Positions 1 to 43,449 of a stretch of 43,449 nucleotides of DNA are shown here, in pieces. The number at the start of each line of letters is the position of its first letter. The stretch's first letter is position 1. The position numbers were made by a program, and so were the translations under genes. The notes under the pieces were generated by a model that was not told the origin of the DNA, ran no database searches, and saw nothing but the letters and a program-made list of their open reading frames with translations. Source of the DNA: an uncultured Bacteroidales bacterium (GTDB lineage Bacteria; Bacteroidota; Bacteroidia; Bacteroidales; UBA932); contig CALUPB010000022.1 in assembly GCA_944322585.1 (NCBI GenBank), forward strand, positions 1 through 43,449. Direction: 5' to 3'.

Positions 1-56
1 ATTTCCCTGTCCACAATTTGTTGTGCTGTCATATCTTTTTCTGTTTGTTGTTCCAT
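1..56 (-). CDS. Hypothetical protein, 5' end only
   Basis: An ATG at 54-56 opens a frame that runs off the left edge (18 complete codons visible, beginning MEQQTEKDM). It lies in the same frame as the 102-residue ORF at 105-413, separated only by one TGA at 105-107 and 16 open codons. It is therefore either a separate gene or the continuation of that ORF. Nothing can be said about function. Confidence 0.3.
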   Translation of the reverse strand, partial: MEQQTEKDMTAQQIVDRE

Positions 57-104
57 GTTTCCAACTCCATTTCGGTCTGTCTGGAAATCAAATCGGGAAT
101 CCTG

Positions 105-413
105 TCATTTCCCCTCCCCGTAATCCACCCACATTTTCTTGGCAAGTCTCCTCAATACCGCATCCCGTGTAAGTGGCTGTCCTGTCACCTGCCGTCCCCA
201 CCAGCAGCAGTCATATTTGCAGAGTACGATTTCTTCCTCTATGCTCAACATCCCTGCGAAGTATGGAGGTACAAGCCACCATTCCTTTACTCCCGTGTCG
301 CTTTCACTGTTCATAAGTCCCTGCCAGATTGTGCTGTCGTGTTTCTTCAGTTCTCTGATGACCTCATGCTGCTCATGAAGCATTGTCCTGTCGATAAGTT
401 CTCTTATTTCCAT
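105..413 (-). CDS. Hypothetical protein, 102 aa, mobile-element cargo
   Basis: The 102-residue frame has a coding-like composition: charged N-terminus MEIRELIDRT, several Trp-containing pairs (EWW, CCWWGR) and a basic end. I do not recognise the family. The frame is also open for about 24 codons upstream of the ATG, so a longer protein is possible. It ends in TGA, but the same frame continues open to the window edge, which makes this one of several places in this element where a TGA interrupts an otherwise open frame. It is the last complete gene of the minus-strand block. Confidence 0.5.
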   Translation of the reverse strand: MEIRELIDRTMLHEQHEVIRELKKHDSTIWQGLMNSESDTGVKEWWLVPPYFAGMLSIEEEIVLCKYDCCWWGRQVTGQPLTRDAVLRRLAKKMWVDYGEGK

Positions 414-473
414 GTCATTAAACGAAAAATGCCGTCCCTTGTGAGAACGGCTGGTTAAACATAAATGTATTTC

Positions 474-495
474 AACGACATTGTTATCTGTCGTT
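474..495. promoter_or_regulatory. Inverted repeat upstream of the 102-aa gene
   Basis: AACGACA (474-480) and TGTCGTT (489-495) form perfect 7-base arms around an 8-base loop, about 60 bases upstream of the ATG at 413. It is placed where an operator or a leader hairpin would sit. No T-run follows the minus-strand copy, so it does not look like an intrinsic terminator. Function is inferred from position only. Confidence 0.3.
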
Positions 496-554
496 TATTG
501 AACGGTCTGCAGACTGTCTGTTTTTAATGTGAATATGTCTTAATTGGATTCTAT

Positions 555-770
555 CTAAAGTAGTACCTGTTGGATGTACCCTACACAGGTCTTGCGTTGA
601 AGTGGATTTTGATTTCTCTTGAAGTATGTGTAGGGGTGCTTTGGATAGATACTCTGTGCGTGTTCTTTACCTGTACCTATGAGAGCAGGTATATATAAAG
701 GTATGAACCCGACTTGATTTGGCAGTTTATCGGGAAGCCAGTCTGGTATAGTTAAAGGCATAGTTTCCAA
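555..770 (-). CDS. Hypothetical small protein, 71 aa
   Basis: ATG at 768-770, TAG stop. The product has a Pro-rich N-terminus (TIPDWLPDKLPNQVG) and a basic, aromatic-rich C-terminus. It overlaps the short direct repeats at 713-803, and other frames here are also partly open, so coding status is uncertain. No family is recognised. It is co-directional with the helicase and the other tiny ORFs of the block. Confidence 0.35.
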   Translation of the reverse strand: METMPLTIPDWLPDKLPNQVGFIPLYIPALIGTGKEHAQSIYPKHPYTYFKRNQNPLQRKTCVGYIQQVLL

Positions 771-803
771 TTCTGTTTCCAGTTTGATTTGGAAGTTAAT
801 CGG
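713..803. repeat. Imperfect direct repeats of a TTTGATTTGGAA-type motif
   Basis: Two copies of a 21-base unit, yTTGATTTGGmAGTTwATCGG, occur at 713-733 and 783-803 with three mismatches; each is followed by TATAGTTAA. Related copies occur at 3383-3400 (just before the helicase start) and, one base shorter, at 6573-6593 (between the integrase and the gene downstream of it). The copies cluster in gaps between minus-strand genes, which suggests a regulatory or replication-related repeat rather than chance. Confidence 0.45.
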
Positions 804-938
804 ATATAGTTAATGAGAATCCAATTCAATTTCCACCTTATTTGGAAACCAAACTCCATGATACAAGAAAAGGGAGAACTCATGCTGTCCTCCCCGAATA
901 ATTCAAACTAATTTAATATGGATTTATCTATAATGCAG

Positions 939-1106
939 TTAATTCCGTTTCTTCCTGCTGTCGCTATCCCTAAAGCAAGGCAGATAAATGATTTCTCTGT
1001 CCCAGTCCTCGTCCTCACTGTAGATATACACTGTCCTTGACTTCTCTATCTGTAAAATTATCGGTATATCTATCGTTGTCGTGCATATCAATGGTATTGC
1101 TTTCAT
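939..1106 (-). CDS. Hypothetical small acidic protein, 55 aa
   Basis: ATG at 1104-1106, TAA at 939-941. The first half is hydrophobic and beta-like (IDIPIILQIEKSR); the second half is acidic and aromatic (YSEDEDWDREIIYL) with a basic RKKRN tail, which looks coding. A neighbouring frame over 1020-1200 is also open and coding-like, so a frameshift within an older longer gene is possible. Unrecognised; the position suggests it belongs to the helicase-linked minus-strand set. Confidence 0.42.
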   Translation of the reverse strand: MKAIPLICTTTIDIPIILQIEKSRTVYIYSEDEDWDREIIYLPCFRDSDSRKKRN

Positions 1107-1206
1107 CGCTTCTCTTTTGTTTCTGGTTAATGGAATCTTTTATGTCTGTATCTCTTAAATGGAATCCTGTCCGTTTCCATATAGTGTATCTCTTTATATG
1201 CCAATT

Positions 1207-1353
1207 CTATTTGAAGTTATGCAATATTTTCGAGTTTTCCAAAGTAAATTTTTCTGGATTAACTGGCTTATATATAATGGGATATGTAAAGTCTCCAACT
1301 GAATTTTTCTGTTTATCTGGATTTGCTCTGGAGACTGATTCCCGACAGTACAT
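1207..1353 (-). CDS. Hypothetical small protein, 48 aa
   Basis: ATG at 1351-1353, TAG at 1207-1209. The sequence around NPDKQKNSVGDFTYPI reads like protein. It overlaps the end of the 52-residue ORF (1313-1471) by 41 bases in another frame, so the two are either overlapping genes or frameshifted pieces of one gene. No family recognised. Confidence 0.33.
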   Translation of the reverse strand: MYCRESVSRANPDKQKNSVGDFTYPIIYKPVNPEKFTLENSKILHNFK

Positions 1354-1471
1354 CCGATGTAATATTTTTTATGGCATGAAATGCTATTCTTATAGACACC
1401 TCAATCTCGTGCCATGAAAAATCTGTCCGTTTTTTATCTGGAAGTAGGAGGACATCTTGCAGCCCTCCCAT
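1313..1471 (-). CDS. Hypothetical small protein, 52 aa
   Basis: ATG at 1469-1471, TAA at 1313-1315. Begins MGGLQDVLLLPDKK and continues with an amphipathic stretch (EIEVSIRIAFHAIKNI) likely to be helical. Composition is convincing for a real protein although it is short. It overlaps the UGA-interrupted ORF at 1390-1569 in another frame. Function unknown. Confidence 0.42.
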   Translation of the reverse strand: MGGLQDVLLLPDKKRTDFSWHEIEVSIRIAFHAIKNITSDVLSGISLQSKSR

Positions 1472-1569
1472 TCCACATTAAAAGTTGCTCCGTATGAATC
1501 GGCTGCGGATAATGGTCATACATGATACCGTCCTGCCCTCAATCTTCCTTGACATAGTGCTCGTGTCAT
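1390..1569 (-). pseudogene. Small ORF coupled to helicase gene, interrupted by in-frame UGA
   Basis: An ATG at 1567-1569 follows the helicase stop codon by a single base. The frame runs 17 codons to a TGA at 1516-1518, then stays open for 41 codons of coding-like sequence (for example ADSYGATFNVEWEGCKMSS) to a TAA at 1390-1392. The best-looking part follows the TGA and has no start codon before its internal ATG. Either a Trp codon has mutated to TGA, or UGA is read through. No family recognised. Confidence 0.3.
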
Positions 1570-1570
1570 A

Positions 1571-2680
1571 TCATTGCCCCATATCGGTTGCCTTTGCCCT
1601 CCTGTCTAATCCTACCGTATCGTATATCTTCTGGAGTTCTTCCTTTATCTTCTTCACTGGTATCGGTGTCTGTTTTGGGAATCTCCTGTCAGCCATTTCG
1701 ACTATCTTCAAGTCCGTGTCCACCCTTGACATCGCTGTCAGTGCATCCTGTATAGCCCCGACCCTGTATTTGAGTGCCTTGACCTTTTCATCACCGAGTT
1801 TCGTGTATGCGTCCCTTATGAACGGGTATATCGCTTCCGACAGTTCTATCTCCCAGTCGGTCGTGAACATTATCGGCTTCTCATGCCTTATCTCGCTGTA
1901 CCTCTTGTATATGTCTTCAAAGTTTGTCCTTTTCTCTGTCATTGCCTGTATGTTTTTGGGTGCTGTATAGGAATCGTTGTTCGCTATGCCGATTCCGTTC
2001 TTCTTCATCTCGTCCTCTACCGTTACCTGTGAACTGTACACTCCGTTAATGACCTTGTAGTTCACTATCTCATATTTAGCCATGTTCCTGTCCACAATGA
2101 GTTTCCCGTTGTCCTCTATGACGAACGGCTCGTTTATGTACGGAAGGTTGCGGATTATGCTCGCTCTGAAGTCTTCCGACAGGGCGTTGATGTGTTCCAA
2201 GTCATGTTCCGTCTTTTCCACAGCTTCCCATGTGGCTCTCTCGAACTCCTCTGGGCTTACCGTCCTCTGATTGCCTGTCGCTCCGTACAGATGTATCACT
2301 TCCCCTCCGTATATGCTGTTTCTTACCCTCCCTGCTATCTGGATGAACGATGTGGATATGTCTGGCATCGTGTGCGCCTTGTACGGCTCGCTGACTATGA
2401 ATGTCCGTCCTCTCTCATCGTATATGTCGCATCCCTCGAAAGCGGTTGAAGTGTAGAGGTTGAACATCCTTGTCTGGTCTGCCGTCCTGCTTATCGGGAA
2501 GCCGTGGAGTTTGGCTGTGTTCTGCTTTCCGCTGGACTGTGAGCATACGACCCTTGTGTTGTCTGGTGTGAGACCTGCGTTACGGATTATCCAGTATATG
2601 CCCTCCACACTGTTTAGGAAGATATGGTAGTTGCTGCCGATATTCTCTCTCTTTAGCCTGTTCCTGCATATCCCAGTCAT
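1571..2680 (-). CDS. C-terminal fragment of the interrupted helicase, 369 aa
   Basis: This is the piece that standard-code translation gives, starting at the first ATG (2678-2680) after the second TGA. It carries the helicase C-terminal domain, including the QIAGRVR motif VI, and a long charged C-terminal region. It lacks the ATP-binding half, so alone it could not be a working helicase. Confidence 0.55.
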   Translation of the reverse strand: MTGICRNRLKRENIGSNYHIFLNSVEGIYWIIRNAGLTPDNTRVVCSQSSGKQNTAKLHGFPISRTADQTRMFNLYTSTAFEGCDIYDERGRTFIVSEPYKAHTMPDISTSFIQIAGRVRNSIYGGEVIHLYGATGNQRTVSPEEFERATWEAVEKTEHDLEHINALSEDFRASIIRNLPYINEPFVIEDNGKLIVDRNMAKYEIVNYKVINGVYSSQVTVEDEMKKNGIGIANNDSYTAPKNIQAMTEKRTNFEDIYKRYSEIRHEKPIMFTTDWEIELSEAIYPFIRDAYTKLGDEKVKALKYRVGAIQDALTAMSRVDTDLKIVEMADRRFPKQTPIPVKKIKEELQKIYDTVGLDRRAKATDMGQ

Positions 2681-2740
2681 GTATGCAAGGGGATTGCCCT
2701 CTATCCTGTGGCTTCTGACCTTTACTGGCTCTATGTGCGG

Positions 2741-3247
2741 TCACTCTATCCTGTATTCTGGCATGTCCATAAGTTCCTCCAGCCAGTATGCCCTCTCTAT
2801 CGGGGTGGCGGACATATAGGTTACCCTGTCAAAGTCTTTTGCGATTGCAAGCAGGTTTCGTATCGCCCTGTTTCGGAAACTGTACTGGTTGAACAGTGTA
2901 TGCCATTCGTCCACGCACAGGTGCATTTCTCCAAACGGGTCATAGCCCAACGAATCCAGTATGCTGCACACTTTCGGCAATGAATCGTAGGTGGTGGCTA
3001 TCTTCGGCAGGTCTCCATGTCTGTCCATGTACTTCCGTATCTCCCTTGTCTTGTCTCCCTCACCGTATATCGGAAGCAGGACAGGTCTGCCGTCTCCGTT
3101 GTCTGGGAACTGCAATGCCTTGTTGTCTATGAGTTCCACGAACGGCATCGCTATCAGTGTAGGTGTATTCTGTACCGTTGCCAGTGTAGTCGCTCCGCAT
3201 CCTGTCGTTCCCTTGCTTAATATGCAGTTGGACGGTATCTCTTCCAT
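2741..3247 (-). CDS. N-terminal fragment of the interrupted helicase, 168 aa
   Basis: This is the standard-code piece between the two TGA codons. Its ATG (3245-3247) follows the first TGA directly. It holds the degenerate motif I, the DEWH Walker B and the SATP motif, ending at MPEYRIE. Upstream of the TGA the same frame extends 39 codons to the more natural start at 3367. Confidence 0.5.
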   Translation of the reverse strand: MEEIPSNCILSKGTTGCGATTLATVQNTPTLIAMPFVELIDNKALQFPDNGDGRPVLLPIYGEGDKTREIRKYMDRHGDLPKIATTYDSLPKVCSILDSLGYDPFGEMHLCVDEWHTLFNQYSFRNRAIRNLLAIAKDFDRVTYMSATPIERAYWLEELMDMPEYRIE

Positions 3248-3338
3248 TCAGTCCGTGAGGTATATTGCACCCTCTGGGGCTGTTATCTTCTGGTCTCCTG
3301 TAATCTTTGTCGCATCGGAAATTTCCTGTATTCCTGTT

Positions 3339-3503
3339 TCAGTCAAGGTAATTTTTCTTGTTGTCATATTGCGTATCGAAAATTTGATTTGGAATTAAAA
3401 TGGACTGATATTCAGCCTTATCTCTTTTATATGGAATCTCTTTCGGTCGATTCAGCCACTCAAAAAATATGGTAAGTCAAGGCACAGTTAAGGGAGACGG
3501 CAT
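3339..3503 (-). pseudogene. Small ORF before helicase, interrupted by in-frame UGA
   Basis: ATG 3501-3503 is preceded by a purine-rich GGGAGGGG Shine-Dalgarno-like stretch. After eight codons (MPSPLTVP) there is a TGA at 3477-3479, then 45 open codons of coding-like sequence (starting LTIFFEWLNRPKEIPYK) to a TGA at 3339-3341. No ATG, GTG or TTG exists after the first TGA, so the second part could be made only by readthrough. Its end overlaps the helicase start by 29 bases. It contains the TTTGATTTGGAA-type repeat. Function unknown. Confidence 0.27.
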
Positions 3504-3670
3504 TTTCAGCCCCTCCCTCTTGTCTGTGTATCGTTACGCATATATGACTGGCTTCTCCGTGACCATTGTCGGAATCAGCCTGTGCCCAGATTCGGCACTA
3601 TCCTTATCTGAATCTGTAATACGAAGTTATATAAATTTTCGGACATTTCCTAATTAAAATCCATTAAAAA

Positions 3671-3919
3671 TCAAGAAGTTGCAACTCGGACAGCAGTGGT
3701 ATCTTCTCGGCTCTGGAGGACACATCGGGTATATTTCAGCATGTCTAAAAATGGCTGACGGCTGATTGTCTGGATGCCATGTAGGTATTGCCCTTTAATT
3801 TCCCGTATGTTCAGCGGTTTTGTCCCCAGAAAATTCTGGAATTTGTTTTGGAATCTTCTTCGGATGTATGATTGTCTGGAATCAGATTGGATTCTTGCTT
3901 TATCTGGAATAGGTATCAT
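3671..3919 (-). CDS. Hypothetical basic protein, 82 aa
   Basis: ATG 3917-3919 overlaps the stop of the upstream ORF in an ATGA junction, typical of translational coupling. The product is basic and probably helical in its second half (LNIREIKGQYLHGIQTISR). Unrecognised. Between its stop and 3503 there is only a 23-codon frame (3575-3646, starting MSENLYNFVL after an AGGAA) that also ends in TGA within coding-like sequence. Confidence 0.38.
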   Translation of the reverse strand: MIPIPDKARIQSDSRQSYIRRRFQNKFQNFLGTKPLNIREIKGQYLHGIQTISRQPFLDMLKYTRCVLQSREDTTAVRVATS

Positions 3920-4110
3920 GCTTCCTGTCTGTTTAGATGTTCCTGTGTCTCGGTTTCTGACAATGTTTTGTTGCCGATTCCTGTGTTATGGGTACTGTAA
4001 AGACCATGAAACCATGTTTTAAGGTACGATTGAGACCAGAAATCCATGTTTCCTGTATGTTTTATATGCCGATTGCCTGCAAAAATTGTCTTTTGGTACA
4101 CTGAAATCAC
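3916..4110 (-). CDS. Hypothetical protein, 64 aa (GTG start)
   Basis: A GTG at 4108-4110 (or an ATG 21 codons later) opens a frame rich in His, Asn and Thr, ending in the TGA that overlaps the next ATG. It is the first ORF of the minus-strand block whose last members are the helicase and the tiny ORFs. Bases 4111-4317, between it and the divergent plus-strand gene, are AT-rich with no ORF; TGTTTTATATG is repeated at 4058-4068 and 4121-4131. Function unknown. Confidence 0.33.
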   Translation of the reverse strand: MISVYQKTIFAGNRHIKHTGNMDFWSQSYLKTWFHGLYSTHNTGIGNKTLSETETQEHLNRQEA

Positions 4111-4290
4111 GTTTTAAGAATGTTTTATATGTCAAAAGGTCGAGCTTATGCGATGTATATGCAAGAAAACTCTGTTTCATGTTCCATTTGGACAAATTTT
4201 TCTTGTCTTGCGGTATATTCTGTATGCTTGAATCATGTATTCGGTTTGCTTTGATTCCGTTTAGGTCTGCCTGCTTCTGTTTTTATTGGC

Positions 4291-4298
4291 TATCTTTG
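4291..4298 (+). promoter_or_regulatory. Putative -7 box for the plus-strand hypotheticals
   Basis: TATCTTTG matches the Bacteroidetes -7 consensus TAnnTTTG exactly and lies 19 bases before the ATG at 4318. No TTTG was found 19-21 bases upstream of it, so the -33 element is weak. Confidence 0.4.
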
Positions 4299-4317
4299 GA
4301 AGCAAAACATCACAGAC

Positions 4318-5235
4318 ATGGACAGACTTAATTATGTATTTGACATTGCAAGCAGATATGCCCCTCCAGACCTTTATGAAGAAGACGGGGAGATATGCGG
4401 TGACTTTCCAGAAGTGGTGACATGGTTTATGGGGATAGTCGCTGGATGCCACCACTATGACTTCCCATGCTCTTTCAGACAGTTCTGTGACAACAGGGAG
4501 ATTATGGACATCGTGGATGCCTACAATGAACGGATAGGCAGTGGCGGGATGCAGACTTCTGACGGGAAGAAGATTCTCCAGATAGACAAGGAAGCCTTTT
4601 ATTACGGTGTCATGTTCGTGTATTATCTTACGGAGAGGAAATGCACCAACGCAAAGAGAAGTCCAGAAACGGTAAGGCAGCAGTTGCTTAATCTCCGTGA
4701 CAGCCTTTACGATGCGAGACGGTTTACTCTGGAATCAGAAAGAGTGGTGTTCGGGGAAAAGGACGGAAGAAGTACACAAGAGTATGTAAGGAAAGAGCCT
4801 GTAAGGATATATGGCAGGGCACTCATTGCAAACCTCGTACATTGCATAGATATGCTTCTCCAGAAAGATTCGCTGCACTGCGGGTTCGATTCATCTGGTG
4901 CTGGGACTGTGCTGGAAATTCCTCTTGACGATGCGGAGTTTGACCTGTTTGCCACCGATGACAGGGTTACCTATGCCCCGACAAGAAAGGCTTGGATTGC
5001 CATGGACATGCTCAAATACCTTTTCGGGACGATGAATCTTCCAGACCTCCGTGCAAGGAAATGTCTCGATGTCTCGGAGTTCGATGAAAAGGACGAAAAG
5101 TCATACAGCATCAACAGGCTCATTGTCCTTTGTCTGAATCTCATGCGATACACGGACAGCAGAAACGAAAATTTCATAAAAAGTCTTATGTCCAAATACA
5201 AGAATTTCGACCCTAACACTATGGCTGGCTTCTGA
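4318..5235 (+). CDS. Hypothetical protein, 305 aa, mobile-element gene
   Basis: An intact 305-residue frame beginning MDRLNYVFDIASRYAPPDL, with TGA stop followed two codons later by TAG. The product is mostly hydrophilic without signal peptide or clear transmembrane segment, so it is likely cytoplasmic. There are mixed helical stretches and a C-terminal basic tail (IKSLMSKYKNF). No motif or family is recognised. It is divergent from the helicase block and is followed after 147 bases by the 177-residue gene, probably on the same transcript. Confidence 0.75.
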   Translation: MDRLNYVFDIASRYAPPDLYEEDGEICGDFPEVVTWFMGIVAGCHHYDFPCSFRQFCDNREIMDIVDAYNERIGSGGMQTSDGKKILQIDKEAFYYGVMFVYYLTERKCTNAKRSPETVRQQLLNLRDSLYDARRFTLESERVVFGEKDGRSTQEYVRKEPVRIYGRALIANLVHCIDMLLQKDSLHCGFDSSGAGTVLEIPLDDAEFDLFATDDRVTYAPTRKAWIAMDMLKYLFGTMNLPDLRARKCLDVSEFDEKDEKSYSINRLIVLCLNLMRYTDSRNENFIKSLMSKYKNFDPNTMAGF

Positions 5236-5382
5236 TTATAGCGGTACACCATACACTGCGCTTCTGTCGGGTACTCCTACAAATTCAGATACTGCCAGAA
5301 ATATTGCACCTTCGCCACCGTAATCAGAACAGGTCTGGTTATCTGGCTCGGCAGTTCCGAGAGTTTTTAATTTTTTATTTTT

Positions 5383-5916
5383 ATGAATAGTATTAAAAAT
5401 TTCGAGGGAAACCTCACAGAGGCTGCTAAGGTAGCGAACAATGTTGAATCAACAAATGTTTCATCCGTAAAGACTGCTGAATCTGCAAGACCGCAGAGAA
5501 GCACGACCAAATCACAGTTCTGGGGTGTAATCACTAAAGCCAGACGGGCTTTCAATAATCAGCTGCATAAGGACAATGCGGTTAAACTGGAGTGCGTGGA
5601 ACATTACATCCCTACAATCACGACCGATGATGTCAAGTTCTGGGCTGACTATATGGACGAAGTAAATGTGCTGCTGGACAGCCGTAAATTTGGGAAAGAA
5701 TGTTCCGACCTCGGAATTGACCCGACCACTCTTGCAACCCATATCATCTTTCTCGGTGTCGGGATGAGAAATAAGGTGATGAAATACGGAATCCGCTCTG
5801 CCATTGGAAACGATTACATCCTTTATAAGGACAAGTTTGTTTCGGAGGATGCAATGCAGTTCGTTCTGGATTATGAGCCAGAGAAAAGGAAAGAATCTAC
5901 CGAAACGGCAGCATAG
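5383..5916 (+). CDS. Hypothetical protein, 177 aa, mobile-element gene
   Basis: An intact frame with ATG just after a very A/T-rich leader (typical of Bacteroidetes initiation regions) and a TAG stop. The first 45 residues are low in hydrophobics and rich in Ser, Thr, Asn and Ala (a flexible tail), followed by a compact mixed domain (about 46-165) and an EKRKES-type charged end. It is likely a soluble cytoplasmic protein. No family recognised. A hairpin terminator follows. Confidence 0.75.
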   Translation: MNSIKNFEGNLTEAAKVANNVESTNVSSVKTAESARPQRSTTKSQFWGVITKARRAFNNQLHKDNAVKLECVEHYIPTITTDDVKFWADYMDEVNVLLDSRKFGKECSDLGIDPTTLATHIIFLGVGMRNKVMKYGIRSAIGNDYILYKDKFVSEDAMQFVLDYEPEKRKESTETAA

Positions 5917-5942
5917 TCCTGTCGAAAATCTATGAAAAACAG

Positions 5943-5980
5943 GGGGATGTCCTTTATCGGGATGTCCCCTTGTCTTTATA
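5943..5980. terminator. Intrinsic terminator between convergent genes
   Basis: GGGGATGTCC (5943-5952) pairs with GGATGTCCCC (5960-5969), a 10-base stem with two G-T wobbles and a 7-base loop, followed by a T-rich tract on the plus strand. It sits 26 bases past the stop of the 177-residue gene and may also serve the minus-strand gene ending at 6001. Confidence 0.55.
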
Positions 5981-6000
5981 TGGATATGCCTGCTTGACCC

Positions 6001-6486
6001 TCATTGTGGCTGCGTTGAAAATACATCCTTGATTTCCTGTGAATAGATGATACTGCCATACGGGAATGTCAGTTTCCTGTTCTGGAATGTCCTGCCGTTG
6101 GAGGTGCGGATAAAGTCTTTGAGACCTTGACAGTATTCCAAATGACGGTACATGTGGGATTGCAGCCAGTTTATGCCATGTGTCATTATCGGGTCTGGAG
6201 TGAAGTTGCCGACATCAACAAGACCGTCCTTGCCTTTCATGAGGAAACAGAGGATAAAGGATTCTATCTCTTTGTTTAGACATAACTTGAAATCCAGTTC
6301 GGTACATCCACCATAACGAAGTCCTGTCCAGTAGTATGCCTGTCCAGACTGGTCTATGCGTGGTGTGAGGATGAGTGAAGTATCATCATAGTTCTTTGCT
6401 GCCACTCTGATGATGCTGATGATTTTCTCTGTGCTCATGTGTTTGAGTTCGAGCCTTTGATAAGGGATAAATGATTGATTGTTCAT
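6001..6486 (-). CDS. Hypothetical protein, 161 aa, mobile-element gene
   Basis: Intact frame with start MNNQSFIPYQRLEL and TGA stop. The protein looks soluble and globular, with a Tyr/Trp/Gly-rich centre (QAYYWTGLRYGGCTEL) and a hydrophobic helix around CFLMKGKDGL. It lies 112 bases downstream of, and co-directional with, the integrase, so the two may be co-transcribed. TGA is used here as a genuine stop, since reading through would run over the convergent gene. No family recognised. Confidence 0.7.
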   Translation of the reverse strand: MNNQSFIPYQRLELKHMSTEKIISIIRVAAKNYDDTSLILTPRIDQSGQAYYWTGLRYGGCTELDFKLCLNKEIESFILCFLMKGKDGLVDVGNFTPDPIMTHGINWLQSHMYRHLEYCQGLKDFIRTSNGRTFQNRKLTFPYGSIIYSQEIKDVFSTQPQ

Positions 6487-6598
6487 AATGTTGATTTTAA
6501 TTGGTTGTCAAGTGGATATAACAGAAAAGGACAGGATATTTCACCTGCCCCTTTGTCGTTACTTGGATTGAGTTTGATTGGAAGTCGAGTTGGAGGAT

Positions 6599-7816
6599 TC
6601 ACAGCAGATTCTTCATCGCTTCATCTATCTGGGAGTTCTCGAAACTGTCGAGATAAATCTGGGTGGTTTCAAGGTCGGAATGTCCGAGACTTTCGCTGAT
6701 GATTGCTATGTTCACTCCAGACCTTTTCAAGACGGTTGCGAATGTATGTCGGGCAACATAGGTCGTGAGATTCACATGCAAGCCAGCCATTTCCGCTATC
6801 CGTTTCAAGTTGGAGTTGACATGACCAATTACCTTATGGACACGGTTGCAAATCTGCTGTTCGCTCTTATGGATATGCCTGTCGAGTATCGGAAAGATAT
6901 AATCATCTGGACTTGCGTCTGATTTGGAATACCTTTCCAGTATGTTCCTTGTCTGCGGAAGTATCGGGCTGTTGAGTTCCTTGCCTGTCTTGTGCCGCTG
7001 GTAGTAGATTCTGCCGTTCTGGATGTCACTGTACCGCAATGTGGCTATGTCCTTGAAGTTTATCCCTGCCACACAATAGCTGAACAGGAATATGTCCCGT
7101 GCGAATGAGAGCGAGTATGATTCAGTGCTTTCTGGAAGTTCAAGCGACTGTATCTTCTGCACATCCTCTTTGGTTATTGCCCTCTTTCGGGTAGGTTTCC
7201 AGAATCTTCCAATGTTGTATTGCTTGAATGGATTATCCGTCTCTGCAAATACTTTCTGCTTGACAGCCTTGTTATATACCGCACGAAGTACACTGAATGA
7301 GGTCGCAAGACTGTTGCTGCTGTTGCCTTTTCTGGTCATGTATGCTTCAAAGTCCTGCAGAAATTGCAAATCCACCTGCTCGAACCGCTTCTTTCCCAAA
7401 CCACATTGTTCCAAAAGACTTTTGCAGGTCTCGTATTTGCCAGCCGTACCTACCTTGCCTATGCCTTTCAGATAGTCAATCTGTTGCTGGAAGTATTCGG
7501 ATATGGTGCAGTTGATATACCTGCTTTTCTGACCGAACAGGGTATCGAAATTGACATCTGCATCAAGTGCTTCAAGTCGTTGAATTTTCTTCTCTATCTC
7601 CAGCCTCTTTGCCGTTATCTGCATCTGCAAGGCATCGGAATCTGGATATGTGGAGACAATATGCTGCTCGGAATCATCCCATGCGTCAAGAGGAAGTACA
7701 ATTCCTGTTGCAAGATAGCGTACTTTGCCTTTAAGGGTAAATCTTATATGTATCGGAGCGGCATTTGATTTACTTGTCTTATCTTTCCTTTGAACAATTT
7801 TTATATTGATACTCAT
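6599..7816 (-). CDS. Tyrosine recombinase (site-specific integrase)
   Basis: The 405-residue length and architecture match Bacteroidetes phage-type integrases: an arm-binding N-terminus (to about residue 90, KDKTSKSNAAPIHIRFTLKG), a SAM-like core-binding domain (about 105-200) and a catalytic domain. Catalytic features include the lysine segment QRHKTGKEL, the VARHTFATVL box, LGHSDLETT and the tyrosine of TTQIYL (about residue 388), with the common AMKNLL end. The usual box I Arg appears replaced (AGINFKDIATL) and the box II His is Tyr (TYVARH), as seen in IntDOT-like Bacteroides enzymes. Pointing away from the tRNA-Gly, it presumably integrates the element at the tRNA 3' end by strand exchange. 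Confidence 0.92.
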   Translation of the reverse strand: MSINIKIVQRKDKTSKSNAAPIHIRFTLKGKVRYLATGIVLPLDAWDDSEQHIVSTYPDSDALQMQITAKRLEIEKKIQRLEALDADVNFDTLFGQKSRYINCTISEYFQQQIDYLKGIGKVGTAGKYETCKSLLEQCGLGKKRFEQVDLQFLQDFEAYMTRKGNSSNSLATSFSVLRAVYNKAVKQKVFAETDNPFKQYNIGRFWKPTRKRAITKEDVQKIQSLELPESTESYSLSFARDIFLFSYCVAGINFKDIATLRYSDIQNGRIYYQRHKTGKELNSPILPQTRNILERYSKSDASPDDYIFPILDRHIHKSEQQICNRVHKVIGHVNSNLKRIAEMAGLHVNLTTYVARHTFATVLKRSGVNIAIISESLGHSDLETTQIYLDSFENSQIDEAMKNLL

Positions 7817-7857
7817 ACTGTTATGATATGAGCAAACGAAATGTACCTATATGGACA

Positions 7858-7893
7858 GGGGTAAAGATTGGGGTAAATGTAAGGGTAAGTAAA
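7858..7893. repeat. Three 12-base-spaced repeats between integrase and tRNA
   Basis: GGGGTAAA at 7858-7865, GGGGTAAA at 7870-7877 and AGGGTAAG at 7882-7889 repeat with an exact 12-base period. They lie in the short gap between the integrase start and the attachment region, where arm-type integrase or excisionase sites usually lie. Function is inferred. Confidence 0.45.
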
Positions 7894-8005
7894 CCCCCGA
7901 AATCGCCCTCATTTCTCCCGATTTTCCGAGATTCCGCTGCAAAATCAAGAACAGACCAAAACAGCGGCACAGTCCTGCCAGAGCAGCATAACGTATTGAT
8001 ACACA

Positions 8006-8036
8006 CGAAAAAAGGTCACCATTTCTGATGACCTTT
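8006..8036 (-). terminator. Intrinsic terminator after tRNA-Gly
   Basis: AAAGGTCA and TGACCTTT (8011-8018 and 8029-8036) form an 8-base stem with a 10-base loop. Read on the minus strand it ends in a run of six T, just past the 3' end of the tRNA. If the element is integrated at the tRNA end, this hairpin lies on the element side. Confidence 0.6.
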
Positions 8037-8040
8037 ATGG

Positions 8041-8062
8041 AGCGGAAAACGAGACTCGAACT
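8041..8062. other. Probable attachment site (attR-type) at tRNA 3' end
   Basis: The 3' half of the tRNA-Gly gene borders the element and stays intact, as expected when the element carries the matching tRNA 3' sequence. The exact core length cannot be read because the partner copy is outside the window. Confidence 0.4.
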
Positions 8063-8113
8063 CGCGACCCCAACCTTGGCAAGGTTGTGCTCTACCAACT
8101 GAGCTATTTCCGC
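8041..8113 (-). tRNA. tRNA-Gly (anticodon GCC)
   Basis: The minus strand reads as a full cloverleaf: acceptor stem GCGGAAA pairing with TTTCCGC, D arm GCTC...GAGC, anticodon stem ACCTT/AAGGT-type arms around the loop with anticodon GCC, T arm with GTTCGAGTC, and a final T discriminator; CCA is not encoded. It decodes glycine GGC/GGU codons. It lies downstream of pheS on the same strand, and its 3' end borders the integrated element, marking it as the likely insertion target. Confidence 0.95.
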
Positions 8114-8224
8114 GAATGGATTGCAAAGATAGGGTAAATTTCCGATTCTCCAAAATATTTCTGAAAAACCTTGAAAAATAATTGCCTGCCCGTGAAGCAC
8201 AGTCAGGACATGCAATGCCCGCAT

Positions 8225-9250
8225 TCAGTATGCAGTTTCGAACTCTTTAAGGAAGCGAAGGTCGTTTTCGAAGTAGTTACGGAGATCCTTGACCTGCCAT
8301 TTGAGCATGGCAATACGCTCCACTCCCATCCCGAAAGCGAAACCGCTGTATTTCCTGCTGTCGATGCCGGACGCCTCCAGGACATTAGGGTCGACCATAC
8401 CGCAACCGAGAATCTCAAGCCAGCCGGTTCCCTTGCAGATGTTGCACCCCTTGCCGTGACAGATGTTGCAACTGACATCCACCTCTGCAGAAGGCTCGGT
8501 GAACGGGAAATACGACGGGCGCATACGGATCTTGGTATCCGCACCGAACATTTCCCTGGCAAAGAGAAGAATCGCCTGTTTAAGGTCGGAGAAAGTCACG
8601 CCTTCGTCTATGTACAGTCCTTCGACCTGATGGAAGATACAGTGTGCACGGGCCGAAATGGCCTCGTTACGGAATACCCTTCCGGGACATACTATCCTGA
8701 TAGGGAGCGGCATGGTCTCCATCGCCCTCACCTGCACGCAGGAAGTATGCGTTCTGAGCAATACGGGATTATGTCCTGATGTCACGAAAAACGTATCCTG
8801 CATGTCCCTGGCCGGATGCTCCGGAGGGAAATTCAGGGCTTCGAACACATGCCAGTCATCCTCAATCTCCGGACCCTCTGCCACATCATATCCGAACTTG
8901 CGGAAAATGTCTATTATCTCCTTACGGGCAATCGACACGGGATGATGGGATCCGAGAGGATAACTGTCTCCCGGCATGGTCAGGTCAAACGAAGACGCTG
9001 CCGGTCCGGCATTTTCCTCAGCTGCGGCTTTAAGGCTCTCTATCTTCGCTGCCGCCGCATTCTTCAGCTCATTAAGGCTCTTGCCGAACTCCCGTTTCAG
9101 TTCCGGGGCAACCGTCCTGAACTCCTCGAACAGTCCGGTAATCTCCCCTTTCTTCCCGAGCAGGCGCACTCTGGCATCCTCTATCTCCTTTGCTGTCCTG
9201 CAGGCAAGGCCGTTGACCTCTGCAAGCAAGGCTTCTATACGTTCTTTCAT
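8225..9250 (-). CDS. pheS: Phenylalanine--tRNA ligase alpha subunit
   Basis: PheS is the catalytic subunit of the alpha2-beta2 cytoplasmic enzyme that charges tRNA-Phe with phenylalanine using ATP. The 341 residues match the family length: N-terminal coiled coil (about 1-85), then the class II core with motif 2 (FRNEAISARAHCIFHQVEG) and motif 3 (GFAFGMGVERIAMLKW). A Cys-rich insert (CNICHGKGCNICKGTGW) is typical of Bacteroidetes PheS. ATG start and TAC-end are clear. pheT is not adjacent. It is followed by tRNA-Gly on the same strand and preceded by a good promoter at 9273-9304. Confidence 0.97.
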   Translation of the reverse strand: MKERIEALLAEVNGLACRTAKEIEDARVRLLGKKGEITGLFEEFRTVAPELKREFGKSLNELKNAAAAKIESLKAAAEENAGPAASSFDLTMPGDSYPLGSHHPVSIARKEIIDIFRKFGYDVAEGPEIEDDWHVFEALNFPPEHPARDMQDTFFVTSGHNPVLLRTHTSCVQVRAMETMPLPIRIVCPGRVFRNEAISARAHCIFHQVEGLYIDEGVTFSDLKQAILLFAREMFGADTKIRMRPSYFPFTEPSAEVDVSCNICHGKGCNICKGTGWLEILGCGMVDPNVLEASGIDSRKYSGFAFGMGVERIAMLKWQVKDLRNYFENDLRFLKEFETAY

Positions 9251-9272
9251 GTCTTTCGATTTATACAGCCTG

Positions 9273-9304
9273 CAAAATTAACATAAAAAGAAGACAAATT
9301 CAAC
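9273..9304 (-). promoter_or_regulatory. Putative promoter of pheS
   Basis: On the minus strand GTTG (9301-9304) and TAATTTTG (9273-9280) are separated by 20 bases, close to the Bacteroidetes TTTG-N19-21-TAnnTTTG pattern, with the -7 box exact. It ends 22 bases before the pheS ATG. Confidence 0.45.
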
Positions 9305-9382
9305 TGCACTTTCCATGAGATACAATGACAACAGCCGCACAAGCGGTTACTGGGCTGCATGCGAGGAACGCAGCAAGGCTCA

Positions 9383-10180
9383 TCATTTCCACTGATAATA
9401 CCTTACCCAGTCCACTTCCATCTCTACAGGAAGATCGGCAGGATCCACTTCTCCCACCCAAGAACCGCCGAGCTGCATGTCGATAAGCAGATGCATCGGC
9501 TTGTAGAAAGGGAACTGTCCGAGAGAATCGAGCTCCGGGATACGCGGATAGGTGAAATTGCGGACTCCGTTGATGTGGAATACAAGGCTGTCGGGCCAGA
9601 TGTCCACTCCGTATACATTGAAATCGTCCGGATCGATCGGAGCCGTACTGGCATTAGGCGGAAAATCGAACCGTTTGAGATTGTCCACATAGTTCGAATG
9701 GACAGTCTGATGCGCTATCGAATCGTAATTGAGCCTTTCCATTATGTCGATCTCCCCGCCGAAAGGCCACCTGTTGGCAGGATCCTTCTGGTCGAACGGC
9801 AGCATCCAGATGGCAGGCCAGGCCCCTGTCGCCCCGTTGAGTTTTGCACGGACTTCTATACGACCCGGATCAAAAGCCTTCTTGCCAAGAGTCCAGAGTC
9901 CTCCCGTAAGATATTCGGCAGTGTCTGCCTGCAGGTCATCATTCTTAATGCCTATCAGGAGCAGATTCCCGTCCCGGAATCCATAGCAACGGGGATCCGG
10001 AGACTGTGTCTTCTGCCAGTCGGCCGACCCACGTCCGGTGTGGCTCCAGACTGAATAATCGATGGTTTCGGACTCAAAATTCTCTTCCCATACAAGTTCC
10101 CAGCCCGGGCTGTCCGTACAGTTGACTGCCGAAAGCGCCGTGGCGGCAAAGGCAGCGGCAAGAAATATCGTATTCTTCAT
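9383..10180 (-). CDS. Glycoside hydrolase family 16 protein (endo-beta-glucanase-like)
   Basis: GH16 enzymes cleave beta-1,3/1,4-glucans and related galactans by a retaining mechanism. The 265-residue protein has a signal peptide (about 1-20; Cys at SAVNC could be lipidated, but the -1 Asn is atypical), then a single GH16 domain. The catalytic motif GGEIDIMER places the nucleophile at Glu143, Asp145 and the acid/base Glu148. Aromatic substrate-cleft sequences GAWPAIWML and MQLGGSWVGEVD, and the ending VDWVRYYQ, are typical laminarinase-type hallmarks. It is likely periplasmic or surface-exposed. Exact substrate cannot be read. It stands alone, with no SusC/SusD pair beside it. Confidence 0.9.
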   Translation of the reverse strand: MKNTIFLAAAFAATALSAVNCTDSPGWELVWEENFESETIDYSVWSHTGRGSADWQKTQSPDPRCYGFRDGNLLLIGIKNDDLQADTAEYLTGGLWTLGKKAFDPGRIEVRAKLNGATGAWPAIWMLPFDQKDPANRWPFGGEIDIMERLNYDSIAHQTVHSNYVDNLKRFDFPPNASTAPIDPDDFNVYGVDIWPDSLVFHINGVRNFTYPRIPELDSLGQFPFYKPMHLLIDMQLGGSWVGEVDPADLPVEMEVDWVRYYQWK

Positions 10181-10309
10181 CTCGGTATTGGTTGGTTAAC
10201 GTAAATTCAATAAAATAAACAAAGTGAATTTCAGAAAATTACCACTGTCGGTGACGTAGTTCCCGAGAAAGAGTCTTTTGGCGGGACGTCCGAACCGGGG
10301 CGCAATATC

Positions 10310-10738
10310 TCAGTTGCCCTTGGATTCCAGTTTTTCCAGGGCTTTCTCCGCCTTCGCCTTGCGCTTGGCCCGTGCCTTCTGCTGCTTTTCGGCCCCGCTC
10401 TTCAGATAGGCATTCCACTGTTCCTCGGTAAAGATTGTCCTGTAGGTGGAATCTATGGTTTCCATCCATTTGTCCTGGACGGTGACATACATGGAATAAT
10501 TGGAGACTTTTGCCTTCTGGAACTTCTCGAGTTCGGCCTGCATTGCGGCATAGTCATGTTTCAGGGTAGAATCCACATAAAAGACCTGCCATACTTCAAG
10601 TTCAAGAAGCCGCTCCAGCCTGTCCGCCTCATTCTCCGCGATTTCCATAAGATCCGGCTTCTCGTCCTGCGACTGGGCATAACCTGACGAAGAAACGCAC
10701 AACAGAACCGATACGGCGGCCAAAGTAAAAATTTTCAT
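10310..10738 (-). CDS. Small secreted protein of unknown function, 142 aa
   Basis: Starts MKIFTLAAVSVLLCVSSSGYAQ, a signal peptide probably cleaved after YAQ; an ATG two codons earlier (10744) is also possible. The mature part is highly charged and helical: an acidic N-terminal half (IAENEADRLERLLELE), a Trp/Tyr-containing middle, and a Lys/Ala-rich coiled tail (KARAKRKAKAEKALEKLESK). The pattern resembles small periplasmic proteins common in Bacteroidales (FTEEQWNAY-type segment), for which no function is established. It is divergent from the C69 peptidase gene. Confidence 0.6.
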   Translation of the reverse strand: MKIFTLAAVSVLLCVSSSGYAQSQDEKPDLMEIAENEADRLERLLELEVWQVFYVDSTLKHDYAAMQAELEKFQKAKVSNYSMYVTVQDKWMETIDSTYRTIFTEEQWNAYLKSGAEKQQKARAKRKAKAEKALEKLESKGN

Positions 10739-10769
10739 ATGCATATATGACGAATTTTATGAATATTTA

Positions 10770-10801
10770 TTTGAAATAAATTAAAACAGCATCTATATTT
10801 G
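10770..10801 (+). promoter_or_regulatory. Promoter of the C69 peptidase gene
   Basis: TTTG (10770-10773), a 20-base spacer and TATATTTG (10794-10801) match the Bacteroidetes TTTG-N19-21-TAnnTTTG promoter exactly. An in-frame ATG at 10808 lies only six bases downstream, while the signal-peptide start used here is at 10853. Confidence 0.55.
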
Positions 10802-10852
10802 CATTCCATGGCTCGTAAAAGCCCATATTGTTGCAAAATTAAAAATAAGTAT

Positions 10853-12634
10853 ATGAAAAAACAAGCAGTTGCACTTGCAATCATTGCTCTTTTATCCCTG
10901 TCCGCACGGGAACTTCCGGCATGTACGAATATTCTCGTGACCAAGGGGGCGAGCGCAGACGGCTCCAACATGATTTCATATGCCGCAGATTCCCACCAGC
11001 TGTTCGGAGAACTGTATTTCCATCCGGCCGCACGGTGGGGCAAAGGGGAGATGCTTGCCGTAACCGAATGGGACACAGGACGTCCGCTCGGACATATACC
11101 GCAGGTACCATATACTTTCCAGACAGTCGGCAACATGAACGAACACCAGCTGATAATAGCGGAGACGACTTACGGAGGACGAGGGCTGGCAGACACGACA
11201 GGGACGATGGATTACGGGTCGCTCATATACATAACCCTCCAGAGGGCAAAGACCGCAAGGGAGGCGATAAAGACCATAGTGGAACTGGCGGAGACATACG
11301 GCTACTGCTCTGAAGGAGAGTCATTTTCCATAGCGGACAAGGACGAGGTCTGGGTGATGGACCTTATAGGCAAAGGGACTGAAATCGTGGACGGGAAGAA
11401 TATCCGCAAGGGTATCGTATATGTCGCACGCAGGGTGCCTGACGGCTATATCTGCGCACATGCCAACCAGGCCCGTATCAGCACATTCCCGCTTGACGAC
11501 CCCGAGAACTGCATATATGCCCCGGACGTGGTTTCCTTCGCACGCGAGATGGGATGGTATGACGGGCCGGACGAGGAATTCAGCTTCTGCGACACCTACA
11601 ACCCGTTGAATTTCGGAGGGATGCGGGGATGCGAAGCACGCGCCTGGAGCGCATTCAACATCCTGTGCGACGGGGAATTCACCTTCGAGGACGAGAACGG
11701 GAATGAAATCACGGCAGACGCATATGACTATATCGAATATGCCATGGGACACGACAGCAGCAAAAGGTTCCCTCTGTTCGTGAAGCCGTCCCGGAAAATC
11801 ACCGTAAAGGACGTGGCTGACGTGATGCGCGACCATTTCGAAGGGACGCCGATGGACATGACCGTGGATATCGGAGCCGGCGGAAATGCTCTCCCGTACC
11901 GGTGGAGGCCGATGGACTTCGAACATGAAGGCAAGACCTATGTCAATGAAAGGGCTATCGCGACCCAGCAGACAGGATTCTGGTTCGTCGCCCAGGCACG
12001 GCCCCAGTTCCCGGACGAAATCGGAGGGCTGCTATGGTTCGGGACCGATGATGCCGCGACTTCCTATCTGACACCTATATACACATGCATTACGGAAGTG
12101 CCGGAAAGTTTCCGCGTCGGGAACGGCAACATGCTGACCTACTCCCCTACCTCGGCCTTCTGGATGTGCAACAGGGTGGCGAATGCCTGCTACAGGATGT
12201 ACAACATCATGGCCCCGACTGTCAGGGCCGAGATAGACGAATGGGAGAACGGACAGATGGAGGCAATCCGGACAGTGGACGCCAAAGCAATGGAACTCTA
12301 CGGGACAGCCCTGGAGACTCCTCGCAGGATGATAAGGCGTAACGACAAAGTAAAGAAGACCGTAGACCCGTATGCAGAACTGAAAGCATATCTTACCGAA
12401 TACTCTGTCAATACGGCACAGGAAATTTTCCGGAAATGGACTGAGCTGGAGACTCTGCTTTTAGTGAAATATATCGACGGAAATGTCAAGGCGCAGAACC
12501 CGGACGGGTCGTTCGTCACCAACGGTTACACCGACCGTATCCCTGACGGCATCACCAATCCGGGCTACACGGACAAATGGAAAGAATGCGTCGCCAAAGA
12601 CCACGGGGAAATACTGGAACAGCCGCAGGACTGA
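10853..12634 (+). CDS. C69 family dipeptidase, secreted
   Basis: C69 (PepD-type) peptidases are N-terminal nucleophile hydrolases that split dipeptides. The start MKKQAVALAIIALLSL gives a proper signal peptide; two upstream in-frame ATGs (10799, 10808) would bury it. The mature end begins CTNILVTKGASADGS, with Cys24 the expected catalytic nucleophile exposed by processing, followed by the conserved G-S-N region. Further family features include GNMNEHQLIIAETTYGGR and the SFSIADKDEVWVMDLIGKG beta-stretch. At 593 residues it matches Bacteroidales homologues, which act in the periplasm or outside the cell. Followed after 109 bases by the Fe-S membrane protein and then the S46 peptidase, suggesting a peptide-utilisation cluster. 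Confidence 0.88.
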   Translation: MKKQAVALAIIALLSLSARELPACTNILVTKGASADGSNMISYAADSHQLFGELYFHPAARWGKGEMLAVTEWDTGRPLGHIPQVPYTFQTVGNMNEHQLIIAETTYGGRGLADTTGTMDYGSLIYITLQRAKTAREAIKTIVELAETYGYCSEGESFSIADKDEVWVMDLIGKGTEIVDGKNIRKGIVYVARRVPDGYICAHANQARISTFPLDDPENCIYAPDVVSFAREMGWYDGPDEEFSFCDTYNPLNFGGMRGCEARAWSAFNILCDGEFTFEDENGNEITADAYDYIEYAMGHDSSKRFPLFVKPSRKITVKDVADVMRDHFEGTPMDMTVDIGAGGNALPYRWRPMDFEHEGKTYVNERAIATQQTGFWFVAQARPQFPDEIGGLLWFGTDDAATSYLTPIYTCITEVPESFRVGNGNMLTYSPTSAFWMCNRVANACYRMYNIMAPTVRAEIDEWENGQMEAIRTVDAKAMELYGTALETPRRMIRRNDKVKKTVDPYAELKAYLTEYSVNTAQEIFRKWTELETLLLVKYIDGNVKAQNPDGSFVTNGYTDRIPDGITNPGYTDKWKECVAKDHGEILEQPQD

Positions 12635-12743
12635 CATCAGCTCCTGCAGGCCGCGGCACCGGGTGCACAGGGCTCACGCACCGCACCGGACATATACAAA
12701 GACCGGAAATACACAGCACACACAAGAAAGGATCTGGCTCTGA

Positions 12744-14798
12744 ATGAATATAAAGAGACCAGATATGAAACACAGATCTACAATCATCGGAAACTGGCCG
12801 AAATATCTCCTCCAGTGGGGAGTGCTGGCCGCCATTATCCTGTTCATGACAGGAGTAATCAAAGGAGACGAACCTGCCGACCCTGAGGCATACTGCCCTG
12901 TAGGAGGACTACAGGCCCTTACGACATGGTTGGTCAACGGAACTCTGCCGTGCAGCATGACTACATTGCAGATAGTGATGGGGATTGCCCTCGCTGCTGC
13001 CGTCATTCTGTTCAGCAGGCTGTTCTGCGGCTACATCTGTCCCATAGGGACTGTCGAAGACCTGCTTTCAAAGGCCAGAAGAGGGCTGAAACTGCGACCT
13101 GTAACCATCCGGAACGGCTCAGTAGCGGACAAAGCGCTCAGACTCATAAAATACATCCTTCTGTTCTGGATATTCTACATGACCGCAACGTCAAGCGAAC
13201 TGTTCTGCAAGAACCTCGACCCGTACTATGCAGTCGCGACAGGTTTCAAGGGAGAGATAACGCTGTGGATGTCGGTCACGACGGTCGCCACAGTGCTTCT
13301 GGCCGGCTTTTTCATCGACAGTTTCTGGTGCAGGTACATCTGTCCTCTCGGGGCCGCTTCCAATACTCTGAAATTCTGGATATGGATTGCCGTCCTGTTT
13401 GTCCTGTATGCAGGGCTGGCGGCGGCAGGGCTCGAAATCCCGTGGCCGTTCATGCTTGCGGCATTCTGCATCCTCGGCTATCTTCTTGAAATCCTTTCCG
13501 GCAAACCGAAAGCGCAGCTGCTGTATATAATAAAGGATTCGCAGAAATGTACGTCATGCGGCCTGTGTACAGTGATATGTCCTTATCATATTGACGTCGC
13601 TTCCGCAGAAGGAGGCAAAATAACGGCTGTCGACTGTACCCTGTGCGGGGAATGTACGGGATGCTGTCCGGCAGGAGCCCTGAAAACAGGACTCAGGAAC
13701 GGTTCCGGAGGCAGATGGATGAGATTTCTCCCTGCCATACTGACCGTCGTGCTTGTCATTTCCGGCATCTGGCTCGGCAGCAAGTTCGAACTCCCTACCA
13801 TAGACATGACATGGGGAATGGAAAAGACAGAAGAAGACGGCACCGTCACACAGCTGATCGACCCGGAAATATTGAGGACAGCCGAACTTACAGGGTTGAA
13901 ATCAGTCAAATGCTACGGAAGTTCGATGGCATTCAAGGCCCGTCTGGAGAAAATACCGGGAGTCTTCGGTGTAAAGACCTTTGTCGCCAATCACCGGGCA
14001 ATCGTCACATACGATCCGGCCAGGACATCTCCGGAAAAGATACGGGAAATGATCTTCGTCCCGTCGAAATTCAGGGTAAAATCTCCCGATCCGGCATCCG
14101 TCGACAGCATAAAAATCGTTACCATCAGAACCGAAAACATGTATGACAGGATGGATCTCAACTATCTCGGTCTGCAGATGCGCAACACCGGGAAGAAGAT
14201 ATACGGGCTCTCCAGCGAGTTCGCATGCCCTCTGATTGTCCGTGTCTATATGGATCCTTCGGAAAACCCGGACAAGGCATGGTTCAAGGAAACCGTTGAA
14301 ATGGAAAAGCTGCAGATGCCGGTACATGGAGGCGGGACACGTGACATCGAGACCGGGTTCAGATTCGAAGGCCTCGAAAAGGAAATCTCGTACATGCCTG
14401 TCGGCGAATATCTCAAAATGATGTTCACTCCGTTCCGTGCCGAATTCAAGTCACGCGTGGAAGAACATGCAGGGCAGCCTCAATATGTATATGAAATCTC
14501 CGACCCCGACTACGAGAAACCCGTCATCCGCAGATACATGCCGTACCTGAGCAACCATCTCTCACGGCATGACGGCATAATAGGCATATATCTGGATCTC
14601 AACGGCAGTCTCCGGCCGGCAATCAGCATCAGGTATGCTGCCCCGATGACAGAAGAAGAACTGTGGAAACTGATGACCATGGATACATGGACCATCACAT
14701 ACAGCGAAGATGACGTGCGTGAGGAAGGGGCGAAACTCGGATTCCAGACACCGGGAACCGTCCGACCCTACCGGAATACAGGACAACAAGTGCAGTAA
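12744..14798 (+). CDS. Polytopic 4Fe-4S membrane protein with C-terminal HMA-like domain
   Basis: The N-terminal half (about 1-345) is a NapH/NosR/CcoG-type membrane electron-transfer module. It has several transmembrane helices, two CxxxCP motifs (FCGYICPIG near 94, WCRYICPLG near 199), and two ferredoxin clusters (CTSCGLCTVICP from Cys269 and CTLCGECTGCCP from Cys298). A further helix (about 330-350) leads to a C-terminal extracytoplasmic part. Residues about 382-440 have the length and pattern of a heavy-metal-associated fold, but the CxxC is reduced to one Cys390 (KCYGSS). The last 240 residues are unrecognised. Quinol-linked electron transfer is likely; the partner is unknown. An alternative start lies at residue 8. 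Confidence 0.85.
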   Translation: MNIKRPDMKHRSTIIGNWPKYLLQWGVLAAIILFMTGVIKGDEPADPEAYCPVGGLQALTTWLVNGTLPCSMTTLQIVMGIALAAAVILFSRLFCGYICPIGTVEDLLSKARRGLKLRPVTIRNGSVADKALRLIKYILLFWIFYMTATSSELFCKNLDPYYAVATGFKGEITLWMSVTTVATVLLAGFFIDSFWCRYICPLGAASNTLKFWIWIAVLFVLYAGLAAAGLEIPWPFMLAAFCILGYLLEILSGKPKAQLLYIIKDSQKCTSCGLCTVICPYHIDVASAEGGKITAVDCTLCGECTGCCPAGALKTGLRNGSGGRWMRFLPAILTVVLVISGIWLGSKFELPTIDMTWGMEKTEEDGTVTQLIDPEILRTAELTGLKSVKCYGSSMAFKARLEKIPGVFGVKTFVANHRAIVTYDPARTSPEKIREMIFVPSKFRVKSPDPASVDSIKIVTIRTENMYDRMDLNYLGLQMRNTGKKIYGLSSEFACPLIVRVYMDPSENPDKAWFKETVEMEKLQMPVHGGGTRDIETGFRFEGLEKEISYMPVGEYLKMMFTPFRAEFKSRVEEHAGQPQYVYEISDPDYEKPVIRRYMPYLSNHLSRHDGIIGIYLDLNGSLRPAISIRYAAPMTEEELWKLMTMDTWTITYSEDDVREEGAKLGFQTPGTVRPYRNTGQQVQ

Positions 14799-14861
14799 GA
14801 ACGTATATTGACAATTCTTACGGACATGCCCCAAAAGCAAAAACATATTTCCGACAACATC

Positions 14862-17090
14862 ATGAACATAAAACATACAATACTGACAGTCTCTGTCCTC
14901 TGTCTCTGGACAACGGGGCTGAAGGCGGATGAAGGCATGTGGATGATAAACATGATAGACGCCGCAATAGAGAAAAAGATGCAGGAACGCGGACTGCTGC
15001 TTTCCGCCGGGGAAATATACAATGCCGACGCTTCAGGCGCAGCCATTTCCGATGCCGTCGTATCCATGGAATTCGGATGTACCGGGAGCGTCATCTCCGA
15101 CCGGGGATTAGTGATAACCAATCATCATTGCGCATATGCGGATGTCTTCAGTCTCAGCACTCCGGAGCACAACTGTCTGGAAGACGGCTATTGGGCCATG
15201 ACAGCGGACAAAGAGGTGAATATTCCCGGCAAAAGCGTCCTCTTTCTGAAAAAGGTCATAGATGTGACTGATGAAACGGAAGCTTTGCGAAAAGAACTGG
15301 AGGCATCCGGAAAACCGGCCGGAATGAGGAGGCTGTCATGGCTGATGGAAAAGAAATACGCCGGGGAGAGCGGTCTGGATGCCATCCTTTCTTCCATGTG
15401 GGACGGGACACGGTATTACATGGCCCTTTACAGGACCTATAAGGACGTGAGGCTTGTGGCCGCCCCTCCTCTGTCCATTGCAGCCTACGGAGGCGATACA
15501 GACAATTGGGAATGGCCCCAGCACAAATGCGATTTCGCCCTTTACCGTATCTATACCGCTCCCGACGGCTCTCCTGCAGAATATTCCGAAGAGAACATAC
15601 CGCTCGTACCGGAACGGAAACTGTCCGTTTCACTTGAAGGATACAGCCCGGGGGATTTCACCATGGTCATAGGCTATCCCGGCTCTACAGACCGTTATTG
15701 CAGTCCCGCAAAAGTGAATTTTATGGAAAATGTCAGCCTCCCTATAAGCAACAGACTCAGAAGGAAACAGATGGAGATTATAGGCAGATGGATGGACTCG
15801 GATCCTGGCATAAGGCTGCAGTATTCGGACTATTTTTTCGGGCTGGGCAATATATGCGAGAATAACGAGGGTATGGCACAATGTTTCCGCAGGTTCGGGG
15901 TTGCCGGCAGCAAGCTGGAACAATCAATGGAACTGCAGGAATGGATTGAAGCCAGCCCGGAGCGCACAGCGGAATGGGGAGAAATGAATGCGATGCTGAC
16001 AGAAAAATATGCCGCCCAGAAAGAAGCGCAGCGGAACATCATCTGGTACAGGGAAACTTTAGTCAGGGGAACACGGTTCACCAGGACGGCCAACCGGATA
16101 TCGTCTTTAGCCGGTTCAGTGCTTAAAAAACTGGGAATACAGCCTGCTAGGAGCACCGGCCCGCACATGAGCCATGAAGAAAAGGAGTGCCGGAGGACAT
16201 ACAGATTTGCAGGAAAGGATTTCGAAATTGTGCAGGGTCCGCTGAAAAACGATTATGAGTCAATGGATCTCCGTGTGGAAAAGGAACTTTTCCGCTATGC
16301 GGCGGAGCAATATTACCGGAATGTAAAGCCATACTGTTTCGGCCCTTACCAGACCTCGCTCCTTAAACATTTCACCCGCCCTGACGGTGAATGCGATTTC
16401 GATGCCCTAGTGGACAGCCTGTGGGAAGGGAGCTACCTGACAGATACCGTCCGGCTGAAGAACATGCTACGTGAGAGGCACACTATCGATGAATATACCG
16501 CAGACCCGATGTACAGGTTCCTGAAAGACGTCAGCATAGTGGACTTCAACAGGAGTATCGCCTCGGCTCAGGGCACGCCGGACATCCGCTCCCTGGAAAA
16601 GGAATATACCCATGCCCTCTACATGATGCGGAAGGACATGGGTATAGAACAGTATCCTGACGCGAACTCTACGATGCGTATCACTTACGGGACTGTCAGC
16701 GGGATAGAACCGTATGATGCTGTCATATGTTCATGGCAGACCACCACGGACGGACTCTTGGAAAAGGACGACACATCCTCATACGAGTTCCGTCTCGGTG
16801 ACAGACAGAGAGAGCTCATAAAAAGCCTCGAAGACCCTCTTCCCGTCGATTTCCTGACCGACAACGACATAACCGGAGGCAATTCCGGCTCGCCTGTGCT
16901 CAACGCCCGCGGAGAACTCATCGGCCTGGCGTTCGACGGCAACAAGGAATCCCTCGCAAGCGATGTCAGCTACACCCCGGGATACAACAGATGCGTCTGC
17001 GCAGATATCCGGTTTATCCTCTGGATTCTCGATGAATATGCAGGCATGGACCGTATCCTCGATGAAATCGGCTATGACCGCCGGCATTGA
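14862..17090 (+). CDS. S46 family dipeptidyl-peptidase (DPP7-type)
   Basis: S46 enzymes remove dipeptides from peptide N-termini in the periplasm of Bacteroidetes and feed amino-acid fermentation. Start MNIKHTILTVSVLC gives a signal peptide ending LKA, followed by the family's DEGMW mature start; an upstream in-frame ATG (14808) is less likely. The chymotrypsin-like triad is visible: His89 in VITNHHCAY, an Asp in the middle of the first lobe, and Ser675 in GGNSGSP. The specificity position after the Ser reads AFDGN, i.e. Gly693, which in Porphyromonas DPP7 marks preference for hydrophobic P1 residues, whereas DPP11 has Arg. The 742-residue length is normal. Lies 63 bases after the Fe-S gene. 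Confidence 0.93.
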   Translation: MNIKHTILTVSVLCLWTTGLKADEGMWMINMIDAAIEKKMQERGLLLSAGEIYNADASGAAISDAVVSMEFGCTGSVISDRGLVITNHHCAYADVFSLSTPEHNCLEDGYWAMTADKEVNIPGKSVLFLKKVIDVTDETEALRKELEASGKPAGMRRLSWLMEKKYAGESGLDAILSSMWDGTRYYMALYRTYKDVRLVAAPPLSIAAYGGDTDNWEWPQHKCDFALYRIYTAPDGSPAEYSEENIPLVPERKLSVSLEGYSPGDFTMVIGYPGSTDRYCSPAKVNFMENVSLPISNRLRRKQMEIIGRWMDSDPGIRLQYSDYFFGLGNICENNEGMAQCFRRFGVAGSKLEQSMELQEWIEASPERTAEWGEMNAMLTEKYAAQKEAQRNIIWYRETLVRGTRFTRTANRISSLAGSVLKKLGIQPARSTGPHMSHEEKECRRTYRFAGKDFEIVQGPLKNDYESMDLRVEKELFRYAAEQYYRNVKPYCFGPYQTSLLKHFTRPDGECDFDALVDSLWEGSYLTDTVRLKNMLRERHTIDEYTADPMYRFLKDVSIVDFNRSIASAQGTPDIRSLEKEYTHALYMMRKDMGIEQYPDANSTMRITYGTVSGIEPYDAVICSWQTTTDGLLEKDDTSSYEFRLGDRQRELIKSLEDPLPVDFLTDNDITGGNSGSPVLNARGELIGLAFDGNKESLASDVSYTPGYNRCVCADIRFILWILDEYAGMDRILDEIGYDRRH

Positions 17091-17234
17091 CCGTTTACTC
17101 CGTCCGGACGGCACGGCCAGAAGGACAGACCGGACAGCAAGCCATTCCAAAGCAAGAGAGACCCAAAAGGAATTTTTCCTCTTTGAGAATTGAAGATCTG
17201 GAACCGGACTCCATCAGGAGCACGAAACTGAAAA

Positions 17235-17263
17235 GAGGGCGAGTCCGACTTTGGCCCGCCCTC
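17235..17263. terminator. Bidirectional terminator between convergent genes
   Basis: GAGGGCG (17235-17241) and CGCCCTC (17257-17263) form a GC-rich 7-base stem. ATTTTC follows on the plus strand and TCTTTTC on the minus strand. It lies between the S46 peptidase gene and the convergent FISUMP operon. Confidence 0.65.
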
Positions 17264-17288
17264 ATTTTCACTCACTTACAGACAATGA

Positions 17289-18929
17289 TCAGTCGGCATC
17301 CTTGACACAGCGGACAGGAGTAGCAGTGCCGAGGGTAGCATATGCGACATTGATCCTGCCTTCAGGATAGACCTTGGTGAAAGTGGTCATCATCGAGAAC
17401 AACTGGAGAGTCCCGACTGACGACACATATCCGGTAGAACTCATGATATAGTTCAGGGCCGGCTGCCCAAGGCTGTCCGTCAATGTAGTGTTCCCGGAAT
17501 AAAGCTGGGTCAGGGAATATTTGTAGATGCGGGCATCGGAAGATCCGGTAAGCTGACGGCAACCGGCAAGCTGATAGTTCCATCCGGCTTCATTATACGA
17601 TGTCCATTTCCCTCCTCCATAATTCTCGTCATAGAAAAGGGCGCTCTCATCGATCTGATTGCCGGTTTCTTCTCCTGAATCATCCTTATTGGAAAGACCG
17701 CAGAGAGCGAAATAATCCGCCCGTGTAGGAATATGCCAGCCAGGAGGACAGATACCCTGGGCTCCCTCGAAACTGTGGATATTGTCAGCCGTTATCTCAT
17801 CCGTTCCGAAAATCGCGTATGCATCATAAAGATATCCCTTTTCCTCTATGGACTCCGCATCAGTCAAGGCAACAGCTTCCGTAGCATTGATGGCAGACGG
17901 CTCCACTCCGTCATTCCGCAGCTCGTACGGATACAGGACATGGGCATCCGGATCCGTGCCGTCTCCGGACGGGGTATATCCTTCCGGCAGATAACTCAGG
18001 TTCCTGGCCATCCATACGGAACCATTGGCAAGCGTGACCGTAGGATAGGTCACCCCGTCATAGATAAAGTAACCGTCGTATTCCTCGAACTGAACTTCCT
18101 CTGACGGAGTGTCCGGCCCGATCACGCCTTCGTCCGTCCAGTTGGATATCTCGCCTGAAATGCTGACAGAAAGATTGTCGTCTATGACGGTTGCCGTCAC
18201 CGTGTACTGCCCGCCAGAAACAAGTTCGGCTGAAGCCAGTTTCTGCTCCAGAGTCTTTCCGGATGCAGTAGTGACCGTAAGGGTGAATGCCACTGTCTGA
18301 GGCACCACTATCGCCCTGTACTGTTTGCCGGCTTCCACTGCCTGCATCGTAATGTCCTCTGCAGATGCAGTCCCGTCCACAGCCACGGAAAGTCCTGCAA
18401 GATCGACAGAGGCGGAAAGTTTCGAGCCGGAAAGCTTCACTGAGGACAGGTCCGAGCCCGACTGGTTGTCTACATTGAGCAGAATCTTGGAAAGCAGATG
18501 TTCGAACTCGACTGTCACGGCAGAAGATGACGGCGTCACGTCAGCCTTCACTCCGGCTATCAGGTCTGATGCTTCATAGCCGGCAGTCTGGTCCGCCGCC
18601 ACAGAGAATGTCTCCGGCATGCCTGATTCACTGTAAGGATAATATGCCGTCAGGACGGATGTCTCCGCTGCCTCGGCATACCATACGAGACTTCCCGAGA
18701 AGACCCCGTCACCGAAAGTCAGAAGCTGGTTCTCGGCATAATATGCATCCCCTTTCAAGATGCTGAGGCCTATCCTGTCCCCATCCTCGAAACTGACATC
18801 AGTCACTTTGGTGATTACGGGTGATATCCTGACAATATCACCTCCCGCAGCAGGGACGCTGCCCTGCTCTTTCTCGCATGCGGTCATCGCCGCAAGTGCG
18901 AGCACTGACATAAACAGATACTTTTTCAT
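17289..18929 (-). CDS. Fimbrillin-like lipoprotein with FISUMP domain
   Basis: The start MKKYLFMSVLALAAMTAC gives a lipoprotein signal with lipidation Cys at the lipobox end; the ATG eight codons upstream (18953) is less natural. Residues about 35-290 form a beta-rich fimbrillin-type (Mfa-like) domain, with typical VEFEHLLSKILLNVD and SGGQYTVT segments. Residues about 300-546 form a FISUMP (Fibrobacter succinogenes major paralogous) domain, with VWMARNLSYLP, ICPPGWHIPTRADYFAL and the terminal PVRCVKD. It is likely an outer-membrane-anchored surface protein; adhesive or binding roles are inferred. It is the last gene of the receptor operon, 26 bases after the DUF6850 gene. Confidence 0.85.
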   Translation of the reverse strand: MKKYLFMSVLALAAMTACEKEQGSVPAAGGDIVRISPVITKVTDVSFEDGDRIGLSILKGDAYYAENQLLTFGDGVFSGSLVWYAEAAETSVLTAYYPYSESGMPETFSVAADQTAGYEASDLIAGVKADVTPSSSAVTVEFEHLLSKILLNVDNQSGSDLSSVKLSGSKLSASVDLAGLSVAVDGTASAEDITMQAVEAGKQYRAIVVPQTVAFTLTVTTASGKTLEQKLASAELVSGGQYTVTATVIDDNLSVSISGEISNWTDEGVIGPDTPSEEVQFEEYDGYFIYDGVTYPTVTLANGSVWMARNLSYLPEGYTPSGDGTDPDAHVLYPYELRNDGVEPSAINATEAVALTDAESIEEKGYLYDAYAIFGTDEITADNIHSFEGAQGICPPGWHIPTRADYFALCGLSNKDDSGEETGNQIDESALFYDENYGGGKWTSYNEAGWNYQLAGCRQLTGSSDARIYKYSLTQLYSGNTTLTDSLGQPALNYIMSSTGYVSSVGTLQLFSMMTTFTKVYPEGRINVAYATLGTATPVRCVKDAD

Positions 18930-18955
18930 AATAATATAAAGTTTAAAGAACATTG

Positions 18956-20512
18956 TCAGAACACATATCCGACTGCCAGAGCCACGGTCCAGCGGTCCGG
19001 GCCCGCCAGGTACCGCAGATTGAACCCTCTGAAATACTGCGCCGCCGCTTCCGCGTACAGCCCGTCAACAAACCTGTATCTCGCACCGAGTTTCACTCCA
19101 AGCCGTGAAGCCAGCATATATTCATTCTGCATATTGTACCAGTCCTCAAGCCTGTAAGGCTCACTCTCCGCATCCACGTCTGCCTCATCCGTCCTGCTGT
19201 CTGCTACCCGGCTGCCTGTGGAGAAACGGAGTCCTGCAAGGATATCGAAATTCCCTGCCGGCACTTCTCCCGACAGATATGCAGACATCATGACATCGTG
19301 CTCCGTGAAGATATATGGATACAGAGGAGACGCCTGACGGTCAAGAGAGACTATCCCAAGGCCGGCAATCAGCCTGACGGATTCCGCATCCAGACCGTAT
19401 TCCGGTCTTACGGACAGCATCCTTCGCCCGAACACCAGATTGGATCCGTACACTTCAGTTGTCGTGACTCCCCCTTCCGTCACTTTGTTGAGCACAGTCT
19501 CGTGATTGCTCTGGCTCTTCCAGTCAGCCGAAAGCCGCAGATAATTCCTGCGGCTTTCCGTGCCGAAGGAATATCCAGCCTTCAGTGATACCGTATGGCC
19601 AGTGAAAAGAAACCATACAGTCTGCTTCTCTCCGGCCCTGCCCGTCCCGTACAGATACTCCAGCTCGGCATAAAACCCGCGCCGCTGGAACTGCGCCGCC
19701 CCTCCGTACACAAGTTCCCTGACAGGGAAGCCGTCTATTCCGGATTCGGACAGGTGCACTCCGCTTCCCTCCCATGACTCATATGCTCCATACATCAGCC
19801 CCTTGTCGAGAAAAGCATAATACGTGGAAGAAGATATGCCGAGCTCCTCCGCATCTATTGTCTCTGAATTCTTGTTGAAAACGGCAGACAGGCCCACCGC
19901 CCATCCGTCTCCATAATGCATCACGGACGGAGACACCGTCAGGTCAAGAAGATAATCGGTATGCCTGAGGTCTTTTCTCTTGGTATAGTTGGCCCCTGTA
20001 AAATCTATCTTGCCGCCAAGTCTCCACGACCGGCCCAGATCCACGGATATTCCCCCTTCAAAACCGTAGGTCTGAAGCGTCTTCTTTCCGGGCGTGAACT
20101 CCAGCACATCCACAGGATAATATCCGGGCCGTGATGACATGGACCCGCACATGCCGCTGCCAGAAAAATTCACGAACGAGAAAGCTCCGGTCAGGGACAG
20201 CGTCTTCAAGTGCATTATGGTCGCCGCCTTCGCCCCTGCGCTCCACGAGGAAGCGGCATCCGAACAGTCGCGGAACCCTCCGGAAACATATTTGCCGCCG
20301 GCCCATGCACAGGACACCGATACCGTATCCTGGCGCACCCCGGCCGCATTGCGCCCGGAATTCCAGAAGTTACGCCTCTCCGTCCGGACAAAGGCATTCC
20401 CGATATCCGGGATTGCCTGCTCCTGACAAGCGGACATGCCGGACTGCGCCAGGACATCCGGAGAACAGCACAGGGACACGGCCCCGAGAAATATGATCAC
20501 ATTCCTATTCAT
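18956..20512 (-). CDS. DUF6850-type outer-membrane beta-barrel protein
   Basis: Start MNRNVIIFLGAVSLCC is chosen because it gives a signal peptide ending VLAQ and overlaps the upstream gene's stop by 8 bases; the open frame upstream encodes no sensible N-terminus. The 518-residue mature protein alternates amphipathic strands (GFYAELEYLYGTGRAG, LSLTGAFSFVNFSG) and ends in the aromatic TVALAVGYVF, the C-terminal signature of outer-membrane barrels. It resembles the DUF6850 family, whose members accompany DUF4876 lipoproteins and TonB receptors in Bacteroidales. Function unknown; it probably works with the receptor upstream, either as an export/assembly partner or as a second channel. Confidence 0.72.
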   Translation of the reverse strand: MNRNVIIFLGAVSLCCSPDVLAQSGMSACQEQAIPDIGNAFVRTERRNFWNSGRNAAGVRQDTVSVSCAWAGGKYVSGGFRDCSDAASSWSAGAKAATIMHLKTLSLTGAFSFVNFSGSGMCGSMSSRPGYYPVDVLEFTPGKKTLQTYGFEGGISVDLGRSWRLGGKIDFTGANYTKRKDLRHTDYLLDLTVSPSVMHYGDGWAVGLSAVFNKNSETIDAEELGISSSTYYAFLDKGLMYGAYESWEGSGVHLSESGIDGFPVRELVYGGAAQFQRRGFYAELEYLYGTGRAGEKQTVWFLFTGHTVSLKAGYSFGTESRRNYLRLSADWKSQSNHETVLNKVTEGGVTTTEVYGSNLVFGRRMLSVRPEYGLDAESVRLIAGLGIVSLDRQASPLYPYIFTEHDVMMSAYLSGEVPAGNFDILAGLRFSTGSRVADSRTDEADVDAESEPYRLEDWYNMQNEYMLASRLGVKLGARYRFVDGLYAEAAAQYFRGFNLRYLAGPDRWTVALAVGYVF

Positions 20513-21731
20513 GTAAAGACTGCTCCTCCCTTTCGTAGAAATCATCCGACGAATTGTTGGTGTCCATAAGCACCTCATACCCCATAGCCTCTGTCTGCTC
20601 CTCATCCGTCCTGCGGAAAAGAGAATGGCCAAGATAAATCTCCGAGAGGGTAACATATCCGGCATCGATCCGAGTCTGGAGCCTTTTTACATTTTTTGAT
20701 GACCCTCCGTAGAACACATCCACACCATCCATTATCCAGTCTGCCGGAATGCATGCTATCCTGTCCACGGTACTTCCCGGCTTCTGGATTACTGCCCCTT
20801 CGGTATTGAGGAAATCCTGTATCGTCATCCCCTCAGCCCTGAAGATTACCGGAGCCGGAGAGAACACGGAAAATGTATAGGCATTTGCCTGCCCCATCTT
20901 CAGGACGACTTCGAGGTAGCGGTCCTGCGAAATATGCGGCCCCGGAGCCGGATGATACCTTGTATTCGGGAAATAGACATTGTTGTAGCATACAAAATAA
21001 CCTTCCTTGTCCAGATCTACGGAAAGAGGGTACTGGACAGTATGGTCTACAGCCCCGCAGCACACGACGACCGCGTCTTCTCCGGGCTGTAGCGGGAAAG
21101 CGGTACCGTCGCCGGGGAACTGCCATATGACCTGTACCACGGGCACATAGTCCGGATAGGATGCCTCCCCTGTCTCCGGGTCATATTTCACCCAGACATT
21201 GGTCCCCTGGGAATTGTACGGGTCAGCAGTACCGAAGCAGAGGCCGTCGAGATACTGCACTTCAGAAGAATTGTTATGGAGTATCACATACTTGTCGGAC
21301 TGGTATGTCCCTTCCAACGGATATGCCGCACAACCGCCGTTATATATTTCCTTGAATACTATATCGCCTGACTTGGACTCCTGAAGTCCGACGGTCAGGC
21401 TGAGATCCCGGTCCACAAGCCTGATACCGGACAATGCCCCGTTGAACACATATTCTTCCGACCTGTCGCTTACCGTCAGCCTGTAAATCCCGTTCGGCAC
21501 AGTCATATCCGCAATGCCGTTCCCGTCCGTACGGGCGATATAGCTGCCTCCTTTCGAGGAATCCTCCACCTTCACGGCAATCCCCTCCCTGAGCAGAGTC
21601 CCGAAACCTTCCGGATATTCCACCTGCACCTTCAGGTTATTCATTGTCGCAGAATACGGACTGCTGTCCTCAAGAGCCGAGCATCCGCAGACTGCGGCAA
21701 TTACAGGCAATATCAGATATACTTTCTTCAT
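20505..21731 (-). CDS. DUF4876-type lipoprotein
   Basis: Start MKKVYLILPVIAAVCGC gives a lipoprotein signal (lipobox VCGC); it begins 2 bases after the receptor's stop, so the two are translationally linked. Residues about 30-125 form a carboxypeptidase-regulatory or Ig-like domain (ARTDGNGIADMTVPNGIYRLTV). The remainder (about 130-360) resembles the lamin-tail-like fold of DUF4876, with DKYVILHNNSSEVQYLDGL and QPGEDAVVVC. It is expected on the outer membrane facing the receptor, taking the place that SusD holds in polysaccharide systems. The ligand is not known. Confidence 0.72.
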   Translation of the reverse strand: MKKVYLILPVIAAVCGCSALEDSSPYSATMNNLKVQVEYPEGFGTLLREGIAVKVEDSSKGGSYIARTDGNGIADMTVPNGIYRLTVSDRSEEYVFNGALSGIRLVDRDLSLTVGLQESKSGDIVFKEIYNGGCAAYPLEGTYQSDKYVILHNNSSEVQYLDGLCFGTADPYNSQGTNVWVKYDPETGEASYPDYVPVVQVIWQFPGDGTAFPLQPGEDAVVVCCGAVDHTVQYPLSVDLDKEGYFVCYNNVYFPNTRYHPAPGPHISQDRYLEVVLKMGQANAYTFSVFSPAPVIFRAEGMTIQDFLNTEGAVIQKPGSTVDRIACIPADWIMDGVDVFYGGSSKNVKRLQTRIDAGYVTLSEIYLGHSLFRRTDEEQTEAMGYEVLMDTNNSSDDFYEREEQSLHE

Positions 21732-21733
21732 AA

Positions 21734-24700
21734 TCAGAATTTCAGTCTGCATGTTAGTCCATAATAAAAATCAGGTGTGAAAATAGCGCTGACACCTGTG
21801 GCAAGAGATTTCACCGCCATTCTGGAATTGGTGAAATTGTTCGCGAAAAACGACAGGGACACATGGTCTCCTATCTCCTTGGTAATGCTCAGGTTGGCCG
21901 AAAAATACGGGCCGTATCCGTCCATGGCGAAAGTATAGGCATTGGCCGAACGCATAAGCAGTACCGAGAATTCCGGGTCTGCCGCCTCCGCGTCCGTAAA
22001 AGGATGCACATTCCCGTCAAGGTCCATATAGGCTACAGGACGGATTACCGTATACGAGTTCCCATCATATATGCTCCCTCCAGTCGGTTCATAGCTGTCC
22101 TCGCTTGCATTATAGGCATATTCCCGGCCGTCATATTCCGAAAGTCTGCGGGAACGTTTCAGAAGAGACATTTCCAGACGGCAGGTAATCACTATCCTTG
22201 CAGCGGGAATATGCGTGATTGCAGTCAGGTTGGCATCGGCCGAATGGGAAAGTTCACCGTTATAGACGGAAGTCCCGCTGCCGGAAGCATATATCCCCAC
22301 ATACTGGTATGACCTGTCGCTCAGCGAAGTATGCGACCATCCGTTCTGGTAATACCAGTACAGGGAATTGTCCACATAGCGGGTGAAGGCATAGTTGGCA
22401 TCCAGGCGGAACCGGGTCCTGACCGGCCTTATCTCCGGGAAATCCACAGTCAGCTCCACACCGGCCCTATGGATATCCGCCCCGTTGTCCGCATATCTGG
22501 AATTGAAGAAAGAGCGGTCAGTCACCTTGACTTCCATGGGAGTCCAGAAACTGTCGTCCTCACTCCTTATATACACCATTCCCGTCTGGCTGTCCACGTT
22601 TATCTGCGGATTCTCTGGCATCGTGAAACCGTCAGGCAGTTCCAGTATATTGTAGGAAAACGGAGTATACATGTTGGAATATTTGTATGGGCCGACCGTC
22701 CTGTGATAATACCCGGCCAGGGAGACATCAAGCCCCTCCGCAAGGGAGAAATCAATCCCGAGTTCCGCATTATGGTTGCGCTGCCAGCGGAGATTTTCAT
22801 TATACAGCATCGTATAAGGTACCGTATAGTAGACATAGGACGTATTCTCACCATGGGAAAAACCGAATGTCTGGATGTCGCGGTACTGCTGTTCCGGCCA
22901 GAGGACATAGAAAGAAGGCAGTTTTTCGGTAATGCCCCATCCTCCCCTGACGGACAGCCGGTCCGAAAGTTTCCACCTCGCATTCAGACGGGGCGAAAGA
23001 CTGCTCACATTCCTGTACTGCGTCCCGTCTACAAATACATTCTCCAGCCTCAGTCCTGCGGAAACCTTCAGGGATGTCCTGCCGACAGGAATTTCAATGT
23101 CTTCCTCCGCATAGGCCGCAAGATTGTGCATGTACGGATACCCGCTGTACGGTCTCGGCCTGTAGCCGTCTTCGGCAAGCGAAGGGTCGAGATAATATTC
23201 ACCGGCCCCGGCATTGCCGTTCGCCTTCCACTGGATGCCGGCCTTGAACCTGCTCTGTATCCTGCCAAACCTGCGCACCCAGTCATATCCGGCGGAAGCG
23301 GCAAAATCCAGCTCCTTGGAATCCGTCATCCTGTCTGCGAAATAAGAGAGAGGCAGCCTGCCGGCAAGGAAATATCCCTTCTCCCCGGAATGTACTGCCG
23401 GCTGGTTGGTTGCAGAAGCATAGAACAGATGGGCATGGGAAAGGTTGTCATTGAAATTGACCGAAGCGTCCACCTTAAGGTTGGTTATCCATTTCCTGTC
23501 CAGGAGCCATGTCAGGGATACGTTGCCCCTGAATACATTGTCCCTCACTTTAGTGTATTCTCCGGTGTATGCGTCGGGATCATCCTTAGTGTCCATACCC
23601 CCGATGTTCCCGCTGATGCCTGCCTCGAGGTGAAGCACCTTCGCAAATGTATTGCTGTATGAGAATGAAATTCCCCTGCGGGAATAGGATGTATACGGAG
23701 ACGAAAGTTTCCTGGTGGCCCTCGTCCATTCCGCACCTACATTGAGGACACCGGCATTCCCCGGAAGCCCTATCCCCTTGTCCGCCGACACGAGCCATGT
23801 CCTCGGATTGACGGCAAAGGTCACATTCACAGGAGTGCGGCCCTTTTTCGTGTGTATCCTGACAAGCCCTCCGTTGAGGTCTCCGTATTCTGCAGAAGGC
23901 ACTCCGGTAAGGACTTCTATGGATTCTATGTTCTGTACTGCAATGTTTCTCGTATCGATCCCCGACAGGGAGCCGAACGACGCATTGTTGCCGATTCTCA
24001 CCCCGTCCACTTCAACGGCAGTACCGAATGCGGCATTGCCGGCGGACACCCCACCGTCACGGACCGATATCCCGTTGGCCGTTGTCAGATCCGGATTGAC
24101 GGTCTTTCCTCCTGGAAGCAGGGCCATCACATCGGCCACATTGGACATCTGGAGATGGTCAAGGGCTTCCCGTCCGAAAACAAGTGTCGTGTTCATTGCA
24201 TCCCCGCCCTGTCTTGCAGTCACCACTACTTCATCAAGGGCAAGGGATCTTGCCTCCAAACGGATTTCAAGATTTTCCACATTGTCACCGGCTATGCTGA
24301 CCGGGACCGATGCCGTAACATAGCCAAGACATGATACTTCCAATATATAACTGCCTTCCGGAAGACCGTCCAATGAGAAGTGCCCGTCATTGTCCGTTAC
24401 CGTCCACAGACCCAGTCCCTTTATGACAATCCCCGCTCCCGGTACCGTAAGATTCCGTGCCGCATCCTTCCCGGCTCCTCCATTCCCGGCTCCGTACTCC
24501 CGGACACTTCCTCCGGCTTCAGTCACCCTGCCGGAAATCAGGAAAAAGTCCGTTCTGACAGAATCTTCCGCATGTCCGGCTTCCGACAGCTTCTCTCCGG
24601 CAGCGGTCTCCGGCATCCCGACAGAACCGGATGATAGACCAGCCCTGGCCGCAACTACGCCGGGGACAGCTCCCGCAGACATCGCTTCCGTCATTAAAAA

Positions 24701-24739
24701 CAGAAGTCCCGATACCGATATTGTCCGAATTATTTTCAT
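21734..24739 (-). CDS. TonB-dependent outer-membrane receptor
   Basis: A 1001-residue receptor that would import an unknown ligand across the outer membrane using TonB/ExbBD energy. Start MKIIRTISVSGLLF gives the signal peptide. A carboxypeptidase-like regulatory domain follows (about 80-150, GLWTVTDNDGHFSLDGLPEG), then the plug (about 155-290, with NVADVMALLPGG and IESIEVLTGVPSAEYGDLNGG) and a 22-strand-type barrel ending in the aromatic GLTCRLKF. It heads an operon with DUF4876, DUF6850 and FISUMP genes. No SusD homologue is present, so glycan uptake is not implied. The promoter box lies only seven bases before the ATG. Confidence 0.9.
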   Translation of the reverse strand: MKIIRTISVSGLLFLMTEAMSAGAVPGVVAARAGLSSGSVGMPETAAGEKLSEAGHAEDSVRTDFFLISGRVTEAGGSVREYGAGNGGAGKDAARNLTVPGAGIVIKGLGLWTVTDNDGHFSLDGLPEGSYILEVSCLGYVTASVPVSIAGDNVENLEIRLEARSLALDEVVVTARQGGDAMNTTLVFGREALDHLQMSNVADVMALLPGGKTVNPDLTTANGISVRDGGVSAGNAAFGTAVEVDGVRIGNNASFGSLSGIDTRNIAVQNIESIEVLTGVPSAEYGDLNGGLVRIHTKKGRTPVNVTFAVNPRTWLVSADKGIGLPGNAGVLNVGAEWTRATRKLSSPYTSYSRRGISFSYSNTFAKVLHLEAGISGNIGGMDTKDDPDAYTGEYTKVRDNVFRGNVSLTWLLDRKWITNLKVDASVNFNDNLSHAHLFYASATNQPAVHSGEKGYFLAGRLPLSYFADRMTDSKELDFAASAGYDWVRRFGRIQSRFKAGIQWKANGNAGAGEYYLDPSLAEDGYRPRPYSGYPYMHNLAAYAEEDIEIPVGRTSLKVSAGLRLENVFVDGTQYRNVSSLSPRLNARWKLSDRLSVRGGWGITEKLPSFYVLWPEQQYRDIQTFGFSHGENTSYVYYTVPYTMLYNENLRWQRNHNAELGIDFSLAEGLDVSLAGYYHRTVGPYKYSNMYTPFSYNILELPDGFTMPENPQINVDSQTGMVYIRSEDDSFWTPMEVKVTDRSFFNSRYADNGADIHRAGVELTVDFPEIRPVRTRFRLDANYAFTRYVDNSLYWYYQNGWSHTSLSDRSYQYVGIYASGSGTSVYNGELSHSADANLTAITHIPAARIVITCRLEMSLLKRSRRLSEYDGREYAYNASEDSYEPTGGSIYDGNSYTVIRPVAYMDLDGNVHPFTDAEAADPEFSVLLMRSANAYTFAMDGYGPYFSANLSITKEIGDHVSLSFFANNFTNSRMAVKSLATGVSAIFTPDFYYGLTCRLKF

Positions 24740-24745
24740 GGCCTG

Positions 24746-24753
24746 CAAAGGTA
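24746..24753 (-). promoter_or_regulatory. -7 box of the receptor operon (near-leaderless)
   Basis: On the minus strand TACCTTTG matches TAnnTTTG exactly and ends 6 bases before the ATG at 24739. Transcription would begin at or next to the start codon. No good -33 TTTG is seen. Confidence 0.45.
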
Positions 24754-24787
24754 CGGAGGCGACATTTCTCTTCTAATAGCTATTTAT

Positions 24788-24815
24788 TATGGTTTTAGCG
24801 TCTTCCATAACCATA
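24788..24815. promoter_or_regulatory. Inverted repeat upstream of the receptor operon
   Basis: TATGGTT (24788-24794) and AACCATA (24809-24815) are perfect 7-base arms with a 14-base gap, starting 35 bases upstream of the -7 box. The spacing suits a dimeric regulator binding one or two helical turns apart. The regulator is unknown. Confidence 0.35.
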
Positions 24816-24888
24816 TATTGCTATTATTCCCGTCCGTACCGGCAAGATGCCTCAAAGACGGGCTTCCTCATCCGGACAATTCACAAAA

Positions 24889-24919
24889 GAGGCCGACCCA
24901 AAAATTTTGGGCCGGCCTC
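24889..24919 (-). terminator. Intrinsic terminator of clpB
   Basis: GAGGCCG-a-CCCAAAA (24889-24903) pairs with TTTTGGG-c-CGGCCTC (24905-24919): a long GC-rich stem with one mismatch, followed on the minus strand by TTTTGTG. It lies 48 bases past the clpB stop. Confidence 0.8.
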
Positions 24920-24967
24920 TCTCATTGGGGGTAAACCCGAAAGGATCAACCCCAGTCATTTTTTACA

Positions 24968-27148
24968 TCATCTGTCGGCGACAGTAATCTGACCGTCACG
25001 GACGGAGACTTCGATGTCGGAGTCGCGGTGGACAGTACCGTCGAGGATAGCCTTGGCAAGCAGGTTGACCAGCTCACGCTGCATCAGCCTCTTGATAGGA
25101 CGTGCTCCGTAGGCAGGTTCGTAGCCCTTGGTAGTCATATAGTCCTCGAACTCTTTCGAAAAAGAGACTGACACTCCGTTCTCGGCGAGTTTCTTCTTCA
25201 GGTCTTTCATCTGCAGATGCAGGATTTCCCTGATATCCTTCTGCGAAAGCGGCTCGAACATGATTATCTCGTCTATCCTGTTGAGGAACTCCGGCCGTAC
25301 GGTCTGTTTCAGGATATCCAGAACATCCTTCCTGCACTGGAGAAGCATGTCGGCCCTCTTTTCCTGCGCGGCTTTTTCAGCAGCAGGATCGGAATCCTTG
25401 AGCCCCACCACTGGCAGTTTATCCATATAGCTCTGTATCACGTCGGCCCCCACATTGGAAGTCATGATCAGGATAGTGTTCTTGAAATCCACTGTTCTGC
25501 CCTTGTTGTCTGTCAGACGCCCGTCATCAAGCACCTGGAGCAGGATATTGAACACATCCGGATGAGCCTTCTCTATCTCGTCCAGCAGGATGACTGAATA
25601 AGGCTTACGCCTTACCGCTTCGGTCAGCTGACCGCCCTCATCGTATCCCACGTATCCCGGAGGCGCTCCGACAAGCCGGCTCACCGAATGACGCTCCTGA
25701 TATTCGCTCATGTCGATACGCGTCATCATGTTCTCGTCATTGAACAGGAACTCGGCAAGAGCCTTGGCAAGTTCAGTCTTGCCCACCCCGGTAGTACCCA
25801 TGAACAGGAATGAACCTATCGGCCTCTTCTCGTTCTGCAGCCCTGCACGGCTCCGGCGCACGGCATCGGATACGGCGGCAATGGCCTGATCCTGCCCCAC
25901 GACCCTCTTGTGCAGCTCTGTCTCCATACGGAGAAGTTTCTCCCTCTCGCTTTCAAGCATCCTCTTTACTGGAATACCGGTCCATTTGGCCACCACTTCC
26001 GCAATGTCTTCCGGAGTGACAGCCTCGGTAATGATAGGATCCTTTATCCCGGCCTGCCGTGCCGTGAGGTCATCGATTTGCTTTTTGGTCTCGGCCATCT
26101 TGCCGTAACGGATCTCGGCGACCTTGCCGTAGTCGCCTGCCCTTTCGGCATTCTGGGCCTCTATCCTGTAGTCCTCTATCTTCTGTCGCGCCTCCTGAAG
26201 GCCGGAAAGGATTTTCTTCTCCTCTTCCCATTTCTTCATCAGCACATCCCTCTGCGCATTCAGATCCGCAAGATCCTGTTTTATCTTGTCCATCTTCATG
26301 GAGACACCTTCACGCTTGATGGCCTCCCTCTCGATTTCAAGCTGCCGGATACGGCTGTTGAGGTCATCTATAGGCTCAGGTACGGAATTCATCTCCAGCC
26401 TCAGCTTCGATGCGGCCTCATCCACCAGGTCGATCGCCTTGTCCGGAAGGAACCTGTTGGTAATGTACCTGTGGGACAGTTCGACCGCAGCAATCAGGGC
26501 GTCATCCTCGATGCGCACCTTGTGATGGTTTTCATACCTTTCCTTCAGTCCCCTCAGGATGGAAATGGACTCTGCAGGTGTAGGTTCGTCCACCATCACC
26601 ATCTGGAAACGCCTTTCCAGAGCCTTGTCCGTCTCGAAATATTTCTGGTATTCGTCGAGCGTCGTGGAACCGATAGTCCTCAGTTCGCCTCGGGCAAGCG
26701 CCGGCTTCAGGATATTGGATGCATCCATCGCTCCCGAAGTCCTTCCGGCCCCCACAAGGGTATGTATTTCATCTATGAACAGGATGATTTCACCGTCGCT
26801 GTCCACTACTTCCTTGACTACCCCCTTCAGCCTTTCCTCGAATTCTCCCTGATATTTCGCACCGGCGATCAGGGCTCCGAGGTCAAGGGAATATATTTTC
26901 TTGGATTTCAGGTTTTCAGGCACCTGGCCGTCCACTATCTTCCGGGCTATACCCTCCGATATGGCCGTTTTGCCCACACCCGGTTCACCTACCAGAATAG
27001 GGTTGTTTTTAGTCCTCCTGCTGAGGATCTGGAGCACCCTACGTATCTCCTCGTCCCTGCCTATCACAGGATCGAGCTTGCCCTGAGCCGCCCTTTCATT
27101 GAGGTTCACGGCAAACTTTTCAAGATTTTCCAATTTATTTTCTGCCAT
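24968..27148 (-). CDS. clpB: ClpB-type AAA+ disaggregase lacking the N-terminal domain
   Basis: ClpB rescues aggregated proteins together with DnaK. Two AAA+ modules are complete: Walker A GEPGVGKT (54-61) and FIDEIHTL in module 1; Walker A GTTGVGKT (451-458) and [14 protein letters not shown] in module 2. Between them is the ClpB-specific coiled-coil middle domain (about 260-380). The protein is 726 residues, against about 860 in the family, because the N-terminal Clp_N double repeat is absent. The start ATG 27146-27148 has a strong GGAG Shine-Dalgarno, and no Clp_N sequence lies in the 248 bases up to secG. This matches the short ClpB80 form of other bacteria, but here it is the only form encoded. 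A palindrome at 27312-27343 probably controls it. Confidence 0.93.
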
Positions 27149-27296
27149 ATTCAATTCTCCTTTCCATATCATTCCGGAACGGACCCGGTCTCTGGAACAT
27201 CCGGACACCCGGATGGTCCGGCTCATGCGGGCATATACCCGCGGGAACCCATGCAACAAGAAACGTCGCCCGTTCCGAAGAACAGACGACGTAAGT

Positions 27297-27305
27297 CAAA
27301 TTATA
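27297..27305 (-). promoter_or_regulatory. Putative -7 box of clpB
   Basis: TATAATTTG on the minus strand is one base longer than the TAnnTTTG consensus. It lies 16 bases downstream of the CTGACA-N3-TGTCAG palindrome and about 150 bases before the clpB ATG. Moderate match only. Confidence 0.3.
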
Positions 27306-27311
27306 TTCCAC

Positions 27312-27343
27312 TGCCCGCAGACTGACATTTTGTCAGACGGGCA
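27312..27343. promoter_or_regulatory. Palindromic operator candidate upstream of clpB
   Basis: CTGACA-TTT-TGTCAG (27322-27336) is a perfect 6+3+6 palindrome, flanked by an outer pair TGCCCG (27312-27317) and CGGGCA (27338-27343). It sits in the expected -33 region of the clpB promoter, with no T-run to suggest a terminator. It is neither CIRCE (HrcA) nor HAIR (HspR), so if it controls clpB a different stress regulator is involved. Confidence 0.5.
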
Positions 27344-27396
27344 AGAAGTCTGCAATCACTGCGTATTACGGCCGGCAAATGACCGCCCGGCACCTT

Positions 27397-27756
27397 TTAC
27401 TCCTGTCCGGCTTCCGGAGATGCTTCAGGACTCTCTGCAGGAAGCGGTGCGGAAGGGAATTCCGGAGCCTGATCCGTAGAAATGTTTTCCACCTGATCCG
27501 TAATGTCCACGCCTGTCTTGCCTGAACCGCCCGTAGTGAACGTGGTCACGATGGAAACCACGAAAATGAAAGCCACGAGCCCCCATGTAATCTTCTCAAG
27601 GATGTCGGCAGTCTGGCGTACGCCGAAGGTCTGGTTTCCTGCCGCGAAGTTACTTGCAAGTCCGCCTCCCTTGCTGTTCTGAAGCAGAACGACAATCGTA
27701 ATGAACACACTCGCAAGAATTACAAGCACTATCAGAATTGTAAATACGACATTCAT
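27397..27756 (-). CDS. secG: Preprotein translocase subunit SecG
   Basis: SecG assists SecYE in moving proteins through the inner membrane. The 119-residue protein has the family pattern: first transmembrane helix (about 3-25, FTILIVLVILASVFITIVVL), the conserved loop QNSKGGGLASNF, a second helix (about 57-75), then a Pro/Glu-rich tail (about 80-119) common in Bacteroidetes SecG. It is the last gene of the operon beginning with the sigma-54 activator, starting 6 bases after the TPR-like gene. Confidence 0.92.
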   Translation of the reverse strand: MNVVFTILIVLVILASVFITIVVLLQNSKGGGLASNFAAGNQTFGVRQTADILEKITWGLVAFIFVVSIVTTFTTGGSGKTGVDITDQVENISTDQAPEFPSAPLPAESPEASPEAGQE

Positions 27757-27762
27757 ATCACA

Positions 27763-28368
27763 CTAATTTTTAATTTCCGCGTCCATTTTTTCAATAAGGG
27801 CTGCAAAGTAAGCATTTTTTTCCGGATATGCCAAAATTAGTTTGGAATAAATCTCTTTAGCCTGCTGATAATAGCCCTGTTCCGCATATATTCCGGCCAA
27901 TGTCTCCGTACAGAAATCCAGTCCGAAATCCGGGATCATCTCTATCACCGGAACATCGGTATCGTCCGATGAAGACAAATTCCTGAAATCCCCGCCTTCC
28001 TTGCCCCTGACGCTCGCATACTGTTCCTGTGAAAAGTAGTCTCCTACACCCCTGAACCCTTTGTTTTTCCCTTCATGACTGTTCATGGACTGTTCCTTAT
28101 CCACGGATTTCCCAAGCATTCTGCGGATAATCCCATCCACATCCTTGTCGGAATACACGCCCTCCGATCTCAGCAGGGCGAATATACGGCTCCGTGTCGG
28201 GACGTACATGGCCGCTTCCGAGTACCCCGGCATGCCCCAGCCGTTCCCGCCCGATTCCTGCATTCTGACGCACAGGAACTTACGGGCCAATCCGAACCAC
28301 GGATAACGGTTGACGACGTCCACAAGCCTGTCTAAAGACATATCCTTCAGTTGACTGTATCTGTCCAT
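27763..28368 (-). CDS. TPR-like hypothetical protein, 201 aa
   Basis: A soluble protein with no signal peptide. The N-terminal half contains DRLVDVVNRYPWFGLARKFL, a helical segment seen in the protein encoded between lptE and secG in other Bacteroidales. The C-terminal 45 residues form one clear tetratricopeptide-like helix pair (ETLAGIYAEQGYYQQAKEIY, then SKLILAYPEKNAYFA). The middle is charged and probably disordered. It is tightly packed, 3 bases after lptE and 6 before secG, so it likely shares expression with envelope-biogenesis genes. Molecular role unknown. Confidence 0.7.
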   Translation of the reverse strand: MDRYSQLKDMSLDRLVDVVNRYPWFGLARKFLCVRMQESGGNGWGMPGYSEAAMYVPTRSRIFALLRSEGVYSDKDVDGIIRRMLGKSVDKEQSMNSHEGKNKGFRGVGDYFSQEQYASVRGKEGGDFRNLSSSDDTDVPVIEMIPDFGLDFCTETLAGIYAEQGYYQQAKEIYSKLILAYPEKNAYFAALIEKMDAEIKN

Positions 28369-28371
28369 ATC

Positions 28372-28902
28372 CTACCAGTTCGCTACCGTAGCATTGAAAA
28401 TATCATCCACCAGTTTCTCTATTATCTCCTCGCACAGCTGCGATTCCATGGCATCGAGCGTATTGTTGGAATCGTAGTCCGCATAGGCCGAAAAAGACTT
28501 CTCGAAGTCATCCTCCGGATATTTCCTGTTGGTGAAATATATCTTGACATTGACCGTCAGTCGGTTCTGCGCCGCCACTTCATCCGCGGTCACTGCCATG
28601 GCCTTTACATCATAGCCTATTATTTCCCCTGAAATCTCGAGGTCTCCCTCCTGGTCCACCTCTTCAAGCCGGGTCAGCCTGCGGAACTGGTCCTTAAGGG
28701 CCTCGGTGAGTTCGTTGCTCAGGGAAGGATTGACCCTTAGAGCCTTATATTCGAAATAGTTGATCGTGCACGTCATCACGTCCGGCTGTATCGAAGTCCC
28801 TGAAAACGAATATATTCCGCACGAATGGACTATCATCGCCGTCACTGTGAGCGCAACTGCCGCACATGCCGCAGCCAGTATTTTCCTTAACCGTCCTGTC
28901 AT
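28372..28902 (-). CDS. lptE: LPS-assembly lipoprotein LptE
   Basis: LptE plugs the LptD barrel and delivers lipopolysaccharide to the outer-membrane surface. The 176-residue protein starts MTGRLRKILAAACAAVALTV, a signal with lipidation Cys at HSCGIYSFSG, the hallmark N-terminus of Bacteroidetes LptE. It continues with the conserved TINYFEYKALRVNPSLS and a helical end with EIIEKLVDDIFNATVANW. The length is normal. Its ATG overlaps the activator's stop in an ATGA junction. Confidence 0.9.
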   Translation of the reverse strand: MTGRLRKILAAACAAVALTVTAMIVHSCGIYSFSGTSIQPDVMTCTINYFEYKALRVNPSLSNELTEALKDQFRRLTRLEEVDQEGDLEISGEIIGYDVKAMAVTADEVAAQNRLTVNVKIYFTNRKYPEDDFEKSFSAYADYDSNNTLDAMESQLCEEIIEKLVDDIFNATVANW

Positions 28903-30200
28903 TTGTCGAACTCCTTTAATTTCCTGTATAATGTCCTCTCCGATATTCCCAGTTCCGCCGCCGCCAGCTTGCGGTTGCCCCTGTGCTTTTCAAGGGCCTT
29001 CCGTATCAGGACCTCCCCTGCCGACTGAAGGGACAGATCCGCATTCTCCTGTTCATCAGGCTCATCGGTCTGAGTATAATATTCAGCGGCATTGCGCTCC
29101 TGAGGATGAGGACCTCTCTGATAGGACATCGCCCCTATCACCGGCTCCACACTTACCGTTCCCGGGCCGCCGGCCGTACCTTCCCCTGACACATCGAATT
29201 CCGGGACAGCCGTCTGCCGGGCGGCGGAAGACTGCTGCGGCAACTGGTGTACGGGAGACGCCCCCGTAATCATTTCCTTGAGATAATTGACCTCCTGACG
29301 GAGCTGGTATATCATCCTTACTATCGCCTCCTTCTCTCCGGAAGTCATCGCATCCTCGGGTGAGGAGACGGACTTGACCGGAAGCATGCCGGCATCATCC
29401 TTGGGGATATACCCGGCCAGCACTTCTGCGGAAATTTCCTGCCTCGCGGCTATCCTGTGGGCTTCGAGAGCACAGACCGTTTCGGTGACGTTCTTGAGCT
29501 GCCTGATATTGCCAGGCCATCTGTAGCTTTTCAGCAGAGCCACGGCATCCGCCGAAAGAGCCGGCCTGCCCATTCCGTACTTTTCGGAGAAATCCGAAGC
29601 GAACTTCCTGAACAACAAATGTATATCATCCTTTCTATCCCTGAGAGGAGGCATATATACAGACACGGCATTGAGCCTGTAGTAAAGATCTTCCCTGAAC
29701 TTTCCCCGGGACACGGCATATTTAAGGTTGACATTCGTGGCCGCCACCACGCGCACATCCGTCTTCAGCACCTTGGAAGACCCCACGCGGATGAATTCTC
29801 CGGACTGGAGCACCCTCAGGAGCTTGGCCTGGGACGCCAGCGGGAGCTCGCCTATCTCGTCAAGGAAAAGCGTACCTCCGTCAGCCTCCTCAAAATATCC
29901 CTTCCGCATCTCCGCCGCTCCCGTGAACGAGCCTTTCTCATGGCCGAAAAGTTCCGAATCTATGGTCCCTTCCGGAATTGCCCCGCAATTGACAGCAAAA
30001 TATTTACCTGTCCTGCGCCTGCTGAACTGGTGTATTATCTTCGGTATAGTCTCCTTCCCCACTCCGCTCTCTCCGCTTATGAGTACGGTAAGATCTGTCG
30101 GGGCAACGGCAACGGCAATCTCCAGAGCCCTGTTCAAGGCCGGATCATTGCCTATTATATCGAACTTGTTCTTTAATGTCTGTAATTCCTGGCTTGTCAT
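28899..30200 (-). CDS. Sigma-54-dependent transcriptional activator without sensor domain
   Basis: A 433-residue bacterial enhancer-binding protein. It remodels sigma-54 RNA polymerase using ATP: Walker A GESGVGKE (43-50), the sigma-contacting GSFTGA loop (90-95, usual GAFTGA/GSFTGA form), Walker B GTLFLDEI (109-116) and the WPGNIRQLKN box (about 225). The C-terminus carries a Fis-type helix-turn-helix (KHRGNRKLAAAELGISERTL). No receiver, GAF or PAS domain precedes the AAA+ core, so activity is probably set by level or by a partner. A Gln/Pro-rich linker (about 290-375) separates the two. It heads the lptE-secG operon; this order is common in Bacteroidales. Confidence 0.92.
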   Translation of the reverse strand: MTSQELQTLKNKFDIIGNDPALNRALEIAVAVAPTDLTVLISGESGVGKETIPKIIHQFSRRRTGKYFAVNCGAIPEGTIDSELFGHEKGSFTGAAEMRKGYFEEADGGTLFLDEIGELPLASQAKLLRVLQSGEFIRVGSSKVLKTDVRVVAATNVNLKYAVSRGKFREDLYYRLNAVSVYMPPLRDRKDDIHLLFRKFASDFSEKYGMGRPALSADAVALLKSYRWPGNIRQLKNVTETVCALEAHRIAARQEISAEVLAGYIPKDDAGMLPVKSVSSPEDAMTSGEKEAIVRMIYQLRQEVNYLKEMITGASPVHQLPQQSSAARQTAVPEFDVSGEGTAGGPGTVSVEPVIGAMSYQRGPHPQERNAAEYYTQTDEPDEQENADLSLQSAGEVLIRKALEKHRGNRKLAAAELGISERTLYRKLKEFDK

Positions 30201-30207
30201 AGTGTGG

Positions 30208-30215
30208 CAAAGTTA
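30208..30215 (-). promoter_or_regulatory. -7 box of the activator-lptE-secG operon (near-leaderless)
   Basis: On the minus strand TAACTTTG matches TAnnTTTG exactly and ends 7 bases before the ATG at 30200, so the transcript would begin at or beside the start codon. A GCCGG/CCGGC hairpin (30224-30228 and 30240-30244) lies just upstream. Confidence 0.5.
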
Positions 30216-30290
30216 AAAAAAGAGCCGGAAATATATATGCCGGCAGTTAAAAATATAAATAAAAAATAAGGAATGATTAAAATATATGCT

Positions 30291-30298
30291 TATATTTG
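30291..30298 (+). promoter_or_regulatory. -7 box of the TPR lipoprotein gene
   Basis: TATATTTG is an exact TAnnTTTG match, 65 bases before the ATG at 30363. A leader of about 55 bases follows, holding a CTGCC/GGCAG hairpin (30307-30322) and an 11-codon ORF (30300-30335). Confidence 0.45.
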
Positions 30299-30362
30299 CA
30301 TGGTATCTGCCTTGGCGGGCAGGAAACGGACATGAAATCATAAACCATTTAATTTTAAGATA

Positions 30363-32006
30363 ATGAAAACGGGTATCAAATTTTTAACCGCTGCCGTTGT
30401 AGGACTCGCTGCAGTTGCCTGCAGCTCTCCGAAAAAGATGGCAGAGCAGGCAGAGAATGTCGTAGTCAAGAGCGATCCTGCTGTTCTTGAAGTAGTTGCC
30501 GGCAAAATAGAGGCAAACGTAACAGTGACCTATCCTGAAAAATACTTCCATCCTAAGGCTATCCTTGAGGTCACTCCTGTCATCGTCTATGAAGGCGGCG
30601 AGGCGAAAATGGATCCTTACTATTTCCAGGGAGAAAAGGTAAAAGACAACTATGAAGTCGTTTCCGCTGACGGAGCGACCGTTACAAAACCGGTAAGTTT
30701 CGCATATGCTCCGGGAATGGAGAAATGCTATCTTGAGCTCCGCGGTGTAGTGAAGTTCGGCGACAAGAGCACGGAACTCCCTACAAAGAAAGTCGCTGAC
30801 GGCGCCAACACCACCTACATGCTCGTATGCAAGAACGGGAAAGTGGACTACAAGGCCGATGCATATCAGGAAATTATCAAACAGACAGCTGAAGGACAGG
30901 TTCTCTACACTATCAACAGCTCGGTTGTACGCAACAGCCAGCTCAAGGGAGAGTCCGTGAAGAACTTCCTCGCCGCTCTCGCTGAAATCCAGGCCAACGA
31001 GCGCAAGGAACTTGTAAGCACGGATGTAGTTGCCTATGCTTCTCCTGACGGAGGCGAGGAACTCAACGCAAAACTCTCCGACAAACGTTCGGAGACCGCC
31101 GAGAAGGCATTCACAAAGATTACAAAGGACGAAGAGCTTGACGCCCCTGTAAACGTAAAGAGCATCGGACAGGACTGGGAAGGCTTCCAGGAGCTTGTTG
31201 CAGAGTCTGACATCGAAGACAAGGATCTTATCATCCGCGTCCTCTCCATGTACAGCGATCCTGCAGTCCGCGAGCAGGAAATAAAGAACATGTCAGCCGT
31301 TTACAAGGAGCTGGCAAAGGAAATCCTTCCTGAACTCCGCCGTGCACGCTTCATCGCCAATGTGGAGTACACCAATTACACCAGCGAGGAACTTCTCCAG
31401 CTGATCAACGACAACATCGACGTGCTTGACGAGGAGGCTCTCCTCAGGGCTGCCACCCTCGTTAAGGATCTCAAGGGCAAGGTGACAGTATACGAAAAGG
31501 CTGTCGAGAAATACAGCAGCGCCCGTGCACAGTACAACATCGCTGCCGCATATCTCAACGCAGGCAAGACCGCTGAAGGCAAGGCTGCCCTCGCAAAGGT
31601 CGCAGAAAAAGATGCCGACTGGCAGAATGCCATGGGAGTCGTTGCTCTTCAGGAAGGCAATCTTGCTGATGCCGCCAAGTATTTTGCGGCTGCCGGCAAT
31701 GCCACAGCCAAGGAAAATCTTGCTGTCGTAGACATCCTCAACGGGAAATATGCTGACGCTGCCGCCAAACTGGCAGGAGTTGAGAAAGGCTTCAACAAGG
31801 CTTTGGCCCTCGTTCTCACCGACGACCTCGCAGGAGCATCCAAGGCCATAAGCTGCGACTGCCCTAAGAGCGCTTACCTCAAGGCTGTCATCGCTGCACG
31901 CCAGGGCAATGCAGAGCAGGTTAAAGCAAACCTTGAGAAGGCCGGGAAGGACAAGGATCTCGCTGCACGCGCAGCCAAGGACATCGAGTTCGTACAGTTC
32001 CAGTAG
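30363..32006 (+). CDS. TPR-containing outer-membrane lipoprotein, 547 aa
   Basis: Start MKTGIKFLTAAVVGLAAVAC gives a lipoprotein signal. The first part (about 30-165) is beta-rich, in the style of Bacteroidetes cell-surface beta-sandwich domains. A central segment (about 190-330) carries YASPDGGEELNAKLSDKRSE, similar in pattern to the OmpA-like peptidoglycan-binding motif. The remainder (about 370-540) is a series of Ala-rich TPR-like helix pairs (ARAQYNIAAAYLNAGKTAEG). It is monocistronic, with promoter and strong terminator. The even, Ala/Lys-rich composition suggests an abundant structural protein. Family recognised only in general terms; peptidoglycan anchoring is inferred. Confidence 0.8.
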   Translation: MKTGIKFLTAAVVGLAAVACSSPKKMAEQAENVVVKSDPAVLEVVAGKIEANVTVTYPEKYFHPKAILEVTPVIVYEGGEAKMDPYYFQGEKVKDNYEVVSADGATVTKPVSFAYAPGMEKCYLELRGVVKFGDKSTELPTKKVADGANTTYMLVCKNGKVDYKADAYQEIIKQTAEGQVLYTINSSVVRNSQLKGESVKNFLAALAEIQANERKELVSTDVVAYASPDGGEELNAKLSDKRSETAEKAFTKITKDEELDAPVNVKSIGQDWEGFQELVAESDIEDKDLIIRVLSMYSDPAVREQEIKNMSAVYKELAKEILPELRRARFIANVEYTNYTSEELLQLINDNIDVLDEEALLRAATLVKDLKGKVTVYEKAVEKYSSARAQYNIAAAYLNAGKTAEGKAALAKVAEKDADWQNAMGVVALQEGNLADAAKYFAAAGNATAKENLAVVDILNGKYADAAAKLAGVEKGFNKALALVLTDDLAGASKAISCDCPKSAYLKAVIAARQGNAEQVKANLEKAGKDKDLAARAAKDIEFVQFQ

Positions 32007-32028
32007 TCTGTACGTACAGAGACTTTTT

Positions 32029-32063
32029 CAGGGAGGATGGCACCGGCTGTCCTCCCTGTTTTT
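32029..32063 (+). terminator. Strong intrinsic terminator
   Basis: CAGGGAGGA (32029-32037) and TCCTCCCTG (32050-32058) form a perfect 9-base stem with a 12-base loop, followed by TTTTTAT. It lies 22 bases after the TPR lipoprotein stop. Confidence 0.9.
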
Positions 32064-32117
32064 ATATCCCTAATGCCGGAACAAGGGCTGTTATACTTAA
32101 TGTGCGGAAAAAATAAA

Positions 32118-32125
32118 TAACTTTG
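32118..32125 (+). promoter_or_regulatory. -7 box for the macroglobulin-pbpC pair
   Basis: TAACTTTG matches TAnnTTTG exactly and ends 21 bases before the ATG at 32147. No clear -33 TTTG is present. Confidence 0.45.
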
Positions 32126-32146
32126 TCGTAAGTAAACTTCACAATT

Positions 32147-35100
32147 ATGGGCAGGACAGATACATCCGCATTGCGGGCCATCAGGACTTCGGTCAGAGGT
32201 CTTTTCAAGACAATATTATGTCTGGCGGCAGGGATTGCCGCCGTTTCCTGCGGACAGGAAGAAGGGCTGAGTCCAGACCCGGGATTTTCCACATGGATCA
32301 GTGCATATTCAGGAGGAGTCCTGCAGACGGACGCAACCGTGAAAGTGGTGCTCAACACACCTATATCGGCCCTGATGCAGGGACAGGACTCCAGGATGGC
32401 AATAACTGACCAGAAAGCATTGGACCGTCTGTTCTCTTTCTCCCCAGCCATGTCCGGAACAGTAAGGATTGCAGGGGAGGACATAGTGGAATTCATCCCG
32501 GATGAAGGAGAGATGAAACCGGGCACATCCTACAGAGCCTCGTTCAGGCTCGGAGACCTGACGGACACCGGTGATTCCGGATTGGATGTATTCAGGTTTT
32601 CCTTTGCCACAGCTCCGAAAGAAGTGTCGATGGAAATAAAATGGATAATGATAAGCGACGAGGATCCCGACAAGGCCGACGTCCGGGGTATTCTGTATTT
32701 CAGCGAACCTCCGGCAACGGATGCGGAGATAAGGATGCTTTCATGCTCCTACCCGGACACCGGCTACAGACTGCGGTTCGAGAGAAGCGATGACGGCAAG
32801 ACGGTCAGGTTCCGGATTACAGGACTTGTGCGGGGAGAAGAGGAAAGGAAACTGGTCATCAGTCTCAACGGCACGGAGGACGGTTTCATTTCCAAGGATG
32901 AGGAAACCGTCACAATTCCTCCGAGACACGGGTTCAACGTCATCGGAGCGGAACTTGTCGGGGCCGCAAACCCTTATATCGACATAACTTTCTCACAGCC
33001 TGTCGACAAGGATTTCAACCCTGTCGGGATGTTCAGCCTCGAAGGGGCCGGAAGGACATGGACATCCTCCAGAAACAATATAGTCAGACTTTATTTCGAA
33101 AGTTTAGGGAATGAAGTCATGAAACTGGATGTTGCGGCCGGGATAAGAAGCAGCGGCGGAGAAAGACTTGCAGAGCCGGTCTCGATAGAAATCAAGAGCG
33201 ACGAACTGAAACCGGCCGTGGAAATCCCCGTCAAGGGGAATATTCTCCCTGACGACAGGGAACTGCTGCTGCCTCTGAGGGCCGTCAACCTTTCTGCGGT
33301 AGACATTTCGGTAATCAGGATATATCCGAACAATATCCTTTCATTCCTCCAGGACAATGAACTCGGAGACGACAACGGTCTGCGCCGCTTCGGAAGGCTC
33401 GTCAGCAGGCAGACTGTCCGGTTGGACACCGACCCGACCAAAGACCTGTCGCAATGGCAGGATTTTGCAGTCGATCTGTCCGGGCTTTTCAGACAGGAGC
33501 CGGGCGCGATATACAGAATAAGAGTATCGTTCAACCAGAATTATTCCCTATACGGACGGCACCGCCTGTCCGGTGGAGCAGCATCCGAATTCGGACAGCA
33601 TGAAGGCCCGGCCACAACTGACGGCAGCCAAGGAACGGAAACAGGACAGGCTGCGACTGACCGGAATATATCAACACGGACGGATGACGCCAGGCCACAG
33701 GCCGGAAGAGGACAGACAGCCGATGCCGGCACACTGATAAAGCTGAAACCTGACACAAGCGAAGAAGAACAGCTCGTATGGGACACCCCGTCCCCGTATT
33801 ATTACGAAAGCTACTATGAAGACGGATACAGGTGGACAGACCGGGACAATCCTGCCACCCAGTCCTACTATATGGACGGCTCGCGCTTCCCGTACTGCAA
33901 CCTGATGACATCCGACATCGGGATCATAGCCAAACGTGCAGGAGACGGCAGAATATGGACAGCTGTCAACAATATCCTGACCACAGCTCCGGTCGAAGGC
34001 GCGGAAGTGACCGTCTACAACTATCAGCTGCAGGTTATCGGGCAGGCCGTGACTGACAGCCGGGGATTTGCCGACATGGAAATCTCCGGAGTGCCTTTTG
34101 CCGTCACGGCCTGTTCCGGCAAATCCATAAGCTATCTCAAGGTCACTGACGGCAACGAGAAGTCTCTCAGCAGGTTCGACACAGGAGGGCAGAAGGTGGA
34201 AAAGGGACTCAAATGCTTTATCTACGGAGAACGCGGCGTCTGGAGACCGGGAGACACCCTTCATGTCTCCCTTATGATAGATGATACGGACAACAGACTG
34301 CCGGACACGCATCCGGTCACTATGGAGCTGTACACCCCGCTCGGGCAGTTCCACACGAGAATGGTGGACAGCAGGGGGACGGACGGCCTTTATGTCTTCC
34401 ATATACCGACATCCGACGGTGATCCTACCGGGACATGGAACGCCTGGTTCAAAGTCGGAGGCTCGTCTTTCCACAAAGCCCTTATGATCGAGACCATAAA
34501 GCCGAACAGGCTGAAAATATCCCTTAAGACTTCGGACGACATCCTCCAGGCCGGAAGGAAAACCAGGTTCACTCTTGCGGCATCATGGCTTACAGGCCCT
34601 GCGGCAGCCGGATTGGACGGCAGTGTGGAAATGATTCTCAGTCCGGCAGGAAAGACATTCGAAGGATATGAAGACTACCTGTTCAACGACCCTACCGTCC
34701 CGGCGTCACAGACTTCGGTACAACTGTTCGACACCCTGCTCGACAAGGAAGGTCAGTCCGTAAAGGACATCACGATACCTCCTGTGGACAGGGCTTCCGG
34801 CATGATGGAAGCCAGGCTCGTAAGCCGGGTGACGGAAAAGGGAGGAGATGAAAGCATAACTTCACAGACAAGCCTCTATTCGCCGTATCCGGCATATGTC
34901 GGCATTTCCATGCCTGAAAGTGAAAAAAGCTATCTGGAGACAGACAAGGACCATGTTTTCCGCGTAATGGCAGTAGACAGAGAAGGCCGTCCGGCCGCAG
35001 GGCGCAGGCTTGAATACAGGATATTCAAGTTAGACTGGAGCTGGTGGTGGGAGAGCAGGGCAGAAGAACTGTCTTCATACGTGAACGGGACAGCTGCAAA

Positions 35101-37891
35101 ACCTGTCGGCAAAGGGACGCTCCTTTCCTCAGCCGGACCTTGCGAAATACCGTTCAGGATAGACTATCCGCAATGGGGACGGTTTCTGGTCTACGTGAAA
35201 GATCTTGACGGAGGCCATGCCACAGGATGCATATTCACCGCTGACTGGCCTGCATACAGGGGACGCTCCGACAAGAGAGACCCGGATGCGCTCACGATGC
35301 TGACCTTCTCGACTGACAAAAAGGAATACAAGGTCGGGGAGGAAGCCACAGTATTCATCCCTGCCGCGGAAGGAGGCCGCGCCCTCGTATCCCTTGAGAA
35401 CGGGAGCCGGATACTCTCCTCCGGCTGGGTGGAGACATCAGCAGAGGGTGACAAACCGTACACATTCACCGTAACGGAGGAAATGAGTCCCAATTTCTAT
35501 ATCCATATTTCCCTGCTCCAGAAGCACGGCAACACATCCAACGACCTTCCTGTAAGGATGTACGGAGTACAGCCGGTCATGGTGTCCGACGAGATGTCGC
35601 GGCTGCATCCAATGATATCCATGCCGGACGCAGTGCGTCCGCAGGAGGAATTTTCCATAAAAGTCACGGAAAGGGACGGCAGGAAAATGACCTATACCCT
35701 TGCCATAGTGGATGAGGGACTGCTCGATATCACTGCATTCAAGACTCCTGACCCGTGGGCGGCAATGTATGCCCGGGAAGCCCTCGGAGTAAAAACATGG
35801 GATCTGTACGACAATGTAATCGGGGCTTTCGGAGGGAAACTGTCCCCGATGGCCAGTATCGGAGGGGACCAGACCATCAGCAGGGAATCGAAGCAGGACA
35901 ACAGGTTCAATCCTGTGGTGGAATTCCTCGGTCCGTTTACATCGGACGGTAAGGAGAATGTGCACAGAATAACGCTTCCGATGTATGTCGGCTCGGTCAG
36001 GGTAATGGTAGTGGCCGGAAAAGACGGAGCCTACGGCAATGCGGAAAAGGCTGTGCCGGTAAGGACGCCACTCATGGTGCTCCCTACCCTGCCGCGCTCA
36101 CTTGCCCCGGGAGAAACTGTCGCTCTGCCTGTCAATGTATTTGCCATGGAGAAGCCCGAGCCGTCGGTAAAGGTATCCGTCCGGGTACAGGGTCCGGCGG
36201 AAACCGTATCTCCGGCCTCCAGGACACTCTCCTTTACCAAGCCGGGAGACAAGATGGCGGACTTCATCCTGAAGACAACCGGAGAAGGGACGGCTAAAGT
36301 GACAGTAACGGCTTCCGGGCAAGGATATACTGCGACTGAGACCATATCCGTCCCTGTCAGGAACCCCAATCCGTATGTCACTGAAAGATACAGGGCTGTC
36401 ATCGGCCCCGGGGAAAGCCGTGAAATAGACTATGGCAGTACAGGTGACGAAGAAGGCTCGGCTGTTCTGGAACTCGCCTCGTTCCCGGCCATGGACATAT
36501 ACGGAAGTTTCCGGTATATTGCAGACTACGGGCATGACTGCTCTGAACAGATTTCCGCGAGGGGAATAGCGCTCCTTTCCCTGAAGAAATTTCTTGACGG
36601 CAAGGGAAAGGCGGCCGTGGACAGCCTCGTGCCTGTCCTGCTGAACAGGCTTTACGGAAGACAGCTGGCCGACGGAGGGTTCCCCGTATGGCCGGGTCAG
36701 ACAGCCGCTCATGAATGGGTGACATCGATGGCCGGCCATTTCATGACGCTCGCCGCAGCCTCGGGATATGAAGTGAATAAAGGCGTCATGAACGCATGGA
36801 TGAATTTCCAGAAAAAGTGTTCAAGAAACTACAGGAATCCTTCCGCCGGAGACCGCAGATCGGCATCCCTTTCACTCATACAGGCATACAGGCTGTATTC
36901 ACTGGCGCTGGCATCCTCTCCGGAAGAAGGGGCGATGAACCGGCTAAGGGAATCTCCGTCCGTTTCCGGAATTGCAGGGTGGATGCTTGCTTCGGCATAT
37001 GCATTGAGCGGGAAAAAAGCCGTAGCCAGGGAAATCATAACAGAGCTCCGGACGGACACCGAAGAATATTCCCCGGATGACAGGAGCTATGGGTCACCTC
37101 TCCGGGACAGGGCGATAATGCTGGAAAGCCTCGTACTGGCGGATGAAACAGACAGTGCCCTTCACCTTGCAATGGATATTGCAGGCGAATCCTCGAACAG
37201 GGTTCTTACGACTCAATACTCCGCATTCATGGCCTCTGCCATAGGGCGGCTTGCCGACAAGGTCAACACCGGAGCTCTCCATGCCGGATTCAGATATGCA
37301 GGTTCAGCGGACGACGGTTTCGAACAGATAAACAGTGCATCGGCCGTCTGGACCAGGAATCTGTCTCCTGACGGGAAATGCGTGGAAATCAAGAATCTGT
37401 CCGAAGGTCCTGTCTATGCATCCGTGACTGTCCGGCACCGGCCGGCATCCGGCGCTTCCATCCGGCCGGCATCTTCAGGAATAGGACTGGATGTTTCCTG
37501 GACAGATCCGGACGGCAATCCGATATCTCCTGAACGGCTGGCTCAGGGAGAAGATTTCAAAGCCACTGTCACCGTGTCGAACATCTCCGGGACAAGGGGC
37601 ATGACTTCCCTCGCCCTTTCCGTGCCCGTACCGTCAGGATGGGAAATCTTCAATGAAAGGATGTACGGGACCGGGACTGCCGACATGAGCCAGACCTGTG
37701 ACTATATGGACATAAGGGATGACAAGGTGATGTACTATTTCGACCTTCCGGCAGGAACAGAGAAGACATTCACCGTAAGGATGCGTGCCGCATACAAAGG
37801 GGAATTCATACTGCCGGCCATAAGCTGCGAAGCAATGTATTCTCCTGAGGACAACGCCCGTACGGCCTCCGGGAAAGCTACAGTGGAATAG
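32147..37891 (+). CDS. Bacterial alpha-2-macroglobulin family lipoprotein
   Basis: Bacterial macroglobulins trap proteases that reach the periplasm and are usually encoded next to pbpC, as here. The 1914-residue protein begins with a lipoprotein signal (lipobox ending AAVSC, about residue 35). It has N-terminal Ig-like domains, a macroglobulin core with YGERGVWRPGDTLHVSLMID near 690, a bait-like region, a complement-like core near 1240-1300 and a helical thioester domain. The thioester motif CSEQ is intact at Cys1465-Gln1468 (TGC at 36539-36541), so covalent capture is possible. A low-complexity Gly/Thr/Asp/Gln-rich insert (about 472-540) interrupts the N-terminal part. It probably sits on the periplasmic face of a membrane. 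Confidence 0.93.
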   Translation: MGRTDTSALRAIRTSVRGLFKTILCLAAGIAAVSCGQEEGLSPDPGFSTWISAYSGGVLQTDATVKVVLNTPISALMQGQDSRMAITDQKALDRLFSFSPAMSGTVRIAGEDIVEFIPDEGEMKPGTSYRASFRLGDLTDTGDSGLDVFRFSFATAPKEVSMEIKWIMISDEDPDKADVRGILYFSEPPATDAEIRMLSCSYPDTGYRLRFERSDDGKTVRFRITGLVRGEEERKLVISLNGTEDGFISKDEETVTIPPRHGFNVIGAELVGAANPYIDITFSQPVDKDFNPVGMFSLEGAGRTWTSSRNNIVRLYFESLGNEVMKLDVAAGIRSSGGERLAEPVSIEIKSDELKPAVEIPVKGNILPDDRELLLPLRAVNLSAVDISVIRIYPNNILSFLQDNELGDDNGLRRFGRLVSRQTVRLDTDPTKDLSQWQDFAVDLSGLFRQEPGAIYRIRVSFNQNYSLYGRHRLSGGAASEFGQHEGPATTDGSQGTETGQAATDRNISTRTDDARPQAGRGQTADAGTLIKLKPDTSEEEQLVWDTPSPYYYESYYEDGYRWTDRDNPATQSYYMDGSRFPYCNLMTSDIGIIAKRAGDGRIWTAVNNILTTAPVEGAEVTVYNYQLQVIGQAVTDSRGFADMEISGVPFAVTACSGKSISYLKVTDGNEKSLSRFDTGGQKVEKGLKCFIYGERGVWRPGDTLHVSLMIDDTDNRLPDTHPVTMELYTPLGQFHTRMVDSRGTDGLYVFHIPTSDGDPTGTWNAWFKVGGSSFHKALMIETIKPNRLKISLKTSDDILQAGRKTRFTLAASWLTGPAAAGLDGSVEMILSPAGKTFEGYEDYLFNDPTVPASQTSVQLFDTLLDKEGQSVKDITIPPVDRASGMMEARLVSRVTEKGGDESITSQTSLYSPYPAYVGISMPESEKSYLETDKDHVFRVMAVDREGRPAAGRRLEYRIFKLDWSWWWESRAEELSSYVNGTAAKPVGKGTLLSSAGPCEIPFRIDYPQWGRFLVYVKDLDGGHATGCIFTADWPAYRGRSDKRDPDALTMLTFSTDKKEYKVGEEATVFIPAAEGGRALVSLENGSRILSSGWVETSAEGDKPYTFTVTEEMSPNFYIHISLLQKHGNTSNDLPVRMYGVQPVMVSDEMSRLHPMISMPDAVRPQEEFSIKVTERDGRKMTYTLAIVDEGLLDITAFKTPDPWAAMYAREALGVKTWDLYDNVIGAFGGKLSPMASIGGDQTISRESKQDNRFNPVVEFLGPFTSDGKENVHRITLPMYVGSVRVMVVAGKDGAYGNAEKAVPVRTPLMVLPTLPRSLAPGETVALPVNVFAMEKPEPSVKVSVRVQGPAETVSPASRTLSFTKPGDKMADFILKTTGEGTAKVTVTASGQGYTATETISVPVRNPNPYVTERYRAVIGPGESREIDYGSTGDEEGSAVLELASFPAMDIYGSFRYIADYGHDCSEQISARGIALLSLKKFLDGKGKAAVDSLVPVLLNRLYGRQLADGGFPVWPGQTAAHEWVTSMAGHFMTLAAASGYEVNKGVMNAWMNFQKKCSRNYRNPSAGDRRSASLSLIQAYRLYSLALASSPEEGAMNRLRESPSVSGIAGWMLASAYALSGKKAVAREIITELRTDTEEYSPDDRSYGSPLRDRAIMLESLVLADETDSALHLAMDIAGESSNRVLTTQYSAFMASAIGRLADKVNTGALHAGFRYAGSADDGFEQINSASAVWTRNLSPDGKCVEIKNLSEGPVYASVTVRHRPASGASIRPASSGIGLDVSWTDPDGNPISPERLAQGEDFKATVTVSNISGTRGMTSLALSVPVPSGWEIFNERMYGTGTADMSQTCDYMDIRDDKVMYYFDLPAGTEKTFTVRMRAAYKGEFILPAISCEAMYSPEDNARTASGKATVE

Positions 37892-37997
37892 TGTTCTCCG
37901 GAACCCCGGCACATGCCGGACCGCCTCCGCACTGAAGCACTGAAATGTCCGGCAAGAGATGCTGGCGCCAGGCCCAAGGAGACCCGGAAAGACAAAT

Positions 37998-40442
37998 ATG
38001 CTGAAGGACATACCGAAATATATTTTATCCTGTATAAAGTCCCGTCCGGCGATGGCTGCCGCCATTGCCGGGATGGCCATTGCTGGTGCCGCATATCTAT
38101 GCTGCCTGCCTCGGGATCTTTTCAGGGATACCGAATATTCAAAAGTCATGGCCGACCGGAACGGAGAACTTCTGAACGCCAGGATTGCAGCCGACGGACA
38201 ATGGAGATTCCCTCCTTCGGACTCTGTCCCCGAAAAGTTCGCCACGGCTATCATAGCCTTCGAGGACAAATGGTTCCGGTGGCATCCCGGTGTAAATCCG
38301 TTCTCGCTTGTCAGGGCGGCAGGCCAGAACCTGTCATCCGGAAAGACCGTCAGCGGCGGGAGCACGATAACAATGCAGGTCATCCGGCTGTCCAGGGGCC
38401 GTGAAAGAACAGTATGGCAGAAAATAGTGGAATGCATACTGGCCACACGGCTCGAATTGCGGTGCAGCAAGGATGAAATCATGGCCCTCTACGCTGCACA
38501 CGCCCCGTTCGGAGGCAATGTAGTCGGACTTGAGGCTGCCGCATGGAGATATTTCGGAAAACCATCGTCCGAACTGTCCTGGGGAGAAGCAGCGACATTG
38601 GCTGTCCTGCCGAATGCACCGTCCATGATACATCCCGGCAGGAACAGGGAACTGCTGAAACAGAAAAGGGACAGGCTTCTCCGCATACTGCTGGACAGGG
38701 GGGAAATCGACACCCCGACCTTTCTGCTGGCCTGCGGCGAACCTCTTCCCGATAAACCTCTTCCCCTGCCGCAGTATGCCCCGCACCTGGGATTCAGCAG
38801 ACATCCGATTCCGGACCGGCAGGACGGAGGGCCTGGCAAAAAGTCCGGACAGCCGGACAGCCGGAACACTACAACCATAGACATCGGCCTGCAGAGGCAG
38901 GCCGAAGCTGTCCTGGAAAGATGGCACAGGGAATTCGACAGGAAAGGCATACATGATCTGGCGGCAGTAGTGATCGATGTAAGGACAATGGATGTCCTTG
39001 CATACTGCGGCAATGTTTCCTTCGCCTCCGGACGTCCTGGCAGCCAGGTTGACATCCTGCAGGCCCCGAGGAGCACGGGAAGCATACTCAAGCCGCTTCT
39101 GTACTGTGCGCTTCTTCAGGAGGGGAATATCCTGCCGCGGACACTGCTGCCCGACATTCCCGTAAACATCAACGGATTTTCCCCCCAGAACTATGATCTC
39201 CGGTTCTATGGAGCCGTTCCGGCAGACGAGGCTCTCGCCCGGTCCCTCAATGTCCCGGCAGTGCACATGCTGCGCATTTACGGAGTCCCGCGGTTCCATT
39301 CCCTCCTGTCCGACGCCGGCATGACCACCCTGACAAGGTCTCCAGAAAACTACGGGCTGTCCCTCATCCTCGGCGGAGCCGAAGGCAGACTATACGAAAT
39401 AACCCGGATCTATGCCAGGATGGCACGGCAGCTGGCATATCCCGACATTACGGCTTCAGCTGAAACCGGGGGCATGCATAAAGAAGCCGCGTCAAAATCC
39501 CACGGACCGGGCCGGGGCCTTGCAATGGAACAGGACAACGATTTTCCGCTCACGGATCAGGAAGCCATCTGGTGGACCTTCGACGCCCTGAAGGAAGTAA
39601 ACCGTCCTGACGAGATGGACTGGCGGCTGGTTTCATCCGTCCGCAGGATAGCATGGAAGACAGGCACCAGCTATGGCTTCCGGGATGCATGGGCTGTCGG
39701 GGTGACCCCGGAATATGCAGTGGGAGTCTGGGCAGGAAATGCCGACGGGACCGGAGTGCCCGGGCTGTCAGGGGCAACCTGTGCAGGCCCGGTAATGTTC
39801 GACATCTTCAATTTCCTGCCTTCCGGGACAGACAGGACAAGTCAATCCGCAGCAGGGACATGGTTTACGGAGCCTGACGGCAGCGATTTCACTGTGGCGG
39901 AAGTGTGCCGGGAATCCGGATACCTTGCCGGGCAGTACTGTGACCGGCGCGACACCCTGTTCCTTCCGAAAGCAGCCATGAGAAGCGATGTTTGTCCTTA
40001 CCACAGAGCCGTAACGGTCAGCGCAGACGGGCGTCACAGGGCCACGGCTGCCGAACCCGGAGCCAGGACCGTCAACATGTTTGTCCTTCCTCCGGCTATG
40101 GAATGGTACTACCGGCAACACCATCCGGAATATATTCCCCTTCCCCCGTCAGGACCGGGTACGGGAACTGACGACAGCAAATCCCCGATGGAATTCATAT
40201 ATCCGGAAAACGGCAGTACGGTGACAATCCCGCGCCAGCTGGACGGAAGCATCCGTGGAGCCGTCTTCAACCTTGCCCACAGCAATCCGCAGACCGAAGT
40301 CTACTGGCATTTGGACTCCGGCTATCTCGGCTCCACGAGATATATCCATCAGATGAACATCATAGCCTCTCCCGGCGAACATACCGTTACCGTTGTCGAC
40401 GCCTCAGGGAACACGCTCTCCGTCCGTTTCACCATATGCTAA
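37998..40442 (+). CDS. pbpC: Penicillin-binding protein 1C
   Basis: A bifunctional peptidoglycan synthase. Start MLKDIPKYILS is chosen over an in-frame ATG 13 codons upstream because it directly precedes the membrane anchor (about 18-35, AAAIAGMAIAGAAYLCCL). The glycosyltransferase GT51 domain follows, with catalytic Glu89 in EDKWFRWHPGV and GGSTITMQ. The transpeptidase has the SxxK nucleophile Ser362-Lys365 (STGSILKP) and KTGTS at 554-558. The last 85 residues form the PBP1C C-terminal domain (FIYPENGSTVTIPRQLDG) found with macroglobulin partners. At 814 residues the length is normal. It lies 106 bases downstream of the macroglobulin gene, and the pairing parallels yfhM-pbpC of enterobacteria. 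Confidence 0.94.
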   Translation: MLKDIPKYILSCIKSRPAMAAAIAGMAIAGAAYLCCLPRDLFRDTEYSKVMADRNGELLNARIAADGQWRFPPSDSVPEKFATAIIAFEDKWFRWHPGVNPFSLVRAAGQNLSSGKTVSGGSTITMQVIRLSRGRERTVWQKIVECILATRLELRCSKDEIMALYAAHAPFGGNVVGLEAAAWRYFGKPSSELSWGEAATLAVLPNAPSMIHPGRNRELLKQKRDRLLRILLDRGEIDTPTFLLACGEPLPDKPLPLPQYAPHLGFSRHPIPDRQDGGPGKKSGQPDSRNTTTIDIGLQRQAEAVLERWHREFDRKGIHDLAAVVIDVRTMDVLAYCGNVSFASGRPGSQVDILQAPRSTGSILKPLLYCALLQEGNILPRTLLPDIPVNINGFSPQNYDLRFYGAVPADEALARSLNVPAVHMLRIYGVPRFHSLLSDAGMTTLTRSPENYGLSLILGGAEGRLYEITRIYARMARQLAYPDITASAETGGMHKEAASKSHGPGRGLAMEQDNDFPLTDQEAIWWTFDALKEVNRPDEMDWRLVSSVRRIAWKTGTSYGFRDAWAVGVTPEYAVGVWAGNADGTGVPGLSGATCAGPVMFDIFNFLPSGTDRTSQSAAGTWFTEPDGSDFTVAEVCRESGYLAGQYCDRRDTLFLPKAAMRSDVCPYHRAVTVSADGRHRATAAEPGARTVNMFVLPPAMEWYYRQHHPEYIPLPPSGPGTGTDDSKSPMEFIYPENGSTVTIPRQLDGSIRGAVFNLAHSNPQTEVYWHLDSGYLGSTRYIHQMNIIASPGEHTVTVVDASGNTLSVRFTIC

Positions 40443-40610
40443 AGCATCACGAACATCATTTTCCACAAACACATTGTCGTTCAACAGATTACAAAACCCG
40501 TTAATCCTTGATACCCATGAAAAACATGGTACCGAGGACGGCTCTTTGATACTATTCGTTTATCAGACAGCCAGTTGAAAAGTTATTGCAATCCGCGGTC
40601 TTACTGCAGA

Positions 40611-43367
40611 TCAGTCCGCGAAAGAAAGTCCGGTGACGGTCAAGTCCGCATTGGCGCCTTTGTAGCTGTAGGAATAGCTGTCCATATTCGCCTCGCTTAT
40701 GTCGACAGGACCTGATGTCTCGGAGCCGTCTTTTACCTTGCCTTCTACAGAACCGCCGATCTTGCAGTCCGTGAACGTGGCTTTCGGCTGATATGATCCG
40801 GACGCGACATGGTTCATGATGGCAAACAGAAGTCCTGCACGTCCTACTGATGATTTCACGGCACAGTCTGCCACATCACCCGTCACCGTAACGACAGTAG
40901 GTACATTGGCGGCTCCCTGGTCGATAAGGCCTATGAGCCCCCCGGCCATTACATTGTCATGATCATATCCGTTCGCACCGATGGCAGTGACATCACCGGT
41001 GTTGGTATTGCCTGTCATGGTCACTGTCCTCATCGCACGGCCGAGAATGCCTCCTGCCGCCTTGTCCGGATTCCCCGAAGTGCTGGAGACCGCTCCGCTG
41101 TTGGTATTACGGCTCAAGGTCAGAGTCCCCTCCGTGGTAGCCACGATACCTCCGGCAGCGCACTGGTCGCTCTTACTGATGGTGACGCTCACCGCTCCGC
41201 TGTTCTCGCAGTCCTCGATAGTCACTGTCCCGCCGGTATAGCAGGCTATTCCGCCGGCACCCGGCCGGTTGCCACCTCTGTAGGTCCTGGATGTACCCAG
41301 GTCGAGAGTAACATCGGCCGTATTGGCACAACCGGATATCACAGTACCGCTGTTCACATATCCAGCTATACCTCCGAGATAGTCCAGCGATATCTTGTCG
41401 GATGAAACAGCTCCGGAGTTTGTACATCCCGTAATCTCCAGGGTATTGTTGGTCCTGCCTATTATTCCTCCGGCCGTAGAGAACTTCCCGTCAAGATTGT
41501 CCTGGCCACTCCTGCTTTCTTTATAATATACCTTTCCTGTATTGGTGCAGGAAGAAATGACATTTGCTCCAGCATAGGCATCCTTGTTGTTGAGATCGCA
41601 CATTCCGGCTATGCCTCCGAGGTTCACATCTTCTTTGGTCTGCTGTCTCGACATGAATACATCGGCCGAGTTCTCGCAGCCGGAGATGATTACAGGCCCG
41701 AATGCATAACGGTGGATAATCCCGACAATACCTCCGGCTCCGAACACTGCAGTGTTGTCCAGATCGAATTCTCCGGTATTGGTACAGTTTTCAATCCGGG
41801 AACCGGCTGTCGAATGTATCTGGACGAAACCTGCGATTCCTCCGAAATAACTGTTTTTCGCGGAAGATTTCCTTACGGTAATCTTTCCCGAATTGCTGCA
41901 TGAAACGATATCGCCACCCTGAATCATTCCGGCAATTCCGGCGGCAGCCTGTGCGTTCTGATTATCGATTGTGATGGAACCGCTGTTGGAAGAGTTTTCT
42001 ATACGTTCCGAATCCTTCGACGCCCATCCGGTAATGCCTCCGATAAATATCATCTTGTCTGAAGACCCGGTCAGACTTATGTCCCCGTTATTGATGCAGT
42101 CCAGGATACTGCCGTAATTGCTTCCCGCAATTCCTCCTATCCTTACCTCATTCTGGGCAGCCGGGCCTGACGTAACCGCCGTAACCGGTATAAAATCGAC
42201 GACATTCTCTATGATACCGTTATTGGTCCCGACAAGACCCGCATTGCCTGCAGTTCCGTTCATGGAAACGGAACTGCTTCCGTCATAGCCGGTCCCGTTC
42301 TGCGAACCGAATACCACATTCTTCAGGACACCGGTGATGTTGGAAAATATCACTCCATCGTCCGAAGTCATGTTATATATTCTGTGACCTTTCCCGTCAA
42401 ACGTACAGCCGAGTTCAAAAGGAACCCATTCCTTGCCGCTCATGTCGATGTCTGCACCGAGGACGACAAGATCGTCGGCTGTGTATGTCCCGGCAGACTG
42501 TGCGAATGCCATCAGTTCGTCAGCCGTGGTTATGGAGGTCTTCACCCACCGGACATCCGAAGTCTCGGAGGTAATGTCCATGCTGGAGTTCCTGACGAGG
42601 ACCAATGCTCCCGGCACCTCGACGGAAGCCGTCTGGCCGTTGCCCACGTACTCTACAAGGCAGCCTTCAGGCAAAGTTGCAGGCACGACGGCAACCCAAT
42701 AGTCACCGGCACTGAAAGCACCGGTTTCGGAGTCCGATACAAGAGTGACGGATTCTTCCTGTGCGCCCTGGGCCGCCTCCCCTATCTTCACTGTGCAGGC
42801 TCCGGCGAGATTCGCTTTTGCGACAGAGCTGAATTTCACTGAAGACACTCCGTCAGGAATACTGAGTTTCACCATCGATACGATGTTCCTGAACTGGAAA
42901 TGGTCCACATCGTCAGCCTTCGCGACCGATACTATGGCATCCGTATCTGAAGTCGATGTTCCTGCATGCTGCTCGGACGGAACCACGACACTGAAGGTTC
43001 CGTCTGCGGCAGGCAAAGTCTCGGATGCGGCGGTATAAGGGAATACGGCATAGAACTCCTCCGCGCCCTCCGTCACGGCTCCCTCGAATACGGCCATCCC
43101 GTTTTCGATTGACCGGATCCTGAATTCGTTCCTGCACGTTCCGTCATATACCGCAATCCTGTCTGTCTCCTCCCAGTTCACCTTTGTCCCGGTAAAAGCA
43201 GCTTTGGTAAGTTCGGAAATGCTTGCCGTGAATGTCCTCGCTTCAAATCCTTCAGGAATATCGGTCTCTTCCTGTTCTGAAGCGGCGTCATCCGGCAGTT
43301 CCTCTTTAGCGCAGGAGAAAAGCGCAGCAGATACTGCCAAAATGCCCAATATTCTAAATGCTTTCAT
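40611..43367 (-). CDS. Fimbrillin-like GLUG-repeat surface lipoprotein
   Basis: Start MKAFRILGILAVSAALFSC gives a lipoprotein signal; an ATG ten codons upstream (43397) is less natural. The N-terminal part (about 30-280) resembles the fimbrillin-type beta domain (TKVNWEETDRIAVYDG, NIVSMVKLSIP). From about 290 to 860 there are about twelve GLUG-type repeats, each a GGIAG-like glycine turn followed by a Cys-Asn-Ser/Thr-Gly strand (for example GGIAGYVNSGTVISGCANTA). This pattern forms a parallel beta-helix. Related proteins are exported surface adhesins, so attachment is inferred. It converges with pbpC across a 168-base gap that contains only a weak CCATG/CATGG hairpin (40515-40529). Confidence 0.88.
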   Translation of the reverse strand: MKAFRILGILAVSAALFSCAKEELPDDAASEQEETDIPEGFEARTFTASISELTKAAFTGTKVNWEETDRIAVYDGTCRNEFRIRSIENGMAVFEGAVTEGAEEFYAVFPYTAASETLPAADGTFSVVVPSEQHAGTSTSDTDAIVSVAKADDVDHFQFRNIVSMVKLSIPDGVSSVKFSSVAKANLAGACTVKIGEAAQGAQEESVTLVSDSETGAFSAGDYWVAVVPATLPEGCLVEYVGNGQTASVEVPGALVLVRNSSMDITSETSDVRWVKTSITTADELMAFAQSAGTYTADDLVVLGADIDMSGKEWVPFELGCTFDGKGHRIYNMTSDDGVIFSNITGVLKNVVFGSQNGTGYDGSSSVSMNGTAGNAGLVGTNNGIIENVVDFIPVTAVTSGPAAQNEVRIGGIAGSNYGSILDCINNGDISLTGSSDKMIFIGGITGWASKDSERIENSSNSGSITIDNQNAQAAAGIAGMIQGGDIVSCSNSGKITVRKSSAKNSYFGGIAGFVQIHSTAGSRIENCTNTGEFDLDNTAVFGAGGIVGIIHRYAFGPVIISGCENSADVFMSRQQTKEDVNLGGIAGMCDLNNKDAYAGANVISSCTNTGKVYYKESRSGQDNLDGKFSTAGGIIGRTNNTLEITGCTNSGAVSSDKISLDYLGGIAGYVNSGTVISGCANTADVTLDLGTSRTYRGGNRPGAGGIACYTGGTVTIEDCENSGAVSVTISKSDQCAAGGIVATTEGTLTLSRNTNSGAVSSTSGNPDKAAGGILGRAMRTVTMTGNTNTGDVTAIGANGYDHDNVMAGGLIGLIDQGAANVPTVVTVTGDVADCAVKSSVGRAGLLFAIMNHVASGSYQPKATFTDCKIGGSVEGKVKDGSETSGPVDISEANMDSYSYSYKGANADLTVTGLSFAD

Positions 43368-43449
43368 ATGTATTCCACATGGAGAAAAACAGGACAAAAC
43401 GGCGGCAAGCGATTATAAAATCAATTGTTATAAATACTTGATTTACAAC

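Follow-up and report, generated by a model that had tools for sequence, protein, structure and literature searches.

How can a gene with several in-frame UGA codons be read as one protein in a bacterium where UGA is a common stop codon? The question is raised by a helicase gene in the window, i.e. the whole 43,449-nt stretch of DNA from an uncultured Bacteroidales bacterium that was analysed. An earlier sequence-only reading of this DNA described a minus strand frame at positions 3367–1571 with two TGA and no TAA or TAG codons. Both TGA codons are present, at 3250–3248 (codon 40) and 2743–2741 (codon 209), and TAA and TAG are absent as described. The end of the gene had been placed too early, however: the TGA at 1573–1571 is a third Trp-like UGA (codon 599), and the frame continues past it to a TAA at 1480–1478. 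The helicase region is as follows.

1478..3367, minus strand: SF2-type helicase gene, 629 codons plus TAA, with in-frame UGA at codons 40, 209 and 599
3248..3250, minus strand: UGA codon 40; alignment column of 39 rows with UGA 17, UGG 0, Phe 17, other residues 5
2741..2743, minus strand: UGA codon 209; column of 39 rows with UGA 15, UGG 24, nothing else
1571..1573, minus strand: UGA codon 599; 32 rows with a residue, UGA 14, UGG 16, Tyr 1, Phe 1
3458..3474, minus strand: TACCATATTTTTTGAGT motif, promoter- or operator-like, upstream of the helicase and kept in several relatives

The translated sequence holds GTTGCGATT, DEWH and SATP, which we take to be SF2 motifs (Walker A, DExH-type) of two RecA-like parts; the protein is thus a predicted SF2 helicase. 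No curated family reached its cut-off for this sequence (a Pfam match is below cut-off), and a PDB sequence search with the helicase profile gave zero matches. A structure search found fold matches with low TM-scores. The best viral fold match is A0A5P8D573 (E = 1.7e-34, 22% identity), and several named helicases and origin-binding proteins follow it among the viral fold matches. The fold is therefore like that of phage and giant-virus SF2 helicases and replication origin-binding proteins, at low sequence identity.

When 199 genomes of the same family were searched in all six frames, with stops read through and counted, 12 helicase matches were found at ≥38% identity (including the window's own). 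These have 25 TGA and no TAA or TAG codons; two distant matches (28%–30% identity) have zero stops inside. The UGA-site positions are common to relatives across 40%–90% identity. A 39-row alignment was used for the column counts; 11 loci were left out of it (duplicates of kept loci together with L056 and L059, both distant), as were the window's copy (L046), second matches within a locus and frames shorter than 250 codons, e.g. the G097 fragment (L055). Of the two UGA sites listed earlier, codon 209 aligns with Trp (UGG in 24 of 39 rows); codon 40 has UGG in none of the rows and Phe in 17 of 39. In the helicase tree 23 UGA rows form one group (that group's support value was not recorded), the Paludibacter helicase (L033), with one UGA, falls outside it, and the placement of L009 is weak. 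As the tree was read by the author, there were at least three UGA/UGG changes at column 209 and at least four at column 599 within one group.

The sequence beyond the UGA codons is also conserved. The stretch 3′ of codon 599 matches relatives that have UGG at 599, and residues 601–620 are predicted to form a beta hairpin (mean pLDDT per block, 84 and 86). Selection on the segments bounded by the UGA codons, a check proposed earlier, shows a purifying pattern: third-position differences exceed those at first and second positions in segments 41–208, 210–598 and 600–629 (9 of 9 comparisons).

In-frame stops under the host's code could mark a decayed gene, i.e. a pseudogene with nonsense mutations, and G-to-A decay had been offered as the alternative. 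Neither mixed stop types nor relaxed selection is found. The 25 TGA and zero TAA/TAG in the 12 matches, the sharing of UGA sites among relatives at 40%–90% identity, the purifying pattern after the UGA codons and the presence of four UGAs in the helicase of an isolate, Alistipes muris, all speak against decay, which is hardly credible.

The UGAs may also be true stops, with fragments made by restart at nearby AUGs, e.g. at the UGA-AUG of codons 40/41. Of the 17 rows with UGA40, 16 have an AUG directly after it, and UGA209 was placed by the author between the two RecA-like parts. The UGA sites, however, vary between relatives and are exchanged with UGG at an invariant Trp, the sequence after codon 599 and parts before codon 40 are conserved, and 8 of the 23 grouped rows carry UGG at codon 209, where no split could then occur. 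Split products are very improbable. A selenoprotein reading was rejected, since Trp is the residue aligned at columns 209 and 599 and no UCA tRNA was found in the window's genome.

The homologues, the exchange of UGA with UGG, the conserved sequence after the UGAs and the lack of TAA/TAG in close relatives together indicate that the helicase very probably reads UGA as Trp and is made at full length (~629 residues), while UGA means stop in the neighbouring genes and in the host. A programmed stop-codon readthrough gene has a stop in frame and conserved sequence past it. The helicase resembles such genes in this respect; it differs in that the helicases have two to five UGAs, which swap with UGG at the same sites.

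Three further short frames with UGA had been listed with the helicase. They are not supported as genes, and none of them appears among the conserved UGA-holding frames (≥50 codons) of the window. The frame at 3477 overlies the T-rich motif (minus strand 3474–3458) kept upstream of several helicases; this is more likely a control region than a gene. The frame at 1516 overlaps the final codons of the helicase itself in another reading frame. For the frame at 903 absence from the list is the sole evidence against it, and a weak one, as shorter frames escape the list. As for possible cis signals, in L017/L018 a palindrome, promoter- or operator-like in look, lies around the helicase, and L044, whose helicase has no UGA, shows a similar T-rich motif upstream (judged by eye).

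The helicase gene is part of an element of ~12.6 kb that is integrated at a tRNA-Gly gene. The other features are:

8038..8113, minus strand: tRNA-Gly(GCC), integration site (attL side); direct repeats in relatives
6599..7816, minus strand: tyrosine-type integrase, 405 residues, TGA stop
6001..6486, minus strand: 161-residue gene, family not assigned, TGA stop
5383..5916, plus strand: 177-residue gene, family not assigned, standard code, TAG stop
4318..5235, plus strand: 305-residue gene, family not assigned, standard code, TGA stop
105..413, minus strand: 102-residue Trp-rich conserved gene (EWWLV...WWGR), whose UGA-clade matches were counted

A tyrosine integrase beside a tRNA gene and direct repeats at both ends identify a tRNA-targeted integrative element. 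The right end of the window's copy is on contig C5, and its attR carries a tRNA-like gene with anticodon GCC. The parts seen are the tRNA-targeted tyrosine integrase, the helicase and small proteins, with surface-protein cargo in relatives. Five window proteins scanned against PHROG gave no match better than E = 0.01, and no packaging or capsid genes were noted in the element.

UGA-Trp codons are nearly confined to the helicase. Five element genes other than the helicase together have 1 UGA versus 182 UGG; matches of the 102-residue gene in 19 UGA-clade loci have 0 UGA and 96 UGG. The right half of the element is clean, as had been stated, but three of its genes rather than two end in TGA (the integrase and the 161- and 305-residue genes; the 177-residue gene ends in TAG). 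The idea of UGA=Trp in part of the element stands for the helicase and is not supported for a block of several recoded genes.

The Zeta crAss-like phage Lera (NCBI code 4) is described in an excerpt of PMC12386605 as having TGA=Trp in 41 ORFs and a tRNA-SUP-TCA, and the hosts of alternate-code crAss-like phages are stated in part of a review (PMC10136315) to use the standard code. The element resembles UGA-recoded gut phages in having UGA at conserved Trp sites, here in the helicase only. Recoding in such phages takes in numerous genes or an entire late block, 41 ORFs in Lera; here it affects a single gene of a small integrative element in which no virion genes were noted. Lera also encodes a UCA suppressor tRNA; none was found here, where a divergent one could be missed.

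A host with genome-wide UGA=Trp leaves UGA unused as a stop. In the window's genome 68 of 147 sampled genes end in UGA, which makes it the most frequent stop, and the base that follows it is most often C; both findings argue against strong general UGA reading in the host. A scan of ~880 kb from five genomes (~680 kb from three UGA carriers) for other UGA-Trp genes gave seven candidates, from two carriers, all rejected by eye as neighbouring genes in one frame; the scan is insensitive, as the helicase itself fails its filter.

The proposed check for a UCA-anticodon tRNA was negative in the element loci scanned, in the window's genome (93.5% complete; 41 Rfam tRNA hits, 30 + 11 loci examined) and, by ARAGORN, among 42 Rfam hits of the Alistipes muris genome. 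Two of the 11 loci in the window's genome have no ARAGORN call: the tRNA-like gene at C5, whose anticodon reads GCC, and C13:1-73, an untyped locus on the edge of a contig. In A. muris one locus, an attR remnant, has no call. A suppressor tRNA or other decoding factor may still have been missed on the element or on another resident element. A passage of PMC10136315 gives only 35% of TGA-recoded phage genomes as having a matching suppressor tRNA, which implies that decoding factors often go unseen, and attR does hold a tRNA-like gene. Its GCC anticodon led to its rejection as the UGA decoder, and with no UCA tRNA in the scanned loci and two genomes, a missed decoder is improbable.

The host's own tRNA-Trp(CCA) is the likeliest candidate. 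An unusual type with U11-A24 or A11-U24 together with G27-U43 (hinge and anticodon stem; lineage-specific) is found in 18 of 19 typed hosts of UGA helicases versus one of the 13 hosts whose helicases lack UGA (Fisher 7e-7 on hand-entered counts, shared ancestry ignored). The typing left out the hosts of L016 and L023 (UGA) and L032 (no UGA), i.e. G591, G593 and G601; the 18 include G097 (one TGA), though it is absent from the alignment, and the 13 include G359, G420 and G548 (no internal stops), which are absent from the tree. U43 is present in 18 of 18 typed UGA-clade type hosts and A24 in many carriers; in the host of the window, position 24 is U instead. In Paludibacter (L033) a single UGA-Trp goes with an ordinary tRNA-Trp; a Sphingobacterium MAG (L042) has the unusual type and zero UGA in its helicase; Alistipes SUG166 has both types. 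Shared ancestry of hosts and helicase could be the source of the correlation.

The accessible text of PMC13092985 reports that changes at tRNA-Trp positions 24 and 43 affect UGA reading and that G24A, C27A and G43U mediate UGA readthrough; it also tells of one earlier in vitro study in which C27A alone had no effect. G24A as a UGA-reading change is also given in an excerpt of PMC11805395. Like the variant tRNA-Trp(CCA) readers (Hirsh G24A, A9C, 4-bp anticodon stem), the carriers' tRNA-Trp keeps its CCA anticodon. It differs in that its G27-U43 still pairs, leaving five pairs, and so is not the same as the tested G43U change, and in the U24 of the window's host. By analogy with the known UGA-reading changes, this tRNA, with its U11-A24 or A11-U24 and G27-U43 pairs, would read the helicase UGA as Trp, a proposal rated at slightly under an even chance.

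The positions of the UGAs suggest a role in expression. Before alignment column 126, every Trp codon of the 23 grouped rows is UGA (23 UGA : 0 UGG); further on the ratio is 41 UGA : 70 UGG (Fisher 3.4e-9, kinship ignored). In 21 of the 23 a UGA precedes the ATP-binding motif; the early UGA is missing in L020 and L009. As translation in ordinary cells usually terminates at UGA, each UGA would lower helicase output, and one placed before the ATP-binding motif would end untimely synthesis at an early point. From these two effects it seems somewhat probable that the gene is throttled at translation.

The exclusive use of UGA in early Trp codons, its confinement to a replication-type gene and its work as a stop in the host also fit a code-locked satellite, whose helicase would be made only upon infection by a UGA=Trp phage that brings a UCA suppressor tRNA, the helper's code being the element's start signal. 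Phage Lera has both the code and the tRNA (PMC12386605, excerpt), and a scan for Trp-type UCA anticodon arms gave 109 viral stretches, with an ARAGORN UCA tRNA in 37 of 80 examined. These 109 stretches carry no host assignment, however, no helper phage was identified, the element has no packaging or capsid genes noted, and the tRNA-Trp correlation is not predicted. The satellite is rather unlikely. A full-length UGA=Trp helicase, throttled at translation and read by the host's tRNA-Trp, is favored as the whole explanation, with about even chances. It is a more doubtful step, though a possible one, that the helicase is fully translatable only in bacterial lineages in which the normal tRNA-Trp(CCA) is leaky at UGA, the UGAs being both a throttle and a host-range barrier.

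These results point to gene-by-gene stop-codon recoding in an integrative element, inside hosts with UGA as a common stop. The UGA=Trp helicase is shared with relatives in other gut bacteria, and this sharing suggests a gene limited by the cell's stop-codon reading; under standard-code gene reading such helicases are split into pieces. The review PMC10136315, in the part concerned, asks how TGA-recoded phage genomes without a matching suppressor tRNA are read, and the host tRNA-Trp type found together with UGA-Trp use offers a concrete candidate decoder for that question. If the host tRNA-Trp is indeed leaky, this would hint at the means by which some UGA-recoded phages do without a suppressor tRNA, and how a single gene may use host decoding as a throttle and host-range barrier.

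The helicase open reading frame (positions 3367–1478, minus strand) consists of 629 codons followed by TAA. The sequence-only reading had placed TGA codons at 40 and 209 of a frame ending at 1571, and both are present. It had also taken the TGA at codon 599 for the stop; the frame instead runs on for 30 more codons to the TAA at 1480–1478. Over these 30 codons the frame can be aligned with relatives whose codon 599 is UGG. In the AlphaFold2 model (26 aligned sequences; mean pLDDT 76.6, pTM 0.64), the predicted strands 600–609 and 612–622 form a hairpin, and blocks 601–610 and 611–620 have mean pLDDT values of 84 and 86. The helicase has its closest relatives in records labelled uncultured Bacteroidales and Candidatus Cryptobacteroides.

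An alignment of 39 family members, including that of the window, was made from genome and virus loci, with frames taken stop to stop and TAA and TAG as stops. Column 209 is UGA in 15 and UGG in 24 of the 39 rows. Column 599 shows UGA in 14 of 32 rows, UGG in 16, and Tyr and Phe once each; column 155 shows UGG (24), UGA (3), Tyr (9), Ala (2) and Glu (1). At column 40, 17 rows have UGA, 17 Phe and 5 other residues. Several further UGA columns are without Trp in relatives.

The aligned frames were selected to be free of TAA and TAG, and a stop-counting search with readthrough is the fairer test. Among 199 genomes of the same family, 12 matches of at least 38% identity (that of the window included) hold 25 TGA and no TAA or TAG; one distant match (27%) in a further search contains a TAG. 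An order-wide search of 393 genomes gave nine matches, spread over 8 of them; four of the matches contain TGA (3, 4, 1 and 5) and five are stop-free.

Third-position differences exceed those at first and second positions in segments 41–208, 210–598 and 600–629, in nine of nine comparisons of the window with relatives. By codon-position differences, selection on the helicase persists downstream of the UGAs. In segment 1–39 the excess is weak in three relatives (L015–L017) and absent in a fourth (L018), so the first codons are less constrained; the start codon is not certain. An AUG directly follows UGA codon 40 (UGAAUG, positions 3245–3250), where restart as well as readthrough could occur.

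Taken from the aligned codons, UGA is read as tryptophan in the helicase. Assembly error in metagenome bins is ruled out as the source of the UGAs, since the helicase of A. muris, an isolate, has four UGAs and one UGG.

In a FastTree tree 23 UGA rows cluster, and the sister group consists of helicases of Dysgonomonas, Parabacteroides, Seramator, Tannerella and Paludibacter. Support is 0.966 for the sister group and 0.975 for both together, neither figure being the support of the UGA group itself; placement of locus L009 in the UGA group is weak (0.182). As read from the tree, column 209 has switched between UGA and UGG within the group at least three times, and column 599 at least four times. 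Gene-body UGA outside the group is found in the distant locus L045 (beyond the matched part) and in Paludibacter (L033). The latter has a single UGA, at column 471, where the neighbouring Seramator helicase has UGG; the tRNA-Trp of the Paludibacter host is ordinary.

Trp codons in the 23 rows before alignment column 126, i.e. at or upstream of the ATP-binding motif, are UGA in 23 cases and UGG in none; later there are 41 UGA and 70 UGG (Fisher 3.4e-9, not corrected for relatedness). The early UGAs are at residue 40 (17 rows), at residue 26 (four rows, all Alistipes) and at residue 33 (two rows, both with residue 40 as well). Counted from the nearest AUG, if translation begins there, the early UGA of the Alistipes genes is codon 4 (L019, L035), 5 (A. 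muris, L038) or 7 (L036). In the remaining 16 rows this region holds no UGG and a single UGA (L011, near the likely start). Because the early Trp codons are all UGA, and occur in 21 of the 23 rows (all except L020 and L009), the pattern hints that the early UGA is kept for its own sake, to serve as a gate; this is the most interpretive step of the analysis.

The left end of the element is marked by two features:

8038–8113, tRNA-Gly (GCC)
6599–7816, tyrosine integrase

In relatives the tRNA end recurs as a direct repeat at which the element terminates (82 nt, 98%, in locus L013). The window makes up all of contig C22, from a genome 93.5% complete. Its bases 1–77 are identical to bases 1–77 of contig C5 in reverse, a contig-end overlap, and the second tRNA end lies on C5 at about 4498–4562. 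Thus the window contig begins within the element, which continues on C5 and totals, by arithmetic, about 12.6 kb over the two contigs.

At the attR end lies a tRNA-Gly-like gene (GCC) whose D loop holds about 31 added, hairpin-like bases, a gene scored as a tRNA by Infernal and absent from ARAGORN output. A 71–73-base repeat with palindromic ends flanks the helicase gene on both sides in two relatives:

L013 19183–19289, attR tRNA-Gly-like gene
L017 16761–16867, attR tRNA-Gly-like gene
L103 (contig C5 of the window's genome) 1949–2055, attR tRNA-Gly-like gene
L017 9846–9916 and 11891–11961, flanking repeat
L018 9835–9907 and 11879–11951, flanking repeat

Three elements carry BACON and leucine-rich-repeat proteins (L013 14780–17917, L017 14664–15587, L133 6822–7892), probably surface proteins. 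A DUF2971 protein (L013 17963–18766) matches the PADLOC candidate defence family PDC-S31 (E 2.7e-29). A Trp-rich protein of about 100 residues (EWWLV...WWGR; window 105–413, L013 12908–13198) is kept across these elements, and family searches with it gave no known family.

Best matches in UGA-group loci to the integrase (19 loci) and to the 161- (11), 177- (10), 305- (3) and 102-residue (19) genes together contain one UGA and 182 UGG; for the Trp-rich 102-residue family by itself the counts are 0 UGA and 96 UGG. The sole UGA lies in L022, within a 29% match that may be another integrase. By these counts, UGA-Trp use is limited to the helicase among the element genes compared.

In sampled stretches, UGA terminates 68 of 147 genes of at least 200 codons in the window's genome; the figure is 31 of 99 for A. 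muris and 31 of 101 for Alistipes Zagget8; comparison hosts show 12 of 49 (Parabacteroides) and 13 of 65 (D. mossii). UGA is a common host stop, and therefore the host does not read it freely. After UGA, another stop in the next three codons is not clearly more frequent (12/68 in the window's genome; TAA 5/57, TAG 5/22).

A UCA-anticodon tRNA, which the sequence-only reading had proposed to seek within the element, was found neither in the window's genome nor in A. muris (two hits in the former, including C13:1–73, and one in the latter are without an ARAGORN type). The single tRNA-Trp found in the window's genome has anticodon CCA. tRNA-Trp was typed in 32 hosts. Paludibacter aside, all 18 UGA-helicase hosts (genome G097 and 17 whose helicases are in the tree) combine U11-A24 or A11-U24 with G27-U43 and a variable loop of four bases. 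Of the 13 hosts with UGA-free helicases, 12 have G24, a Watson-Crick 27–43 pair and a five-base loop. The exceptions are Paludibacter (one UGA, ordinary tRNA-Trp), a Sphingobacterium MAG (no UGA, unusual tRNA-Trp) and the Alistipes SUG166 bin (L178, L194), which is counted among the 18 and has both types, perhaps through contamination. The association gives Fisher 7e-7 on counts entered by hand and uncorrected for ancestry, and the typed hosts may well be one lineage. The unusual tRNA-Trp looks like a host trait, not one brought by the element, because G041, of the window's genus and with no helicase match, also has U11-A24 and G27-U43. Changes in tRNA-Trp at G24A (the Hirsh suppressor), C27A, G43U and also A9C are said in PMC13092985 and PMC11805395 to mediate UGA reading. 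Many carriers share A24 and all 18 share U43; however, the host of the window's element carries U24, and the U43 seen in these tRNAs pairs with G27. The likeness is suggestive only.

Ranked second is a phage source: were the helicase triggered by a UGA-recoded phage, the element would act as a satellite sensing its helper by genetic code. According to PMC12386605, crAss-like phages with a recoded UGA can bring UCA suppressor tRNAs of their own. A scan for Trp-type UCA anticodon arms gave 109 viral stretches, and ARAGORN found a UCA tRNA (labelled SeC) in 37 of the 80 examined.

No curated family reaches its cut-off for the helicase (Pfam SNF2, E 0.024; PADLOC DpdE, E 0.0084; NCBIfam none), and PDB chains gave no match by sequence. 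A fold search of the PDB gives SF2 helicases (best E 1.5e-9, low TM-scores); among viral models the closest is an unnamed 606-residue protein (E 1.7e-34), followed by several named helicases and replication origin-binding proteins. By predicted fold the protein is an SF2 helicase. Relatives at 24%–29% identity are in six phage records and 17 plasmids (16 from Acinetobacter). That the helicase has a part in replication of the excised element is a fair guess. In the literature searched, mostly open-access, no paper was seen that describes UGA recoding confined to one gene of an integrative element other than a phage; single-gene use of UGA as tryptophan in such an element would be a variant of stop-codon recoding, new by that literature.
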